DNA of 64,000 nucleotides from Sabellastarte sp. h YS-2021 (Eukaryota; Annelida; Polychaeta; Sabellida; Sabellidae). Shown here in pieces: positions 1 through 64,000 of the stretch. Under the pieces are notes generated by a model. That model was given only the letters and a program-made list of their open reading frames with translations. It had not been told where the DNA came from and made no database searches. The stretch is taken from NCBI GenBank assembly GCA_964017235.1, contig OZ024927.1, positions 26,369,160 through 26,433,159 on the forward strand, written 5' to 3'. The position numbers and the translations under genes were made by a program. Positions within the stretch are counted from its first letter, which is position 1. The number at the start of each line of letters is the position of its first letter.

Positions 1-45
1 TTAACACTAGGACATCGTCCAGCTTCTCAGCCATCTTTCTCCCCG

Positions 46-1542
46 GTGAAAGCACCGGTTACTCATCAAGCACCTGCCGGATCAATTTCTCAAGCCCCTT
101 TCCTCTTGACTTCAGTTCCTTCTGGCCAAGCCGCCCCGGCTTCTGGTCCGGATAGAACTCAAAATGCTTCTAATATGGAAATGGTGTCTCCTCTGGAACA
201 GTTATACCAGGACCCTGACCCGGAACCGGTTTTTGCTGGACCTACTTCTTCCGGCCCGGTGTCTTATGAACAAGGTGTTGAACCTCTGTCAGCGTCTGCC
301 CGGAATGTTTCTCCACCTACTCATTTTGAAGAGGGCGAATTGTCAGAGCTGGAGGATCAGCCGGATCAAGACAATGTTGAAAGTGTTGAAAGTGACCGCG
401 CTATGAGCGAGGACCAAAACTACAGGGAGACAGTGAGAGGCGTCCGCGCCTTTATGGGATGGTCACACATCCCGGATTTAGAATATTCTCCTTCTTCCAG
501 GGCTGATAATCCGTGGATAGGTCATAGATCACAGCCAGTAGGAAAGGTATCCGTCAACCTCCCCCCGGAGGATTGGTTATGTAAAAAGTTGGAGAATTTG
601 AATCTGGTACTCATTGAAGGCTACCCTTCAAAATCTGCAGAACCCGGAGGTCTACATATGGACCACTATCTCCGTCCCCCTAAGTCACAAGCTAGGTGGT
701 ATGGGATACATCCGGCAGAGCCCAAAGACATCTCCAGACCTGGAAAATATGTTACAACTTGGCCGAATGATGCGGCGAAACTTAATAGTGCCTTTGCCCG
801 CATTGCAAAACCATCTGCTACTACTTCTCAACCTTCTTCCCGGCCCATAGCTCAGGACACGCTCAGGAAATGGGAAAAGGCTGCCAAAGAGACAAGCTAT
901 ATATGCAACCAATCTGCAGGGTTCAACCGTTGTATTACTAAAATACAGGACAGTGTCCAGGAACAGTTAAAAGTTTTACAAAGTGAACTTGGAAAGGGCA
1001 AATCATCTCCCAAGGCTCAGGCCGCGTTGGATGAACTTCACTATCTCACATCATTCAATCAGAATGTAAGTTTTGCGGTCGGAAAATCCCTCCAACATCT
1101 TTCCGACTTTACTTTTGTACAGATGGCCAATCTCACCCTAGTGCGTCGAGACTCTTATCTGGATCATTTGAAGCTAGGTATAAAACCAGACACTTTTTCC
1201 GCCCTGCGGAATTGCCCTTTGAATACCCATGCTCTGTTCCCGGATGCGGTAATCCGCAAAGCAGAAGATGAAATTGCTCAGTTTGAAACTGTTAAGCGTA
1301 CTCACCAGCCCGGTCCGGGCCGGGGTGGGTTCGCCGGAAACCAAAAACAACAAACCAGATATCAACCATACTCTACTAGCTGGAAACCAGGTCAAGATAC
1401 TTCTCATACCGGAAACCCCACCGGTAAAGACATGCCAGCTTGGAAATCATTTGGAGGACGTGGTAGAGCAAGAGGCAGAGGCAGGGGAGGTCAGCCCGGA
1501 CGCGGTACCCGCCCTCCTAGGGATCAGGGGCAGTATAAATGA
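46..1542 (+). CDS. gag-like structural part of DIRS copy D1
   Basis: Long open frame of the first DIRS part. It is acidic and Pro/Ser-rich at the start, with a conserved central helical region and a Gly/Arg-rich tail (GRGRARGRGRGGQPGRG) that probably binds nucleic acid. The same central motifs, such as YRETVRGVRAFMGW, occur in the matching part of the two other DIRS copies, which supports its identity. The visible start may be internal, because the element begins left of the window. Fossil element part. Confidence 0.75.
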   Translation: MKAPVTHQAPAGSISQAPFLLTSVPSGQAAPASGPDRTQNASNMEMVSPLEQLYQDPDPEPVFAGPTSSGPVSYEQGVEPLSASARNVSPPTHFEEGELSELEDQPDQDNVESVESDRAMSEDQNYRETVRGVRAFMGWSHIPDLEYSPSSRADNPWIGHRSQPVGKVSVNLPPEDWLCKKLENLNLVLIEGYPSKSAEPGGLHMDHYLRPPKSQARWYGIHPAEPKDISRPGKYVTTWPNDAAKLNSAFARIAKPSATTSQPSSRPIAQDTLRKWEKAAKETSYICNQSAGFNRCITKIQDSVQEQLKVLQSELGKGKSSPKAQAALDELHYLTSFNQNVSFAVGKSLQHLSDFTFVQMANLTLVRRDSYLDHLKLGIKPDTFSALRNCPLNTHALFPDAVIRKAEDEIAQFETVKRTHQPGPGRGGFAGNQKQQTRYQPYSTSWKPGQDTSHTGNPTGKDMPAWKSFGGRGRARGRGRGGQPGRGTRPPRDQGQYK

Positions 1543-1799
1543 CAATTATTGTGTTCTCAGTCCGGTGGCAGTAGCCCGGCCAAACAAGAGTGTGTTAAAT
1601 GTGGAAAGACAAAACTTTTCTGTGTCTGTTCAACAAGCTGTGTTATGTCCTGTTGTCAGTCCTGTACCTTTTGTCTTAAGTGTGAGAGGGCAGTCACAAA
1701 AGAAAGACACAAGTCCCTCATTAAAAATGAAACAAGAAATAAAGTTTGTCAAAGATGCTTTTTCTGTAGATCATTGCGTTTTTGCCCCGGTTGTTCCAA

Positions 1800-3370
1800 A
1801 TGCCCACAATGTTGTCAATGTTCATCAGATAGGGGGACGTCTCCAAAAGTTTTGGCAAAAGTGGTCCCACCTGGGTGCAAATCCAAGAGTAGTGTCCATT
1901 TTGAAGGACGGCTACATTCTCCCATTCAAGGTCAGACCAAATCTAGTCAGAGATCCTTTGATAGTCAGCGGCTATGCAAACCCCCTCAGGAACCTCTACC
2001 TGAAACAGGCTTTGCAGGCCTTACTACAAAAGGAGGCAGTAGAGATAGTGAGGGTTCGAACATCTCTAGCCTTCTTCAACCGACTGTTCATAGTTCCAAA
2101 ACCAAATCAGAAATGGCGACCAATCTTGGACCTCAGTGCTCTAAACAAATTTTTGAGCGTAAAAACATTCAAAATGGAAACTCCGGAAACAATTCGGTTG
2201 TCCCTACAACAAGGGGAATGGGTGACATCGCTGGATTTCAGCGACGCCTATTTCCACATTCCAGTTCATGTAAAGTCCCGGAAATATCTCGGGTTCCATT
2301 TTCAAAATCAGTCCTATCAGTTCAGTGCCCTTCCCTTTGGCCTCTCCACAGCTCCAATGGAGTTCACTTGTGTGGTCAAAGAGGTCAAGTTAATGGCTCA
2401 ATCCCGGGGTATAAGGATCCACCAGTACCTAGACGACTGGTTGATTCGAGCCCCTACCAAAGAATCCTGCCACCAGGGCACTCAATCCCTCCTCGCCCTT
2501 TGCCGGGAGTTGGGTTGGATAGTCAGCCTTCAAAAGTCAGAACTGCAACCCAAACAGACTTTCGAGTTCGTGGGTTACAAGTACGATCTCTTCCAAGGAC
2601 GGGTCTTACCGACTCAGAACAGGTGGGAGTCGATCCTCCAAAAGTTGGAATCCATTCTATCCAAACCGAGTTGCCGAGTCAGGAAATTTATGTCCCTGAT
2701 AGGCCTGCTTACAGCGACGGAAAAACAGGTTCCCCTGGGAAGACTCCACATGAGACCCATCCAGTGGCACCTAAAACGACATTGGAGGGTGCCAGAATCC
2801 CTGGAAAAGGAGATTCCTGTTCCAAGGTCGCTACACCCACACCTTCTATGGTGGACCAAGGAGACAAATGTCTTGACAGGACAGTCTTTGCACCCCTTGA
2901 GTCATGCCGTGCAAATCTTTACAGACGCCTCAAAAGAAGGCTGGGGTGCTCACTTAGGAGACTTCACAGCAAGAGGCGTTTGGTCAGTTCCAGAAAGTCA
3001 TCTTCACATAAATTTCCTGGAACTAAAAGCGGTCTTACTGGCCTTGAAAAGGTTCCAGCACTTGGTACAAGGCAAAGTAGTCCTAGTTGCCACAGACAAC
3101 ACCACAGTTGTGGCATACATCAACAAGGAAGGAGGTATGAGGTCAGGCTCACTTTGTGCCCTTCTATGGCGACTCCTGTGTTGGTGCAATCTGAGACAGG
3201 TAGTGCTAAAAGCCAGGCACATCCCTGGTCGTCTCAATGTGATTGCAGACAAGCTGTCTCGTCAAGGCCAAGTCATTCAGACGGAATGGTCACTTCACCA
3301 GGAGGTCGAAGACCTGGCACTGTCCCCAAGTGGACATGTTTGCAACCAAATACAATTGCAAACTAGCCCA
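1800..3370 (+). CDS. reverse transcriptase and RNase H part of DIRS copy D1
   Basis: The RT region carries the template-grip motif [15 protein letters not shown], the LDFSDAYFHIPV motif (first catalytic Asp), [13 protein letters not shown], and QYLDDWLIRA (catalytic Asp pair). RNase H follows with IFTDASKEGWGAHL, INFLELKAV and [17 protein letters not shown], then the [15 protein letters not shown] tail motif. A second long open frame overlaps this whole part on the same strand; overlapping frames are a known feature of DIRS1-type elements. Fossil element part. Confidence 0.85.
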
Positions 3371-3599
3371 GTATGTGTCTCCAGTGCCGGACCCAAATGC
3401 ATGGGCAGTGGACGCCCTAACAGTCTCTTGGGAGAACTTGGACATGTATGTTTTTCCCCCAGTGTCGTTACTGGGCAAGGTGGTCAGCAAACTGTCTGAC
3501 CATCTTTACAAAAGAGTGATCCTCATAGCTCCGGGTTGGCCCAACATGCCATGGTTCTGGGACCTGGTGGAACTGTCGTCTCAGATCCCTCTTTGCCTA

Positions 3600-4746
3600 C
3601 CCAGTCATCCCGACCTAGTGACACAGCCATTCAACAAGGCGCGTCACAGGAATCTGACCAATCTAAACCTTCACGCCTGGCTCCTAGAGCCGAGGCTATC
3701 AAGGAGCAGGGATTCTCTAGTCCAGTGGCGTCACGAATTGAGGCTCCTCAAAGAAGTTCAACCAGAACAGTCACAGAGTCAAAGTGGGCCGTTTTTGTCA
3801 GATGGTGTGAATCAAGTCAGGTGGACTTCAGGTCTCCATCTGTCAAACAGAAAGCGGATTTTCTCCTACATCTATTCCAGGAGAAGAATCTCCAACCCAG
3901 TACCATTGATGGTTACAGATCAGCCATTGCGGACAAATTAGGGAATTCTTCCTTGAATGTGAGCAAAGATGAAAACCTAACTCGCCTTTTGGACAGTTTT
4001 CACAGAGATAGACCAAAGGGTAGATGAGGAATTCCTTCATGGAATCTCTCTCTTGTTCTGCATCAGCTCACCCAACCACCATTTGAGCCTCTCAGAAAGG
4101 CCTCATTAAAACATCTGACCTTTAAAACGGTTTTCCTCCTCGCTCTAGGTTCTGGAAAACGTAGGAGCGAAATTCACGCTTGGCTGAACAAAAATATTAG
4201 ACACCAAGCTGACTGGTCAAAAGTGTCCCTTTACCCGTCACCGAGTTTCTTGGCTAAAAACCACTTAGCAAAAGAAGGTCCAGAGTGCGTGGCTCCAGTG
4301 GTTATACCAGCCCTGGCTCCTACTCTGGACAAGTCCTTGAAGGAGGACAGGTCACTCTGCCCAGTGAGAGCTCTGCGCTACTATCTGGACAAAACTCAAG
4401 ATGTCAGACAAGGAAAGGAACTGGTTTTTGTCTCCTTCAAAAGGGTTTCACGAAGGATATTTCTCCTGCTACGATCTCGTCTTGGATCAAGCAGACAGTT
4501 ATCCTTTGCTATGATCTCTCAGATCAGGAGTCTCTAACCCTTCACCAGGTGAAGGCGCATGACGTTAGAGCCTTCGCGGCTTCTAAAGCCTTTCAAGGTG
4601 GCATCTCTCTAGATCAGATCTTAGCTGCATGCCACTGGAAGTCCCACAACACCTTTACTCAGTTCTATCTTAAAGATGTGGCGTGGGCAGATTCGGAGCT
4701 TTTTTACTTAGGTCCAGTGGTGGCTGCACAGCAGATCCACCAATGA
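3600..4746 (+). pseudogene. tyrosine recombinase part of DIRS copy D1
   Basis: Recognised from the core-binding region ([20 protein letters not shown], then a [11 protein letters not shown] motif) and the catalytic region with the [12 protein letters not shown] box and the [17 protein letters not shown] box that holds the tyrosine nucleophile. DIRS elements use this enzyme instead of an integrase. The region is broken. Confidence 0.8.
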
Positions 4747-4910
4747 GCCTTCTTGGCTCCTATTTTGTAAATAGTGTACATAATAATTAAGGTTTTTTAC
4801 TAAGTTGCCTGAGGCACTGAGTATGAGACCATTATTCCACTCTTACAGGCTAATTGGAATCTTTAGGACTGAACTCTTCTCTCTTCCTCCTCTCAGAGCA
4901 GAAAAAAAGA

Positions 4911-5432
4911 GGGGGGGGGGGGGGGGGGGGGAGTGGCACTGCTTGGTAACTTAATGAGCAATTGTTAGCTTCTTTATCAGCCGGGCCAGAGGTTATGTGC
5001 CTATTTTATAGAGTTCCTTCTAGTCCTCAGGAAGCTGCCCTCCTTCCACTGGGTAGTTATTCTAGCTATCGTCTGTTAGGTAAGATGTATTAACGCAATG
5101 AAATTGCAAATTTTAATTAGTAAATTAAATTTTTATTAGTTAATACCTTACCTAACAGACAGGAGATTCCCACCCGGCCTTCCCCGCTTTTCAGCTTCAG
5201 TTAACCTAAGTTGGGACGAAAAAGATGCTATGACGTCACGTCCCTCTGGCGAATAAAGCAGGAACTAGGCCACCTGGCGAGTGGATTGGAGTGTGCCGGT
5301 CCGGCCGGAGGTGAAACTCAGGACGTCTTTTTTCTGGCGTTTGGCGGGACCGGCTGGCGCCGGACAATAGCTATCGTCTGTTAGGTAAGGTATTAACTAA
5401 TAAAAATTTAATTTACTAATTAAAATTTGCAA
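4911..5432 (+). repeat. G-run, internal complementary region and 3' inverted terminal repeat of D1
   Basis: A run of about 20 G follows a purine-rich stretch. Then comes the internal complementary region (about 5066-5163), which reads as the two element ends fused back to back in reverse complement (AACGCAATGAAATTGCAAAT). The 3' inverted terminal repeat ends at TTTGCAA. This is the DIRS1 arrangement proposed to template a circular intermediate. Confidence 0.8.
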
Positions 5433-6384
5433 ATTTATATATTTGATTTTATTTTAGTGATAAGATTAACTGAGCTTTTTGTATTTGATTACCCCTTTTG
5501 TTTGTTTACCATTTGTGCTGTAGCACTCTATCTCTTTGTAGTCCCACCCCCCATCCACCTCTGGGATCTCCAGCTATTGAGTGACACTAAATAAACAAAG
5601 GTATTGAATGATATCAAATGAGAAACAAAGAACCAGACTTTTCAGTGGGGTTGCAGATCTTCTGTAACAGTGAGAGAGGTGTGGAGAAGGGGAGAGGGGT
5701 GGGGTGGGGTTGGGAGATGGGGTTTGCTTCATTATCTAATAAGACAAAGGGGAGTCAGAACTGAGATTGTGTCACATATTTAGGTTGCATATATATGGAC
5801 CACATATATAGGAATTGAGGAAATGAATAACTGAAAAACAATGCAAATTCTAAAAATAATATAATAAAATAATAATATAAATAATATATAATTTTTAAAT
5901 AATATTTTATTTGTGAACAAATATAGAAACAGATATGCGCTTTTGGGATTATGAATCATTTAAATACTTTGAAAATAGGTTCAGAGTCGCCCTTTGCAGG
6001 AAGATTGAAAAGTATGATGAGTTGAGTTAAAAATAATATTTTATTTGTCAACAAATATAGAAACAGATATGCTCTTTTGAGATTATTAATTTAGAATGGA
6101 CATTCAATCATCAATCATTTAAATACTTTGAAAATAGGTTCAGAGTTATCATTGCAGGAAGATTGAAAATATGATCTGTTGAGTTATGTATTCGACGTCT
6201 GGGGATACACCATCTTCCTTGGGAAGATATAAACTTAGTAGATTGATGTGCTGAAGTTCATATAAGTTTTCCCAAGATTTATGGCATACAACAAATGGCT
6301 TACATAAAAAATTCCCAACCAAAACCTGTGGCATGAGTGATGACCTGTCTGGGGATATGTTGGCGCCGAGTTGGCCCAATCTAG
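5433..6384 (+). mobile_element. hairpin-ended (Helentron/HINE-like) element, copy C, 3' part only
   Basis: In reverse complement this matches the 48965-49900 part of the full-length copies in ARID2 introns. It ends with the subterminal repeat CTGGGGATATG, GGCGCCGAGTTGGCCCAATC and CTAG followed by TT. It is more diverged than those two copies. Its left side stops exactly where DIRS copy D1 ends, so the rest is presumably on the far side of D1, outside the window. A stretch of about 85 bp beginning ATATTTTATTTGT is repeated within it (5900-5990 and 6030-6130). No coding capacity. Confidence 0.75.
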
Positions 6385-8849
6385 TTTCAACTTGTAATCA
6401 TGTTACATATGAAACCTACAACGTATAATATCAAAAACATGTTAATTTCAAATATGTACAGTAAAAACCAGAATGTACAATATCACAAAGTACAAATTAC
6501 AAATATCTTCTTGAAAGGGTATCCCTTCAGCTGTACTCTGGACCAGTTTAAAAGCAGGATTTATGGCTGTGAGGTTTCTTGATGAAATAGTTGTGGCCTT
6601 TATGGCTTACAATATGCATTCTTATCAAATTACAACATAGGTTATCCCCTCTGTAAGGAGTTGATCGCAGTTAGATGCACTAGGAGGGGCAGAAATGTAA
6701 TTATAAGAAAAACACAACACCTGTCATAATGGAAACCAGGGATGAACAGCCAGCCAAAAGAGTGAGAAGCACCAGCAAAACCTTACTAGAGAAACTTACG
6801 TACCTTTGTACAGCTAAGCAAAATGGGTAAAAGACTGTGAATTTTGGGCAGGCATTGGCGACTATAAGACTCAAGTCGAAAAATGAAGATGCCTCTGAAG
6901 TTGTAATGTGAACCTGTAGTGTTATGATACTTGAAAGAACTTTTTTCCTTAGGAGGTATTTTTCCTGGTCACAAAATATTCAGGAACCATTCTTTCTAGG
7001 AGGTATATTTCCTAGGAGACATATTTTCTAGGAGGCATTTTTTCCAGGAGGCATTTTTTCCGCGCATCGGACATACATTCTTTAAAGAAGTAAATTTCAC
7101 ACCTACAATTTTACTTCTGCCAAGCTGTGGTCGTTCTTTAATTTGTTAAATATAGTAACATACACAATGCAATAAACTTTACATTTTCTATTCCTTATCA
7201 TGCATATCTTGACATCTTTTACAGATTACTTCGCACTTTTTCATCAGGGCCGCTTCGCTTTTGTCAGCAAAAACATTTTTCTAGTTTAGAATTAAGTAAC
7301 AGGGAACAAATTTCACTGAAGTTGTGCAAAGGATAAACGATGTGGCCGACTTGTAAATATGACAAGACTGTTACATGTGAAGGTAAAATAACAAGATAGT
7401 TGCCTCCTTGGCAAGTGTCATATTTCTTACTCTAATAATTTTTTTTTAAAGATTTTATGTTTATTTCTTCTTATTTATTTTTTTTTTGTTTGTTTGCATA
7501 AGTACACTTTTCTATGGATTTTTTATAAAGTAAAAAGCAAGAAAAGTGAAAAAAGGGTAAAGTAAAACAGCAAGCTTAATGTCAGTGTTGCTTCTAGGAC
7601 GCGTTTTACGTGGGATCGCGCATTAATTCGCCTACAAACGCAGATTTTCTTGGAGTTTTTGAGGACAAAATTATATGAGAACCCATAGTTCACAAGGCGA
7701 TGTGGGAGATGTATAAAGCGAAAAGACGAGAGAGCTAGAAAATCGAAACACTGCACAGATCGAGAGTTTGTCGAGGGTTTGATTTCTTCCATCCAAACGC
7801 GTTTGGGATAATGCTTGTTGTGGTTTCTTGATCGTTTGTCTAGTTGTGAAAGAACTCAAAAATAATGTGTGCTACAGACACTATTTACGTATAATACACC
7901 CAAATATATAAAATGAAGCATACACTGTATGGTTACTTCAAAAATGGAGGCAAGAAAAATGATATTGACAGTCAGGATTGTAACAACAATGGGCCAGTCA
8001 GGTCGGTGTACTGACCCTACTGACAGTCGACAGTAAATACCCAATATCAGTGTTTTCATTTTAAATTCTGTAGGAGGAACTTTATGTGTCCTTGTTCATC
8101 CGTACCTGTGGGGGTGGGGTTGGTGGTGGCTGTGAAAAGAATAAAAAATAATCAACGGACTACAGCTAGCTACACCTATCCGTACCATGCCCCTGAATGT
8201 TAATACCCTTATCACTTCATGGACGGGATGGAGGGGGGACTTCAACATTGCTTTGGGATTACATCAACATAAAGTTCCCCCGCCAGGCCTTGACAGAACA
8301 ATCTTAGTTACTTAGTTAACATTGACACAAAAACCGGGTACAAATAAGTATAGGTGTTGTCACTAGTCACTGACAAGGACACTGACACTGATTGAAGTCA
8401 TGGACGTGGGCAAGGACAGTTGAAGTTCTTATTTATTACATGTACTAGGCTTGGATTTTATTTTTATGGTTATGAAGTGGCATTTACTTTTGTACATAGC
8501 TGTTCATAGTTAGCCAAGTGGCCTTGATTAGTAACAGAAGTTCGCTGTCAAAATTGTCCAAATAAATAGAAAAGTGTTTTCATCAGTTTAAACTTATCGT
8601 GAAATTGCCCCCCAGATGTTTTAGTCCCTCCCCCACATTTTGCACAGTGGTGGGGGATAGCCCCCACTTTTTGAAATTCCTAGAATCAACACTGAATGTC
8701 AGTGAGTGAGAACCACAATATTCTGAATTATACTATGCACAGTCTGATATGGGCACAAGTGCATACAGTTTAAACCTTTATTTCATAACAATAATGTTTG
8801 TAAAGTACTAGTACATCATAAATTTGGGGGAGTATAATGCAAACTAGTG
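6385..8849. other. HGD: intronic AT-rich DNA of HGD, no gene seen
   Basis: No HGD exon could be recognised here; I looked for the conserved stretch that precedes the last exon. One local oddity is an imperfect run of about 18-bp repeats around TTTTTTCCTAGGAGGCAT at 6946-7065. Short open frames in this stretch look random. Confidence 0.5.
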
Positions 8850-8857
8850 TCAATTAT

Positions 8858-9290
8858 TAGAGCTGAAAGTGATATTCGCATTATTCGTTTTCTGGTCCGC
8901 ATTTTCCGGATTCCACTTTCATCATAATCAAACAAATATTCGGTATGAATATGGAAATTAGGCTTGGTATATGTAAATATTGCAAATAACACTCATTTTG
9001 TGTAATGTTTTACTAAATAATTGAGCAAAAAGTGAACTTACTTGTTTTTCTTCCAGTGGCTGACTGAAAACCTAAATGTCCGTGATTTTACCTAAATTTT
9101 GGAACACACTAAAACTAGAAAATTCCCAGAAACAAATTTATTCTGAGATTAATTACTATTGTTAGCTTTATTTATGTGCTTTTTCAGGCTTTTTGTATGG
9201 TTCTATCATATTTATAACGAATTTTCGGAAAATATCGGAAAATATGTAACGAATATTCGACCGCAATTTTTGTCTCCGCTTTCAGCACTA
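8858..9290. mobile_element. hAT-type MITE, 433 bp
   Basis: Terminal inverted repeats read TAGAGCTGAAAGTG at the left and, in reverse complement, TAGTGCTGAAAGCG at the right. They are flanked by a perfect 8-bp target duplication TCAATTAT at 8850-8857 and 9291-9298. An 8-bp duplication with a TAGNGCTG-type end is the hAT signature. The inside is AT-rich with ATATTCG-type repeats and has no coding capacity. It lies in the last HGD intron. Confidence 0.88.
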
Positions 9291-9387
9291 TCAATTATTA
9301 TAGTCTCAAAACCATCTTTTGCTCATATTTACTGAAAACTGCAAATATACACAGCACATACAGACACATAATTAGATACTGACAGGC

Positions 9388-9640
9388 ACCATGGTGTTAA
9401 TATTAAAACATTTATCCGTTCTTAAGGCACTAGGGTGTTTATACCTGTATGTTCTCAAGGTATGGCAGCAAGGTGTTTATTTATTCTATGGGCCCGCAGT
9501 GTTTATACCTAACAAGCCCCATAGTCTTTATACCTGTTCGTTCTCAAGACATCATGGTGTTTATTTATTCTACAGGCCCGTAGTGTTTACACCTGTTTAT
9601 TGTCAAGTCACCATAGTGTTTATAGCTGTATATTCTCCAA
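9388..9640. repeat. degenerate minisatellite just before the HGD exon
   Basis: Loosely repeated units around GTGTTTATACCTGT and GTGTTTATTTATTCTA recur about every 35-45 bp up to about 20 bp before the splice acceptor of the HGD exon. The units are diverged. Confidence 0.6.
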
Positions 9641-9657
9641 CACATTATATTTTGTAG

Positions 9658-9803
9658 GTACCATGGCCTTCATGTTTGAGTCGTCCCTGAGCATGGCAGT
9701 GACTGAGTGGGGACTGAAGACTTGCCGCAAGGTGGATGATAATTACTACAAGTGCTGGCAAGGCCTGAAGAAACACTTCGACCCAAACTGGAAGCCTGAG
9801 TAA
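9658..9803 (+). CDS. HGD: homogentisate 1,2-dioxygenase, last coding exon
   Basis: HGD opens the aromatic ring of homogentisate with O2 to give maleylacetoacetate in cytosolic phenylalanine/tyrosine breakdown. This exon follows a TTTTGTAG acceptor. Its first two bases complete a Gly codon split by the intron, giving a reading of (G)[19 protein letters not shown] and so on to FDPNWKPE, then TAA. From memory of the human protein, [20 protein letters not shown] through ENYHKCWEPLKSHF is the C-terminal exon, so identity and phase fit well and 47 residues are encoded here. Earlier exons are not in the window, so the last intron is at least 9.6 kb and is filled with transposable elements. GAGTAAGT could also be read as a splice donor, but the length matches the family end, so I take TAA as the stop. 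Confidence 0.93.
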
Positions 9804-9853
9804 GTTGCATACACATTGCATGTGAAGGCCTACAGTCCAGCTTTAGTCCAAAT

Positions 9854-11572
9854 TAAGCGTCCTGTTAGGGACGCTTGTTTGTATACGGGAGAAGCAACTC
9901 CGCTGGATCCACTGGATCTGATTTTCTTTTCGCAGTAGCTTGGTAGGTGTATGCAGTAGCCCTGGGAAATTTTTCTGAATGTGCTGCAATGACATTTTCA
10001 CCAATCAAAGATGTCATATGACCAAAAATGCTTTGTTTGGAAGGGCGTCCTTGTCTGAATGATAACTTACGAAGCATTTTATCTATCCACCTGAAATTTA
10101 GCAAATACCTTCCTCATATAAAGATCTCAGCGACATTAAATTTTGGCAGGGATAGGTTAAGAAATGACTGAGTATTGTTGATTAATTAAGCATTAACAAT
10201 TTTCTAAACAAGTAAACCACAAAACTGCTTGTATCTCCTTAACTGTGTGAGATAGAGTGATTTTGTCGAAATTTTCGACCCATAGGGTATCTAAACAAAC
10301 TAGTCTCTCCAATTTTCCAAAAATTTTCTCCTACCCAAAAATGGGGGTCGTATTCAATTTTCAAATTTTTGACAGAAAATGCAGAACACAAAATTGGAAA
10401 TATAGGCTCATAACGTACACATATAGAACAAAACTAGGTGATATATGAGTACTTCTTGAAACCATTTTCTTCATAAAATAAAAATTTACAAGTGGGATTT
10501 TGGCAAAATTTTTGACCCACAGGGTATCTGTGAAGACTAGCCTTTCCAAGTTTCAACATATATTTCACTTGCCAAAAATGGCGGCCATTTTGAATTTGAC
10601 TTTTTTCAAAAATGCAAAACACAAAAATGCTTGTTTCGCGAAAACCGTGTTAGATAGAGCGATTTTGACGAAATTTTTGACCAGCAAGGGTGTCACAACT
10701 GAGTAGCTGACCCAGTTTTTCAAAATTTTTTGTCTCGCCAAAATGGCGGCCATTTTAAATTTTTCGCAAAAATCCGCAAAACACCAAAATGCTTGTATCT
10801 CCAAAACCGTGCGAGATAGAGCGATTTCGGCAAAATATTTTATCCAGAGCCTATCTGTAAAGACTAGCCTTTCCAAGTTTCAACAAATATTTCACTTGCC
10901 TAAAATGGCAGCCATTTTGAATTTTCGAATTTTTTTTAAAAATGCAAAACACAAAAATGCTTGTATCTCAAAAACTGTGCTAGATAGAGCTATTTCAAAA
11001 AAATTTTGACCCACAGGGTAACTCTGCTGAGGTAGCTGACCCAATTTTCAAAAAAATTTTTGTCCCACCAAAAATGGCGGTCATTTTGATTTTTCGAATT
11101 TTTCGCAAAAATTGTAAAACGCAAAAATGCTTGTATCTCGAAAACTGTGCCAGATAGAGCTAATTCGGCAAAATTTCTTATCCACAGGGGATCTGTGAAG
11201 ACTAGCCTTTCCAAGTTTCAACGAATATTTTCACTCGCCAAAAAATGGCGGCCATTTTTAATTTGTGAATTTTTCGCAAAATTTGCAAAACACAAAAAAT
11301 GCTTGTATCTCAAAAACAGTTCGACATAGAGTAATTTTACCAAAATCTTTGACCCACAGGGGGTCTGTGAAGACTGGCCTATCCAAGTTTTAAAGAATTT
11401 TTCACTTGCCAAAAAAGACGGCCATTTGGAATTTTCAAATTTTTTTCCAAAAATGCTTGTATCTCGAAAACCGTGCTAGATAGAGCGATTTCAACGAAAT
11501 TTTTGACCCACAGGGTTAAGCTGCCATCATTTCTCCTTTTTGGGATGCTTTGTTTTGCAAGCGATCCTCTAG
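9854..11572 (+). mobile_element. hairpin-ended (HINE/pearl-like) element E1 with ~167-bp satellite core
   Basis: The 5' end is a hairpin, AAGCGTCC-TGTTAG-GGACGCTT. The 3' end has the same arm inverted (GGGATGCTTTG) and then GCGATCCTCTAG followed by TT. Between them are about six to seven tandem units of 164-174 bp marked by AAAATGGCGGCCATTTTGAA at about 10575, 10741, 10906, 11074, 11243 and 11415. It starts about 50 bp after the HGD stop codon, so it may be transcribed as part of the HGD 3' UTR. No Rep or helicase gene; non-autonomous. Confidence 0.72.
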
Positions 11573-12966
11573 TTAAGTTTTGTAAGTAGAATTTCCCTTT
11601 TAAGCAGCAATACGTATCAGATCAGTGATCTTTTACCCTCAATATTAACTGACTTATTCCAGGTAAACTTTCGTGTGAGAGAATTAAATAACTTAAAACC
11701 TAATGAAGGTCAAATTGAATATAATTCATTGCACTATTTTTTGTCATTCAAAGCAGTGCACAACAAAATAATAGTTGGAAGTAATCTAAGCATGGATCAT
11801 ATTTTGGCAAATTATGGTCATTTGTGTTTAGTGTGAAATTATTTTGAAAGTATTTGCATGTTCATTTTCATATATATTATCTAATTTGTATATTTATGCA
11901 CATGTTTATTTGGAGTGCGTTATTCATTTAAATAAAATATTAATCTATTAAGCTTGTTATCGTTGCAACTTTTGTAAGGTCAGATTTTGCACACATTCAA
12001 CTTGTACAAGTCAACTTATTCAAAATAAAACATGTACAGCCTTGCGTACTCTGCAAGTTGTGCTAGTTTTTCGTGCAAGTTGAAACTCATACAGATTCTC
12101 AATTTGTTCAAACTTCCTTCTGTACTTGCAGTATATTGTCCTTTGGAAAATGATGCATGGATACTTATATAATTAAAAGTTATACAACAATAAACCATGT
12201 TGAAAAGTGACTTACAACAGCTGCTTTGTTTACCAACTAGAGGTCACGTGACTCAGTGTGTTTTATTTGTTCCAAAAGTCTATCGTATTGTCCTTTGGGA
12301 CATTTATTGTATGAAGATCCTCCTTGTTTATAGAGCAGTCAATGGGTCAGCCAAAGAAGCAAAGAGTGCTAGTCCACGGAAGAAACAGAAAACAAAGTAA
12401 CTGGACTTTAAGACAAAGTATGTGCTTCTACAGGTCACTGAGTGCTTGTGTTTGTGTTTTAAGTAGTAAGGTATCAGGTGTGAGAATAGGGATGGAAGTG
12501 GGGACGAGTCAGTGGCTCCAGTATCTCAGAATCAAAAGCAATTTACTGTAGTACTGTGATGATACTTCACAATCAGCAGCTCGATTCTCAACACATATAG
12601 TTAATGGAAAATTTAAAATATTGGAAACAAACCACAAATTTGAAGAAGTTGTACATTCTTATCCAATATTTATGAACATTTGTGAATTTTTGTAGTGATT
12701 TTAGTGAACAGGACTCCCATGTTTTGGTTTCACGAGTTTTACTTCCTGTTAGTGGGCCTATTTCATTGTGGATGTACTAAAACATATCTATTTTCAGAAT
12801 CAAAATGGTTTTGCATTGGCAGGATACTGATACAAAAAATATGCTAGTGATCCATCAGTAGATTCAAGTATAATTTCACTATTGAAGGGTAATCTGGCTT
12901 TTTATATTGATCATTATTCTTGAGTATGGGGAAAATAACATAGAGCCAATTGGTGGAGGATGTTAT
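11573..12966. other. AT-rich spacer, no gene recognised
   Basis: Nothing protein-like was recognised. The stretch 12600-12670 (ATTGGAAACAAACCACAAAT) resembles repeats at 48351-48552 in an ARID2 intron, so part of this is dispersed repeat DNA. Confidence 0.5.
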
Positions 12967-14285
12967 TATGTCCACCCCACTGGGGGGTGGACATATTATT
13001 TTTGCTTTTTCCGGCGTCCGGTGTCCGGCGTCCCACTTGGTTTCCAGACATTTTAGGCAACAGTTCTTATCCTATCTTTACCAAATTTGGCATGCAGGTT
13101 TATTGGGTTAATAGCTTGTATGGAAGAAGAAAAACAAAAATAAATTAAAATGTCCTTGAGGTGTTACCCCTTCCAAGTGTGAGCTGTAAATGGAAGAAGG
13201 GTTCAAATTTTTGGGCTAAAGAAGGCATGGGGAGCCAATCAGAAGCCAGTTTACAACCAGCATGGTCATGCATACTAAATGACAGTTTAAGGTACCCTCT
13301 CAGGAATGATCTACCTGACACCAAGGTGTCATCCCGTAATTTTCAAATTTTTGCCAAAAATGACAAAACACAAATTTGTTTCTATCTCCTTAACCGTGCG
13401 AGATAGAGCAATTTCGTCAAAATTTTCGACCCACAGGGTATCTAAGCATTGTACTCTTGGCAATTAAAAAAAAATTTTCCCCTCCCCAAAAATGGCGGCC
13501 ATTTTGAATTTTCAAATTTTTGCCAAAAATGGCAAAACACAAATTTGCTTCTATCTCCTTAACCGTGCGAGATAGGGCGATTTCGTCGAAATTTTCAAGC
13601 CACAAGGTATCTAAGCAATGTACTCTTTGCAATTTCCAAAAAATTTTCCCCTCCCCAAAAATGGCGGCCATTTTGAATTTTCGAATTTTTGCCAAAAATG
13701 GCAAGACACAAATTTGCTTCTATCTCCTTAACCGTGTGAGATAAAGCGATTTCGTTGAAATTTTCGACCCACAGGGTATCTAAGAAATGTACTCTTGGCA
13801 ATTTTCAAAAAATTTTCCCCTCCCCACATATGGCGGCCATTTTGAATTTTCGAATTTTTGCCCAAAATGGAAAAACACAAATTGGCCTTAACCGTGCAAA
13901 ATAGAGTTATTTCGTTGAAATTTTTTACCCATAGGGTATCTAAGAAATGTACTCTTGGCAATTTTCAAAAAATTTTCCTTTTCCCAAAAATGGCGGCCAT
14001 TTTGAATTTTCAAATTTTTGCCAAAAATAGAAAAACAGAAATTTGCTTCTATCTTCTTAACCGTGCAAGATAGAGTGATTTCGTCCAAATTTTCGACCCA
14101 ACCAATACAAAAAGGCATGAAGCTGAAATAATTTACATGTACACTAATAAATATTTAAGCATCATTGATATATTTTACAAATGAAACAGGGTCTTGTAAC
14201 ACTAGTGTACAATTTTGCCAAAAGGTTCATGGGGTGGACATTACACATGATAATGTGTGTTCTTCTATGCTATCCTCTTTCTATT
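12967..14285 (+). mobile_element. hairpin-ended (HINE/pearl-like) element F with ~169-bp satellite core
   Basis: The 5' end is a perfect 12-bp hairpin, TATGTCCACCCC with a 5-base loop and GGGGTGGACATA (12967-12995). The arm recurs once near the 3' end as GGGGTGGACAT (14231-14241), followed at once by a second hairpin ACACAT-GATA-ATGTGT (14243-14258). The core has about five units around GGCGGCCATTTTGAATTTTC, spaced 169, 169 and 160 bp, clearly homologous to the core of E1 although the ends are unrelated. The exact 3' limit is uncertain. Confidence 0.65.
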
Positions 14286-14583
14286 CGTATGTCACAGCTA
14301 CTATCAACAGGGCGTCCTATTTCTAGTTTTTTTTCAATCTTTTCTGGCGATGACATTTTACAACATATTTCATAATGGTTACCGGTATTTACATTGATTG
14401 TCCACTACTGTCTTTGAATAATGACAACAGTAAATCCATATTTACCCAAAAGTATTTGTTTATGAAAAATCAGCTGTAAAGTATTTCTATTTTATTCTAG
14501 ACTTTTATAGTGCTTAATCTCTGCCAAGGCAGATTCTAAGTTGCAACACCAGAAACCAATTCAGTAATCATTCTTCCATAGAC

Positions 14584-14591
14584 ATAACCAG
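14584..14591. repeat. 8-bp target site duplication, left copy (ATAACCAG)
   Basis: ATAACCAG here and at 20788-20795 flanks the hAT MITE that was later split by DIRS copy D2. Confidence 0.85.
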
Positions 14592-14592
14592 T

Positions 14593-15094
14593 AGTGCTGG
14601 GACGAGTTGACTGAAACTTGAGTTGTAACTCGATGGGCGATAGTTAGGGGTAACATCAATCTGCGTAAGTGAAACTCAAGTTTTTGAAAACGTCAATTTT
14701 ATTGCGTTAATACATCCTATCCAATGGACAATTGCTTTACCGGTCGGCGCGACCGGTCCCGCCAAACGTCAGAAAAAGACGTCCTGTAAAACTACCAGCA
14801 GGACCGGTCACAGAGTGTGCATTCGCCAGGTGGCGCAAGGTATACTACTGGGACGAGTTGACTGAAACTTGAGTTGTAACTCGATGGGCGATAATTAGGG
14901 GTAACATCAATCTGCGTAAGTGAAACTCAAGTTTTTGAAAACGTCAATTTTATTGCGTTAATACATCCTATCCAATGGACAATTGCTTTACCGGTCGGCG
15001 CGACCGGTCCCGCCAAACGTCAGAAAAAGACGTCCTGTAAAACTACCAGCAGGACCGGTCACAGAGTGTGCATTCGCCAGGTGGCGCAAGGTAT
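14593..15094. repeat. 251-bp tandem duplication across the MITE/DIRS junction
   Basis: 14593-14843 is repeated head to tail as 14844-15094 with an offset of exactly 251 bp and only a few differences. Each unit carries about 100 bp of MITE end plus about 147 bp of the left terminal repeat of DIRS copy D2. The duplication must therefore be later than the D2 insertion, and it looks recent. Confidence 0.9.
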
Positions 15095-15263
15095 GTCGTT
15101 TCCTGTCTGGTCATAATGACGTCAAAGCATCTGTTTCGTTTGGCTCGAAAGAGTGTGCAGACGTTTTTCATCAGAGATACGTTTTTGAAGTTTTTAGAAC
15201 AAACTCTTCCATTTTATTTTATTTCAAGTAGTACGAATTATTTCTGCTAGTTTACTGATCATC

Positions 15264-17163
15264 ATGTCGTCTCCTGGACAGAAACGAGGTTCTTGCGGGC
15301 ACGTTATGGCCATATTCGACAACCACAAGAAATGCGCGTGTTGTCGTGAGAAGGGGGTGGGAGACGACCCCTGTGTCAAGAAACTAGATTGCCAGATATG
15401 TAAGGCGTTTATGCCTTCTCAGATTATTCAACTGGCCACGCCGACTTACAAGGCAAGAAAAGAACGTGGAGAGCAGAAGAAATCTGAAGCTAGCAGTGAC
15501 GTGACCCCCACTCTCGTGGACCCATCAGAGGTCACTCTTTTGGGACGGGTTAGTGCTGACAAGCCGTCTTCAGTTGAATCTACCCCCAAGCAGAAGAAGA
15601 AGCGTTCTGATGACTCTCCAAGGTCCAGGAAACGTAAACAAAGCAGTAAACCCACTTCAGATGATCTCAAGTCCCTTGATGACAAGTGGAGTGAGAGGTT
15701 TTCCCGTCTAGAAGCTATGCTTCTTAACCAGTCCTTTGCTTCTGTGGTGCCCAGAGAACACCCTTTCTTTGATCCGGGTGCTTCTACTAGTGTTATGTTT
15801 GCAGAGAGTACTGGCTCCGGTCTTGCTGAGACTGCCAGTGTTTCTTCACAGTTGACGGCTACCCAACCTCTGCTGGGGGTTACTGGTACGAGTGCTGTGA
15901 GATATGAGAATGGGAGTGCTACCCGCCCTGTTCAGGCTCCTGGTGCAGGTCCTGAAGTTCTGCCCACCGGCATTGAGTCTACACAGTTGAACAAGCCACT
16001 TCCCGGTGTATGACCTGATGAGTTTGCCGGTGAATCTGACAGTGAGGCAGAAGTGGATGGGGAACCGGCTTTACCAACTAGTGTTCACGTCCAGGGTGAT
16101 GTACCGGAAGATGCGACTGACCAGGACCTCTCTGAAGATGCCAACTACAGGGAAACTATCAAAGGGGTCAGATCCTTTATGGGCTGGTATCAGATCCCGG
16201 ACTACGACCATTCATCTTCCTCCCTGGATGATAATCCTTTTGCCGGTTCCTGAACCAAACCAGCCGGCAAAGTCTCAGTGAGGTTACCGGTAGATGAGTG
16301 ACTGTGCAGGAAATTTGAGAGACTTTGAGGAACTCAGAGACTGGTGGACTGCTACGGGACCAGTGTATGAAGACACCCAAGTCATCAAAATGGTATGCTA
16401 TGCATACAGATAAGAAGGACTCTGCTTCTGCAACTGTATGTGACTGGTCTCCGGAACCGGCCAAACTCAACAGTACCTTTACCAGAGTGGCCAGACGGAG
16501 TTTGCCTTCTGCCCCTGCTTCCCGTACTTTTAGCCAGGACACGTTGAGAAGGTGGGAGAGGGTGTTCCGGGAACAGTCAATGATATGTAACCAGGCTGCT
16601 GGTCTGTCGAGATGTTTGACAAAAGTACAGGACTCCATGGTTACACAGTTGAAATCACTCAGGGTGGACACCGGGAAAGGCAAGGCAGCAGAGAGAACGC
16701 AGCAAGCTGTTGAAGAACTCGAATATCTGGTTACATTCAACATTACTGTTCTATTTCACAAGCAGCGTACAATGCAGGATCTCTCAGCATGGCCAACCTC
16801 GCTCTGGCATGTCGAGACAGTTATTTGGAATTCTTATGTGGTGGGGTAAAGCCAGATACCTTGACTGCCTTACGTACAGCACCAGTTCATCTTAACTCAC
16901 TGTTTCCAGACAGTTTGCTAGTGAAGGCTGAAGATGAAATTTCCCGTAGTGAAGAGAGGCGTTCTTCTGGCAGTGTACACAGGAAACCCGGACGTTTTCA
17001 TCCGTACGTTTCCTCAAATGGCAGAGCAATAAAACAACCGGACCGGAAGCCCACTACACCGGCCTTGAAGCAAATTAGGGACCGGCAAGTTGGACAGAAA
17101 GGTCGTGGTAAAGCCTCAAACTTCACCCAAAAGCCGGCTAAGGGTTTCAAAAAACATAAATGA
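15264..17163 (+). pseudogene. gag-like part of DIRS copy D2
   Basis: Begins [20 protein letters not shown] with a Cys/His-rich N-terminal motif (C-H-C-C-C-C-C spacing over about 45 residues) shared with copy D3. It continues with a Lys/Arg-rich stretch, the NYRETIKGVRSFMGWYQIPD motif and a basic tail. Broken fossil part. Confidence 0.75.
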
Positions 17164-17399
17164 CAATTACTGTGTCTTAAATGTAGCCGGAGTGAAGAAC
17201 TCTACATGTATCCGGCAAGAAGCAAGATTTAAACCCTTCACCAGTGGTCTGTCACCGGGTTGCCACAAAAGAAAGGTGTAAATCCCAATTATTGTTGTAC
17301 CTATACAGAAATAAAGCATGTGAACGATGTTTCCTGTGTAGGTCACTTGAGTTCTGTAAATTCTGTCACAAATGTCCCAACTGTTGTCACACATCCACC

Positions 17400-18830
17400 T
17401 GTAGGGGCAAGGCTTCAGCAGTTTTGGGAGAAATGGGAAGCTCTGGGTTCGAGTCCAAAGGTAGTCACTATACTGAGAGAGGGCTACACCCTTCCCTTCC
17501 CGTTCAGATCCAGCCTAACCAGGTCACCAACGGTCATAAGCAACTATGTCAACCCACAAAGATGGTCCCACCGTCTGGAGGCACTGTATCAGCTGACAAA
17601 CAAAAATACAGTCGAACCGGTAGCAAACCAAAACTCACTGGGTTTTTACAACCGGTTATTTTTGGTTCCCAAACCCAACAACCGGTGGAGACCCATCCTG
17701 GACCTGAGCACTTTGAACACCTTCCTAAACACAGAGTTGTTCAAAATGGAGACCCCAGAAATCATAAGGACCTCCCTTCAGGTAGGGGAGTGGGTCACTT
17801 CCATAGACTTCAAGGACGCATACTTCCACATACCAATTCACAGTCAGTCCAGGAAGTACATGCATTTTCACATCCAGGGTCAGTCCTACCAGTTCAAAGC
17901 TCTACCCTTTGGCCTGTCCACAGCACCTATGGAGTTCACAGTGGTGGCTAAAGAGGTCAAACTGATGGCCTTACAAAGTACCTAGACGACTGGTTGGTGA
18001 GAGCCACGTCCCACCAAACTTGTCTCCAGCATACACAGACCTTAGTAGCTCTCTGTCGAGAACTGGGGTGGCTGGTGAACGAGGAGAAGTCAGAACTGGA
18101 ACCAAAACAGGTCTTCAACTTCGTAGGTTACCAGTTCGATCTCAGGGAGGGCAAGGTCAGACCCACACCAGAACGTTGGCAGACCTTAACAGACAAGATA
18201 CTGTCAATTCCGGGGTGTCCGGTCCGGCAGTTCATGTCCCTCATAGGACTTCTAACAGCCACAGAAAAACAAGTCCACCCTGGTCGACTTCACATGAGAC
18301 CCATACAGTGGCACTTGAAAAACAACTGGAGGGTACCAAGGTCACTGGAAAAGGTGAAACCTGTTCCCAGGTCACTCCACCCTCACCTAAAATGGTGGCT
18401 GGAGGAAAGCAATGTTCTTCCAGGTCAACCATTACACCCTCTAAAACATGCTCTGCAAATCTTTACAGACGCATCAAAGGAAGGGTGGGGGGCTCACTTA
18501 AACGAGCGCACTGCAAGGGGAACCTGGTCAGTTCCAGAAAGCAAGTTGCACATAAATCACCTGGAATTAAAAGTGGTCTTTCTGGCCGTAAAAGAGTTCC
18601 AAGACCTCTGTTCAAACAACATAGTCCTGGTAGCCACAGACAACACAACAGTGGTTGCCTATATCAACAAAGAAGGGGGGATGAAGTCAGGCTCCCTGTG
18701 TGCCCTACTGTGGAGGATTCTGTCCTGGTGCACCAGGAAACAGGTAACCCTCAATCATGTCACATCCCCGGCCAGCTGAACGTGATAGCAGACAAGCTAT
18801 CCAGACTTGGCCAGACCATTCAAACGGAAT
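17400..18830 (+). pseudogene. reverse transcriptase/RNase H part of DIRS copy D2
   Basis: Shows [51 protein letters not shown] and RNase H IFTDASKEGWGAHL and [18 protein letters not shown] motifs. Broken fossil part. Confidence 0.82.
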
Positions 18831-19199
18831 GGTCCCTTCATCCAGAAGTGTTCAAAGCTATATGCTCCAGGTGGCACCAGCCACAAGTGTACCTGTTTGC
18901 CACGAGGTTCAACAACAAACTACCACAGTTTGTGTCACCGGTTCCGGACTCCCAGGCATGGGCAGTGGATGCACTCAGCCTGTCATGGGAAAATCTGGAC
19001 CCATACGCCTTTCCACCAGCAGCCATCTTGGGCAAAGTGGTGGAGAAGTTGCAGGACTACCCTTGCAACAGGATTATTCTGATTGCCCCAGAGTGGCCCA
19101 ACATGCACTGGTTTTGGGATCTAGTGGCAATGTCCAGTCAGATCCCCCTGTGTCTGCCCAACCTGCCCAATCTGGTGTCCCAACCATTCAATCAGACCC

Positions 19200-19864
19200 T
19201 GCACAGGAACTTGTCAAACCTGAACCTACACGCCTGGCTCCTAGAGCCACAACAATCAACGAGCAGGGGTTCTCTGAGGCAGTGGCAGCACGAATTGAGG
19301 CTCCTCAGAGAGGATCAACCAGATCAGTCTATGAGGCAAAGTGGACCATTTTTACAAAGTGGTGCCTCAGTAATCAGGTGGACTTTAGGGCACCACCTCT
19401 GAAAGCCATAGCTGACTTCCTGCTGCACTTATTTCAGGACAGGAAGTTACAACCAAGTACCATTGATGGATACAGATCAGCCATTGCTGACATGTTGGGC
19501 AACTCCACCATTAATGTCAGCAAAGATGAGAATCTCACCCATCTCTTGGATAGCTTCCATAGAGACAGGCCCAAAGGCAGGAGGGGTATACCCTCCTGGA
19601 ACCTATCCCTGGTATTACACCCTCTGACCAGGAGGCCCTCACACTACATCAGGTCAAAGCCCATGATGTCAGGGCCTTTGCTGCTTCTAAGGCCCTCCAG
19701 TCGAGGGTCTCCTTAGAGCAGATTCTGTCAGCCTGTCACTGGAAATCCCACAACACCTTCACACAATTCTATTTGAAGGATGTGGCTTGGGCTGACACAG
19801 AGCTTTTTCATTTAGGGCCAGTGGTGGCTGCCCAACAGGTCCACCACCACCACGCCCAAAAATG
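19200..19864 (+). pseudogene. tyrosine recombinase part of DIRS copy D2
   Basis: Core-binding motifs ([38 protein letters not shown]) and catalytic-region motifs ([12 protein letters not shown] and [16 protein letters not shown]) are present, but the stretch is much shorter than in copy D3. Broken fossil part. Confidence 0.75.
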
Positions 19865-20026
19865 AGGAGATATGTAGATATGTAAATATGTAGATATGTA
19901 GATATGTACATAGCTTGTACAGATTAAAAAAAAAAATACTGTGTCTTGCTTCCTTTGGGAATTATTTCTTTTGGGACTGAACTCAACCCTCTCTTCCTAT
20001 TCTCAGAGCAGATTTTGAGAAAAAAA

Positions 20027-20569
20027 GGGGGGGGGGGGGGTGGCAAACCTTGGACTTCTGGTTAACCGGTTAGTCTTAGCCGTCTTGATCTTTCGGGTCA
20101 CCTGACCCTAGGTCAAAATGGGCCTTTTCAGTTTTGTTCTTTTATGAGTTCATGTATGTCCCTAGCAGCTTACCCGCCTTCCAAGCGGTAGTTATTCAGC
20201 AATTGTCCATTGGATAGGATGTATTAACACAATAAAATTGCAAATTTAATAGTTAAAGTAAATTTTTATAAGTTAATACCCTATCCAATGGACAGGCAAG
20301 GCCCACCCATCCGGCCCCGCTATCAGCTTACTAGGGGTCTTAATAGGATTAGACACGAAAAAGATGCTTTGACGTCATTATGACCAGACAGGAAATGATA
20401 TACCTTGCATCACCTGGCGAATGCACACTCTGTGACCGGTCCTGCTGGTAGTTTTACAGGACATCTTTTTCTGGCGTTTGGCGGGACCGGTTGCGCTGAC
20501 CGGTAAAGCAATTGTCCATTGGATAGGGTATTAACTTATAAAAATTTAATTTACTTATTAAATTTGCAA
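20027..20569 (+). repeat. G-run, internal complementary region and 3' inverted terminal repeat of D2
   Basis: A run of about 13 G precedes the internal complementary region (about 20206-20294), where the two ends appear fused in reverse complement. The 3' terminal repeat ends at 20569 with TTTGCAA. Confidence 0.8.
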
Positions 20570-20787
20570 TATTTCACCATCTAAGGCTGACACTTCACCA
20601 ACACAACAGATATATCCGAAATTTTCAAAAATATACTGGATTTTTACTTCATTCTGGCTTAAATCATGTAAAATATTTTCCATTAATCAAACAAAATCCC
20701 TGAAAATTACTCGAGTTTAACTCGAGTTCAACTCGCTTCTAACAGGTGATACTCGATCATCCATTTTAGCTGGCGATCCCACCACTA

Positions 20788-20795
20788 ATAACCAG
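20788..20795. repeat. 8-bp target site duplication, right copy (ATAACCAG)
   Basis: Matches 14584-14591 exactly and marks the right end of the split hAT MITE. Confidence 0.85.
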
Positions 20796-21469
20796 GTCAT
20801 TACCATGGAGATGCCAGGTAGCTTACATGCCAAGGTGGGAAAGCGTATTTTAAGAGATGAGATTTTAAATCTTTTCTGAAACAGAATGAACATCATCAGG
20901 TAATCATTCCAAACTGTGGCAGCAAATTGTTTTTCAATCAAACAAATACTAGGAAAAGTTTCAAAAAGATTTACCAAAAAATGGTACTTTTTATGCATAA
21001 AATATATCAATCATATGCCTAGTGAAGGATAATAAATGATTAGTGCACACAGTGTTCTGATTCAATAGCACTTGCATGTAAAATTACTCACTGGGGCCTC
21101 CTTTTGAAATTCAACAGGAAGCAGCAAAATCCACTGTGTTCATTTTGTGTCCAAACTGTTCATTCGAATTGAAGTTTCACAATGAAGTCAAACATTTGAT
21201 GATGAAAAAGTCAGCTAAAACCTACAAATATCCCAACAAAAGGATGGATTGAATAAAATCAATTACTTACAAGCTCAATGGTTGATAATATTCACCAGTT
21301 TGCAACAAAATTTACTCCCCAACAAACCTTGACATTTACATGATCATGGGATCCTACTAAAACTTAATAAAAAGTCTGATTCTTGATCAAATTTTGTTCA
21401 TCATTTCGTTAATGTCAGTCTGCATTTTGAAAACATACCTGTGATGTGCTTGGACATGTTCACTAATGT
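20796..21469. other. AT-rich spacer, no gene recognised
   Basis: No exon, RNA gene or clear repeat was recognised between the hAT MITE and the Harbinger element. Confidence 0.5.
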
Positions 21470-21529
21470 GGGTGTTCCACCACACGACTAAGGCTCCCGA
21501 TTAAGGGTTTTGGGGGGTCGGTTTGAAAT

Positions 21530-22040
21530 ATTTGCTTAGTCCCAGACCTTCTGTAAGGGTCGGTTGTGGTCGGTTGGGGCCGTGTGAAAAATCAAACATG
21601 TTTGATATTTCACACGACTACAACCGATTCATATTTCCCGCCCTCAACAAAATGTCCAGTCCCAGGCGTCCTCAGGCCTCCTCAGACCCAAATTTACACA
21701 GTCGTGTGTTGTCCCAGGCCGCCTGCGACCCTTAGTCCCAGACCTCCCTAGCTTAGTCCCAGGAGGCCGGTTGTTAATCCCAGACTCAAATATGATGCGT
21801 ATGAATTTCATGCGTCTGAAAGTGGGTCGGTTGCATTAGTCCCCGGAAGCCTCAGACCGTCTGCGGTGTCCTGGGACCCAAAAATCAAGGTCTGGGACTA
21901 AGAACCGACTAAGGGTAACCGACCCTAACCGATCCAAACCGGCCTCCCCAGGACGCCTGGGACCACACATTTTCAGTCTGCGGCGGCCTGAGGACGCCCC
22001 AGGCGGCCTGGGACTAACAACCGATTAAGAACCGACTGTT
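21530..22040. repeat. left subterminal repeat cluster of the Harbinger element
   Basis: Many copies in both orientations of short motifs built on TTAGTCCCAGGC, CCTCAGGC and AACCGACT. They recur in the matching right zone. Likely the binding sites recognised during transposition (inference). Confidence 0.65.
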
Positions 22041-22086
22041 TTCCGCACGTCGGAAATTAAAACGAGGCAATGAGGGGGTCTGGGAC

Positions 22087-22094
22087 TATATAAG
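22087..22094 (+). promoter_or_regulatory. TATA box of the Harbinger accessory gene
   Basis: TATATAAG about 175 bp before the first ATG of the plus-strand gene, with GC-rich flanks typical of a core promoter. Confidence 0.6.
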
Positions 22095-22267
22095 CGACCG
22101 CGCACACTTTGTCGTTGTTACTGACTGTTTGGCTACTGAGAGACGTGTGTCACTGATTTGTAGGGGTTTTCAGTTTTTATTTTACATTTTATATACTTGA
22201 GCTTAGGGCAAATTTCACAGTTAGGAGACACATTTTACTATTTTTTTATTATTTTGTCGACTGGATT

Positions 22268-23495
22268 ATGAGGAAAGAGAAAGGAGGGAAGAGAGGAAGG
22301 AAAAAGATGGATGAGAGGGAGAAGGAAAGTCAAGTAGAGGAGAGGAGTGAGGTTATTACAGAAGAAGGAAGTGAGAGGAGAGAGGAGAGAGGAGGAGGAG
22401 ATTCAGGAAGATCCAGCTATTGGGGAAGCTGTGGCAGAAGAAGAAGAGAGGTGTGAGGAAGATCCGGAGTGCCATTCTTCAGCCAAGAGAGCCAGGGTGT
22501 GTGCCACTTTTACAGACAGCCAGGAAGTTTCCATTGTGGAATTTGTAAAGCTGCACCCTGAACTGTATGACAAGGAACATTCACGTTTCCACGACAGGAC
22601 CAGAAGAGAGGCTCTCTGGGCAGAAATATCTGCAGAACTCAAGCTCCAGCCCTTTGATGTGAGAAGATGGTTCGAGTCCCAGCGAACCCGTTATGGGAAG
22701 CTGTCTAAGCTCCAATCTGGCCAAGCCCCGAGGGAGATGACCAAGAGACAGTCCTGGGTGTACCAACAGATGGGTTTTCTTAAAACCCACATCAGAAGAA
22801 AGGGGGCCAATAGAAGTTCAGGTTTTGAGGCCAGTCCAAATACCAGCAGGCAGGACGAATCACGTGGCTCAACTACTGATACAGAACACCTCGAGTCCAG
22901 TGTCCTGAGGGAGAGGAGTCAGTCCATCATTACATCAACGCCCGTTTCAACTACAGACTCCAAGATTCTCGAACACTTTGAGCAGATGAGGACACTTATC
23001 TCTGGTTTTCTGCATCAGAAGTCAGACAGGCAGCCCTTCTTTGACTACGTGGCATCAGAGGCCGAAAAGATGACTCAAGAAGAATTCGAAGAATTAAAGG
23101 GCAAGATTTTTAGAGACATCGAAACTATTAAGAGTAACCGCAGACGTCAGCCATTGCCCAGAAGATCAGCCACTGTTACCACGGAGTCCCAGAGGGTCGG
23201 CCTACTGCCAACAACCACTCCACAGGCGTCTAGTTCCACTCAAGCAGCAGCTAGCAGCAGTTTTGTGTACTATACACCAAGCCCCATTGGCTTCAGCAAC
23301 CCGACATCTGTCCTAACTGTACAGGACGAAGGGAGCAGACACAATCTGAGTGGAATATTAAGCCAGCTACCAGATCTGACATCAACACAGATCGTCGAGC
23401 AGCCTCAGCAGCAGCAGCAGCAACAACCGCAGCAGCAGCTCTTTACTATCACCACTTCAGCACCGCCTCAACAGCAGCAGCGGCCTCCTCAGTAG
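22268..23495 (+). CDS. Harbinger accessory DNA-binding protein (MADF/Myb-SANT-like)
   Basis: PIF/Harbinger elements encode a Myb-like partner that imports the transposase into the nucleus and binds element ends. The conserved three-helix region runs from EVSIVEFVKLHPELYDKEHS through WAEISAELKLQPFDVRRWFE to RYGKLSKLQSGQ, followed by a Ser/Thr-rich middle and a poly-Gln tail ending PPQQQQRPPQ. The main frame (from about 22338) has no ATG ahead of the domain. The only sensible ATG, at 22268, opens another frame that is Lys/Glu-rich and runs into the GA-rich stretch near 22380-22400. A 1-base slip in this purine tract, a sequencing error or a small intron would explain this. The gene may thus be slightly damaged at its N-terminus. 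It faces the transposase gene. Confidence 0.78.
22380..22400 (+). repeat. GA-rich purine tract at the frame change of the accessory gene
   Basis: Repeated GAGAGGA units. Slippage here could account for the two frames seen for the N-terminus. Confidence 0.45.
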
Positions 23496-24281
23496 CCATC
23501 CAGTCAGGGCGGGTCTTTGACCTGCCAGGCCCTTTTCAGGGCCACCAAATCTTCCAAAAACAATTATTCAGCTACATGTTCTTCCAATTCCCCTCCCAAA
23601 ACAAAAAAGTTCAGTACAAATACTTATCACAAGAAAAAAAAAGTTCAAGTCCAACACCTACACCACCCCAAACATGAAACAAATAACCCATGGTACCACA
23701 CATAACAAAAAAGGCCACATAAAAAAAATAAAAATAACTCCCAATATGGCCATTAATCAGCCCATTTTTAAAGTAAAATCCATGGGATAGTTTAAAATCT
23801 GTAACTGAAAAGTCCAACACTTACACCTTCCCTAGAGTTAAAAGTGATTATTATATACTTGCCTACCCACAAACAGACAAACTCAATACCAAACATAACC
23901 CCCAAATAACAAACCCAGTAAGAAACCCAACATCCAACTACCAATAATAAACCCAACCCCAGTAACCACCAACCAAGAAACACAAAAACTCAAAATTAAA
24001 TAGAACCCATGCCAACAAACTGACAAACTATTTTGCAAACACAATCCCCCATTATTGAAAGCAAAACTAGTTTTATGGTTATATTTTCCACATTTTTGTG
24101 ATTAGAAGTGAAGATTTAAAATTGAAGATTTCCATGAAAACCTTTCTGCTACAAATAAATTTCCAAGCCATGAACAAAAAGAATTGGTGAAATTATGATG
24201 TGGATTTGAAAATATGTAAAAAAATAATTTAATTTCGGATATTATGTGTGACTTTGTGTTTGGCTTTTGTTTAACAGTGGG

Positions 24282-24656
24282 TTTGTCTGTTTGTTGGGTG
24301 AGAAAGTTGTGTTTGTCTGTTTGTCCGTCTGAACAAGTTATGTTTGGCATGGGGGTTGTCTGTTTGTCCGTCTGAACAAGTTATGTTTGGCATGGGGTTT
24401 GTCTGTTCGTCTGAACAAGTTATGTTTGGCATGGGGGTTGTCTGTTTGCCCGTCTGAACAAGTTATGTTTGGCATGGGGTTTGTCTGTTTGTCCGTCTGA
24501 ACAAGTTATGTTTGGCATGGGGGTTGTCTGTTTGTCCGTCTGAACAAGTTATGTTTGGCATGGGGGTTGTCTGTTTGTCCGTCTGAACAAGTTATGTTTG
24601 GCATGGGGTTTGTCTGTTTGTCAGTCTGTACAAGTTATGTTTGGCATGGGGTTCGT
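24282..24656. repeat. 43-bp minisatellite inside the Harbinger element
   Basis: About eight to nine near-identical head-to-tail units around GTTATGTTTGGCATGGGG followed by TTGTCTGTTTGTCCGTCTGA. They lie between the 3' ends of the two convergent Harbinger genes. High unit identity indicates recent expansion. Confidence 0.9.
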
Positions 24657-24703
24657 CCGTCTGTAGCAAACATAGCTGATTAATTGTTTTTGGAATAATT
24701 GGT

Positions 24704-24746
24704 AGTCCTGAAAAGGACTGTTATATAGTTAGTCCTGAAAAGGACT
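24704..24746. repeat. twin perfect hairpins AGTCCT-GAAA-AGGACT
   Basis: Two copies (24704-24719 and 24731-24746) of a 6-bp stem with GAAA loop lie just after the transposase stop codon, in its presumed 3' UTR. Confidence 0.6.
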
Positions 24747-24763
24747 GGTTACTGCAGCAGGAC

Positions 24764-25891
24764 TTATATTCTGCCATCTTGCCAGGCCACTGCTCCTTCA
24801 TTGTTGAAGTAGTCCTTCAGGTAATCCCTCTGTCTTTTGGCTTCTCTAGCAGGGTTTCTGTCTTGGCCACCACCAGCAGCACCCCCAACCAATCCACAAT
24901 CATCAGGTACATCATCATCATCGTCCTCCCCAGGCTGCTGACCACCAGGTTGACCTTGATACTGGCTTCTCAGTATGTTGTGTAGAACAACACAGGTCAA
25001 GACCACTTCCCTGACTGTTGCTGGGGGTAGTTCAATGGTTGTCCTCATCACCCTGAATCTTGACACAAGGATGCCAAAAGCGTTCTCCACCACTCTTCTG
25101 CCCCTTGAAATTCTATAATTGGCAATCCTTTCCTCTCTGGTTAACATCCTTCTGCCATAGGGTTTCATGAGCCAGGTCTTCAGGGCAAAAGCATCATCTG
25201 CCAGGATGAAGTAGGGGACATCTCTCCCACCCTGGGTTATAGGAGCTGGGTCAGGGAAGCCTATCCTGCCATCCTCAATCCTCCTCTTCAGCTGAGAGGC
25301 ATTAAATATCTGGCCATCCGAGCAGGATCCTTCAGTACCCACATCCACCCATCTAAACTTGTACTGTCCATCTACCAGGGCCAACATCACAATGGAAAAG
25401 AATCCCTTGTAGTTGTGGTAGAGGGCTCCAGTGTTCTTGGGCTTCTTCAGGGCCACATGCTTCCCATCCAGAGCTCCCAGGGCATGTGGAACATTCCATC
25501 TGATCCTGAATTCCCTCTCCAGTTCTTTCCACTCATCTGGGGTTGTAGGACACTTCAGGTACTCCCTGGTGAACGCATCCTGGATGGCCCTGCAGACCTC
25601 TGGTATAAACTTGGAGATGGTGGATCTTCCAACCCTGAACTGACAGGACAATGATGTGTAGGACTCTCCAGTGGCCAGATATCTGATGGTGAGGGCTAAC
25701 TTCTCACCAACACTGATTGGTGCTCTGTAGTTGGTGGCCTGCCTGGCTAGGTGTGGTTCCAGTCTGGTCTTAATCATTTCAAAAAATTCTGGGGTCATCC
25801 TCATGTAGTTGGTGAATCCTGGAATATCTGTGGCATAAAGATCAGCCATAATGTTGTGGTAGGCCCCCTCTCCTCTCTCTGTAGCAGCCAT
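24764..25891 (-). CDS. PIF/Harbinger transposase (DDE_Tnp_4)
   Basis: About 375 residues, the usual family length. An N-terminal helical region (FFEMIKTRLEPHL, VGRSTISKF helix-turn-helix-like) precedes the catalytic domain. First Asp is in GALDGKHVALKKP, second in YFILADDAFALKTW, and Glu in RRVVENAFGILVSRFRV, followed by CVVLHNIL. All three acidic residues are present, and no internal stop is seen, so the protein looks intact. I start at the Met of MAATERGEG (25891); an upstream in-frame stop lies about 30 bases before. Another frame further upstream encodes a Pro/Arg-rich stretch (PPPAPPAPIQRPRRRHN) that could belong to an alternative N-terminus. It would cut and paste this element and related MITEs. 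Confidence 0.93.
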   Translation of the reverse strand: MAATERGEGAYHNIMADLYATDIPGFTNYMRMTPEFFEMIKTRLEPHLARQATNYRAPISVGEKLALTIRYLATGESYTSLSCQFRVGRSTISKFIPEVCRAIQDAFTREYLKCPTTPDEWKELEREFRIRWNVPHALGALDGKHVALKKPKNTGALYHNYKGFFSIVMLALVDGQYKFRWVDVGTEGSCSDGQIFNASQLKRRIEDGRIGFPDPAPITQGGRDVPYFILADDAFALKTWLMKPYGRRMLTREERIANYRISRGRRVVENAFGILVSRFRVMRTTIELPPATVREVVLTCVVLHNILRSQYQGQPGGQQPGEDDDDDVPDDCGLVGGAAGGGQDRNPAREAKRQRDYLKDYFNNEGAVAWQDGRI

Positions 25892-26107
25892 GGCCTGACC
25901 CACATGTTGTGCCTTCTTCTAGGTCTCTGTATGGGTGCTGGTGGTGCTGGTGGTGGTTGCTGTGGTCGACGTAAAAAATGGAAATACATGATTATTTGTA
26001 ACTGAATAAAAACCAAAAAAGCCCTAAGTTGTTGTTGAATCTGTCTTCCATTAAAAGGTGGCATCCTGCTGTGTCCCCAGAAAAGCAATGATGATTAGAT
26101 CGCGAAT

Positions 26108-26121
26108 TTTATATATATATA
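26108..26121 (-). promoter_or_regulatory. TATA box of the Harbinger transposase gene
   Basis: Reads TATATATATATAAAA on the minus strand, about 220 bp before the transposase start codon. Confidence 0.6.
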
Positions 26122-26159
26122 CCCAGAAAATCCAGCAACTTTGCAAAACAATAATCGGG

Positions 26160-26470
26160 GATCCTGGTCTGGGGAAGACTGAGGAGGCCTGAGGACGCCG
26201 GTAGTTAATCGTGGGTTAGTCGGGGCTTAGTCCCAGGAGGCCTGAGGCGTCCTGGGATCCAGTCGGTATGTGTACGACAGGATCGTGGTTGAAACCGACC
26301 TGAAAACTGGCTTAGTCGGTTCTTAGTCCCAGACCAGTCGGGGACTGTCTGCGGCCGCCTGAGGCGTCCTGGGGACAATCTGTTCTTAATCCCAGACTTC
26401 AGTACCGACCCAGTATTCCCGCCCATTTTTGTTATTTTCCCACCGACTGTCCACGATTAAGGGTCGCCGA
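26160..26470. repeat. right subterminal repeat cluster of the Harbinger element
   Basis: Repeats of TTAGTCCCAGGAGGCCTGAG, GTCGGGGCTTAGTC and related motifs match the left cluster in inverted arrangement. Confidence 0.65.
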
Positions 26471-26504
26471 CAGGATCGGGGCTTAATCTTTTGGTGGAAC
26501 AGGG

Positions 26505-26650
26505 GCATAAGTGAAACCCATTCAGGCATCATCATGTTAGCCAAAGGTCAAAGTTGGGGTTTTACGTCCCATTCACCAGCCAGAGTCATATTGGGACAGG
26601 TCCTCAGCACTGCCACTTGTGGGACTCAAACCACACAGAGGTGACAGCCT
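26505..26650 (-). mobile_element. tRNA-related SINE remnant
   Basis: On the minus strand GTGGTTTGAGTCCC (26621-26634) fits a tRNA B box, and GGGACGTAAAACCCCA further on is typical of metazoan tRNA-SINE bodies. The A-box side is degraded. It abuts the right end of the Harbinger element. Confidence 0.5.
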
Positions 26651-29638
26651 GTGATAAGAATTTTCTAAATATATGGTTGGGGTTATATACAGTATTGTTT
26701 TCATTTTAAAGCTCTTAATGAGTAGAATCTTAATAAGCAATAACATATTGTGTAACTTCCACACAGAAAATATATAAAGTTTGACAACAAATATTGTACT
26801 TCAGCCATATGTAGACCTGCCCATTGCATGTAAATCTTAATACAGTCTTACCAAACATCTTTTCTCCTGTAATAATAAACATTGCATCTGCTGTGTTTTG
26901 TAGGTAATAGATCTTCACAGTGCAGCTATTGTTCAAGTGGAATGTGATCTTGTTTTGTGTGGAGTATGTAATAGCTATTATTAGACTTTAAACATATCAT
27001 ATTTTGTTTTGTTTTTTTATTTTATATATCAAGTGTGTTCTTTTTTGTGAAGTGCTTGATTATACATTACATAATGTTAATTTAAAGAATTATTTTAGTG
27101 ATGCAATGGGATGAAATTGATTTACATATTTTTGTTGTGTTATTAGTTTTATGATTATACAAACATGTTACAGTATTAATAAATTGAAAATGAGAACAAT
27201 ATTTTATAGCACATTATTAGTCACTTTGTTCTGATCATATACTCAACAATAGTGTTAAGTTGTTATTACAACTAAGGAACTACATTGAAGCTGTATTTTT
27301 TGTCCTTTGGAAACTATATTTTTTTAAATGTAGACCATCTGTTAGATATGTTTAAAGTTCATTGTTTATGTTTGAAGCAGACATGTATTTGATATATACT
27401 AGTGCTAAACAACCCTGTGTACAAAAGTCATTTGTATAAAAGTCATATGCTGAGCCCAGATGATACTTAGATATTTTACGATATTTTATTTCATAAAAGT
27501 CAACACTGTTGACTTATTGGTAGTAGTTAATTTTACAGTGTGCATGTATCTTTATGTCACCAAAATCTGAGAAAAATGGATAGAAAGACTTTTCAGACCA
27601 CTTACTCTTTAATCCAATTAATTTGAGTTTATATTTGTTGTTGTTACATTTCTGCCAAAGACTAAATGATATAGAACAATAAAGTTAACATACCAATTAT
27701 ATGTTAGGAGGTCTACAAAATGTCAGTGCTTCAAAATTGCATAGCAGCATCAGTACTTTTGTGCTTATAGTTGTGTATCTTTAATTATTTTCTTCATAGT
27801 CACAGTAAATATGTGAAGAGCTTTTGTATCCTCTGCTTGAACTGATGTTATCAGAAATATAAATTACTATTACAATATGCTATCAGAGATGACGTATGAT
27901 ATAAATTGTTTAGCAACCAGTCATCTCATATCAGTTTGACCTTATTATTTACATGATGAAAACAAGGCTTTCATTTACACATATTCCATGGTTGCCCTTT
28001 TTGATGTTATTTGCTTTAAGTTTGATATAAAATAACCAAAACTGGATGAAAGTAAAAAACTCGCGTTCTTTGATGATGTACATTAATATGTACTTTATTG
28101 ACAATATTTAAGCTTTTCAAAGGAGATATTTCAGATTTAGACATGTAGATATATTAGAAGAAAGTTTAGTGTAGTGTAGAACACGGAGAACCGGAAACAT
28201 ATTTGCTGGCCAAAAGGCACTCATCTGCCTACCTTACGTTTTCTCATAATGAAAACTGGTTCATTATCTCATTATTTTAACATAAGGCTTCTAAAATATT
28301 CAATTATAAAAATAATTCACTGTATTTTATTATATTCTATCAATATGTTAGACATTTTGTCCTTAAAAGTCTTTTAAAAGCATTTCAAGGTTCATTTTTA
28401 TGTTGGAGTTATAGCTCATGTACGCATTTGAAAACTTATGGAGTTTACTTAATTAAACACCTCGTTTTTCGGCGATATTCTGCTTTTGGTAACCGGTTTT
28501 CAAATTTGCATTCAACCACAACATGAGAACTATGGGTATGACACAATTTGACAATTGTTTCAAAATTTCAACAAAGATTAGAAGTCATAATGAGTGTTGT
28601 TCATTTTGAAAATTTGTTGATAGCTCAGGAGTTCTTGGTATACAATAAATTACAATATTTTTCTGTAAAACCCCAAGCAAATGTCAGATTTATATTCAAA
28701 TGGTTTTGTATTAATATATGTATATTGTGTCTTTGAATATTTTAACTTAAAATTATGATTTAAACCTTAAAATTTCCATTCCAAGTTTGGACAGGCAATA
28801 GTGGTTAACATTAACAGATGGTATGGCAGTGTTTAAGTATTCATCTTAACTATATAAGCAGATTATAAACAATTTAATTTGCAATTTTAAATTATTCTGT
28901 TATCTGATGTTCCCGGTCACTACAGTATTTTCTATGATTCAGAAAGACACTTTACAGAGCTCCCCTGTATTTCTGAAATGGACACTTTATATATTTAGGA
29001 GAGTCTTTGTTATTGAATGTCGCAATATATATATATTGTTAGGCATGCCTAAGGCATGTGGCTTATATTTATTGTATACATTGCAGAGGTGATGGTGTGG
29101 GTGCTTGACTGATTGATTGTGCAGAAATATACAATAAAGCCAGAACTTGGTAGTGTTGCTTGTCTTTTACTGAATCAGGCATCCACAAAACTATTGTCTG
29201 ATCTTTTCCAATGTAACATTTTGGCTAATTGTCAAAAAGATCATGTAGCCCAAACTTTAACCTTCAGAAAAAATCCATTCTAACATGACACAGATGTGTC
29301 TGTCATTCTGATTGGTCGAGAGCGATTTCTAAACCGTCTAAAATTCTCCAACATTATGGCTGTTATCAACTTCCCCATGAATAATTATTGGCTGAAAAAC
29401 AAGTCTATAAATTTGTTTTCATAATTATATTTAAAATACTATGAGATAGTGTATAAAGTTGTGCATTTTCGAAATGTTGCTTGTACCTTGATTCAGAAAA
29501 AGTTTACAGTAGATTTTTGGAAAAAAATCACTTGATGGAACAGCCAACATGGTGGCGCCCGATTGCATTCACTTGGATAATTTTGTTAATTTTACAAGGG
29601 TTTTAGGGTATTTTATGTTAAACAGTCCTGTTAGAATA
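26651..29638. other. very AT-rich intergenic DNA, no gene recognised
   Basis: No exon, RNA gene or well-formed element was recognised on either strand. Open frames are short and composition-driven. Confidence 0.55.
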
Positions 29639-29775
29639 GGAATATATCACTCAAAAACTGCCAAAATGCAGAATTTTAGCATGGGTGGCATAGTCCAAGC
29701 ACGAAGCCTTCGTGCTTAGACTACGCCACCCGTGCTAAAATTCTGCGTTTGGACGGTTTTTGAGTGATATATTCC
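29639..29775. repeat. long, almost loop-free foldback (two arms of about 68 bp)
   Basis: Left arm 29639-29707 begins GGAATATATCACTCAAAAAC; the right arm is its reverse complement with only a few mismatches and indels, meeting at GCACGAAG-CC-TTCGTGC. The transcript or single strand would form one long hairpin. Probably a foldback-type MITE; no target duplication could be fixed. Confidence 0.85.
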
Positions 29776-30049
29776 AACATGTTTCTCCTGCTAAATTAGA
29801 TCGGACTTAGAAGCTTTCATCCATTACAGAGTTCAGCCTACATTCTCTACAGAAACTGCAAAATGGCTCCTATATTACATTATCTTGCTACCTCTGTACA
29901 AGTCGTCCGAACCACAGCCCAGGTGCTCAAATGTTGGCAGCAGCTTCTGTTACTATCTGGACTACCTCAAGTAGTACTAGTGAGGGGGCAATAAACTAGT
30001 GGCTGGAGAACTGCTGTTGTGGAAGAATAAAAGATCAAAATTAAGTATA

Positions 30050-30595
30050 CAGACTTCTCAGTGCATTCAATGCATAGGACGTCTCAGTAATGGTGGCAAA
30101 TGCATTGGCTAGTAGTCATCTGGATTATTGTAATTCTCTGTTTCTCAGTTTGTCTTCCAAGAATATCACAAGGCTTCAAAATATCCAAAATTGTTTGGCA
30201 CGCTTGGTCTCTGGTGCCTCCAGATTTTCTCATGTCACTCCAACCTTAAAGTCTCTCCACTGACTTACTTTTGAACAACGAATCATTTTCAAAACCCTGG
30301 TACCCATACTTCAGTACCTTACCACTGGCAAGCCAAAAAACTTCGTCTTTATTATATACTTCTGTTAAAACAAGACAAAGTAATCCAGAAAAGATATTTC
30401 TCAGTCTCCTATACCTAGTCAGTTCATAAATCAAGTTCATTTCAACAAGTCCTTCTTATATTATGTTCAAAAACTCTGGAATGATTTGCCACTGGAAATT
30501 CAAACTACTTGTACACGATCATGTTTCAAAAGGCGACTTCAAACTTATGCTTCAGAAGTCTTTCCATCCCTAGGTTTTCTTACTACCGAAAACTG
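30050..30595 (+). pseudogene. decayed LINE fragment, C-terminal end of a CR1/L2-type reverse transcriptase
   Basis: Conceptual reading gives ASSHLDYCNSLFLSLSSKNI, then TRLQNIQNCLARLVSGAS and, after a TGG-to-TGA change, LTFEQRIIFKTLVPILQYL, and later LWNDLPLEI and SCFKRRLQTYA in another frame. This series (SRLDYCNSLL, LQ.VQN.AARLV, LHWLPV..RI.YK, WN.LP..I, FK..LK) is the well-known tail of CR1/L2/Jockey-group LINE polymerases. At least one stop and several frame changes are present, so it is an old, 5'-truncated copy. Confidence 0.8.
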
Positions 30596-31740
30596 ATGAT
30601 CACTGGTGATGACCCTGCTATGTTTTATGACTTCTGATTTATGTATTACGATTTGGATGGTGTGCCTAATAATCCGAGAGTTCAAAGATCAAGCACATAG
30701 ATACTGGATACCTGAATGCTGGAGTTGAAGTATACCTTGCTGCCTGGAAATCGTATGCAAATACTGACGGACATGGATTAAGATTAGATCAAATTTGGGT
30801 AAAAAGTTGCAAGCGAGCTGGTGGACTATTCTCAAAACAGGAACTACTTTAGTTTAAGAGATTAAATATTAGTTGCATTTTATCTATCAGAGTTAAGAAT
30901 TCACTCACCTGGATTAAGGTCAGAAGAAGTTCAAGAAAAAATATTTCAACTGAACCAGTGGATCAAATGGCTATTTGAAAAGCAGCAAACATTTTATGGC
31001 CGATTTTGAACTAGAATTACACACATCAAATTTAACTTCTTGAATTAAGAAACTAGTGTTGTATTTTCTGAGTGCTAAACTTAAAATTTCTATTTGTAGT
31101 ATATTGGACAAATTGAAATTCAACATCAAAGTTTTTCAAATAGGAACCCCACCAATTTATCAAGTCCCCAAAGAATTTCAGTAAGAACAGACCAGTCCAC
31201 AAAGTGTACCTTCTACATGGTGATTAGGTCGACTTTGGTGGAGGACAGTGGATATTTGCATGTACTTTGAAATATTGCACTGCCAACAACTGGCCACAAT
31301 CAACTGTCAATCACCTTGGAATTTAAAGTTCTTTTCAATGGCTGCGATCGTAGGAGAACCAATCTACAGTGCATTACAAATGCACATTTCAACCTGAATG
31401 TCGGAAGTGACAAAATGTACAGGGGGTGATTGAAAGGCATTCTGAAAAAGTTGCACCATAATTTATTTACTTGAATAAAATTGATCTATCTTTTTAATGC
31501 ATGAGATACATTTGCTTCACAATATGACACAGATGAATATGCATGTGTGCTTTGTAACTTACACACGACATAATGCAAATATATAGCACTTTAGTTCATG
31601 AATAAATATAAATGTGAACACACCAAAGTGATGAATATAAAGCACGCCATAGATCTTGCTTTCTTACTGTTTTTACTTTTGTAACTCATTACAACCTTAC
31701 ATATAAGTGTACTGGAAACTAATAAGACAAAATCAACACA
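30596..31740. other. AT-rich spacer, no gene recognised
   Basis: Could include the 3' tail of the LINE fragment. Nothing else was recognised. Confidence 0.45.
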
Positions 31741-34700
31741 TATTTTATTGTGAGAATAACAAATACATTTCTTATTCCATTAAAATGAAGAATAGTGAAC
31801 AATTAACTCAGAAATGTTTAGTTTATATTATGGTACAAACTTCATTAGAATTCCCATAATTTTCCTACAAAAATAGTTTTACAGGTCAACTTCAAGGTCT
31901 TTAAAAACTTAACACTATATACCAACAATATCTTAATTAAGCCACAATTATCTACAGAAACTGTTTGTCACATTAGTATTTAATTTAAGCATAATCTTTT
32001 AAAAATACAAAAAAATATTCTTTCAAATCACTTGGAAAACAATAACAAAACTATACATAACATCTACTTTTAATAATATGTACAGACAGCAGGATCTTAT
32101 CTTGAGTTCCACATTAAAATTAATTGACCCTAAAGAACATTTGTGCACTGAAAAACATTTATACATATTTGAATACAGAAAGAATATTGCACAAATGGTG
32201 CAAAAACATCATCTTTTATGATGAGGAGGAAACATTTTTTTTAAAAATAAAACATTAAGCACCGACATTCAAATTTCACATTTAGTTCCTCATGGCCAAA
32301 ACAAAGATTTGTTATTTGAAATGAATCACTGTTGGAAAATTGTCAAAGAAATCTCATCTTCAAATGCATTAGCTACAAATTAGACAAAGTACACGAATGC
32401 CTCGGTTTTTCACTGTGAATGGCATTCTGACACAAGTAAGTTTGTGGATTTAAATAAATAGAACACACAAAATGCATGGGATTTCTGCTGGTAAACTTCA
32501 GCCACTATACCATTATATTAACTGAAAACATGTTAAATGCAGTATTTAAATAATGTACACTTGCACTGAAACATGAATAAAATTGGCCATGTGATCTTGT
32601 TAACTATCTGGATTTGAAAATTTTTGATGACACACAAATTTCTGGCAAATTGAGACACTGACCTTAGTTAGGGACACCATTTCAACACAAGAATACAACA
32701 TAAGATCATCACAAGAATCTATCTACTATCTGATTCCCCACAGGAAATCCACTTATTTTATGAACTTTCAGTTTTTGAGTTACCAAGAACTTGCAACAAT
32801 TGTGTTCACAGTGTTTGTCTTCATAATTTTTATCAATTGCGTCTCTCGAGTATTCTATTATTCATTAAGTTATTAACTAAATAAAAGAGAGCCCTCACTG
32901 TGTCACTATTACCTATTTCGACCCTTGGTTTTCATGGATCTCGAGTCAGTTACCCAGTAATACAGAAGTCATTATAATTCAACATCCCATGAATTGATAA
33001 GGTTATTCAATTACACAACCACAGCAAATTTAACCGAATTACAGGCTTGGAATCTATTTTATTCAATACTCCTATATGCGTTTCACATTTTAAATCAATT
33101 CACTTTGTTACTTCTAAGTTTTTCAATATTTTAAAGGGATCTTAAAGATTTCCTCTATACTCCATATTTGGGCTTATAAAAACCAACAACAAAAAAAAAC
33201 CCCAGGAAATCTAGAACACACACATAAAATCTTTTAGAATGAAATGAATTACAAACATCTTGCAACTACAAAAATAATAAATTACATCATCATTTTAATG
33301 TTTAAATATACAGAATGTGATATTTTTCTACCATGACTTGCCTAGATATCTACACAAAAACAAAAGAAACCATAATAATAATGGCCAACAAAAAATAAAT
33401 AAAGCTATGATGTTATTTTACAATCCTAACTAACACACACAAAAATAATCAGAAATGAAAAGACCACACAGGAGTTGTGTCCTGGGAGCAATTTTACTTT
33501 ACCGGTACGAGTTCCACCACATTGGATAATTACAAGAAACTTTTTTAAAATTAAAAATTAAATTAACAGAGTTATAATTGGGGGCAAGCCCCCAACCCTC
33601 ATAAATAATATGGATGTGTATTTGAAACAAAATAAAAAGATTAAATTGTTAAAATATAGAATTTATATCATCGTCCAAATCTCGTACCGGTAAAGTAAAA
33701 ACTACCAGTGTCCTGCAAACTCTAACCCAATATTTCAAGATTTTCTCCATATCATTACTGATGATACCAAATATGCTATGAAATGCAAAGAATTGGGTCA
33801 ATTGCCAAGTTGTCATGCCTTATGTTGTCTGTTTAATGTTTTATAAAAATTCCTAAACGACACACAAATGTAACACTTCGTAAAAAAGTTTGTTCTTAAA
33901 CATCTCATAAAGTGATTAATATGCGACTGTCATTTCACGCTTGAGGCAAAAGCACTTAGTGTACCATACTTTTCCATGCCAGTTTTTTTTTTCTTGACAA
34001 GTAAAAGAATAAAATGACAATTTTTATGTCAATTTTTATTTGAAAATAGTGAAAACCGTCAACATTCTTTACTTGATTCCATAGTATAAAGAACTTAATA
34101 ATCTACTCTGTAACGGGTATTATAGTACTTACTATCGGCCTTATTCTGTACCAACATGTTTTAACTCTTACTGCTTCAACTGTAATGCCAACAGGAAAAT
34201 ACACAATACATCTACACAACAAATCACAAGATCCTACTGCAACATGCCATTAGTACTTTCCACACGTTGCCATCGGGTGGACCAGAGCCCAAGGTTAAGT
34301 GTGCTCACCACAACACTGAGGCCCACCAATCAGATGCCAGCATATAAAGACATCACGAGCCATGTACTTGACGAAATGATGAAAAGACTGTATTGAACAA
34401 CAACACAACTACACAGAAAATATATGAAGAACTGGAAAATATCACTGCGAAAGACATACAAAACAATCTGCTAACTCCCTTGGAAAGTTCATAATTTAAG
34501 GGCAAGAATAATAAGACAAAAATTGGTAACTGGCATCACTGGTGGAGATATTAACGGTGTTCTCCCACACACTGAGAATATAAATTAATTTTTAATATAA
34601 CACCTAAAAACCATATAAATGCAAGAATAAATAATAGGTGCTGGAACAATACAATATTGAGTTAAAAACTTATATAAAACACTTTGACTAACTGCTTTTG

Positions 34701-35500
34701 AAAAAAAACAAAAAACACTGCCAGTCACTGCTATCACATATTACACAGTTATATTACTTGTAACCTTTACAGTGGACTTTCTCTCACAAGCAAACTAGTT
34801 TTATATCCTAGTATCACAATGATTTGGGTCACCCCGTCATACTGTTTTACACACAGGCGATGACCACTATAATCCTACTGTGAATTTATTCCGGCAGGTT
34901 TGCTCCTCTATTTTGATGAATAATTCTCCTTTTAGACTGAGGTTACGTCCGTTGAATTTTCTCCAATGCAGTACACATCTGAAAACATCCATTTTGCACT
35001 ATTGACACAACATAGGCGCTTCTCATTACTGAAAAAATTATAGTTTCAAATTAAGTGTAACGGTTGGTATAAATTTGTGACTGCTTAATTATGTTTCTGT
35101 ACTTCTATTAATCCAGTGCTGTTTCTGTCAATATGAACAGCCTTTGTTTGAGTAGAAGCATTTTGAATATTCCGTCTGAAAGGGACTGGTTCTGGCTTAT
35201 ATTTAACTATTTTTATATGTTTATACATTTTTGTACACACAGGCATTGTTTTCTCCTAGTTTTGTGAGGCATGTATTTTTCCTTTTTTATTAGTTTTGTT
35301 TCACTTTGCAATCAATTCTAATTATTGTTATAAGATATCTTTGCACCTTTCTCTCCAATTACTGCTTCATTTCCTCATCATTTCAATCATGGTTGTCATA
35401 TTGTGTAATTCTTACAGAGAGAAGGATTCTGTACGAAGGTGTATTATTTTCCCAGTGTTTTTCAGAAGATATTTGTGTGTGAACATATTTCTATTTCCCA
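31741..35500 (-). other. ARID2: probable ARID2 3' UTR and downstream DNA
   Basis: There is no coding signal for 3.7 kb after the ARID2 stop codon. AATAAA signals on the minus strand (TTTATT as read on the plus strand) occur near 35285, 34035 and 31743, and any could end the transcript. Vertebrate ARID2 has a long 3' UTR, so the far one is possible, but the extent cannot be fixed from sequence alone. Confidence 0.35.
33492..33700. mobile_element. 209-bp MITE with 20-bp perfect terminal inverted repeats
   Basis: Left end TTTTACTTTACCGGTACGAG (33492-33511); right end (33681-33700) is its exact reverse complement. A small inner palindrome, GGGGGCAAGCCCCC, lies inside. Superfamily undetermined; no clear target duplication. 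It may lie in the ARID2 3' UTR. Confidence 0.8.
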
Positions 35501-35627
35501 CTAGTTTTTAGTTGTAGTCGCCATGTAGTGTTTGTGTAACTCGTACAGACAATTGGAGACCGCGGCTGAGGATTCCACAGGACTGAGTGCCACATACGCT
35601 AGCTGGTGTTCATACTTCTTCAGCTCG
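35501..35627 (-). CDS. ARID2: ARID2 last coding exon and stop
   Basis: Encodes [42 protein letters not shown], then TAG at 35503-35501. Matches the vertebrate end [27 protein letters not shown]. Confidence 0.94.
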
Positions 35628-38600
35628 CTGAAACATAATGAAACATCACTGGATTTTGTCAAAACAATGTAACAAGGCAATATTGTTTTTGCAAGTCTGA
35701 TTATTTAATAGGACAAATTTCTCTTACGAATTGAAAGAATATAACTGAAATCAACTGAAGCTCTATATAAAGCATTGAAGCATAATCGTCCAAAGGTCAC
35801 ACAGTTCCTTTATTAACACGTCACTGTGTCGATTTGTATATAGAATTTTACTCTTTACATGTGTTAATTCTACTCTCCTGCAAACATGGTTGTAAATGTA
35901 AAACAAATCTATCAGTTTAATGAATGTATTTTACAATGTAACATTGGTAACATTAACATAATGTGCAAGCTATACAATATTATTTCTCTATGTTCCAATT
36001 TGGGAAAGTGTTTACATAACATTCATTAGTAACCCCCACAATAACTGTGGCACAAATCTGAATCAACGCCGCACTGTTAATTGCAAAAGGCTGTTGAATT
36101 AATCACACAGTACCACTCACCTTCTGCCCAGTGCCGAGTATCTAGCCAGGTTCCTGAGAATCAGAGCCGATGTGAGGCGGATGTGTTTGGTCACCGGACC
36201 TTCCTTCATTTCCTAAACACCATAAATGATGCAATTAAGATTTATATATAGAACCACACATTTAATACCCACAAAGCCATTTCAATAATAACCAATAAGT
36301 CACTTAGACTGTCAACAGAGACACAGATCCCAATCGTGCATTTAAGTTACTAGTACTGGGACTATTAGGATTATGTTGTTCCACAACACGGCCAAAGGTG
36401 ATAAATATATTCACATTCATAAGACCCCGACCTTACATCAAGTTCAACCGGCTTCCTTTTGCTTAACTGAAGTGCAAGAAAGAAGTGTTGACTAGGATAA
36501 CACATTAACAATACAAACATTCAAGTAACTTCAAAGTCTTCGCAGAACTATAAATTATTTTAAAATTTCATTCAGCTCAGTTTTCACCTAAATCAGACAT
36601 CAATAATAACTTAAGAAATTTGTATTTCTATGTGACTCACCGTGAACTCTGTGTAGGGTGGCTTTATGGTGAATCTGCGTATGGCTTGTAGAGCCGCATC
36701 ATCTGGGTACACAGGAGGCGGGGCTGAGGGTTGGATGATTGGCGGTGTATTTCTTGAGGTCAAGGCATTCTGCTGTCTCTTTACTGCAGCCGCTCGAGCA
36801 ATTGGTTCATTCAAGTGCTTCTCCTGAAATAGACACAATGTGGTAAGTAAACGCATGAAACTGACATTTCAAACAAGTCATTTAATTGCTGATAGTGTTG
36901 TTAGCTTACATGTAATATTATGTTACTGCAAAATTTCACACTGGAGCATTCTGGAGAGTTATGCATTTACTTTATTGGTTACAGTAGAAGAAAGCAAATG
37001 ATGGTTTTGGAACTCACAATTGTAATCTTTTTGCCCCTATAACAGAGATACTGAGTGTTCCTACTGGTTAATGTGAGGGGTGGGAATTAATCTTACCACC
37101 AGAATTCCCACCTGCTTTTATTTAACTGGTTTAGTCTGCTAGGTATATATTTTATTTAATGATTACTGCAGTGGGTAGCTTTTGCTTTAAGGTTCAGGGC
37201 TGCCACAAAATTTGTTTATTCTTGTGGTAGGGTACTGTTTCTACAGATAAATCAACTATATCTATGAGTTTTTTTTCTGGAAAATGAACAAAAATTGATC
37301 CACTTTCAAATGTTTCAAGAAACAATCTGGAAACTGGCAATGGATTGGCAAGAGTCTTCTTAATGGTACTTTCAAAATAATCAAACATTCTATTTTTAAT
37401 GAATACTGTTTAACTCCGATATAGTTTTTCACACTTGTCACTACAAGCCAATTTAGTGTTACCTGGATGTGGGTGATGAGTGACCACTTCTGTCGAATAA
37501 GCTGGTCACATCCAGTCCAGTGACACAAACCCTTGTCAGAGCGCATATCCAGGTGCGTTCTGTTTACATGGATAGTGAATGACTTGAACAGCTCAAACGC
37601 CCTGCAAGTCAAAAATATGCAGTGTAATTTATATGAAAGTAATTATCTTTTGAATTCTAAGGATTGTTATAGCTACCAACATAGCACTTTGTTAGATTTT
37701 TAAACATTCATAGACCTTTAAAATCACTGGACTTCTGTCCTATTCCCTGTATAACCTGACACAGTACCTGGAGCAAATCTCATGCCCTGAAACTTGCAAA
37801 TTTAATAAGTAAATTAAATTTTTATAAGTTAATACCCTATCCAATGGACAATTGCTTTACTGGTCGGCGCGACCGGTCCCGCCAAACGTCAGAAAAAGAC
37901 GTCCTGTATATACGACCGGCAGGACCGGTCACAGAGTGTGCATTCGCTAGGTGGCGCATCGTACTTCATTTCCTGTTTACCTATTGACGTCATAGCATCT
38001 TTTTCGTGTCTAATCCTAGTAAGACCCCTAGTAAGCTGATAGCGGGGCCGGTTGGGTGGGCCTTGCCTGTCCATTGGATAGGGTATTAACTTATAAAAAT
38101 TTAATTTACTTATTAAATTTGCAATTTTATTGCGTTAATACATCCTATCCAATGGACAATTGCTGAATAACTACCGCTTGGTAGGCGGGTAAGCAGCTAG
38201 GAACTTATGTGAACTCATAACAACAAATTTGAACAGGCCCATTTGACCTAGGGTCAGAGAACCCTGAAAGGTCAGGGTCGGCCACTAACTCACCGGTTAA
38301 CCGGGAGCCTACCGACGTTGCCCCCCCCCCCCTTTTTCTTTCCTTCCAGAGATGGTCTGAGAAGGGAAAGATACAGAGAGAGAGGGGCTGAGTTCAGTCC
38401 CAGAAGAAATAAACTAAGAAGAAATAAGCAAGTCACAGGTTTTTTGTTTTTTTTTGTTTTTTTTTTTTGTGAAAATATATGTATACTGAACATATTTACA
38501 TTATGTACATATCTAACATATTTACAATATGTACATATTTACATATATACAACATCCCCTCACTTCTGGGCCTGGTGGTGCACCTGCTGGGCAGCCACTA

Positions 38601-41600
38601 CAGGTCCCAGGTGGAAAAGCTCTGAGTCAGCCCAGGCAACATCCTTCAAATAGAATTGGGTGAAGGTGTTGTGAGATTTCCAGTGGCAGGCTGACAAGAT
38701 CTGATCTAAGGAGATCCCTGATTGGAAAGCCTTAGAAGCAGCAAAGGCCCTAACATCATGGGCTTTAACCTGATGTAAGGTGAGGGCCTCCTGGTCAGAG
38801 AGCTCATAGCACAGAACCACAGTCTGTTTGATCCATGAGGAGATGGTGGCAGGTGAGATGTCTTTATCAAAACCCTTCTTGAAGGAGACAAAGACTAACT
38901 CCTTATTCTGCCTGAGGTCTGCAGTCCTGTCCAAGTAGTAGCGCAGGGCTCTAACTGGACATAGGGACCTGTCACCCTTGAGTGACCTATCCAGAGATGG
39001 TGCCAGGGCTGGGATGACCACTGGCGCCACACTATCTGGACCTTCCTTAGCCTGCTGGTTCTTGGATAGGAAGCTGGGTGAGGGGTACAAAGACACCTTA
39101 GACCAGTCTGACTGGTGTCTGATGTTCTTATGTAACCAAGCATGGATCTCACTCCTGCGTTTACCTGAACCCAAAGCCAGCAAGAAAACAGTCTTGAAAG
39201 TCAAATGTTTCAAGGACTCTTTCAGGGGTTCAAAAGGAGCCTTTGTGAGCTGATGTAAAACCAGTGAAAGGTTCCAGGAGGGGATGCCCCTCCTGCCCTT
39301 AGGTCTGTCTCTATGGAAACTATCCAGGAGACGAGTGAGATTCTCATCTTTGCTGACATTAATGGTGGAATTGCCCAGTTTGTCAGCAATGGCGGATCTG
39401 TAGCCATCAATAGTGCCTGGTTGTAACTTCTTGTCCTGAAACAAGTGCAGGAGGAAGTCAGCAATGGCTTTCAGAGGTGGTGCCCTGAAGTCCACCTGAT
39501 TACTGAGGCACCACTTTGTAAAAATGGTCCACTTTGCCTCATAGACAGATCTGGTTGATCTTCTTTGAGGAGCCTCAATTTGTGCTGCCACTGCCTCAGA
39601 GAAGCCTTGCTCCTTGATTGCTGAGGCTCTAGGAGCCAGGCATGTAGGTTCAGATTTGACAGGTTCCTGTGAAAGACCTGGTTGAATGGCTGAGACACTA
39701 GGTTGGGTATGCTGGGCAGACACAGTGGGATCTGGCTTGACATTGCTACCAGGTCCCAAAACCAGGGCATGTTGGGCCACCCTGGGGCAATCAGGATTAT
39801 TCTGTTGCAGGGGTAGTCCTGGAGCTTCTCCACCACTTTGCCCAAGATGGCTGCCGGTGGGAAGGCGTATGGGTCCAGGTCCTCCCAGGAGAGACTGAGT
39901 GCATCCACTGCCCAAGCCTGGGGGTCTGGCACCGGTGACACAAACTGTGGCAGTTTGTTGTTGAATCTGGTGGCAAACAGGTCCACTTGTGGCTGGTGCC
40001 ACCTTGAGCATACAGCTTGGAACACTGCTGGATGAAGTGACCACTCTGTTTGAATGGTCTGGCCAAGTCTGGATAGCTTGTCTGCTATCACGTTCAGCCG
40101 GCCAGGGATGTGACGTGCCCTGAGGGTTACCTGCTGTCTGGTGCACCAGGACAGGATTCTCCACAGTAGGGCACACAGTGACCCAGACTTCATCCCCCCT
40201 TCTTTGTTGATATAGGCAACCACTGTTGTGTTGTCTGTAGCTATCAACACTGTCTTGTTGCAGACCAGGGTTCGAAACTCCTTTAGAGCTAGAAAAACTG
40301 CTTTTAGCTCTAAGTGGTTTATGTGTAACTTGCTCTCTGGAAGGGACCAAGTTCCCCTTGCAGTGTGGTCGTCCAAGTGAGCGCCCCACCCTTCGTTTGA
40401 TGCATCTGTAAAGATCTGCAGAGCATGTTTTAGAGGGTGTAATGGTTGACCTAGTAGCACATTGCTTTCCTCCAGCCACCACCTTAGATGGGGGTGGAGG
40501 GACTTGGGGACCGGGATCACCTTTTCCAGTGATTCTGGGACCCTCCAATTGTTTTTCAAGTGCCACTGTATGGGTCTCATGTGGAGTCGCCCTAAGTGGA
40601 CTTGTTTTTCTGTTGCTGTGAGGAGACCTATGAGGGACATGAATTTCCGGACCGGACATACCGGATCCGACATCATTGATCTGATCTTGTCTGTCAAGGC
40701 CTACCAACGTTCTTCTGTTGGTCTGACCTTGCCCTCTTTCAGGTCGAACTGGTAACCTACGAAGTTGAAGACCTGTTTGGGTGCCAGTTCTGACTTTTCC
40801 TTGTTCACCAGCCACCCTAGTTCCTGACAAAGTGTGACCAGGGTTTGAGTATGCTGGAGACAGGTATGGAGGGTAGAGGCTCTCACCAGCCAGTCGTCTA
40901 GGTACTGGTGGATCCTTATACCCTTCTGAAGGGCCATGAGTTTGACCTCTTTGGCCACCACTGTGAACTCCATGGGAGCTGTGGAAGGCCAAAGGGAAGG
41001 GCTTTGAACTGATAGGACCGACCCTGAAGGTGAAAACGCATGTACTTCCTGGACTGACTGTGAATGGGTATATGGAAGTATGCATCTTTGAAATCTATGG
41101 ATGTGACCCACTCCCCTACTTGGAGGGAGGTTCTTATGGTCTCTGGGGTCTCCATCTTGAACGACCCTGTGTTTAAAAAGGTGTTCAAGGTGCTCAGGTC
41201 TAGGATGGGTCTCCACCGGTTGTTGGGTTTGGGTACCAAAAATAGCCGGTTGTAAAACCCCAATGAATTTGGATTGTCCACCGGTTCGACTGCATTTTTG
41301 TTTATCAGCTGATACAGTGCCTCTATAAGGAAGGACTGTTTGGTTGGATTGTGGTAGTTGCTTATTACAGTCGGTGACCTTGTCAAGTGGGGTCTGAACC
41401 GGAAGGGGAGAGTGTAACCCTCCCTCAGTATGTTTACCACTTTTGGACTTGAACCCAGGGTTTCCCATTTCTGCCAACACTGGTTTAACCTCGCCCCTAC
41501 AGGGGGATCTAAAACAGCATGTTGGGCATTGGTGACAAGCTTTACAGCAGGTAAGTGACCTACACAAGAAACATCTTTCACATATTTTATTTCTGTGTAC

Positions 41601-44600
41601 AATTGACATATATTGGGATTTACACCTTTCCTTTGTGGCAACCCGGTGACAATATGAGCATTTGCAACATGAGAGTCTACATTTAAAGTCAATTTGCTGT
41701 TCTTCTGATCTGTCACTGGTGGTGGGTTCAAACCCTCCATCTTGTCGGATACAATTACAGAGTCCTGCAATCCGACCACATTTGAAACACAATAATTGTC
41801 ATTTATGCTTCTTAAACCCTTTGGCCGGCTTCTGGTTGAAGTTTGAGGCTTTACCCCCACCTTTCTGACCAGTTTGCCGGTCTCTGATTTGTTTCCAAAC
41901 CGGTGCAGTGGGTTTCCGGTCCGGGTGGTGTGAAGGTTTAGTACTGGAGGGAACGTACGGATGAAAACGTCCGGGTTTCCTCTGTGTGTTACCCATAGAA
42001 CGCCTCTCCTCACTACGGGAAATCTCATCTTCTGCCTTGACCAGTAAGCTGTCTGGGAACAGTGAGAGTAAGTGGACTGGAGATGTACGTAAGGCAGTTA
42101 AGGTGTCAGGTTTGACTCCACCACGGAAAAACTCCAGATAGCTATCCCGACGTGCCAGAGTGAGGTTGGCCATGCTGATGAAAACTCCCTCTGAGAGATC
42201 CTGCATGGTGCGCTGCATAGCTTGGGAAATTGACCGGTTAAAGGACCAGATATTCAAGTTCTTCAATAGCTTGCTGTGTTCTCTCAGCACTCTTGCCCTT
42301 TGATGAATCTGACCGGAGAGACTTCAGCTGGGTAACCATTGAGTCCTGTACTTTAGTAAGGCATCTAGATAGACCAGCAGCGTGATTACACATCACGGAT
42401 TGCTCCCTGAATGCCTTCTCCCACCTTCGAAGGGTATCTTGGCTGAATGTATGGGAAGCTGGAGCAGAAGGTAAACTTCTTCTTGCGACCCTAGAGAACA
42501 TGCTGTTCAGCTTTGCCGGTTCCGGAGACCAGTGGGATACAGCCTGGGTAGACGCGTCGCCCTTCTTAACTGCTTGCATGTCGTACCACTTGGAAGAACG
42601 TGGAGTCTTTACAAACTGGTCACGTAGCAGTTCACTGGTTTCAGAATTTCTAGCTGGATAACCTTCAGCAATAGTTACATTCAGTTTCTCCAGTTTTTTG
42701 CAAAGCCATTCATCGACCGGCAATTTAACTGACACTTTACCGGTAGTCTTCACTCTAGAACCGGCAAAAGGATTATCACCCATAGAGGCAGCTGAGTTGT
42801 CATAATCAGGGATGTGATGCCAGTTCACGAAACTTCTAACCCCTCTAATAGTTTCCCTGTAATTGGCGTCTTCAGAGAGGTCCTGATCTGTAGCTGTGTC
42901 CGGTAAATCACCCTGGCAGTGAATACTAGCCGGTGATGACGGTTCCCCATCCAACTCAAGCCTCACTATCAGATTGCCTAGCAACGTCAGATTCCTGGCC
43001 AATGGGAGGCGACTGGTTATGCAGCGTAGTTTCAACACCGGCAGGTAGAATCTCAGGACCCGCACCAGGAGCCTGTGTAGGCTGGGTGGCCGTCCCTGCA
43101 CCGGGAACCAGTAAAGGTTGGGTGGCTAACACTGTAGAGGTACCGGGGCCCTGAACAGGGTGGGTAGCACTCTCAACACCATCTCTCTCAGCCTCAGTAC
43201 CGGGAACCCCCAGCGGAGGTTGGGTAGCCGTCAACTGCGTAGCAACGTCACCAGTGCCCTCAGAAGACATAACACTTGTAGAAGCACCCGGATCAAAGAA
43301 AGGGTGTTCTCTGGGCACCACAGAGGCAGAGGTCACCGGTCTCACCGGAACAGCAAAGGATTGGTTAATCAGCATAGCTTCTAGACGTGAAAATCTCCTT
43401 TGGTTTGCTGCTATGCTTCCGTTTACTCGACCTTGGAGAGCCATCTGAACGCTTCTTCTTCTTTGGAGTAGAATCAACAGGGGAGGACTTGTCACAGCTA
43501 ACCCGTCCCAACAGTGTAACTTCTGAAGGGTCCACTAGAGTGGGGGTCGTGCTTGCATTACCTTCAGCCCTCTTCTGCTCAGAACGTTCCTTCCTTTCCT
43601 TGTAGGTCGGAGTTGCTAACTGGTGGATCTGCGCAGGCGTAAAAGACTTACAGATCTGGCAATCCAGCTTTTTAACACAGGGGTCGTCCCCCACCCCCTT
43701 GTCACGACAACGCGCGCATTTCTGGTGGTTGTCGAAAAGGGCCATAACGTGCCCACAAGAACCTCGTTTCTGTCCAGGAGACGACATAATGATCAGTAAC
43801 GTTGTATAAATATACTCCGTACTAATAAAAAACAAGAAACTTGGAAGAGTTCGTTGTAAAAATTCAAAAACGTATCTCTGAAGAAAATCTTCTGCAAACA
43901 GGAAATGAAGTACGATGCGCCACCTAGCGAATGCACACTCTGTGACCGGTCCTGCCGGTAGTATATACAGGACGTCTTTTTCTGACGTTTGGCGGGACCG
44001 GTTGCGCCGACCGGTAAAGCAATTGTCCATTGGATAGGATGTATTAACGCAATAAAAAAATAAATTCAGTGAACTGAACAACTCAACATCAAATGTCATC
44101 TTTCTCACTCTGTAATTCATTTTATTTGGTGTCCTAAATAATAAAACTCAGTGACTTGTACAGCAGCTTAAATAAACACTTTAAACCATACAAATGGGTT
44201 AAATACCCAGAAACATGCATGCCCTATAAGCTTTCTAAAAAATCATTGATACTTTATTCCACACCTTAAGTAAGCTTCCCTTTTCTCCTACTTATATTTC
44301 AAAATAATGTTCACCTTGAGAAAACACTTCTAATATAATTGTGGACATACTTTTACTGTTGTATAAAACTAGACTCAATAGTGACAAATCGTTGAAAGGT
44401 AATAAATGATAAAATGCACTTGCTACTGACCTGTTACACCCGTTCCATTCACAGAGGTAGAGCAATGGTGTGAGTGCAGGCGGCTGGCCCGATACGCCGG
44501 GACTTGACTGGCTACCTTTTCCTGAGTCTGTGCTCTTGCTGCGAGACTTCTTTGGTTTCTTAGGCCGGTCACTCTTCTCTCCTTTCTTGGAGGAGCTACG

Positions 44601-47600
44601 TCGCTTGGCAACAGGAGCTGGCGATGGTATGGGAGATGAGAGACTGCTGTGTGGACTGGCAACTAGGGGAGTCTGGGCTTCACAGGATGCTGGAGATGAG
44701 CTGGCTCGAGGTTGGGGGATTTGTAGGTGTGGGGCAGTCAGAGGTGCACTGCCTAGTGTCTGCGGTGTTGTGGTCATTGATTGCACGGTGTGCATGGAGA
44801 TGCTGGATTGATGAGGTTGAATGGAGCTTTGCTGGGCTGACTGAATCACACTTAGCTGTCCCTGTACAATCTGGGTGTTATTTGGATTGAGCTGTCCCTG
44901 TACAATCTGTGTGTTGCTTGGATTGTTGCTAACAAACTGAGCAGTTCCATGTGGCATCAACTGTGTTGCTACTGGTTGTTGGGAAGATATTTGGGCTGCC
45001 TGTAGTGTTGGCTGTGGATTCGGGGTCACAAACTGAACTGCTCCTTGCAACACCACCTGTGGCTTGCTGCTCAACTGACCTTCCCCAATGGCAACCTGAG
45101 GCACAAACTGCTGACCTGTGACATTTGCAACAGCTTGACCTTGAGAGGTGACATATGACTGACCTGCAGCTGCCTGTATGGCTAGTGGTGGTGGAGGGGT
45201 GGGTGACTGAGTATTGACCACATGCCCATGAGTGGTCACTAACTGCTTCAGCTGACCTTGATGCATAATTTGTGGCTGCCCTTGACACTGGATATAACCT
45301 TGACCTTTGAGAGGCACACCTGGTGGCAGGTTGATTTGTATTGATCCTCCCGACTGTTGCACACCTCCTGCCATCACAAGTTGAGTGTTAGATGACAACA
45401 GTGTAGCTGGCTGCGTAGTTGAGATCATGTGACTGGTTTGTGCCATGGAAATGGGGGCAGGGCGGGGTTGAATAGGGATGAGTTTTTGACTAGGTTGGGC
45501 TTTGAGTTGAGTGGAACTTAAGGTTGAGGCAGTGGGACTAGCAGATACACTGGAGGCTATGGCTGAAGGAATGGACACAGTGGTCTGAACACTTGACCTT
45601 GTCAAGGTCATTGCTGTGGCTGTTATTGTCATAGAAGATTGAGATTCTGTGCTTATGGAAACACTTGAGTCTATAGGTGCTATTGACAGATTTGTTGGTT
45701 GACCAGTGGACAGTGCCACTGAAGAAGTATGGCAACTGGTCAATGACTGAGATGGTAAGACAGCAGCAAGGGATGAAGAAGAGGTCTGGGCTTGACTGTA
45801 TGGGACTGAATACACTGGAATGGCGGTAGAAGTCACAGAATGAGAAGATGGCATGTGGTCACTGCTAGTGTCCATCTGGTCATCATCTGACCCATCATCA
45901 CACCCATCCACCTGCATGCCCAGTGGTAAACTTTCTTTACCAACCTCTTCTGCAGATTGCTGTATATTACTTGTTGAGTCTGCACTATTATCTGCATTAA
46001 GTGTCTGAGAATCATTGGTATCCATTAGGTCATTGGATGACCCAGTTTGTGCATGACCTGAGTGATTACCTCCTACATTCACGGGTTCAGGATGCCCATT
46101 AAACAAGTGTGACGGGTGTTTGTTATTGATTAAATTCAAGTTCACCTGAGATTCAGAACTGATGTTATCAGATGCAGCAGCATCGGGTTTTGTTGAGTCC
46201 TGCACTGAATGGTCTGTATTTCCTAAATGATGGCCCACCCCATTAATGCCCTTGAGTTGCTCTTTTAAGCGGTTTGTATCCTTCATAAGCTGAGCTATTC
46301 GTGCCTTCTTCTCCTCAACCGAGCTGTTGAACAAGGGAGATAGTTCTTTTGAAGCACATGGTGGTTTGGCAGAGTCATTGTGAGACAAGCCATTGAACAG
46401 TTCATTGGGCTGTTGACTTTCATTTGCTATGTTACTATTGACTGGCTCACTTGAGGCAGAAGGAAGGATATTGGCATCACAGTGTACATGACTGGTTTTC
46501 ATCTCAACTACAGAGGATTCAGCAGATTTCTCGGTGATCAATTCTGTATGATCGACACTACTTAGCTTGTTCACAGAGACGTGAGGATTCGAACTGTTCA
46601 CATTAGAGACAACATCTTTGGTAGAAGGTTTAAGACTATCCTGATTATTTATCTCATTTATTGCTGGAGGACAGTTCTCTTTGTAGAAAACAGCAGTGTC
46701 TGTGGCCAGTCTGTCCTTTTGTGCACTGGGAAGCACTGACTCATCAGATCTATTATCACATATAGGAGTATCAACAATAGGTGCAGGGATAAGTGGCTTA
46801 TCCACATTTGTATTTTCTGCAGTAGGCTGATTCTGTTCTGCTTTAGAGGATCTCCTCGATGAGGTTTTATTTTGGTTTTTCACACGAGGGGGCCTAGCTC
46901 TTTTTGACTTAGTCTTTTGTGTTTCACTTAGTTGACTAGTTGCATTTTCTTGGCTATTGTGTCCTTGAGCAAACTGTTGAAACTGGCTCTGAAAGCTACT
47001 GGCATGCCACTGATTCTGCTGTTGGGGATTTTCCACATGACCCTGGGTACTAGTGGCTTGTCCTTGCCACTGGTTGGTTGTCCATTGCTGCCCCTGCTGG
47101 TTAACTGGCTTCTTTGATGTGGCTGTTTGTTCTTGAAATGTATTTGCAACAACTGGTATATTATGCTGTGCAGACTGAGACCCCATCTGCTGCTGAGTAC
47201 TTTGTGGGACTTGATGGTTGGCTTGGGGGATTTGACTACTTAAGGCACCTTGTGGAACTGCACATTGCAGATTGTTGGCAACGGGTTGTGGCATGTGACC
47301 ACCCAGTGGAACATTTGGCATTGGATTTTGTTGAGACAGGAGGTGTTGATGATGTGCAATGCTTTGAGATTTGTTTGAGTCACTCTGTTGATTAGGCATA
47401 GTATTCACAAAATTCTGTGCTGGGAAAGTATTTATTCCTTGCTGATTAACGTAGTTTGCATCAGCCTGAAGCTGACCCATGCTTGCCCCTTGAGATGATG
47501 AATCCTCTAGTCTGGGTGGTGACATCTGTAACTGACTCAGAAATCCCCCAGGCACAATGGGGACTGATACCTGTTCCATGAATGGTTGGTTCTGGTTCAT

Positions 47601-50600
47601 ATTCACCTGAACATTGGAAATGGGTCCCGGGGTATTTGGCTGTTGTGGAGTTTGTATCACACTTTCTGCCTGCATATTCGTGCTGTTCTGCCGACTAATG
47701 TCCATTGTGTTTATGATCTGATGACCCACTTTTGCCAATGGATTTTGTTGCTGTGTCCCTCCTGCCGAACCCTGAGGTTGAACCTGGGGAATCACTCCTG
47801 CATTATACTGGTTTCCTTTCTGCTGGATATTCTGGAATCCAGTCTGGTGGTGCTGATGCTGTATGTTCCCAAGATATGCTGCATTCGGGATGGGTATACT
47901 TGGTAGACTTGACCCTTGTGGTGTTGCTGTAACAACCGGTTGTTGAACCTTCATTGCTGCGTTGTTTCCTGCTGGATTCAACATGCCTGTAGATGGGACT
48001 GGCAGTTGCTGCAAATGTGGCGATAATGGCGGAGTCTGTATTGAAATGGGAGGTGTGCTTCTGTCTGTATCCAGCTTGTTCAATAGTGCCTGCAAATGTA
48101 AAGAAATATTTACAGTTTGGCACTATGTTTTATTTCAGGTTGGTTTGCCTCATTTAACTATCTTTTAGCGAAACTTTTTCAATATGACCATGGAGTACTG
48201 GTTCTTGCATTGCAGCTATAGTGTACCTTACACAAGGAATGGGTTGGTAGGCCAGGTATCTTGGTATTGACAGCATTTTACTGAAATACCGTGAAAAGAT
48301 TTTCCAACCACCACTTTGCGTGTCAACAGATATAGTTTAAGAGTTAAAATATTGGAAACATATCCCAAATCTTAAGAAATTATAAGCTTTTATCCCATAC
48401 TTTCACATATTTACAGACTTTTATTGCGATTATGTTGAGCCAAATTACCATTTTTGGGTTATGACACATTATAACCTCAATCTCACTTGTCAACTCATAT
48501 ATTTCCAAGGAAAACTTAACATGTTCAAAACAAACCAGAAATCTGAAGAAATTGCAAATGTTTATCCCATATTTTGTGCATCCATGTTTGGTTGGGGTGT
48601 ACTAAAAACGCGAGAGTCCTGGCATTAGAACAATTTAATGCAGGCTGTATACCTACTATAATCATATGGTTATGGGTACACATTTTTTATACCAACCCAC
48701 CCCTACTGTACACCAGAAGACAATTCTAAAATATTTTTGCATACAGTTATAACAAGCAATCAGTGCCCGTGAACAGGTGCTGTGTCAGCTGTGTGTTTTG
48801 AGTTTCAGAGTAGAAGTGACAGAAGAAAAGGACACAAAAGTTGTGCCCTGGAAATGGTGTTCCGAAGGAAAGTAAGAAGGTAACTGTTCAGATGTAAAAA
48901 GTATGTTAAAAGTCACTATGTTATAGCTGACCCCAAAATAGGTGAATCTCATACTGAAACTAAACTAGATTGGGCCAACTCGGCGCCAACATATCCCCAG
49001 ACAGGTCATCACTCACGCCACAGGTTTTGATCGGAAATTTTTTAAAACATAATTACTCATTATTATATGAACTTCAGCACATCAATCTACTCTGTTTATA
49101 TCTCCCCAAGGAAGATGGTGTATCCCCAGACGCCGAATACATAACTCAAATTATATTTTCAATCTTCCTGCAATGATAACTCTAAACCTATTTTCAAAGT
49201 ATTTAAATGATTGATGATTGAATGTCCATTCTAAAATAATAATCCCAAAAGAGCATATCTGTTTCTATATTTGTTGACAAATAAAATATTATTTTTAACT
49301 CAACTCATCATATTTTTCAATCTTCCTTCAAAGTATTTAAATGATTGATGATTCAATGTCCATTCTAAAATTCATAATCCCAAAAGCGCATATCTGTTTC
49401 TATATTTGTTCACAAATAAAATATTATTTAAAAAAAAATTGTTTATATTATTATTTTATTATATTATTTTTAGAATTTGCAAATTGTTTTCAGTTATTCA
49501 TTTCCTCTATACCTATATATGTGGTCCATATATATGCAACCTAAATATGTGACACAATCTCAGTTCTGACTCCCCTTTGTGTTATATGTAATGAAGCCCA
49601 CCACCTCCCACCCCCACCCCTCTCCCCTTCTCCACACCTCTCTCACTATTACACAAGATCTGCAACCCCATTGAGTTCTTTGTTTCTCATCTGATATCAT
49701 TAAATACCATTGTTTATTTAGTGTCACTCAATATAGCTGGAGGTCCCAGAGGTGGGTGGGGGGAATCCGGGTGGGGGATGTGGGTTGAGCATAAATGGTA
49801 AACAAACAATCTATATAAAAGGGGTACTCAAATACAAAAAGAATTGAGAATTTTAAGTATGTGATTATCAACTGAAATGAGTTCATAACTGTAGGAGCTG
49901 TGCCAAAATTAACTGAGGCAAGTTGAATAAAACTGGGCTAGTTGAGGGTTAAAAATCCCCTAGTTTTACTACATAAGGATATAATTTCATTAATATTGGG
50001 ACTTAAAGCTCAATTAAAGTGTCCATTTTGTCTACTTGAATATGTTTAACCAGTTTCATTTTAAAAAGTGAAAAACTCAGCAAGCAGAGGTATAACACAC
50101 AAAAATAAGTTCTTAAAAGACTAAGATAGCCATAACATTATTAATATTCAAAATTTAAATAGACAGGCATTTCCTTTTAAAAATTCAAAGATTTCAGCTC
50201 TATACCCCACATCGTTTGACAGTTACTGGGCTTTAAAGTGGCATAATATCCATAAATTGGGTTTCTGTGGGCATTTTACAATTGTTAAAGAGACCTTAGC
50301 AATTAAACTACAGATCTGAAACTTTTTGGGGGACATACATAACAAACAAAAATTATATATAATACAGTTTAAGACTGGTCACACTAAGCATTTCCAAATA
50401 ACAGGGCAAAATACGGAAAAAATGTCAAAAAAGGCACTTGGGCGAGTGTCTATGGCCCTCATACACAGGTTAAATGTCTACTAAAAACCTTGATTTTCGG
50501 CATATGTAAAAAGGACATAATAATGCATTTCCAGATGGGATTTCAGCTCCATCAATCACATAGTTTAACAGTTACAGGGCTTAAAGGTGGTAAAAAGTCC

Positions 50601-53600
50601 AAATATTGGGTCATTGTGGGCCTTTTAGAGATCTCGATGTGGCTTTCAAATTAAAGCTTCAGACTTAAAATTTGTTACATACTAAGATTACACATAGAAT
50701 ATGTATCTAATAAAGTTTGAAACTTCTCAGACTTACCATTTCCAAGTTACAGAGCAAAATATGTGAAAAATGTCTTAAAAGGGTCACTCAGGTGGGTGTT
50801 TAAGGTCCTCATACACAGGTTAAATGTCTACTTGAAGCCTTGATTTTTGGCACATGTGAAAAGAACATAATAATGTATTCCCAGATGAGATTTCAGCTCT
50901 ATCAGTCGCATAGTTTAACAGTCACAGGCCTTAAAATTGGCAAAAAGTCCAAATATTGGGTCTTTATGGGGCCTTCTAGAGACCTAAATGTAGCATTCAA
51001 ATTAAAGCTTCAGACTTAAAATTTGTCACATACTAAGATTACACATAGAATATGCATCTAATACAGTCTGAAACTTCTTAGACTTACCATTTCCAAGTTA
51101 CAGGGAAAAATATGTGAAAAATGTCTAAAAATGGTCACTCGGGTGGGGATTTATGGTCCTCATACACAGGTTAAATGTCTTCTTAAAGCCTTAATTTTTG
51201 GCACATATAAAAATAACATACTAATATCTTCTCAGATAGGATTTGAGCTCTATCAGTCACATAGTTTGACAGTCACAGGGCTTAAAAGTAGCAAAAAGTC
51301 CAAATATTGGGTCTTTGGGAGCCTTTTAGAGACCTCAATTTGACCTTCAAAATTAAAGCTTCAGACTTAAAATCTGTTACATACTAAGATTACACACAGA
51401 ATATATATCTAATACAGTTTGAAACTTCTCAGACTTACCATTTCCAAGTTACAGGGAAAAAGATGTGAAAAATGTCTTATAAGGGTCACTCGGGTGGGTG
51501 TTTATGGTCCTGATACACAGGTTAACTGTCTATTAAAGGCCTAAATGTTGGGGCACATATAAGAAAACACATAGATATATTCCCAGATGATATTTAACTT
51601 AGATGAGAGACATAGTTTGAAAGCTACAGTGCTTGAAAGTGGCAAAAAGTGCATAAATTGGGTCTCTGTGGGCACTTTTGAGACCTTAAGTCGACCCCTT
51701 TGGGTAAACCTACAGCCCTAAAATTTTCTACAGACAAGGATTACATATCAAAGTTATACCTAGCGCAGTTTGAGACTCATCAGAATTATCACTTCCAAAT
51801 TATAGGGCAAAATATGTGTAAAGTATAGCAAAAAATCCCTAAGTGGGGGTATTTATGGGCCTCAAACACAATTTTCTCCTCAACTTAAAGTCATGATTTT
51901 CGGCACATGTACTAAGAACATATTAATGTGTTGTCAGGTAAAATTTCAGCCAGCTGAGCATCATAGTTTGTGACCTACAGGGCTCTAAGTGGCCAAAAGT
52001 GCAATTTCTGACCTTAAGGTGGCCATAAGTTCTTTTTTACTGGGAGTTTAAGGTCACCTTAAAATAAGGATCTTCCTTTGGGCACCCTTAACATGTGTAC
52101 CAAGTTTGAAAAAAAAATATTAATTTGTTTTTGAGTTATCGCGTCCACAAGGAAATTTCTACGGCGGCGGCGGCGGCGCGACGGACCTGAATCCAATATA
52201 TCCCCGACTTTCGTCTGGGGATATAATAATCTAAATGCAATAGTTTTCAAGTTATACGTGACTTACTCAACCGTGATAACCTAAAATTAGCTATTACTCA
52301 GCTATGCCATGAGCTACTGGTCTGAAATTTTACTATGTTATAGCTGACCCAAAAGTAGCTGAATAACATATTTACACAAAATTCTCTAAATGCAATAGTT
52401 TTCAAGTTACAAGTGATTTTACTCATGATGGAAGTTACTGAAAAGTCCAAAAGTAGCTATTGAGATACACACCCAAGTTACTCACCATGTTGTAACTATG
52501 GAAAAAGTAGCTGAATAACATATTTTAACAAAATGCTCTAAATGCAATACTTTTCAAGTTATAATTGATTTAGTGCATGATTTCATTAATTTTAATGCAT
52601 TAAAAATTATTTAGAAAATTCACAAAAAAATAATTAAGAAAGATCCAGGTCTGACACTCACACAAGAGAATCTACTTGTGACCTAGTACATATGTGCAAG
52701 ATATTAGAGAAATCTCTGCAATAGTCACTGAGAAAATTGTGATAAAGTGTTAAAATTTTCATACTTAGGGTGGGGGGTACCTCACTTATAATGGCTCTAG
52801 CAAACAGACGAACAAACAGATCTGCATGCCTTGAACAGTTTTTCATGCTAGGTAGATAAGCTATCTTTTAAAAAAACAGCATGTCTCTGGGCCTTGTAGT
52901 TTCAGAGAAGTCGCTCACGCGTATGCGTACGTCCACACGGCAGAGTGATGCCATAATGTCAGCTGACTGACAAGTCAGCTGACATAACAAGAGAGTATAG
53001 CTGTACAACTCCACAGAGAATTTTTCAAACGAAATTTTCATTGATGCACAATTGTTTCTTGACAGAAATAAATTCAATGCATGTAAATCTAGATTCACCA
53101 ACATATACCACATATTTTTGAGAGAAATCGCACTCTAAAAAAAAGGGTAAAGGGTCAGAATTAGACCCGATGACTTACATGTTGTAACATAGGTGCCAGC
53201 TGGCTTTGACTTGTCAGTGTCAGTGACTGAGGGGTGGGTAGTTTTGCCGTGTTTTGTCCACCAGACTGCACTGTTGTAGTTGCCGTCTTCTGCATCCCAA
53301 GTGGGGTGTTCAGTGGTAGAGGCTTGGTGGTACCAGGATTTTGGTCTGTAGCCTTACTGGTGGCAACGGCCAAAGGAGATAAAGGAGTGGGTGGCCTCGG
53401 GATGGAAAACTGCTTGGCTGGACCACCTGAAATTGTGAGATTCTCAGTAGTAATAAGACCTCTTTTCAGATAGAATATTGTTAAAAATAAACCTTTTTTA
53501 TATTTATCATAGAATGCCAATACCATTTTGAAGAGTAATATTACAAAAAAAAAAAAAAAAATTTTAGCTTGATCTGCCTCATTTTAAGCTTTTCTAAATC

Positions 53601-56600
53601 CAGTTGGTGCTGAATGAATTCACTTTGGACTTTATACTTATGTGTTTATTATATTTACCTACTTCATATTATACTATACTTAAGCACTTTTGTTTTTTCA
53701 TAGTTATTCTACCTCATTACTGCCTATCATTGATTAATCCAAAATAGTGTAAACTGTAACCACAGCTTTTACTTGTGATCTTACCTATTTCTCTCCTTCA
53801 ATCACCATGTTAAATGCGTACTTTACATTATTGCAGGCTACATACACACTATTATCACACATGGTTATGGGTAATGACTGGCTTCTACTGAATGTAAACT
53901 AACTTAACACAAATTTTGTTTTAGTATTTCACCTTGTGGTTGCAGACCCCCAGTGTTACTGGTTCCACACATGGGTGTGGGCTGTGGACCCGGCTTGTAC
54001 TGGATAAACTTGAGTCTCTGTGGCTGGTTTTGACGCTGGTTCACTGGTGGCTGTGGAGTACTGGGAGGACTGGGGATGCTGGCTGGGGCCTGGAGACGTG
54101 GGGCGGTAGGATATCTCACAGGTGGAGGAGTCATGCTACTTGCTCGCTCTGAAAACATATTAAAAGAAATTTATTATAAGAATTTAAAGATTATCGAGAA
54201 CAAATGCTCAATATACTCAAGGTTATTTTACCTGATGTCTCTTAACAATATGCAAACAGATTGAAACTGCATTGTTGCCCATGATGCCTTGTGGAGTCTT
54301 CCAAATTCAACCAGTGTAAAAAACATTATCAAAATGCAAAAATATGATTATAAAGAATATAGGAAGCAAAACGTACCAGTTTGAAAGGAGAGTGGAGTGT
54401 CTCGTCTCTTGATTCCTCGGAGGAACACTTCTGGTGTACCTTCAGGCTTTTCTTGTGACACAATGTCAATACGAGGAAACAACACCCTACAAGCATAACA
54501 TGCAGTTATGTAACTTGAATTAATGAAATTCAAATCTTTATAAATATTTAGTTACTCAGACCCGTGAGTGAACTAAGTGTATGATACCAGTAATTTTATT
54601 AAAAATACATTCTTTTACATAACATTTTAAATCTATTTTGAAGTTACTTTTTTAGTGCACTGGTCCTGTTAGAGATTTCCAGAAAGGGTGGAGTTACAGA
54701 TGTGCCACACTTCAACAAAATTACTGCACAATGCACCATCGATCTCGCAACTATAGTAAATATTTTAAAAGTCTTGAAGCAGGAGCATGAAACTGACAGG
54801 ATTTTTACAAATACCTTTCAGAATTCAACACATGTTGACTCCTGATCACAACTTCAAACTAATTTGTTAAGTCTATGTAAATTATGCTAATTTAATCCAG
54901 ATAATTACAAATACTCTGTTAATCTGGAATAACAGTGAATTATATAGCAATTGCGACTATAATAACTTAAGGGATCACATATTGAAATATTAAAAGATAC
55001 AACTGTGACTGATAATAAATATGTTAGTTTCAGCTAAGTCCTCAAGTACGCTTCGGAGGGTTTATCTTGATATATTTTAAACTTAGAAGTGTCATAAGGA
55101 ATCCTGCATCAATCTACAGTAACTTGAAATACCATGTGTACATACAAAATTTATATTTTGATTTTTTTTCCTTTTGTTAAATGATATTTTTTATTAATAG
55201 ATGTGAAAAAAATCTGAGTTTGATATTACCGTAGCCACTCTCTGAAGTCCCATGGGAAATGTAACCAAATATTTGCAAAGTTAGGGATGGACTTTAATAA
55301 CAACGAAAACCAGCCGGGTGTTTCAAAAAAAATAACCCAAATTTGGGGAAACCGTGTTTCAGCACAAACCACCTGGAAATGAAATAGGCAGTTGGTAAAC
55401 AAATCTCTGCACAATAAAATGTGACATAACAACTAAAATAAGATCTGCCGAAGTCGCTTCTCCCATATAAAAACAAACACGAGGGACGCCTAAATAGTAT
55501 TTTACCTCTTACAGAGATTATCATTCCATGCAATGCCAGGGATTTACCTAAGAGCTGTAGTGAACTGTTTGCTGTCAGGCATTCTCTTCTGGCCACACAC
55601 CCGCAGGAAGCCCAAGTAGATCTGCAGCTGACTGACTACAGCACCATCTACTGGCTCGTAGTGACAATGTAACCATCGGGTTAAGAGAGGGTCAGCCTTG
55701 GGTGGGGTTGGCGGTGGTGTGGGTCTGCCTGGAGGAGGGGTTGCACTCACTGGAGGACGCACTGATGAGTATAAGAAGTAATGAATGTACAGTAAAACCT
55801 TTATTTATTTTCTGTATACTATACATTATGCATTTATACTCTCAAAATTATTCATATTCTGATATTACCTTGTGCCACCATCTAAGAACATACATATACA
55901 CTTAGTCTTCATGTTTTTTTGCATCATTTATGAAATCACAAAACTTGGTTTAAGAAAAGTGACCTGCCGAAAAACACTAAAATATTGATGTCATTTTTTG
56001 CAAAAAACACAATATCAATATTAATCTTTCACACTGCTCAAAAATACGGCTCTCTCTTCTCATTCTACTCACTAGTTTGTGGTGGTGGTGGCGTTGGCAC
56101 TGCTTTTGGCCTGCTTGGAGTTCCACCCTGTGATGCTGCTACAACAGGGGTGGGGATTTTCTGATTGATTGCCTTGCTGCTCTGGGGGGTTGGGGCAGGC
56201 TCGGTTGGCTTCTGTGTGGGCACTGGACTTGTCAGTGAGGCTGGAATGTGCTCCACCACCTTAATCCCCTTAATGGACTCTGGACCATATGACTGGGCCT
56301 CTATGGTCACCAAAGAGATTAAACAGGCTGAAAGGATATTGATTTTATTACTACACAACATTGATTAAATTTTTGACTGAGTTTCATGTCACCTCATAAC
56401 AAAATTTTGGGGGCCAAATTGTGAGGATACCTTTAATTGCCTTTGGGAAATTGTGAAGGATGGGATGCACAACATGAAGTTTGAACACTTTTATATTCTT
56501 TGAAGCAATCTAAGAAGACAACTAAATAATGCCTTCTTGACACTTGCTATGTAAGTTTCTTCAGTTCAGAGAACTGGTATCTGAGAAGGCAGACTATTAT

Positions 56601-59600
56601 ATTCATATTTATCATTACTGACACAGTGTCTTAATGATCATCGTTATGTTTAAAGTTTGAAGTCTCTACCAATTCGGAGTGTGTAGGCTATGATAGTTAT
56701 ATCTTGTATTTTTATGGTCCTATTAAACTTAAATGTTGTACTCTACTTACATACTGCCCTGCTGACGCTTGCTATGTTTGTTGTTGAAGTCTCCCCCAGT
56801 TCAGAGAGCTGGTATAGGCATTCCAGTGTGTAGACTATGAGCTGAATGTCATGCACTGTGAGGTAGGAGATAATTCTGGAGTAGATGTCATGAGGCAGGA
56901 GTTCACATAATGCCTCTTCATTGCTCTCCTTCTGACAGAGTTTACTCAGCATATCCAGGCCTAAAAAACACGATTAATCGCAAAAGTCAACACTTGACAC
57001 TCACTGTTATAAAAATTTGCATATTACAATACAGAATAATCATAAACTTCTACAATATTGCTCAAGGTTCAAACAATTACCATAAACTTCCCAAAAATAT
57101 TTTCATTCAAATTTTAACAAACACCTTAATTACATATTAAATAGCCTCCACAGCATGTCCAAGTTATTTATTCCAAATTATTTTCACAGAATTTATCTGC
57201 GGCAACATTTTGGAAATTTATGGCATACAAAGAATACATGCTTCACAGAGATTTTTCCTCTTTCTGAATACGCCTATAAAAACATTGTACTGTGTATTTA
57301 TACACAGTGCAAGATCTGTTTGCTACTGGACTCAAAGTGCTATTTTGATCAATTTTGACTGCACAACTACAGCCCAAGCTCTCAAGCAACATGCATTCCC
57401 CTAAATTAAGGGCACAGGAGTCTCCGGTATGATCATCAGGTTCTTTAACCTACCACTGCGGATAGGACCCAATGACAGAGGACTGCCATTTGGTCATCCA
57501 AGCCAATATGTATCTGCCTGTACCTGGGATCGAACCAATGTCATCTGTGTTCCCAAGAAGAGTGTGCTACCCACTAGACCACAGTGACAGATGGTTAGTT
57601 TCACATTTGTGGAAGTATATCACACTATCATATGTCACAATTTTATACAAAAAAACCCCCCAAAAACATCAGCTTTATGTTTTTCCAGTACCATGTATAG
57701 GTTGGATAACAAAGTTCTGCCAGCTTACCTGTAACAATTTCAAATTTGTCTGCAGATTTTAAGCACTTGGACAGTGTTGTTATAACATGGGGAGTCGTAA
57801 AGCTGTCTCGAACCTTCAATTCCATCTGAAATAGTGTAAAATTATACTTAAGGTTACTAAATTCTCAATAATGAACATTGCAAAAATATAACTTGTACTT
57901 AAACATCTGTTACGTTTTTCTTTTGAAACTATTTATTTATTATAGTCATACCTTCTTACTCAACAATGTAGATTTGCTGCTACATTTATAATTCTCTCAA
58001 AAAATATTTTTTAATCTTTTTCTTGCAAGTATCTACAATAAACTTGATAAACATAAGGTACACATACCTAATAATTAAAGTTAATGCAAAACTTCCAAGG
58101 TCACCTATATTTTAACAAATCTTTCTCCATATATAAACTAGAGGATCGTTCGCAAAAAAAAAGGATAATGTTTTTGCATAGCAAAAACAAAGCGTCCCGA
58201 AAAGGATATAAAGGTGAGTGCTAAAGTATTAAGGAAATGCTTCGTTTCTAGCCTTATACTGTTGTGGCAACCAAAGTCAGCGCAGTCTGCTCTAGCACGG
58301 TTTTCAAGATATAAGCATTTTTGTGTTTTGCAAAAAATTCGAAAATTCAAAATGTCAGCTATATTTGGCGAGACAAAAATATTTTGAAAATTGGCATGGC
58401 TACTCTGCAGAGATACCCAGCAGGTCAAAAATTTTGTTGAGTTCGCTCCATCTAGCACGGTTTTCGAGATATAAGCATTTTTGTGTTTTGCAAGAACTTT
58501 GAAAATTCAAAATGGCCATCATTTTTGGGGAGACAAAAATTTTTGACAAGACTACTGCCGCGGTGTGTATCTCATCGAGCATTAAAGGAGAAGAAATAGC
58601 TTTTCCGAGATATTCACAATTTTTCATTTTCGTGTGTGAAAGCTCTTCCAAAAGTAGGTGAATGAGTTATTTGAGAAAAATTGGCTATCTGCAATACTAT
58701 TAAGAGATAATTCACATTTACCCATTTTGAGTAGGTGAGTAATTACCTACGGGTCTGGAACTTCACCAAGTGAAAGTTCTCCCAAAAGTAGATGAATGAG
58801 TTATTTGATAAAAATTGGGTATCCGCAATACTTTTAGAGATAATTCGCATTTACTCATTTTGAGTAGGTGAACTAGATTGGGCCAACTCGGCGCCAACAT
58901 ATCCCCAGACAGGTCATCACTCACGCCACAGGTTTTAATCGGGAATTTTTTAAAACATAATTACCCATTATTATATGAACTTCAGCACATCAATCTACTC
59001 TGTTTATATCTCCCCAAGGAAGATGGTGTATCCCCAGACGTCGAATACATAACTCAAATTATATTTTCAATCTTCCTGCAATGATAACTCTAAACCTATT
59101 TTCAAAGTATTTAAATGATTGATGATTGAATGTCCATTCTAAAATAATAATCCCAAAAGAGCATATCTGTTTCTATATTTGTTGACAAATAAAATATTAT
59201 TTTTAACTCAACTCATCATATTTTTCAATCTTCCTTCAAAGTATTTAAATGATTGATGATTCAATGTCCATTCTAAAATTCATAATCCCAAAAGCGCATA
59301 TCTGTTTCTATATTTGTTCACAAATAAAATATTATTTTAAAAAAAATTATTTATATTATTATTTTATTATATTATTTTTAGAATTTGCAAATTGTTTTCA
59401 GTTATTCATTTCCTCTATACCTATATATGTGGTCCATATATATGCAACCTAAATATGTGACACAATCTCAGTTCTGACTCCCCTTTGTGTTATATGTAAT
59501 GAAGCCCACCACCTCCCACCCCCACCCCTCTCCCCTTCTCCACACCTCTCTCACTATTACACAAGATCTGCAACCCCATTGAGTTCTTTGTTTCTCATCT

Positions 59601-62600
59601 GATATCATTAAATACCTTTGTTTATTTAGTGTCACTCAATATAGCTGGAGGTCCCAGAGGTGGGTGGGGGATGTGGGTTGAGCATAAATGGTAAACAAAC
59701 AATCTATATAAAAGGGGTACTCAAATACAAAAAGAATTGAGAATTTTAAGTATGTGATTATCAACTGAAATGAGTTCATAACTGTAGGAGCTGTGCCAAA
59801 ATTAACTGCGGCAAGTTGAATAAAACTGGGCTAGTTGAGGGTTAAAAATCCCCTAGTTTTACTACATAAGGATATAATTTCATTAATATTGGGACTTAAA
59901 GCTCACTTAAAGTGTCCATTTTGTCTACTTGAATATGTTTAACCAGTTTCATTTTAAAAAGTGAAAAACTCAGCAAGCAGAGGTATAACACACAAAAATA
60001 AGTTCTTAAAAGACTAAGATAGCCATAACATTATTAATATTCAAAATTTAAATAGACAGGCATTTCCTTTTAAAAATTCAAAGATTTCAGCTCTATAACC
60101 CACATAGTTTGACAGTTACTGGGCTTTAAAGTGGCATAATATCCATAAATTGGGTTTCTGTGGGCATTTTACAATTGTTAAAGAGACCTTAGCAATTTTA
60201 AACTACAGATCTGAAACTTTTTGGGGGACATACATAACAAACAAAAATTATATATAATACAGTTTAAGACTTGTCACACTAAGCATTTCCAAATAACAGG
60301 GCAAAATACGGAAAAAATGTCAAAAAAGGCACTTGGGCGAGTGTCTATGGCCCTCATACACAGGTTAAATGTCTACTAAAAACCTTGATTTTCGGCATAT
60401 GTAAAAAGGACATAATAATGCATTCCCAGATGGGATTTCAGCTCCATCAATCACATAGTTTAACAGTTACAGGGCTTAAAGGTGGTAAAAAGTCCAAATA
60501 TTGGGTCATTGTGGGCCTTTTAGAGATCTCGATGTGGCTTTCAAATTAAAGCTTCAGACTTAAAATTTGTTACATACTAAGATTACACATAGAATATGTA
60601 TCTAATAAAGTTTGAAACTTCTCAGACTTACCATTTCCAAGTTACAGAGCAAAATATGTGAAAAATGTCTTAAAAGGGTCACTCAGGTGGGTGTTTAAGG
60701 TCCTCATACACAGGTTAAATGTCTACTTGAAGCCTTGATTTTTGGCACATGTAAAAAGAACATAATAATGTATTCCCAGATGAGATTTCAGCTCTATCAG
60801 TCACATAGTTTAACAGTCACAGGCCTTAAAATTGGCAAAAAGTCCAAATACTGGGTCTTTATGGGGCCTTCTAGAGACCTAAATGTGGCCTTCAACTTAA
60901 AGCTTCAGACTTAAAATTTGTCACATACTAAGATTACACATAGAATATGCATCTAATACAGTTTGAAACTTCTTAGACTTACCATTTCCAAGTTACAGGG
61001 AAAAATATGTGAAAAATGTCTAAAAATGGTCACTCGGGTGGGGATTTATGGTCCTCATACACAGGTTAAATGTCTTCTTAAAGCCTTAATTTTTGGCACA
61101 TATAAAAATAACATACTAATATCTTCTCAGATAGGATTTGAGCTCTATCAGTCACATAGTTTGACAGTCACAGGGCTTAAAAGTAGCAAAAAGTCCAAAT
61201 ATTGGGTCTTTGGGAGCCTTTTAGAGACCTCAATTTGACCTTCAAAATTAAAGCTTCAGACTTAAAATCTGTTACATACTAAGATTACACACAGAATATA
61301 TATCTAATACAGTTTGAAACTTCTCAGACTTACCATTTCCAAGTTACAGGGAAAAAGATGTGAAAAATGTCTTATAAGGGTCACTCGGGTGGGTGTTTAT
61401 GGTCCTGATACACAGGTTAACTGTCTATTAAAGGCCTAAATGTTGGGGCACATATAAGAAAACACATAGATATATTCCCAGATGATATTTAACTTAGATG
61501 AGAGACATAGTTTGAAAGCTACAGTGCTTGAAAGTGGCAAAAAGTGCATAAATTGGGTCTCTGTGGGCACTTTTGAGACCTTAAGTCGACCCCTTTGGGT
61601 AAACCTACAGCCCGAAAATTTTCTACAGACAAGGATTACATATCAAAGTTATACCTAGCGCAGTTTGAGACTCATCAGAATTATCACTTCCAAATTATAG
61701 GGCAAAATATGTGTAAAGTATAGCAAAAAATCCCTAAGTGGGGGTATTTATGGGCCTCAAACACAATTTTCTCCTCAACTTAAAGTCATGATTTTCGGCA
61801 CATGTACTAAGAACATATTAATGTGTTGTCAGGTAAAATTTCAGCCAGCTGAGCATCATAGTTTGTGACCTACAGGGCTCTAAGTGGCCAAAAGTGCAAT
61901 TTCTGACCTTAAGGTGGCCATAAGTTCTTTTTTACTGGGAGTTTAAGGTCACCTTAAAATAGGGATCTTCCTTTGGGCACCCTTAACCTGTGTACCAAGT
62001 TTGAAAAAAAAATATTAATTTGTTTTTGAGTTATCGCGTCCACAAGGAAATTTCTACGGCGGCGGCGGCGGCGGCGCGACGGACCTGAATCCAATATATC
62101 CCCGACTTTCGTCTGGGGATATAATAATTAGCTATGGGTCTGAAACTTCACCATGTGAAAGCTCTCCCAAAAGTACACGAATGAGTTATTTGATAAAAAT
62201 TGGGTATCCGCAATACTTTTACAGATAATTAGCATTTATTCATTTTGAGTAGGTGAATAATTAGCTACAGGTCTGAAACTTCACCAAGTGAAAGCTCTCC
62301 CAAAAGTAGATGAATGAGTTATTTGAGAAAAATTGGGTTTCTGCAATACTTTTAGAGATAATTCGCATTTACACATTTTGAGTAGGTGAGTAATTAGCTA
62401 TGGGTCTGAAACTTCACCATGTGAAAGCTCTTCCAAAAATAGGCGAATGAGTTATTTGAGAAAAATTGGCTATCTGCAATACTTTTAAGAGATAATTCGC
62501 CATCTAGCACAGTTTTCAAGATATTAGCATTTTTGTGTTTTGCAATTTTTGCGTAAAATTCGAAAATTCAAAATGGCCGCCATTTTTGGTGAGTCAAAAT

Positions 62601-63658
62601 TTTTTTGAAAATTGGCATGGCTACTCTGTAGAGATACCCTGCGGGCCAAAAATTTTGTCGAAAACACTTTATCTAGCACGTTTTTCGAGATATAAGCATT
62701 TTTATGTTTTGCAATTTTTGCGAAAAATTCGAAAATTCAAAATGGCCGCCATTTTTGGTGAGTCAAATTTTTTTTTTGAAAATTACTCTGCAGAGATACC
62801 CTGTGGATCAAAAATTTTGTCAAAATCGCTCTATCTAGCATGGTTTTCGAGTTATAAGCATTTTTGTGTTTTCCTTATTTGGAAAATTCATAATGATTAA
62901 TTAATCATTAATTACTTGGCCATTTCTTAACCAATCAATGCCAAAATCTAATGATTTTCAGATTTTAATAGAATGAATGTATTTGCCAAGTTTCAGGTGA
63001 ATTGATAAAATCCCTTTCAAGTTATCATCCAGACAAGCTTCCCCATCAAAAAAAGACATTTTTGGTCATGTGACCTCTCTGATTGGTTGAAATGTCACTG
63101 CAGCATATTCAAAAAAATTCCCCAAGGCTACTGCATAAACCTGCCAAATTTGAAAAGAATCCGGCTAACGGTTACAGAGTTATAAGGAAAACAAAATGCG
63201 GAGCTGGCAGCGCCTGAAGGTCTCCCATACACAAACAAGCGTCCCTTGCGGGACGCTTAAAAAGAGTTCACATAGTTAACTCAAAATGCAAAATGTAGAG
63301 TACATTTAATAAATGATATATGACAGCAGCAGGTTTCCTGGCAAAGTTTTCAAATGTAATCTCTTTCCTTGACAAACAAATATTTTACCAGAAATAGTTT
63401 TAAATTTAAGGAAGTTACATTTTAAAGGAATTCTAATTCATAATAGGTTGTAGATCAATATTGCTACATTGACAAACAAACGCATTCATGAATAGGTGGT
63501 CAAGAGTTGACTGTAAGTTGTTTAATTGACTTTTAATGCACTGTATATAATGGGAAGTACATAATGAAACACCTACCTGCAGACAGAGGTTGCCCAGGGT
63601 GTCCAGTGACAGTTGTCTAATGGAGTGATACTTGCAGTGGATTCCTAATAGCAAGAAC
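35501..63658 (-). CDS. ARID2: ARID2 (BAF200), PBAF chromatin-remodelling subunit; 13 exons, 5' exons outside window
   Basis: ARID2 is the DNA-binding subunit that defines the PBAF form of SWI/SNF in the nucleus. Exons, 5' to 3': 63577-63658, 57729-57825, 56751-56960, 56073-56327, 55548-55761, 54377-54486, 53933-54148, 53179-53426, 44431-48089, 37463-37601, 36641-36823, 36121-36212, 35501-35627. All junctions have GT donors and AG acceptors and compatible phases; the total (5,632 nt) is one base plus 1,877 codons, so 1,876 residues then TAG. Domain order matches vertebrate ARID2: helical repeats, RFX-like domain, long low-complexity region, two C2H2 fingers and a conserved tail. The ARID domain exons should lie right of the window. 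Introns are loaded with transposons, including one DIRS-like element and two copies of a 3.25-kb element. PBRM1- or ARID1-type alternatives are excluded by the RFX region and finger layout. Confidence 0.95.
36121..36212 (-). CDS. ARID2: ARID2 exon: conserved C-terminal helix
   Basis: Encodes [20 protein letters not shown] and [10 protein letters not shown], a near match to family [20 protein letters not shown]. This block is the most conserved part of the tail and confirms the gene. Confidence 0.95.
36641..36823 (-). CDS. ARID2: ARID2 exon: end of finger 2 and C-terminal linker
   Basis: Encodes [20 protein letters not shown], a Pro-rich stretch and [21 protein letters not shown]. The LQAIRR segment corresponds to LMALRRGSRN in vertebrates. 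Confidence 0.92.
37463..37601 (-). CDS. ARID2: ARID2 exon: C2H2 zinc fingers 1 (end) and 2 (start)
   Basis: Encodes [24 protein letters not shown], then [22 protein letters not shown]. Joined through the preceding codon the first finger is C-x4-C-x12-H-x4-H. The second ends across the next junction as HIQEKH, as in vertebrate CLWEGC...FITHLQDKH. Confidence 0.94.
37794..38335 (-). repeat. 3' terminal repeat, internal complementary region and G-run of D3
   Basis: Same arrangement as D2: 3' inverted terminal repeat (37794 to about 38010), internal complementary region (about 38060-38165) and a homopolymer run (C on the plus strand, 38321-38332). Confidence 0.8.
38560..39700 (-). CDS. tyrosine recombinase part of DIRS copy D3
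   Basis: The fullest recombinase in the window. Core-binding region with [20 protein letters not shown]; catalytic region with [16 protein letters not shown] (first Arg box), the [12 protein letters not shown] box and the [17 protein letters not shown] box with the tyrosine. Its open frame continues upstream across the RNase H part in a different frame, as DIRS1 elements are known to do. Fossil part. Confidence 0.85.
40020..41500 (-). CDS. reverse transcriptase/RNase H part of DIRS copy D3
   Basis: RT motifs [29 protein letters not shown] and [11 protein letters not shown]. RNase H motifs [30 protein letters not shown] and [16 protein letters not shown], and the [15 protein letters not shown] motif. 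Fossil part. Confidence 0.85.
41800..43787 (-). pseudogene. gag-like part of DIRS copy D3
   Basis: Starts [20 protein letters not shown] with the Cys/His-rich N-terminal motif, then a Lys-rich stretch, [20 protein letters not shown] and a basic tail. Matches D2 throughout. Fossil part. Confidence 0.75.
43890..44057 (-). repeat. 5' inverted terminal repeat of D3
   Basis: Reverse complement of the 3' terminal repeat, including the block with GGACAATTGCTTTACCGGTC and the GCGAATGCACACTCTGTGAC block. Confidence 0.8.
44431..48089 (-). CDS. ARID2: ARID2 giant exon (3.66 kb): Gln/Ser/Thr/Asn-rich region up to the first zinc finger
   Basis: One open frame of about 1,219 codons. Starts [20 protein letters not shown]; Gln/Asn-rich first third, a basic stretch [20 protein letters not shown], an acidic part ([17 protein letters not shown]), a Ser/Thr-rich part, then repeated Gln/Val phrases such as [20 protein letters not shown] (a short internal duplication). 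Near the end is a strong nuclear-localisation-like block, [20 protein letters not shown]. It closes with [10 protein letters not shown], the first half of a C2H2 finger. Vertebrate ARID2 also has one very large exon in this place. The absence of stops in 3.6 kb of low-complexity coding shows it is under selection. Confidence 0.95.
48340..48600. repeat. pair of ~172-bp tandem repeat units in an ARID2 intron
   Basis: The motif around TTGGAAACATATCCCAAATC TTAAGAAAT at 48352 recurs diverged at 48525-48552. A related copy is at 12600-12670. Satellite-type repeat of unknown parent. Confidence 0.5.
50140..52000. repeat. ~350-bp tandem repeat core of copy A
   Basis: Five to six diverged units. Each contains GACTTACCATTTCCAAGTTA, a GGTCACTCGGGTGGG-like block and CATAGTTTGACAGTCACAGG in the same order. 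Confidence 0.8.
52160..52180. repeat. CGG trinucleotide run in copy A (5 units)
   Basis: The matching run in copy B (about 62057-62080) has one unit more, one of the few differences between the copies. Confidence 0.7.
52290..52620. repeat. ~150-bp satellite units flanking copy A
   Basis: AAAGTAGCTGAATAACATAT with ACAAAAT.CTCTAAATGCAATA occurs at about 52353 and 52509, and a related piece precedes copy A at 48921-48950. Copy A is therefore nested within this array. Confidence 0.6.
53179..53426 (-). CDS. ARID2: ARID2 exon: Pro/Thr/Gln-rich linker
   Basis: Encodes [20 protein letters not shown] through [13 protein letters not shown]. It joins the giant exon in phase 0 to give MLQH-ALLNKLD, a short amphipathic LxxL-type stretch. 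Confidence 0.85.
53933..54148 (-). CDS. ARID2: ARID2 exon: Pro/Gln-rich linker
   Basis: Encodes [20 protein letters not shown] and on to [20 protein letters not shown]. Low complexity; placed by matching phases on both sides. Confidence 0.85.
54377..54486 (-). CDS. ARID2: ARID2 exon: second part of RFX-like domain
   Basis: Encodes [20 protein letters not shown] and [16 protein letters not shown]. This matches family VFPNHTVKRVEDSS..GVKRR, where GIKRR marks the end of the domain. Confidence 0.9.
55548..55761 (-). CDS. ARID2: ARID2 exon: first part of RFX-like DNA-binding domain
   Basis: A Pro-rich start leads to [20 protein letters not shown], then [20 protein letters not shown] and QFTTALR. 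This is the RFX-type winged-helix pattern (WL..HFE...CSVSR..MY..YL..C....R..I...GF.K.LR). Compared with vertebrates the Val-Ser-Arg recognition residues are altered (VVSQ), so DNA contacts may differ. Confidence 0.9.
56073..56327 (-). CDS. ARID2: ARID2 exon: end of helical region and Pro-rich linker
   Basis: Encodes [20 protein letters not shown] and [12 protein letters not shown], equivalent to [26 protein letters not shown]. It then becomes Pro/Thr-rich up to VPTPPPPQT. Confidence 0.93.
56751..56960 (-). CDS. ARID2: ARID2 exon: helical repeat region
   Basis: Encodes [40 protein letters not shown] and [18 protein letters not shown], matching the family stretch [32 protein letters not shown]. 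The donor is the second of two candidates (GTAAGT), chosen because only it keeps phase with the next exon. Confidence 0.93.
57395..57597 (-). mobile_element. tRNA-derived SINE
   Basis: Minus strand has an A box TGGTCTAGTGG (57581-57571) and, 35 bp on, a B box GGTTCGATCCC (57536-57526), in a tRNA-like head that has lost cloverleaf pairing elsewhere, then an unrelated body of about 130 bp. It lies in an ARID2 intron, in the same orientation as the gene. Confidence 0.72.
57729..57825 (-). CDS. ARID2: ARID2 exon: helical repeat region
   Basis: Encodes [20 protein letters not shown] and then [12 protein letters not shown], matching the family stretch that contains CLMSRDRF. Donor GTAAGC. Starts in phase 0 after a TTTCAG acceptor. 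Confidence 0.9.
58873..62123 (-). mobile_element. hairpin-ended (Helentron/HINE-like) element, copy B, 3.25 kb
   Basis: Nearly identical to copy A from end to end (a few substitutions, an 11-base length difference near the C/G-rich stretch, one extra CGG). The empty site can be read from neighbouring array units (GTGAATAATTAGCT). The insertion split it between A and T (TT on the other reading) without target duplication, as known for Helitron/Helentron-type insertion. Confidence 0.8.
62130..62500. repeat. ~133-bp tandem array within E2
   Basis: Three units on this side of copy B and about two on the other (58625-58870). Unit markers are GAAACTTCACCA and TTTTGAGTAGGTGA. Confidence 0.75.
63577..63658 (-). 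CDS. ARID2: ARID2 exon (first in window): helical repeat region
   Basis: Encodes [27 protein letters not shown] after one base that completes a split codon. It matches vertebrate [23 protein letters not shown] by memory. The following GTAGGT donor gives phase 0. Confidence 0.9.
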
Positions 63659-64000
63659 CTGTAAACCCAGTCACATAAATATTGTACAATTATCACATAC
63701 CTCAATCTGGGACAATCTTCACAAATACTTGAGGGATAGGTGTTACTCAGTTTTTTGTGAAAATCAAAGTATATTATAAAATATTTTGAAAGTAAAAACT
63801 TTCGACAAAGAAGAAGTCTGAACTTTGATAACTAAATACAGTGAATACAATTTACAGAGATATTTGCTGCTTAATGTTTTTTGAGATATTTAATTATACA
63901 TTTAGTTTTGGTTTATTGCATTAGTGTAACAATTACGTCTGTTGAAGTAACTTTTTAATGATTAAATATATCCTGAACAGATTGTTTTATTATTTTGTTC
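63659..64000 (-). other. ARID2: ARID2 intron leading to the unseen 5' exons
   Basis: No further exon was recognised. The acceptor for exon 63577-63658 is the CAG at 63659-63661. Confidence 0.6.

Follow-up and report, generated by a model that had tools for sequence, protein, structure and literature searches.

Related satellite cores under different termini in two HINE-like element families of the annelid Sabellastarte sp. h YS-2021

Introduction

Two elements that lie close together in the genome of the annelid Sabellastarte sp. h YS-2021 begin with different hairpins and carry the same kind of satellite, which raises the question of how one satellite came to stand between different ends. 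The window analyzed here is a stretch of 64,000 nucleotides (assembly GCA_964017235.1, contig OZ024927.1, positions 26,369,160 to 26,433,159), for which an initial annotation had proposed that ends and cores are exchangeable modules. The spread of satellite DNA as cargo is already published for Cg_HINE of the oyster Crassostrea gigas (Vojvoda Zeljko et al. 2020, PMC7492417), in which, as far as the description of the family goes, a core cluster is tied to one specific flank pair and three groups are distinguished: those in which flanks and cores are both related, those with related flanks and unrelated cores, and those in which both are unrelated. Further, a 2025 review of oyster Helitrons describes, where it deals with such arrays, the same array type across different Helitrons and different arrays within one element (PMC12628747).

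Results

The first element, E1, occupies positions 9853–11574 of the plus strand (1,722 bp). It opens with TT and a hairpin formed by the 5′ subTIR and an inverted repeat (AAGCGTCC..GGACGCTT, 9855–9876), followed by a left module (9877–10202; 74–90% in local alignments with the other E left modules tested), a first core unit (10203–10335), the remaining core units (10338–11516; diagnostic columns mostly with E letters, dimer period 338 bp), a 3′ subTIR read from the sequence (GGGATGCTT, 11542–11550; one mismatch to the 5′ inverted repeat), and the terminus CTAGTT (11569–11574) at the end of ...GATCCTCTAGTT. Its tandem array spans 10497–11444 with a period of ~170. The second element, F, lies on the same strand at 12966–14328 (1,363 bp) and comprises a 5′ hairpin (TATGTCCACCCC-ACTGG-GGGGTGGACATA, 12967–12995), a left module containing a microsatellite-like GTCCGG stretch (12996–13337), a core array of 169-bp units (13338–14100; units 1–3 have all 16 F diagnostic letters), a 3′ subTIR (GGGGTGGACAT, 14231–14241), a palindrome read from the sequence (ACACAT-GATA-ATGTGT, 14243–14258), which is present in most of 100 F 3′ ends among the matches listed, and the terminus CTAGTT (14323–14328; ...TCCTATTTCTAGTT). 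The gap between E1 and F measures 1,391 bp, as the earlier figure of about 1.4 kb implied; the end of F, previously placed at 14285, had to be moved 43 bp further. A second E-type element, E2 (58136–63260, minus strand), has a core of the Ea subfamily, a second array with a 133-bp unit, and a nested element, G; with G removed, its flanks join without duplication to give a continuous 133-bp unit, which they match at 47 of 49 letters. Genome-wide, the E hairpin pattern matched 7,379 times and the F hairpin pattern, which is its own reverse complement, 2,498 times per strand (control 0 in both cases); the F 3′ end pattern matched 3,750 times.

A canonical Helitron has a 5′-TC end, a hairpin ~11 bp before a 3′ CTRR, and no subTIRs. 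E and F are ruled out as such elements by their 5′ TT, their subTIRs, and a palindrome set back from the 3′ end by tens of bases. The 5′ subTIR is present with an adjacent inverted repeat (arms of 8 bp in E1, 9 bp in E2, and 12 bp in F), and an inverted subTIR copy lies near the 3′ end (exact over 11 bp in F and 9 bp in E2, one mismatch in E1), followed by a palindrome in F (ACACAT/ATGTGT) and E2 (TTTTTGC/GCAAAAA) that E1 itself lacks. TT was found at all 5′ ends (34 of 34 E, 15 of 15 F), preceded by A at 29 of 34 and 15 of 15, respectively. CTAG closes 8 of 8 F ends without being forced by the search pattern; in 14 of 16 E ends, it was forced by that pattern. The sequence after CTAGTT varies among copies in both families, and, from eight joined flanks searched, those of the F copy L012 matched genomic sites that run unbroken through the junction, at 96–97% (112 on 110 bases, an unexplained 2-base difference), and those of the E-ended copy L075 matched such a site at 93% (121 on 121). 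No coding capacity was seen in unspliced frames, the longest of 22 ORFs overlapping 9853–14328 being 103 amino acids. We conclude that E and F have the features of HINEs, i.e. non-autonomous Helentrons (subTIR with inverted repeat, 3′ subTIR, palindrome, TT target, non-coding), and share the termini of proto-Helentrons (5′ TT, 3′ CTAG, insertion after A). The difference between the 5′ hairpins, at 9855 and 12967, that had been reported is real, but to call the ends unrelated goes too far, as the TT start and the CTAGTT end are common to both and, outside hairpin and core, their left modules have a weak collinear similarity that comes close to noise after trimming.

The satellite cores of E and F are homologous, with a unit of ~168 bp, and here the initial annotation was right. 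Within the window, the core motif matched 14 times (≤3 mismatches) against 0 in 100 shuffles, and E1 and F units align over their full length with 65–75% identity. Single E and F core copies taken from elsewhere in the genome aligned with a score of 579 (shuffled mean 117), which 0 of 200 shuffles reached, and the exact motif occurs in 157,290 copies genome-wide (control 0). A chance resemblance of low-complexity repeats, for which the AT-rich composition of core and modules might speak, is rejected by both sets of shuffles and retains practically no probability. The left module was likewise rejected as the source of the core, the two being without similarity (Z −1.1 to −0.3). In a text search of papers, a stretch of 15 letters from the core motif gave no match.

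When arrays were located by the core alone, 22 of 24 sat within E- or F-type elements (the remaining two were not placed), and no long free satellite array was seen in the short sequences sampled from one 2.3-Mb stretch. Further, left module and core were co-oriented wherever both scored, save at L062, whose sole left-module match is a 47-bp fragment on the opposite strand. This structure suggests that the satellite travels as cargo of rolling-circle-type elements, as had been proposed. The placement of the 24 arrays sampled also weighs against the view that E and F each independently took up units from a satellite that had spread through the genome on its own beforehand. Such capture has a precedent in the filler-DNA model that PMC7492417 sets out for Helitrons and would agree with right junction phases that differ by family (114 in 6 of 8 F, 91 in 10 of 16 E), but we consider it improbable.

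We then asked how ends and cores combine. Genome counts gave 7,558 E left modules followed by an E-type first unit, 365 followed by an F-type first unit, 2,436 F left modules followed by an F-type first unit, and 0 followed by an E-type first unit. In the core-unit tree, 0 of 107 E-ended units fell within the F clade, the support of which is only 0.62; the unit counts omit L004–L006, which overlap L003, and the tree count omits 22 full units of the unassigned loci L008, L029, L055, L061, and L062. Two loci contribute no unit: L027, with an E left module and no core match, and L016, with no core scored 3′ of its F hairpin in the available stretch. A search, among the matches listed, for hybrids with an E left and an F right end gave none that was credible: an F 3′ end lay within 6 kb downstream of 2 of 100 E left ends, one of these being the F neighbor in the window itself, and on the wrong side of 3 of 100. 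We conclude that ends and cores are strongly linked today and that free present-day exchange is not supported; of the idea of exchangeable modules, only rare past events survive. The genome-wide survey of ends against cores that the initial annotation called for thus yields tight linkage, yet with 365 E-left copies that carry an F-type first unit.

E1 itself is a mosaic: its first unit is F-like and its later units are E-like. Compared with consensus sequences, the first unit is closest to Fa (0.83, score 445), followed by Ec (0.80, 386) and Ea (0.76, 358). This likeness had been overlooked in the initial annotation. L034 also has a mosaic array. A chimeric unit with an Fb 5′ half and an Fa 3′ half occurs in L054 and L060 (0.92–0.93 and 0.93–0.95), and its junction has 593 exact copies in the genome; L063, which has a related left module, showed no Fb half in the same test. 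We set this chimera aside as proof of exchange between elements because L065 carries Fb units and then Fa units, so that the chimera could form within one element.

A first test of left-module homology contained core sequence; it was repeated without the core and then with trimming (70 bp off the 5′ side and 80 bp off before the core), and a lenient-gap identity measure (shuffled baseline 0.70) was replaced by a stricter one (baseline 0.46). In comparisons within one end type, the divergence of left modules keeps pace with that of cores: Ea and four older E copies (L029, L034, L044, and E1) have identities of 0.69 in the left module and 0.68 in the core. Between Ea and Fa, the left module falls to 0.51, near the shuffled baseline, and the core stands at 0.79. 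Left modules align at 72–80% among E subfamilies and 65–86% among F subfamilies; E–F left-module scores were 148–309, with one shuffled pair giving 177 ± 23 and at most 264. After trimming, 9 of 450 pairs exceeded the largest shuffle and 297 the 95th percentile of shuffles, and we term the left-module homology weak because trimming nearly removed the signal. Weak collinear similarity has persisted between the left modules, and E and F may therefore have an old common ancestor.

Plain common descent would take this further: a single ancestor with a mixed core array, fast-changing hairpins and left modules, cores that are slow or differently sorted, and no transfer. The weakly collinear left modules of similar length (mostly 365 bp in E, 366–386 bp in F), the overlap in the phases at which first units begin, the common TT...CTAGTT termini, and the composite array of L065 all agree with it. 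Against it, left modules and cores keep about equal pace within E and within F, and slow cores therefore fail to explain core identities of 0.79–0.80 beside left modules near noise; further, the trimmed middle parts of left modules exceed shuffles only marginally, and the right junction phases differ between the families.

Core trees bear on the same choice. The Fa consensus is closest to the E-ended Ec (0.863) and further from the F-ended Fb (0.762), and the tree has an Fa+Ec clade (99/95) and an Eb+Fb+Fc clade (99/89). The four quartets with Fb had 0 informative sites for the split congruent with ends, the strongest giving 9 of 10 sites for Ec+Fa | Eb+Fb; once Fb was exchanged for Fc, congruence gained support from 2 and 1 sites. 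Core classes of ~168 bp and ~150 bp, the latter sharing a 16-bp gap, each occur under both E and F ends, with class II cores under E ends at L029 and L044 and under F ends at L065 and L021. An invariable pairing of each core with one end type, which the initial annotation named as evidence against exchange, thus fails by core class, at few loci. The phylogeny of cores against ends is divided: Fa groups with Ec rather than with Fb or Fc, but AU tests on only 168 columns, with few loci in Eb, Ec, Fb, and Fc, did not reject a single clade of F-ended units (p = 0.0645, 0.101, and 0.0995), which is also what common descent would predict. We regard common descent without transfer as unlikely, though a serious competitor. 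Overall, core sequences support, but do not prove, that satellites moved between the E and F families in the past.

Discussion

Our preferred reading, to which we give a probability of roughly 55%, is that E and F are two non-autonomous families of HINE anatomy with satellite cargo, whose cores crossed lineages at least once after the left modules diverged. Each element would consist of a 5′ hairpin (subTIR and inverted repeat), a GC-rich microsatellite, a left module, a tandem core, a right module containing the 3′ subTIR and the palindrome, and CTAG, and would presumably be mobilized in trans by the Rep-helicase of a Helitron or Helentron; Helitron_like_N has 24 matches in the genome, with open frames of up to 2,245 amino acids. 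The left modules would first have diverged almost past recognition, and one or more crossings of core units would have followed, most probably through recombination of homologous arrays or through element nesting, from a donor that may have been another element or a free satellite. Every new combination of end and core would then have been amplified clonally, and combinations may appear fixed today because each multiplied in this way.

In their 5′ subTIR, inverted repeat, microsatellite, satellite-like core, 3′ subTIR, and palindrome, E and F resemble Cg_HINE as described (units of 138–181 bp), as they do in their single core orientation, T-rich targets, lack of target duplication, and, at times, two consecutive arrays. 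They differ from the Cg_HINE groups in having related cores under unrelated hairpins and from the published Cg_HINE anatomy, the description of which does not mention CTAG termini, in ending with CTAG. With the proto-Helentron of Phytophthora infestans, described as a coding element of ~14 kb (Thomas et al. 2014, PMC4067079), they share the 5′ TT and the 3′ CTAG, and like it they insert between A and T and make no target duplication; unlike that element as described, they have the subTIR and palindrome anatomy and are non-coding. The DINE-1/HINE elements of Drosophila and mites, compared by description rather than sequence (PMC4067079), have similar subTIRs, inverted repeat (DINE-1), 3′ stem-loop, TT targets, and central repeats; the terminus CTAG of E and F does not figure in that description. 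The bivalve pearl family, DTC84, and BIV160-Cg170 satellites, by their description in PMC5139131, are similarly modular, with cores of ~160 bp. Accounts of oyster Helitron-borne satellites (PMC12628747, PMC8268682, and PMC11136912), in their treatment of these arrays, are without the end-by-core counts, core trees, and mosaic units given here. The present case joins related satellite cores to different HINE ends and counts their combinations across the genome; as far as the C. gigas study describes its three groups, such a combination falls outside them.

More tentatively, and with rather less confidence than our preferred reading commands, the satellite superfamily might be a replicator that depends only in part on the elements carrying it, both core classes having each entered two or more vehicles with different rolling-circle ends through recombination within arrays. 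If so, satellite and transposon phylogenies would be uncoupled over time, though tightly linked at any moment. The divergence of left modules relative to cores provides a way to order such transfers in time, and this case offers a route, open to testing, for a satellite to outlast and switch its transposon carrier.

Homologous satellite cores in elements with different hairpins

The initial annotation had proposed that E1 and F, the two HINE-like (non-autonomous Helentron) elements compared here, each carry a tandem array and a hairpin and share a satellite core between unrelated ends. Both arrays and both hairpins are present in the window, which spans C1:26369160-26433159, and the core units of E1 and F are indeed homologous over the full unit length, at an identity of just 65-75%. 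The core motif (three mismatches or fewer) matched 14 times in the window and 0 times in 100 shuffles. In the 1.786-Gb genome, its exact form matched 157,290 times (control, 0), which, at one match per ~168-bp unit, corresponds to at least 26 Mb of core satellite, about 1.5% of the genome. When the first 100 core-motif places (24 arrays, C1:0.68-2.99 Mb) were picked regardless of ends, the left module (the stretch between 5' hairpin and core) or the F 3' end assigned 9 arrays to E, 13 to F and 2 (L061 and L062) to neither, several assignments resting on partial or diverged left-module matches (e.g. L001, L007, L056, L057 and L064) and that of L055 on the F 3' end alone.

Because F copies end in TCCTATTTCTAGTT (7 copies) and E copies in GATCCTCTAGTT (16 copies), with varying letters beyond, we place F at 12966-14328 and E1 at 9853-11574. 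TT precedes the hairpin at 34 of 34 E and 15 of 15 F scored 5' ends, itself preceded by A at 29 and 15 of these, respectively; CTAG was found at 8 of 8 F ends with no search pattern imposing it and at E ends, where the pattern imposed it in 14 of 16. G, a third HINE-like family, likewise starts with TT and ends with CTAGTT. The extreme termini TT and CTAGTT are thus common to all three families although their hairpins differ, and "unrelated" is too strong a word for the ends of E and F.

F consists of a subterminal inverted repeat (subTIR; TATGTCCACCCC), an inverted repeat, a microsatellite-like stretch, the core, a 3' subTIR, the palindrome ACACAT/ATGTGT, a tail and CTAG. In E, the subTIR is AAGCGTCC and is followed by an inverted repeat and GGCTCCG repeats; beyond the core come a 3' subTIR, the palindrome TTTTTGC/GCAAAAA (absent from E1 itself), a tail and CTAG. 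No ORF longer than 103 aa was found among those overlapping 9853-14328. We also observed, in F left modules (L009 and others), two diverged units ~158 bp apart, a possible second tandem repeat, and, at L011, a pair of F elements oriented in tandem, of which the first stops shortly before the second starts. E1 starts 50 bp past the stop codon of a homogentisate 1,2-dioxygenase frame, the end of which lies at 9663-9803; the match to the C-terminus (E 1.6e-16) covers an open frame of 9663-9800. The window further contains a 251-bp tandem duplication (14597-15094, 99% match) and a minisatellite of about 8 copies of a 43-bp unit (24311-24664).

Insertion without duplication

Two G copies, both on the minus strand with hairpin TATATCCCC..GGGGATATA and ~351-bp core units, lie at 48963-52226 and, nested in the second E-type element E2 (58136-63260, minus strand), at 58871-62124. 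They are 98.7% identical across 3,273 bp, the match stopping within a few bases of the element limits, and are two recent insertions, one of them inside E2. Beside its satellite core, E2 has a second tandem array of 133-bp units (62123-62497, minus strand, and beyond the nested G), in which it resembles the Cg_HINE double-array elements. Once the nested G is removed, its joined flanks agree with the intact 133-bp unit at 47 of 49 positions, and no bases are duplicated. Further, a search with the joined flanks of eight copies gave 1,260 candidates, of which 40 were scored. Thirty-nine belong to the F copy L012 (96-97% identity; query 121-230 or 121-229, crossing the junction at 178/179), with 112 bases aligned on 110 (in one case, 111 on 109), a 2-base difference that is unexplained; one belongs to the E-ended copy L075 (93%, 121 on 121 bases), and the other six joined flanks had no match among the 40 scored. 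At the sites open to testing, then, insertion occurred without duplication. Target, termini and lack of duplication of E and F agree with the Helentron/proto-Helentron group in the part of PMC4067079 available. At L028 (C1:2291380), F left-module repeats are followed immediately downstream, in the same orientation, by an E left module; an E element has apparently inserted into an F element.

Ends and cores are strongly linked

In a tree of core units (22 units of unassigned loci left out; support of the F-clade branch, just 0.62), 0 of 107 E-ended units and 78 of 82 F-ended units fell inside the F clade, the remaining four all coming from L065. Ends and cores had been proposed to be exchangeable. 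Genome-wide exact matching of a left-module motif with a motif in the first unit (the core unit adjoining the left module) gave, as lower bounds for that unit only, 7,558 E+E, 2,436 F+F and 365 E+F copies and 0 F left modules with an E-type first unit (control, 0 throughout), so the mixing seen runs in the E+F direction only. Part of the 365 may be elements of subfamilies Ec or Ed, because these carry F-like letters at the motif site. An F 3' end followed within 6 kb downstream of the F left end at 23 of the 49 places listed (wrong side, 2) and of the E left end at 2 of the 100 places listed (wrong side, 3). Unit sorting, motif counts and 3'-end pairing together indicate strong linkage with slight, one-way mixing. 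Right junctions are family-specific, as clonal spread would lead one to expect: 6 of 8 F ends have a final core unit that breaks off at phase 114, and 10 of 16 E ends have one that breaks off at phase 91.

Discordance between ends and cores

Pace of divergence, core tree, core classes and mosaic arrays speak for earlier mixing of ends and cores; the AU tests, the small number of loci, the composite array of L065 and the collinearity of the left modules weigh against it. Left modules and cores diverge in step within the E type (Ea versus the pooled older copies L029, L034, L044 and window E1: left module, 0.69; core, 0.68) and not between Ea and Fa (0.51, with a baseline of 0.46, and 0.79). Left modules align locally at 72-80% between E subfamilies (scores of at least 591) and at 65-86% between F subfamilies (at least 356); E-F scores are 148-309, and one shuffled pair gives 177 +/- 23 (largest, 264). 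E and F may nevertheless share an old ancestor, since their left modules are weakly collinear (best profile scores, 10.3 and 12.7 bits versus at most 4.1 in shuffles), a similarity near noise once trimmed.

The core tree groups (Fa,Ec) (99/95), (Ea,Ed) (97/82) and (Eb,Fb,Fc) (99/89), so that Ec and Eb, which have E ends, stand with F-ended cores; the subfamilies rest on few loci (Eb, two; Ec, three; Ed, window E1 and L034; Fb, L065 alone; Fc, one unit). The Fa core consensus is closer to Ec (0.863), Ed (0.848) and Ea (0.839) than to Fb (0.762). Both end types occur with the ~168-bp core class (Ea, Ec, Ed and Fa) and with the ~150-bp class, whose members (Eb, Fb and Fc) have a 16-bp gap in common. 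Quartets Ea/Ec/Fa/Fb, Ea/Eb/Fa/Fb, Ec/Eb/Fa/Fb and Ed/Eb/Fa/Fb have 0 informative sites for a split congruent with the ends, and two quartets with Fc have 2 and 1 for it and 4 and 4 against. AU tests with all F-ended units as one clade gave p values of 0.0645, 0.101 and 0.0995, and congruence with the ends thus stands unrejected.

Individual arrays are mosaic. In window E1, the first unit is most similar to the Fa consensus (445, 0.83; Ec, 386; Ea, 358, 0.76), as are the two L034 units tested; the three later E1 units tested score best with Ea or Ed. Cores of the Ec loci L075, L076 and L080 (the last counted as E-ended by its E 3' end only) mix E- and F-like letters at diagnostic columns. In both L054 and L060, a unit joins a 5' half of Fb type to a 3' half of Fa type; L063 had none under the same half-split test, and the chimera junction has 593 exact genomic copies. 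Because L065 has Fb units followed by Fa units in one array, the chimera may have arisen inside one element.

Mechanism and relation to known elements

E and F would transpose by rolling circle in trans, using a Rep-helicase; the genome has 24 Helitron_like_N matches, none tied to E or F ends. Cores could be transferred by recombination between arrays or by nesting (cf. L028). The basic idea is already published: PMC7492417, in the part available, describes HINE anatomy, the cargo role of the satellite and cores that are each tied consistently to a single pair of flanks, and the available part of PMC12628747 reports arrays of the same type across different Helitron elements. In the literature as available in part, we found neither end-by-core counts or end/core discordance for such elements nor HINE anatomy combined with TT...CTAG ends. 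None of the three HINE groups in the available part of PMC7492417 has related cores under unrelated flanks; E and F join HINE anatomy and linked end-core combinations with mosaic arrays and a discordant pace of divergence between ends and cores.
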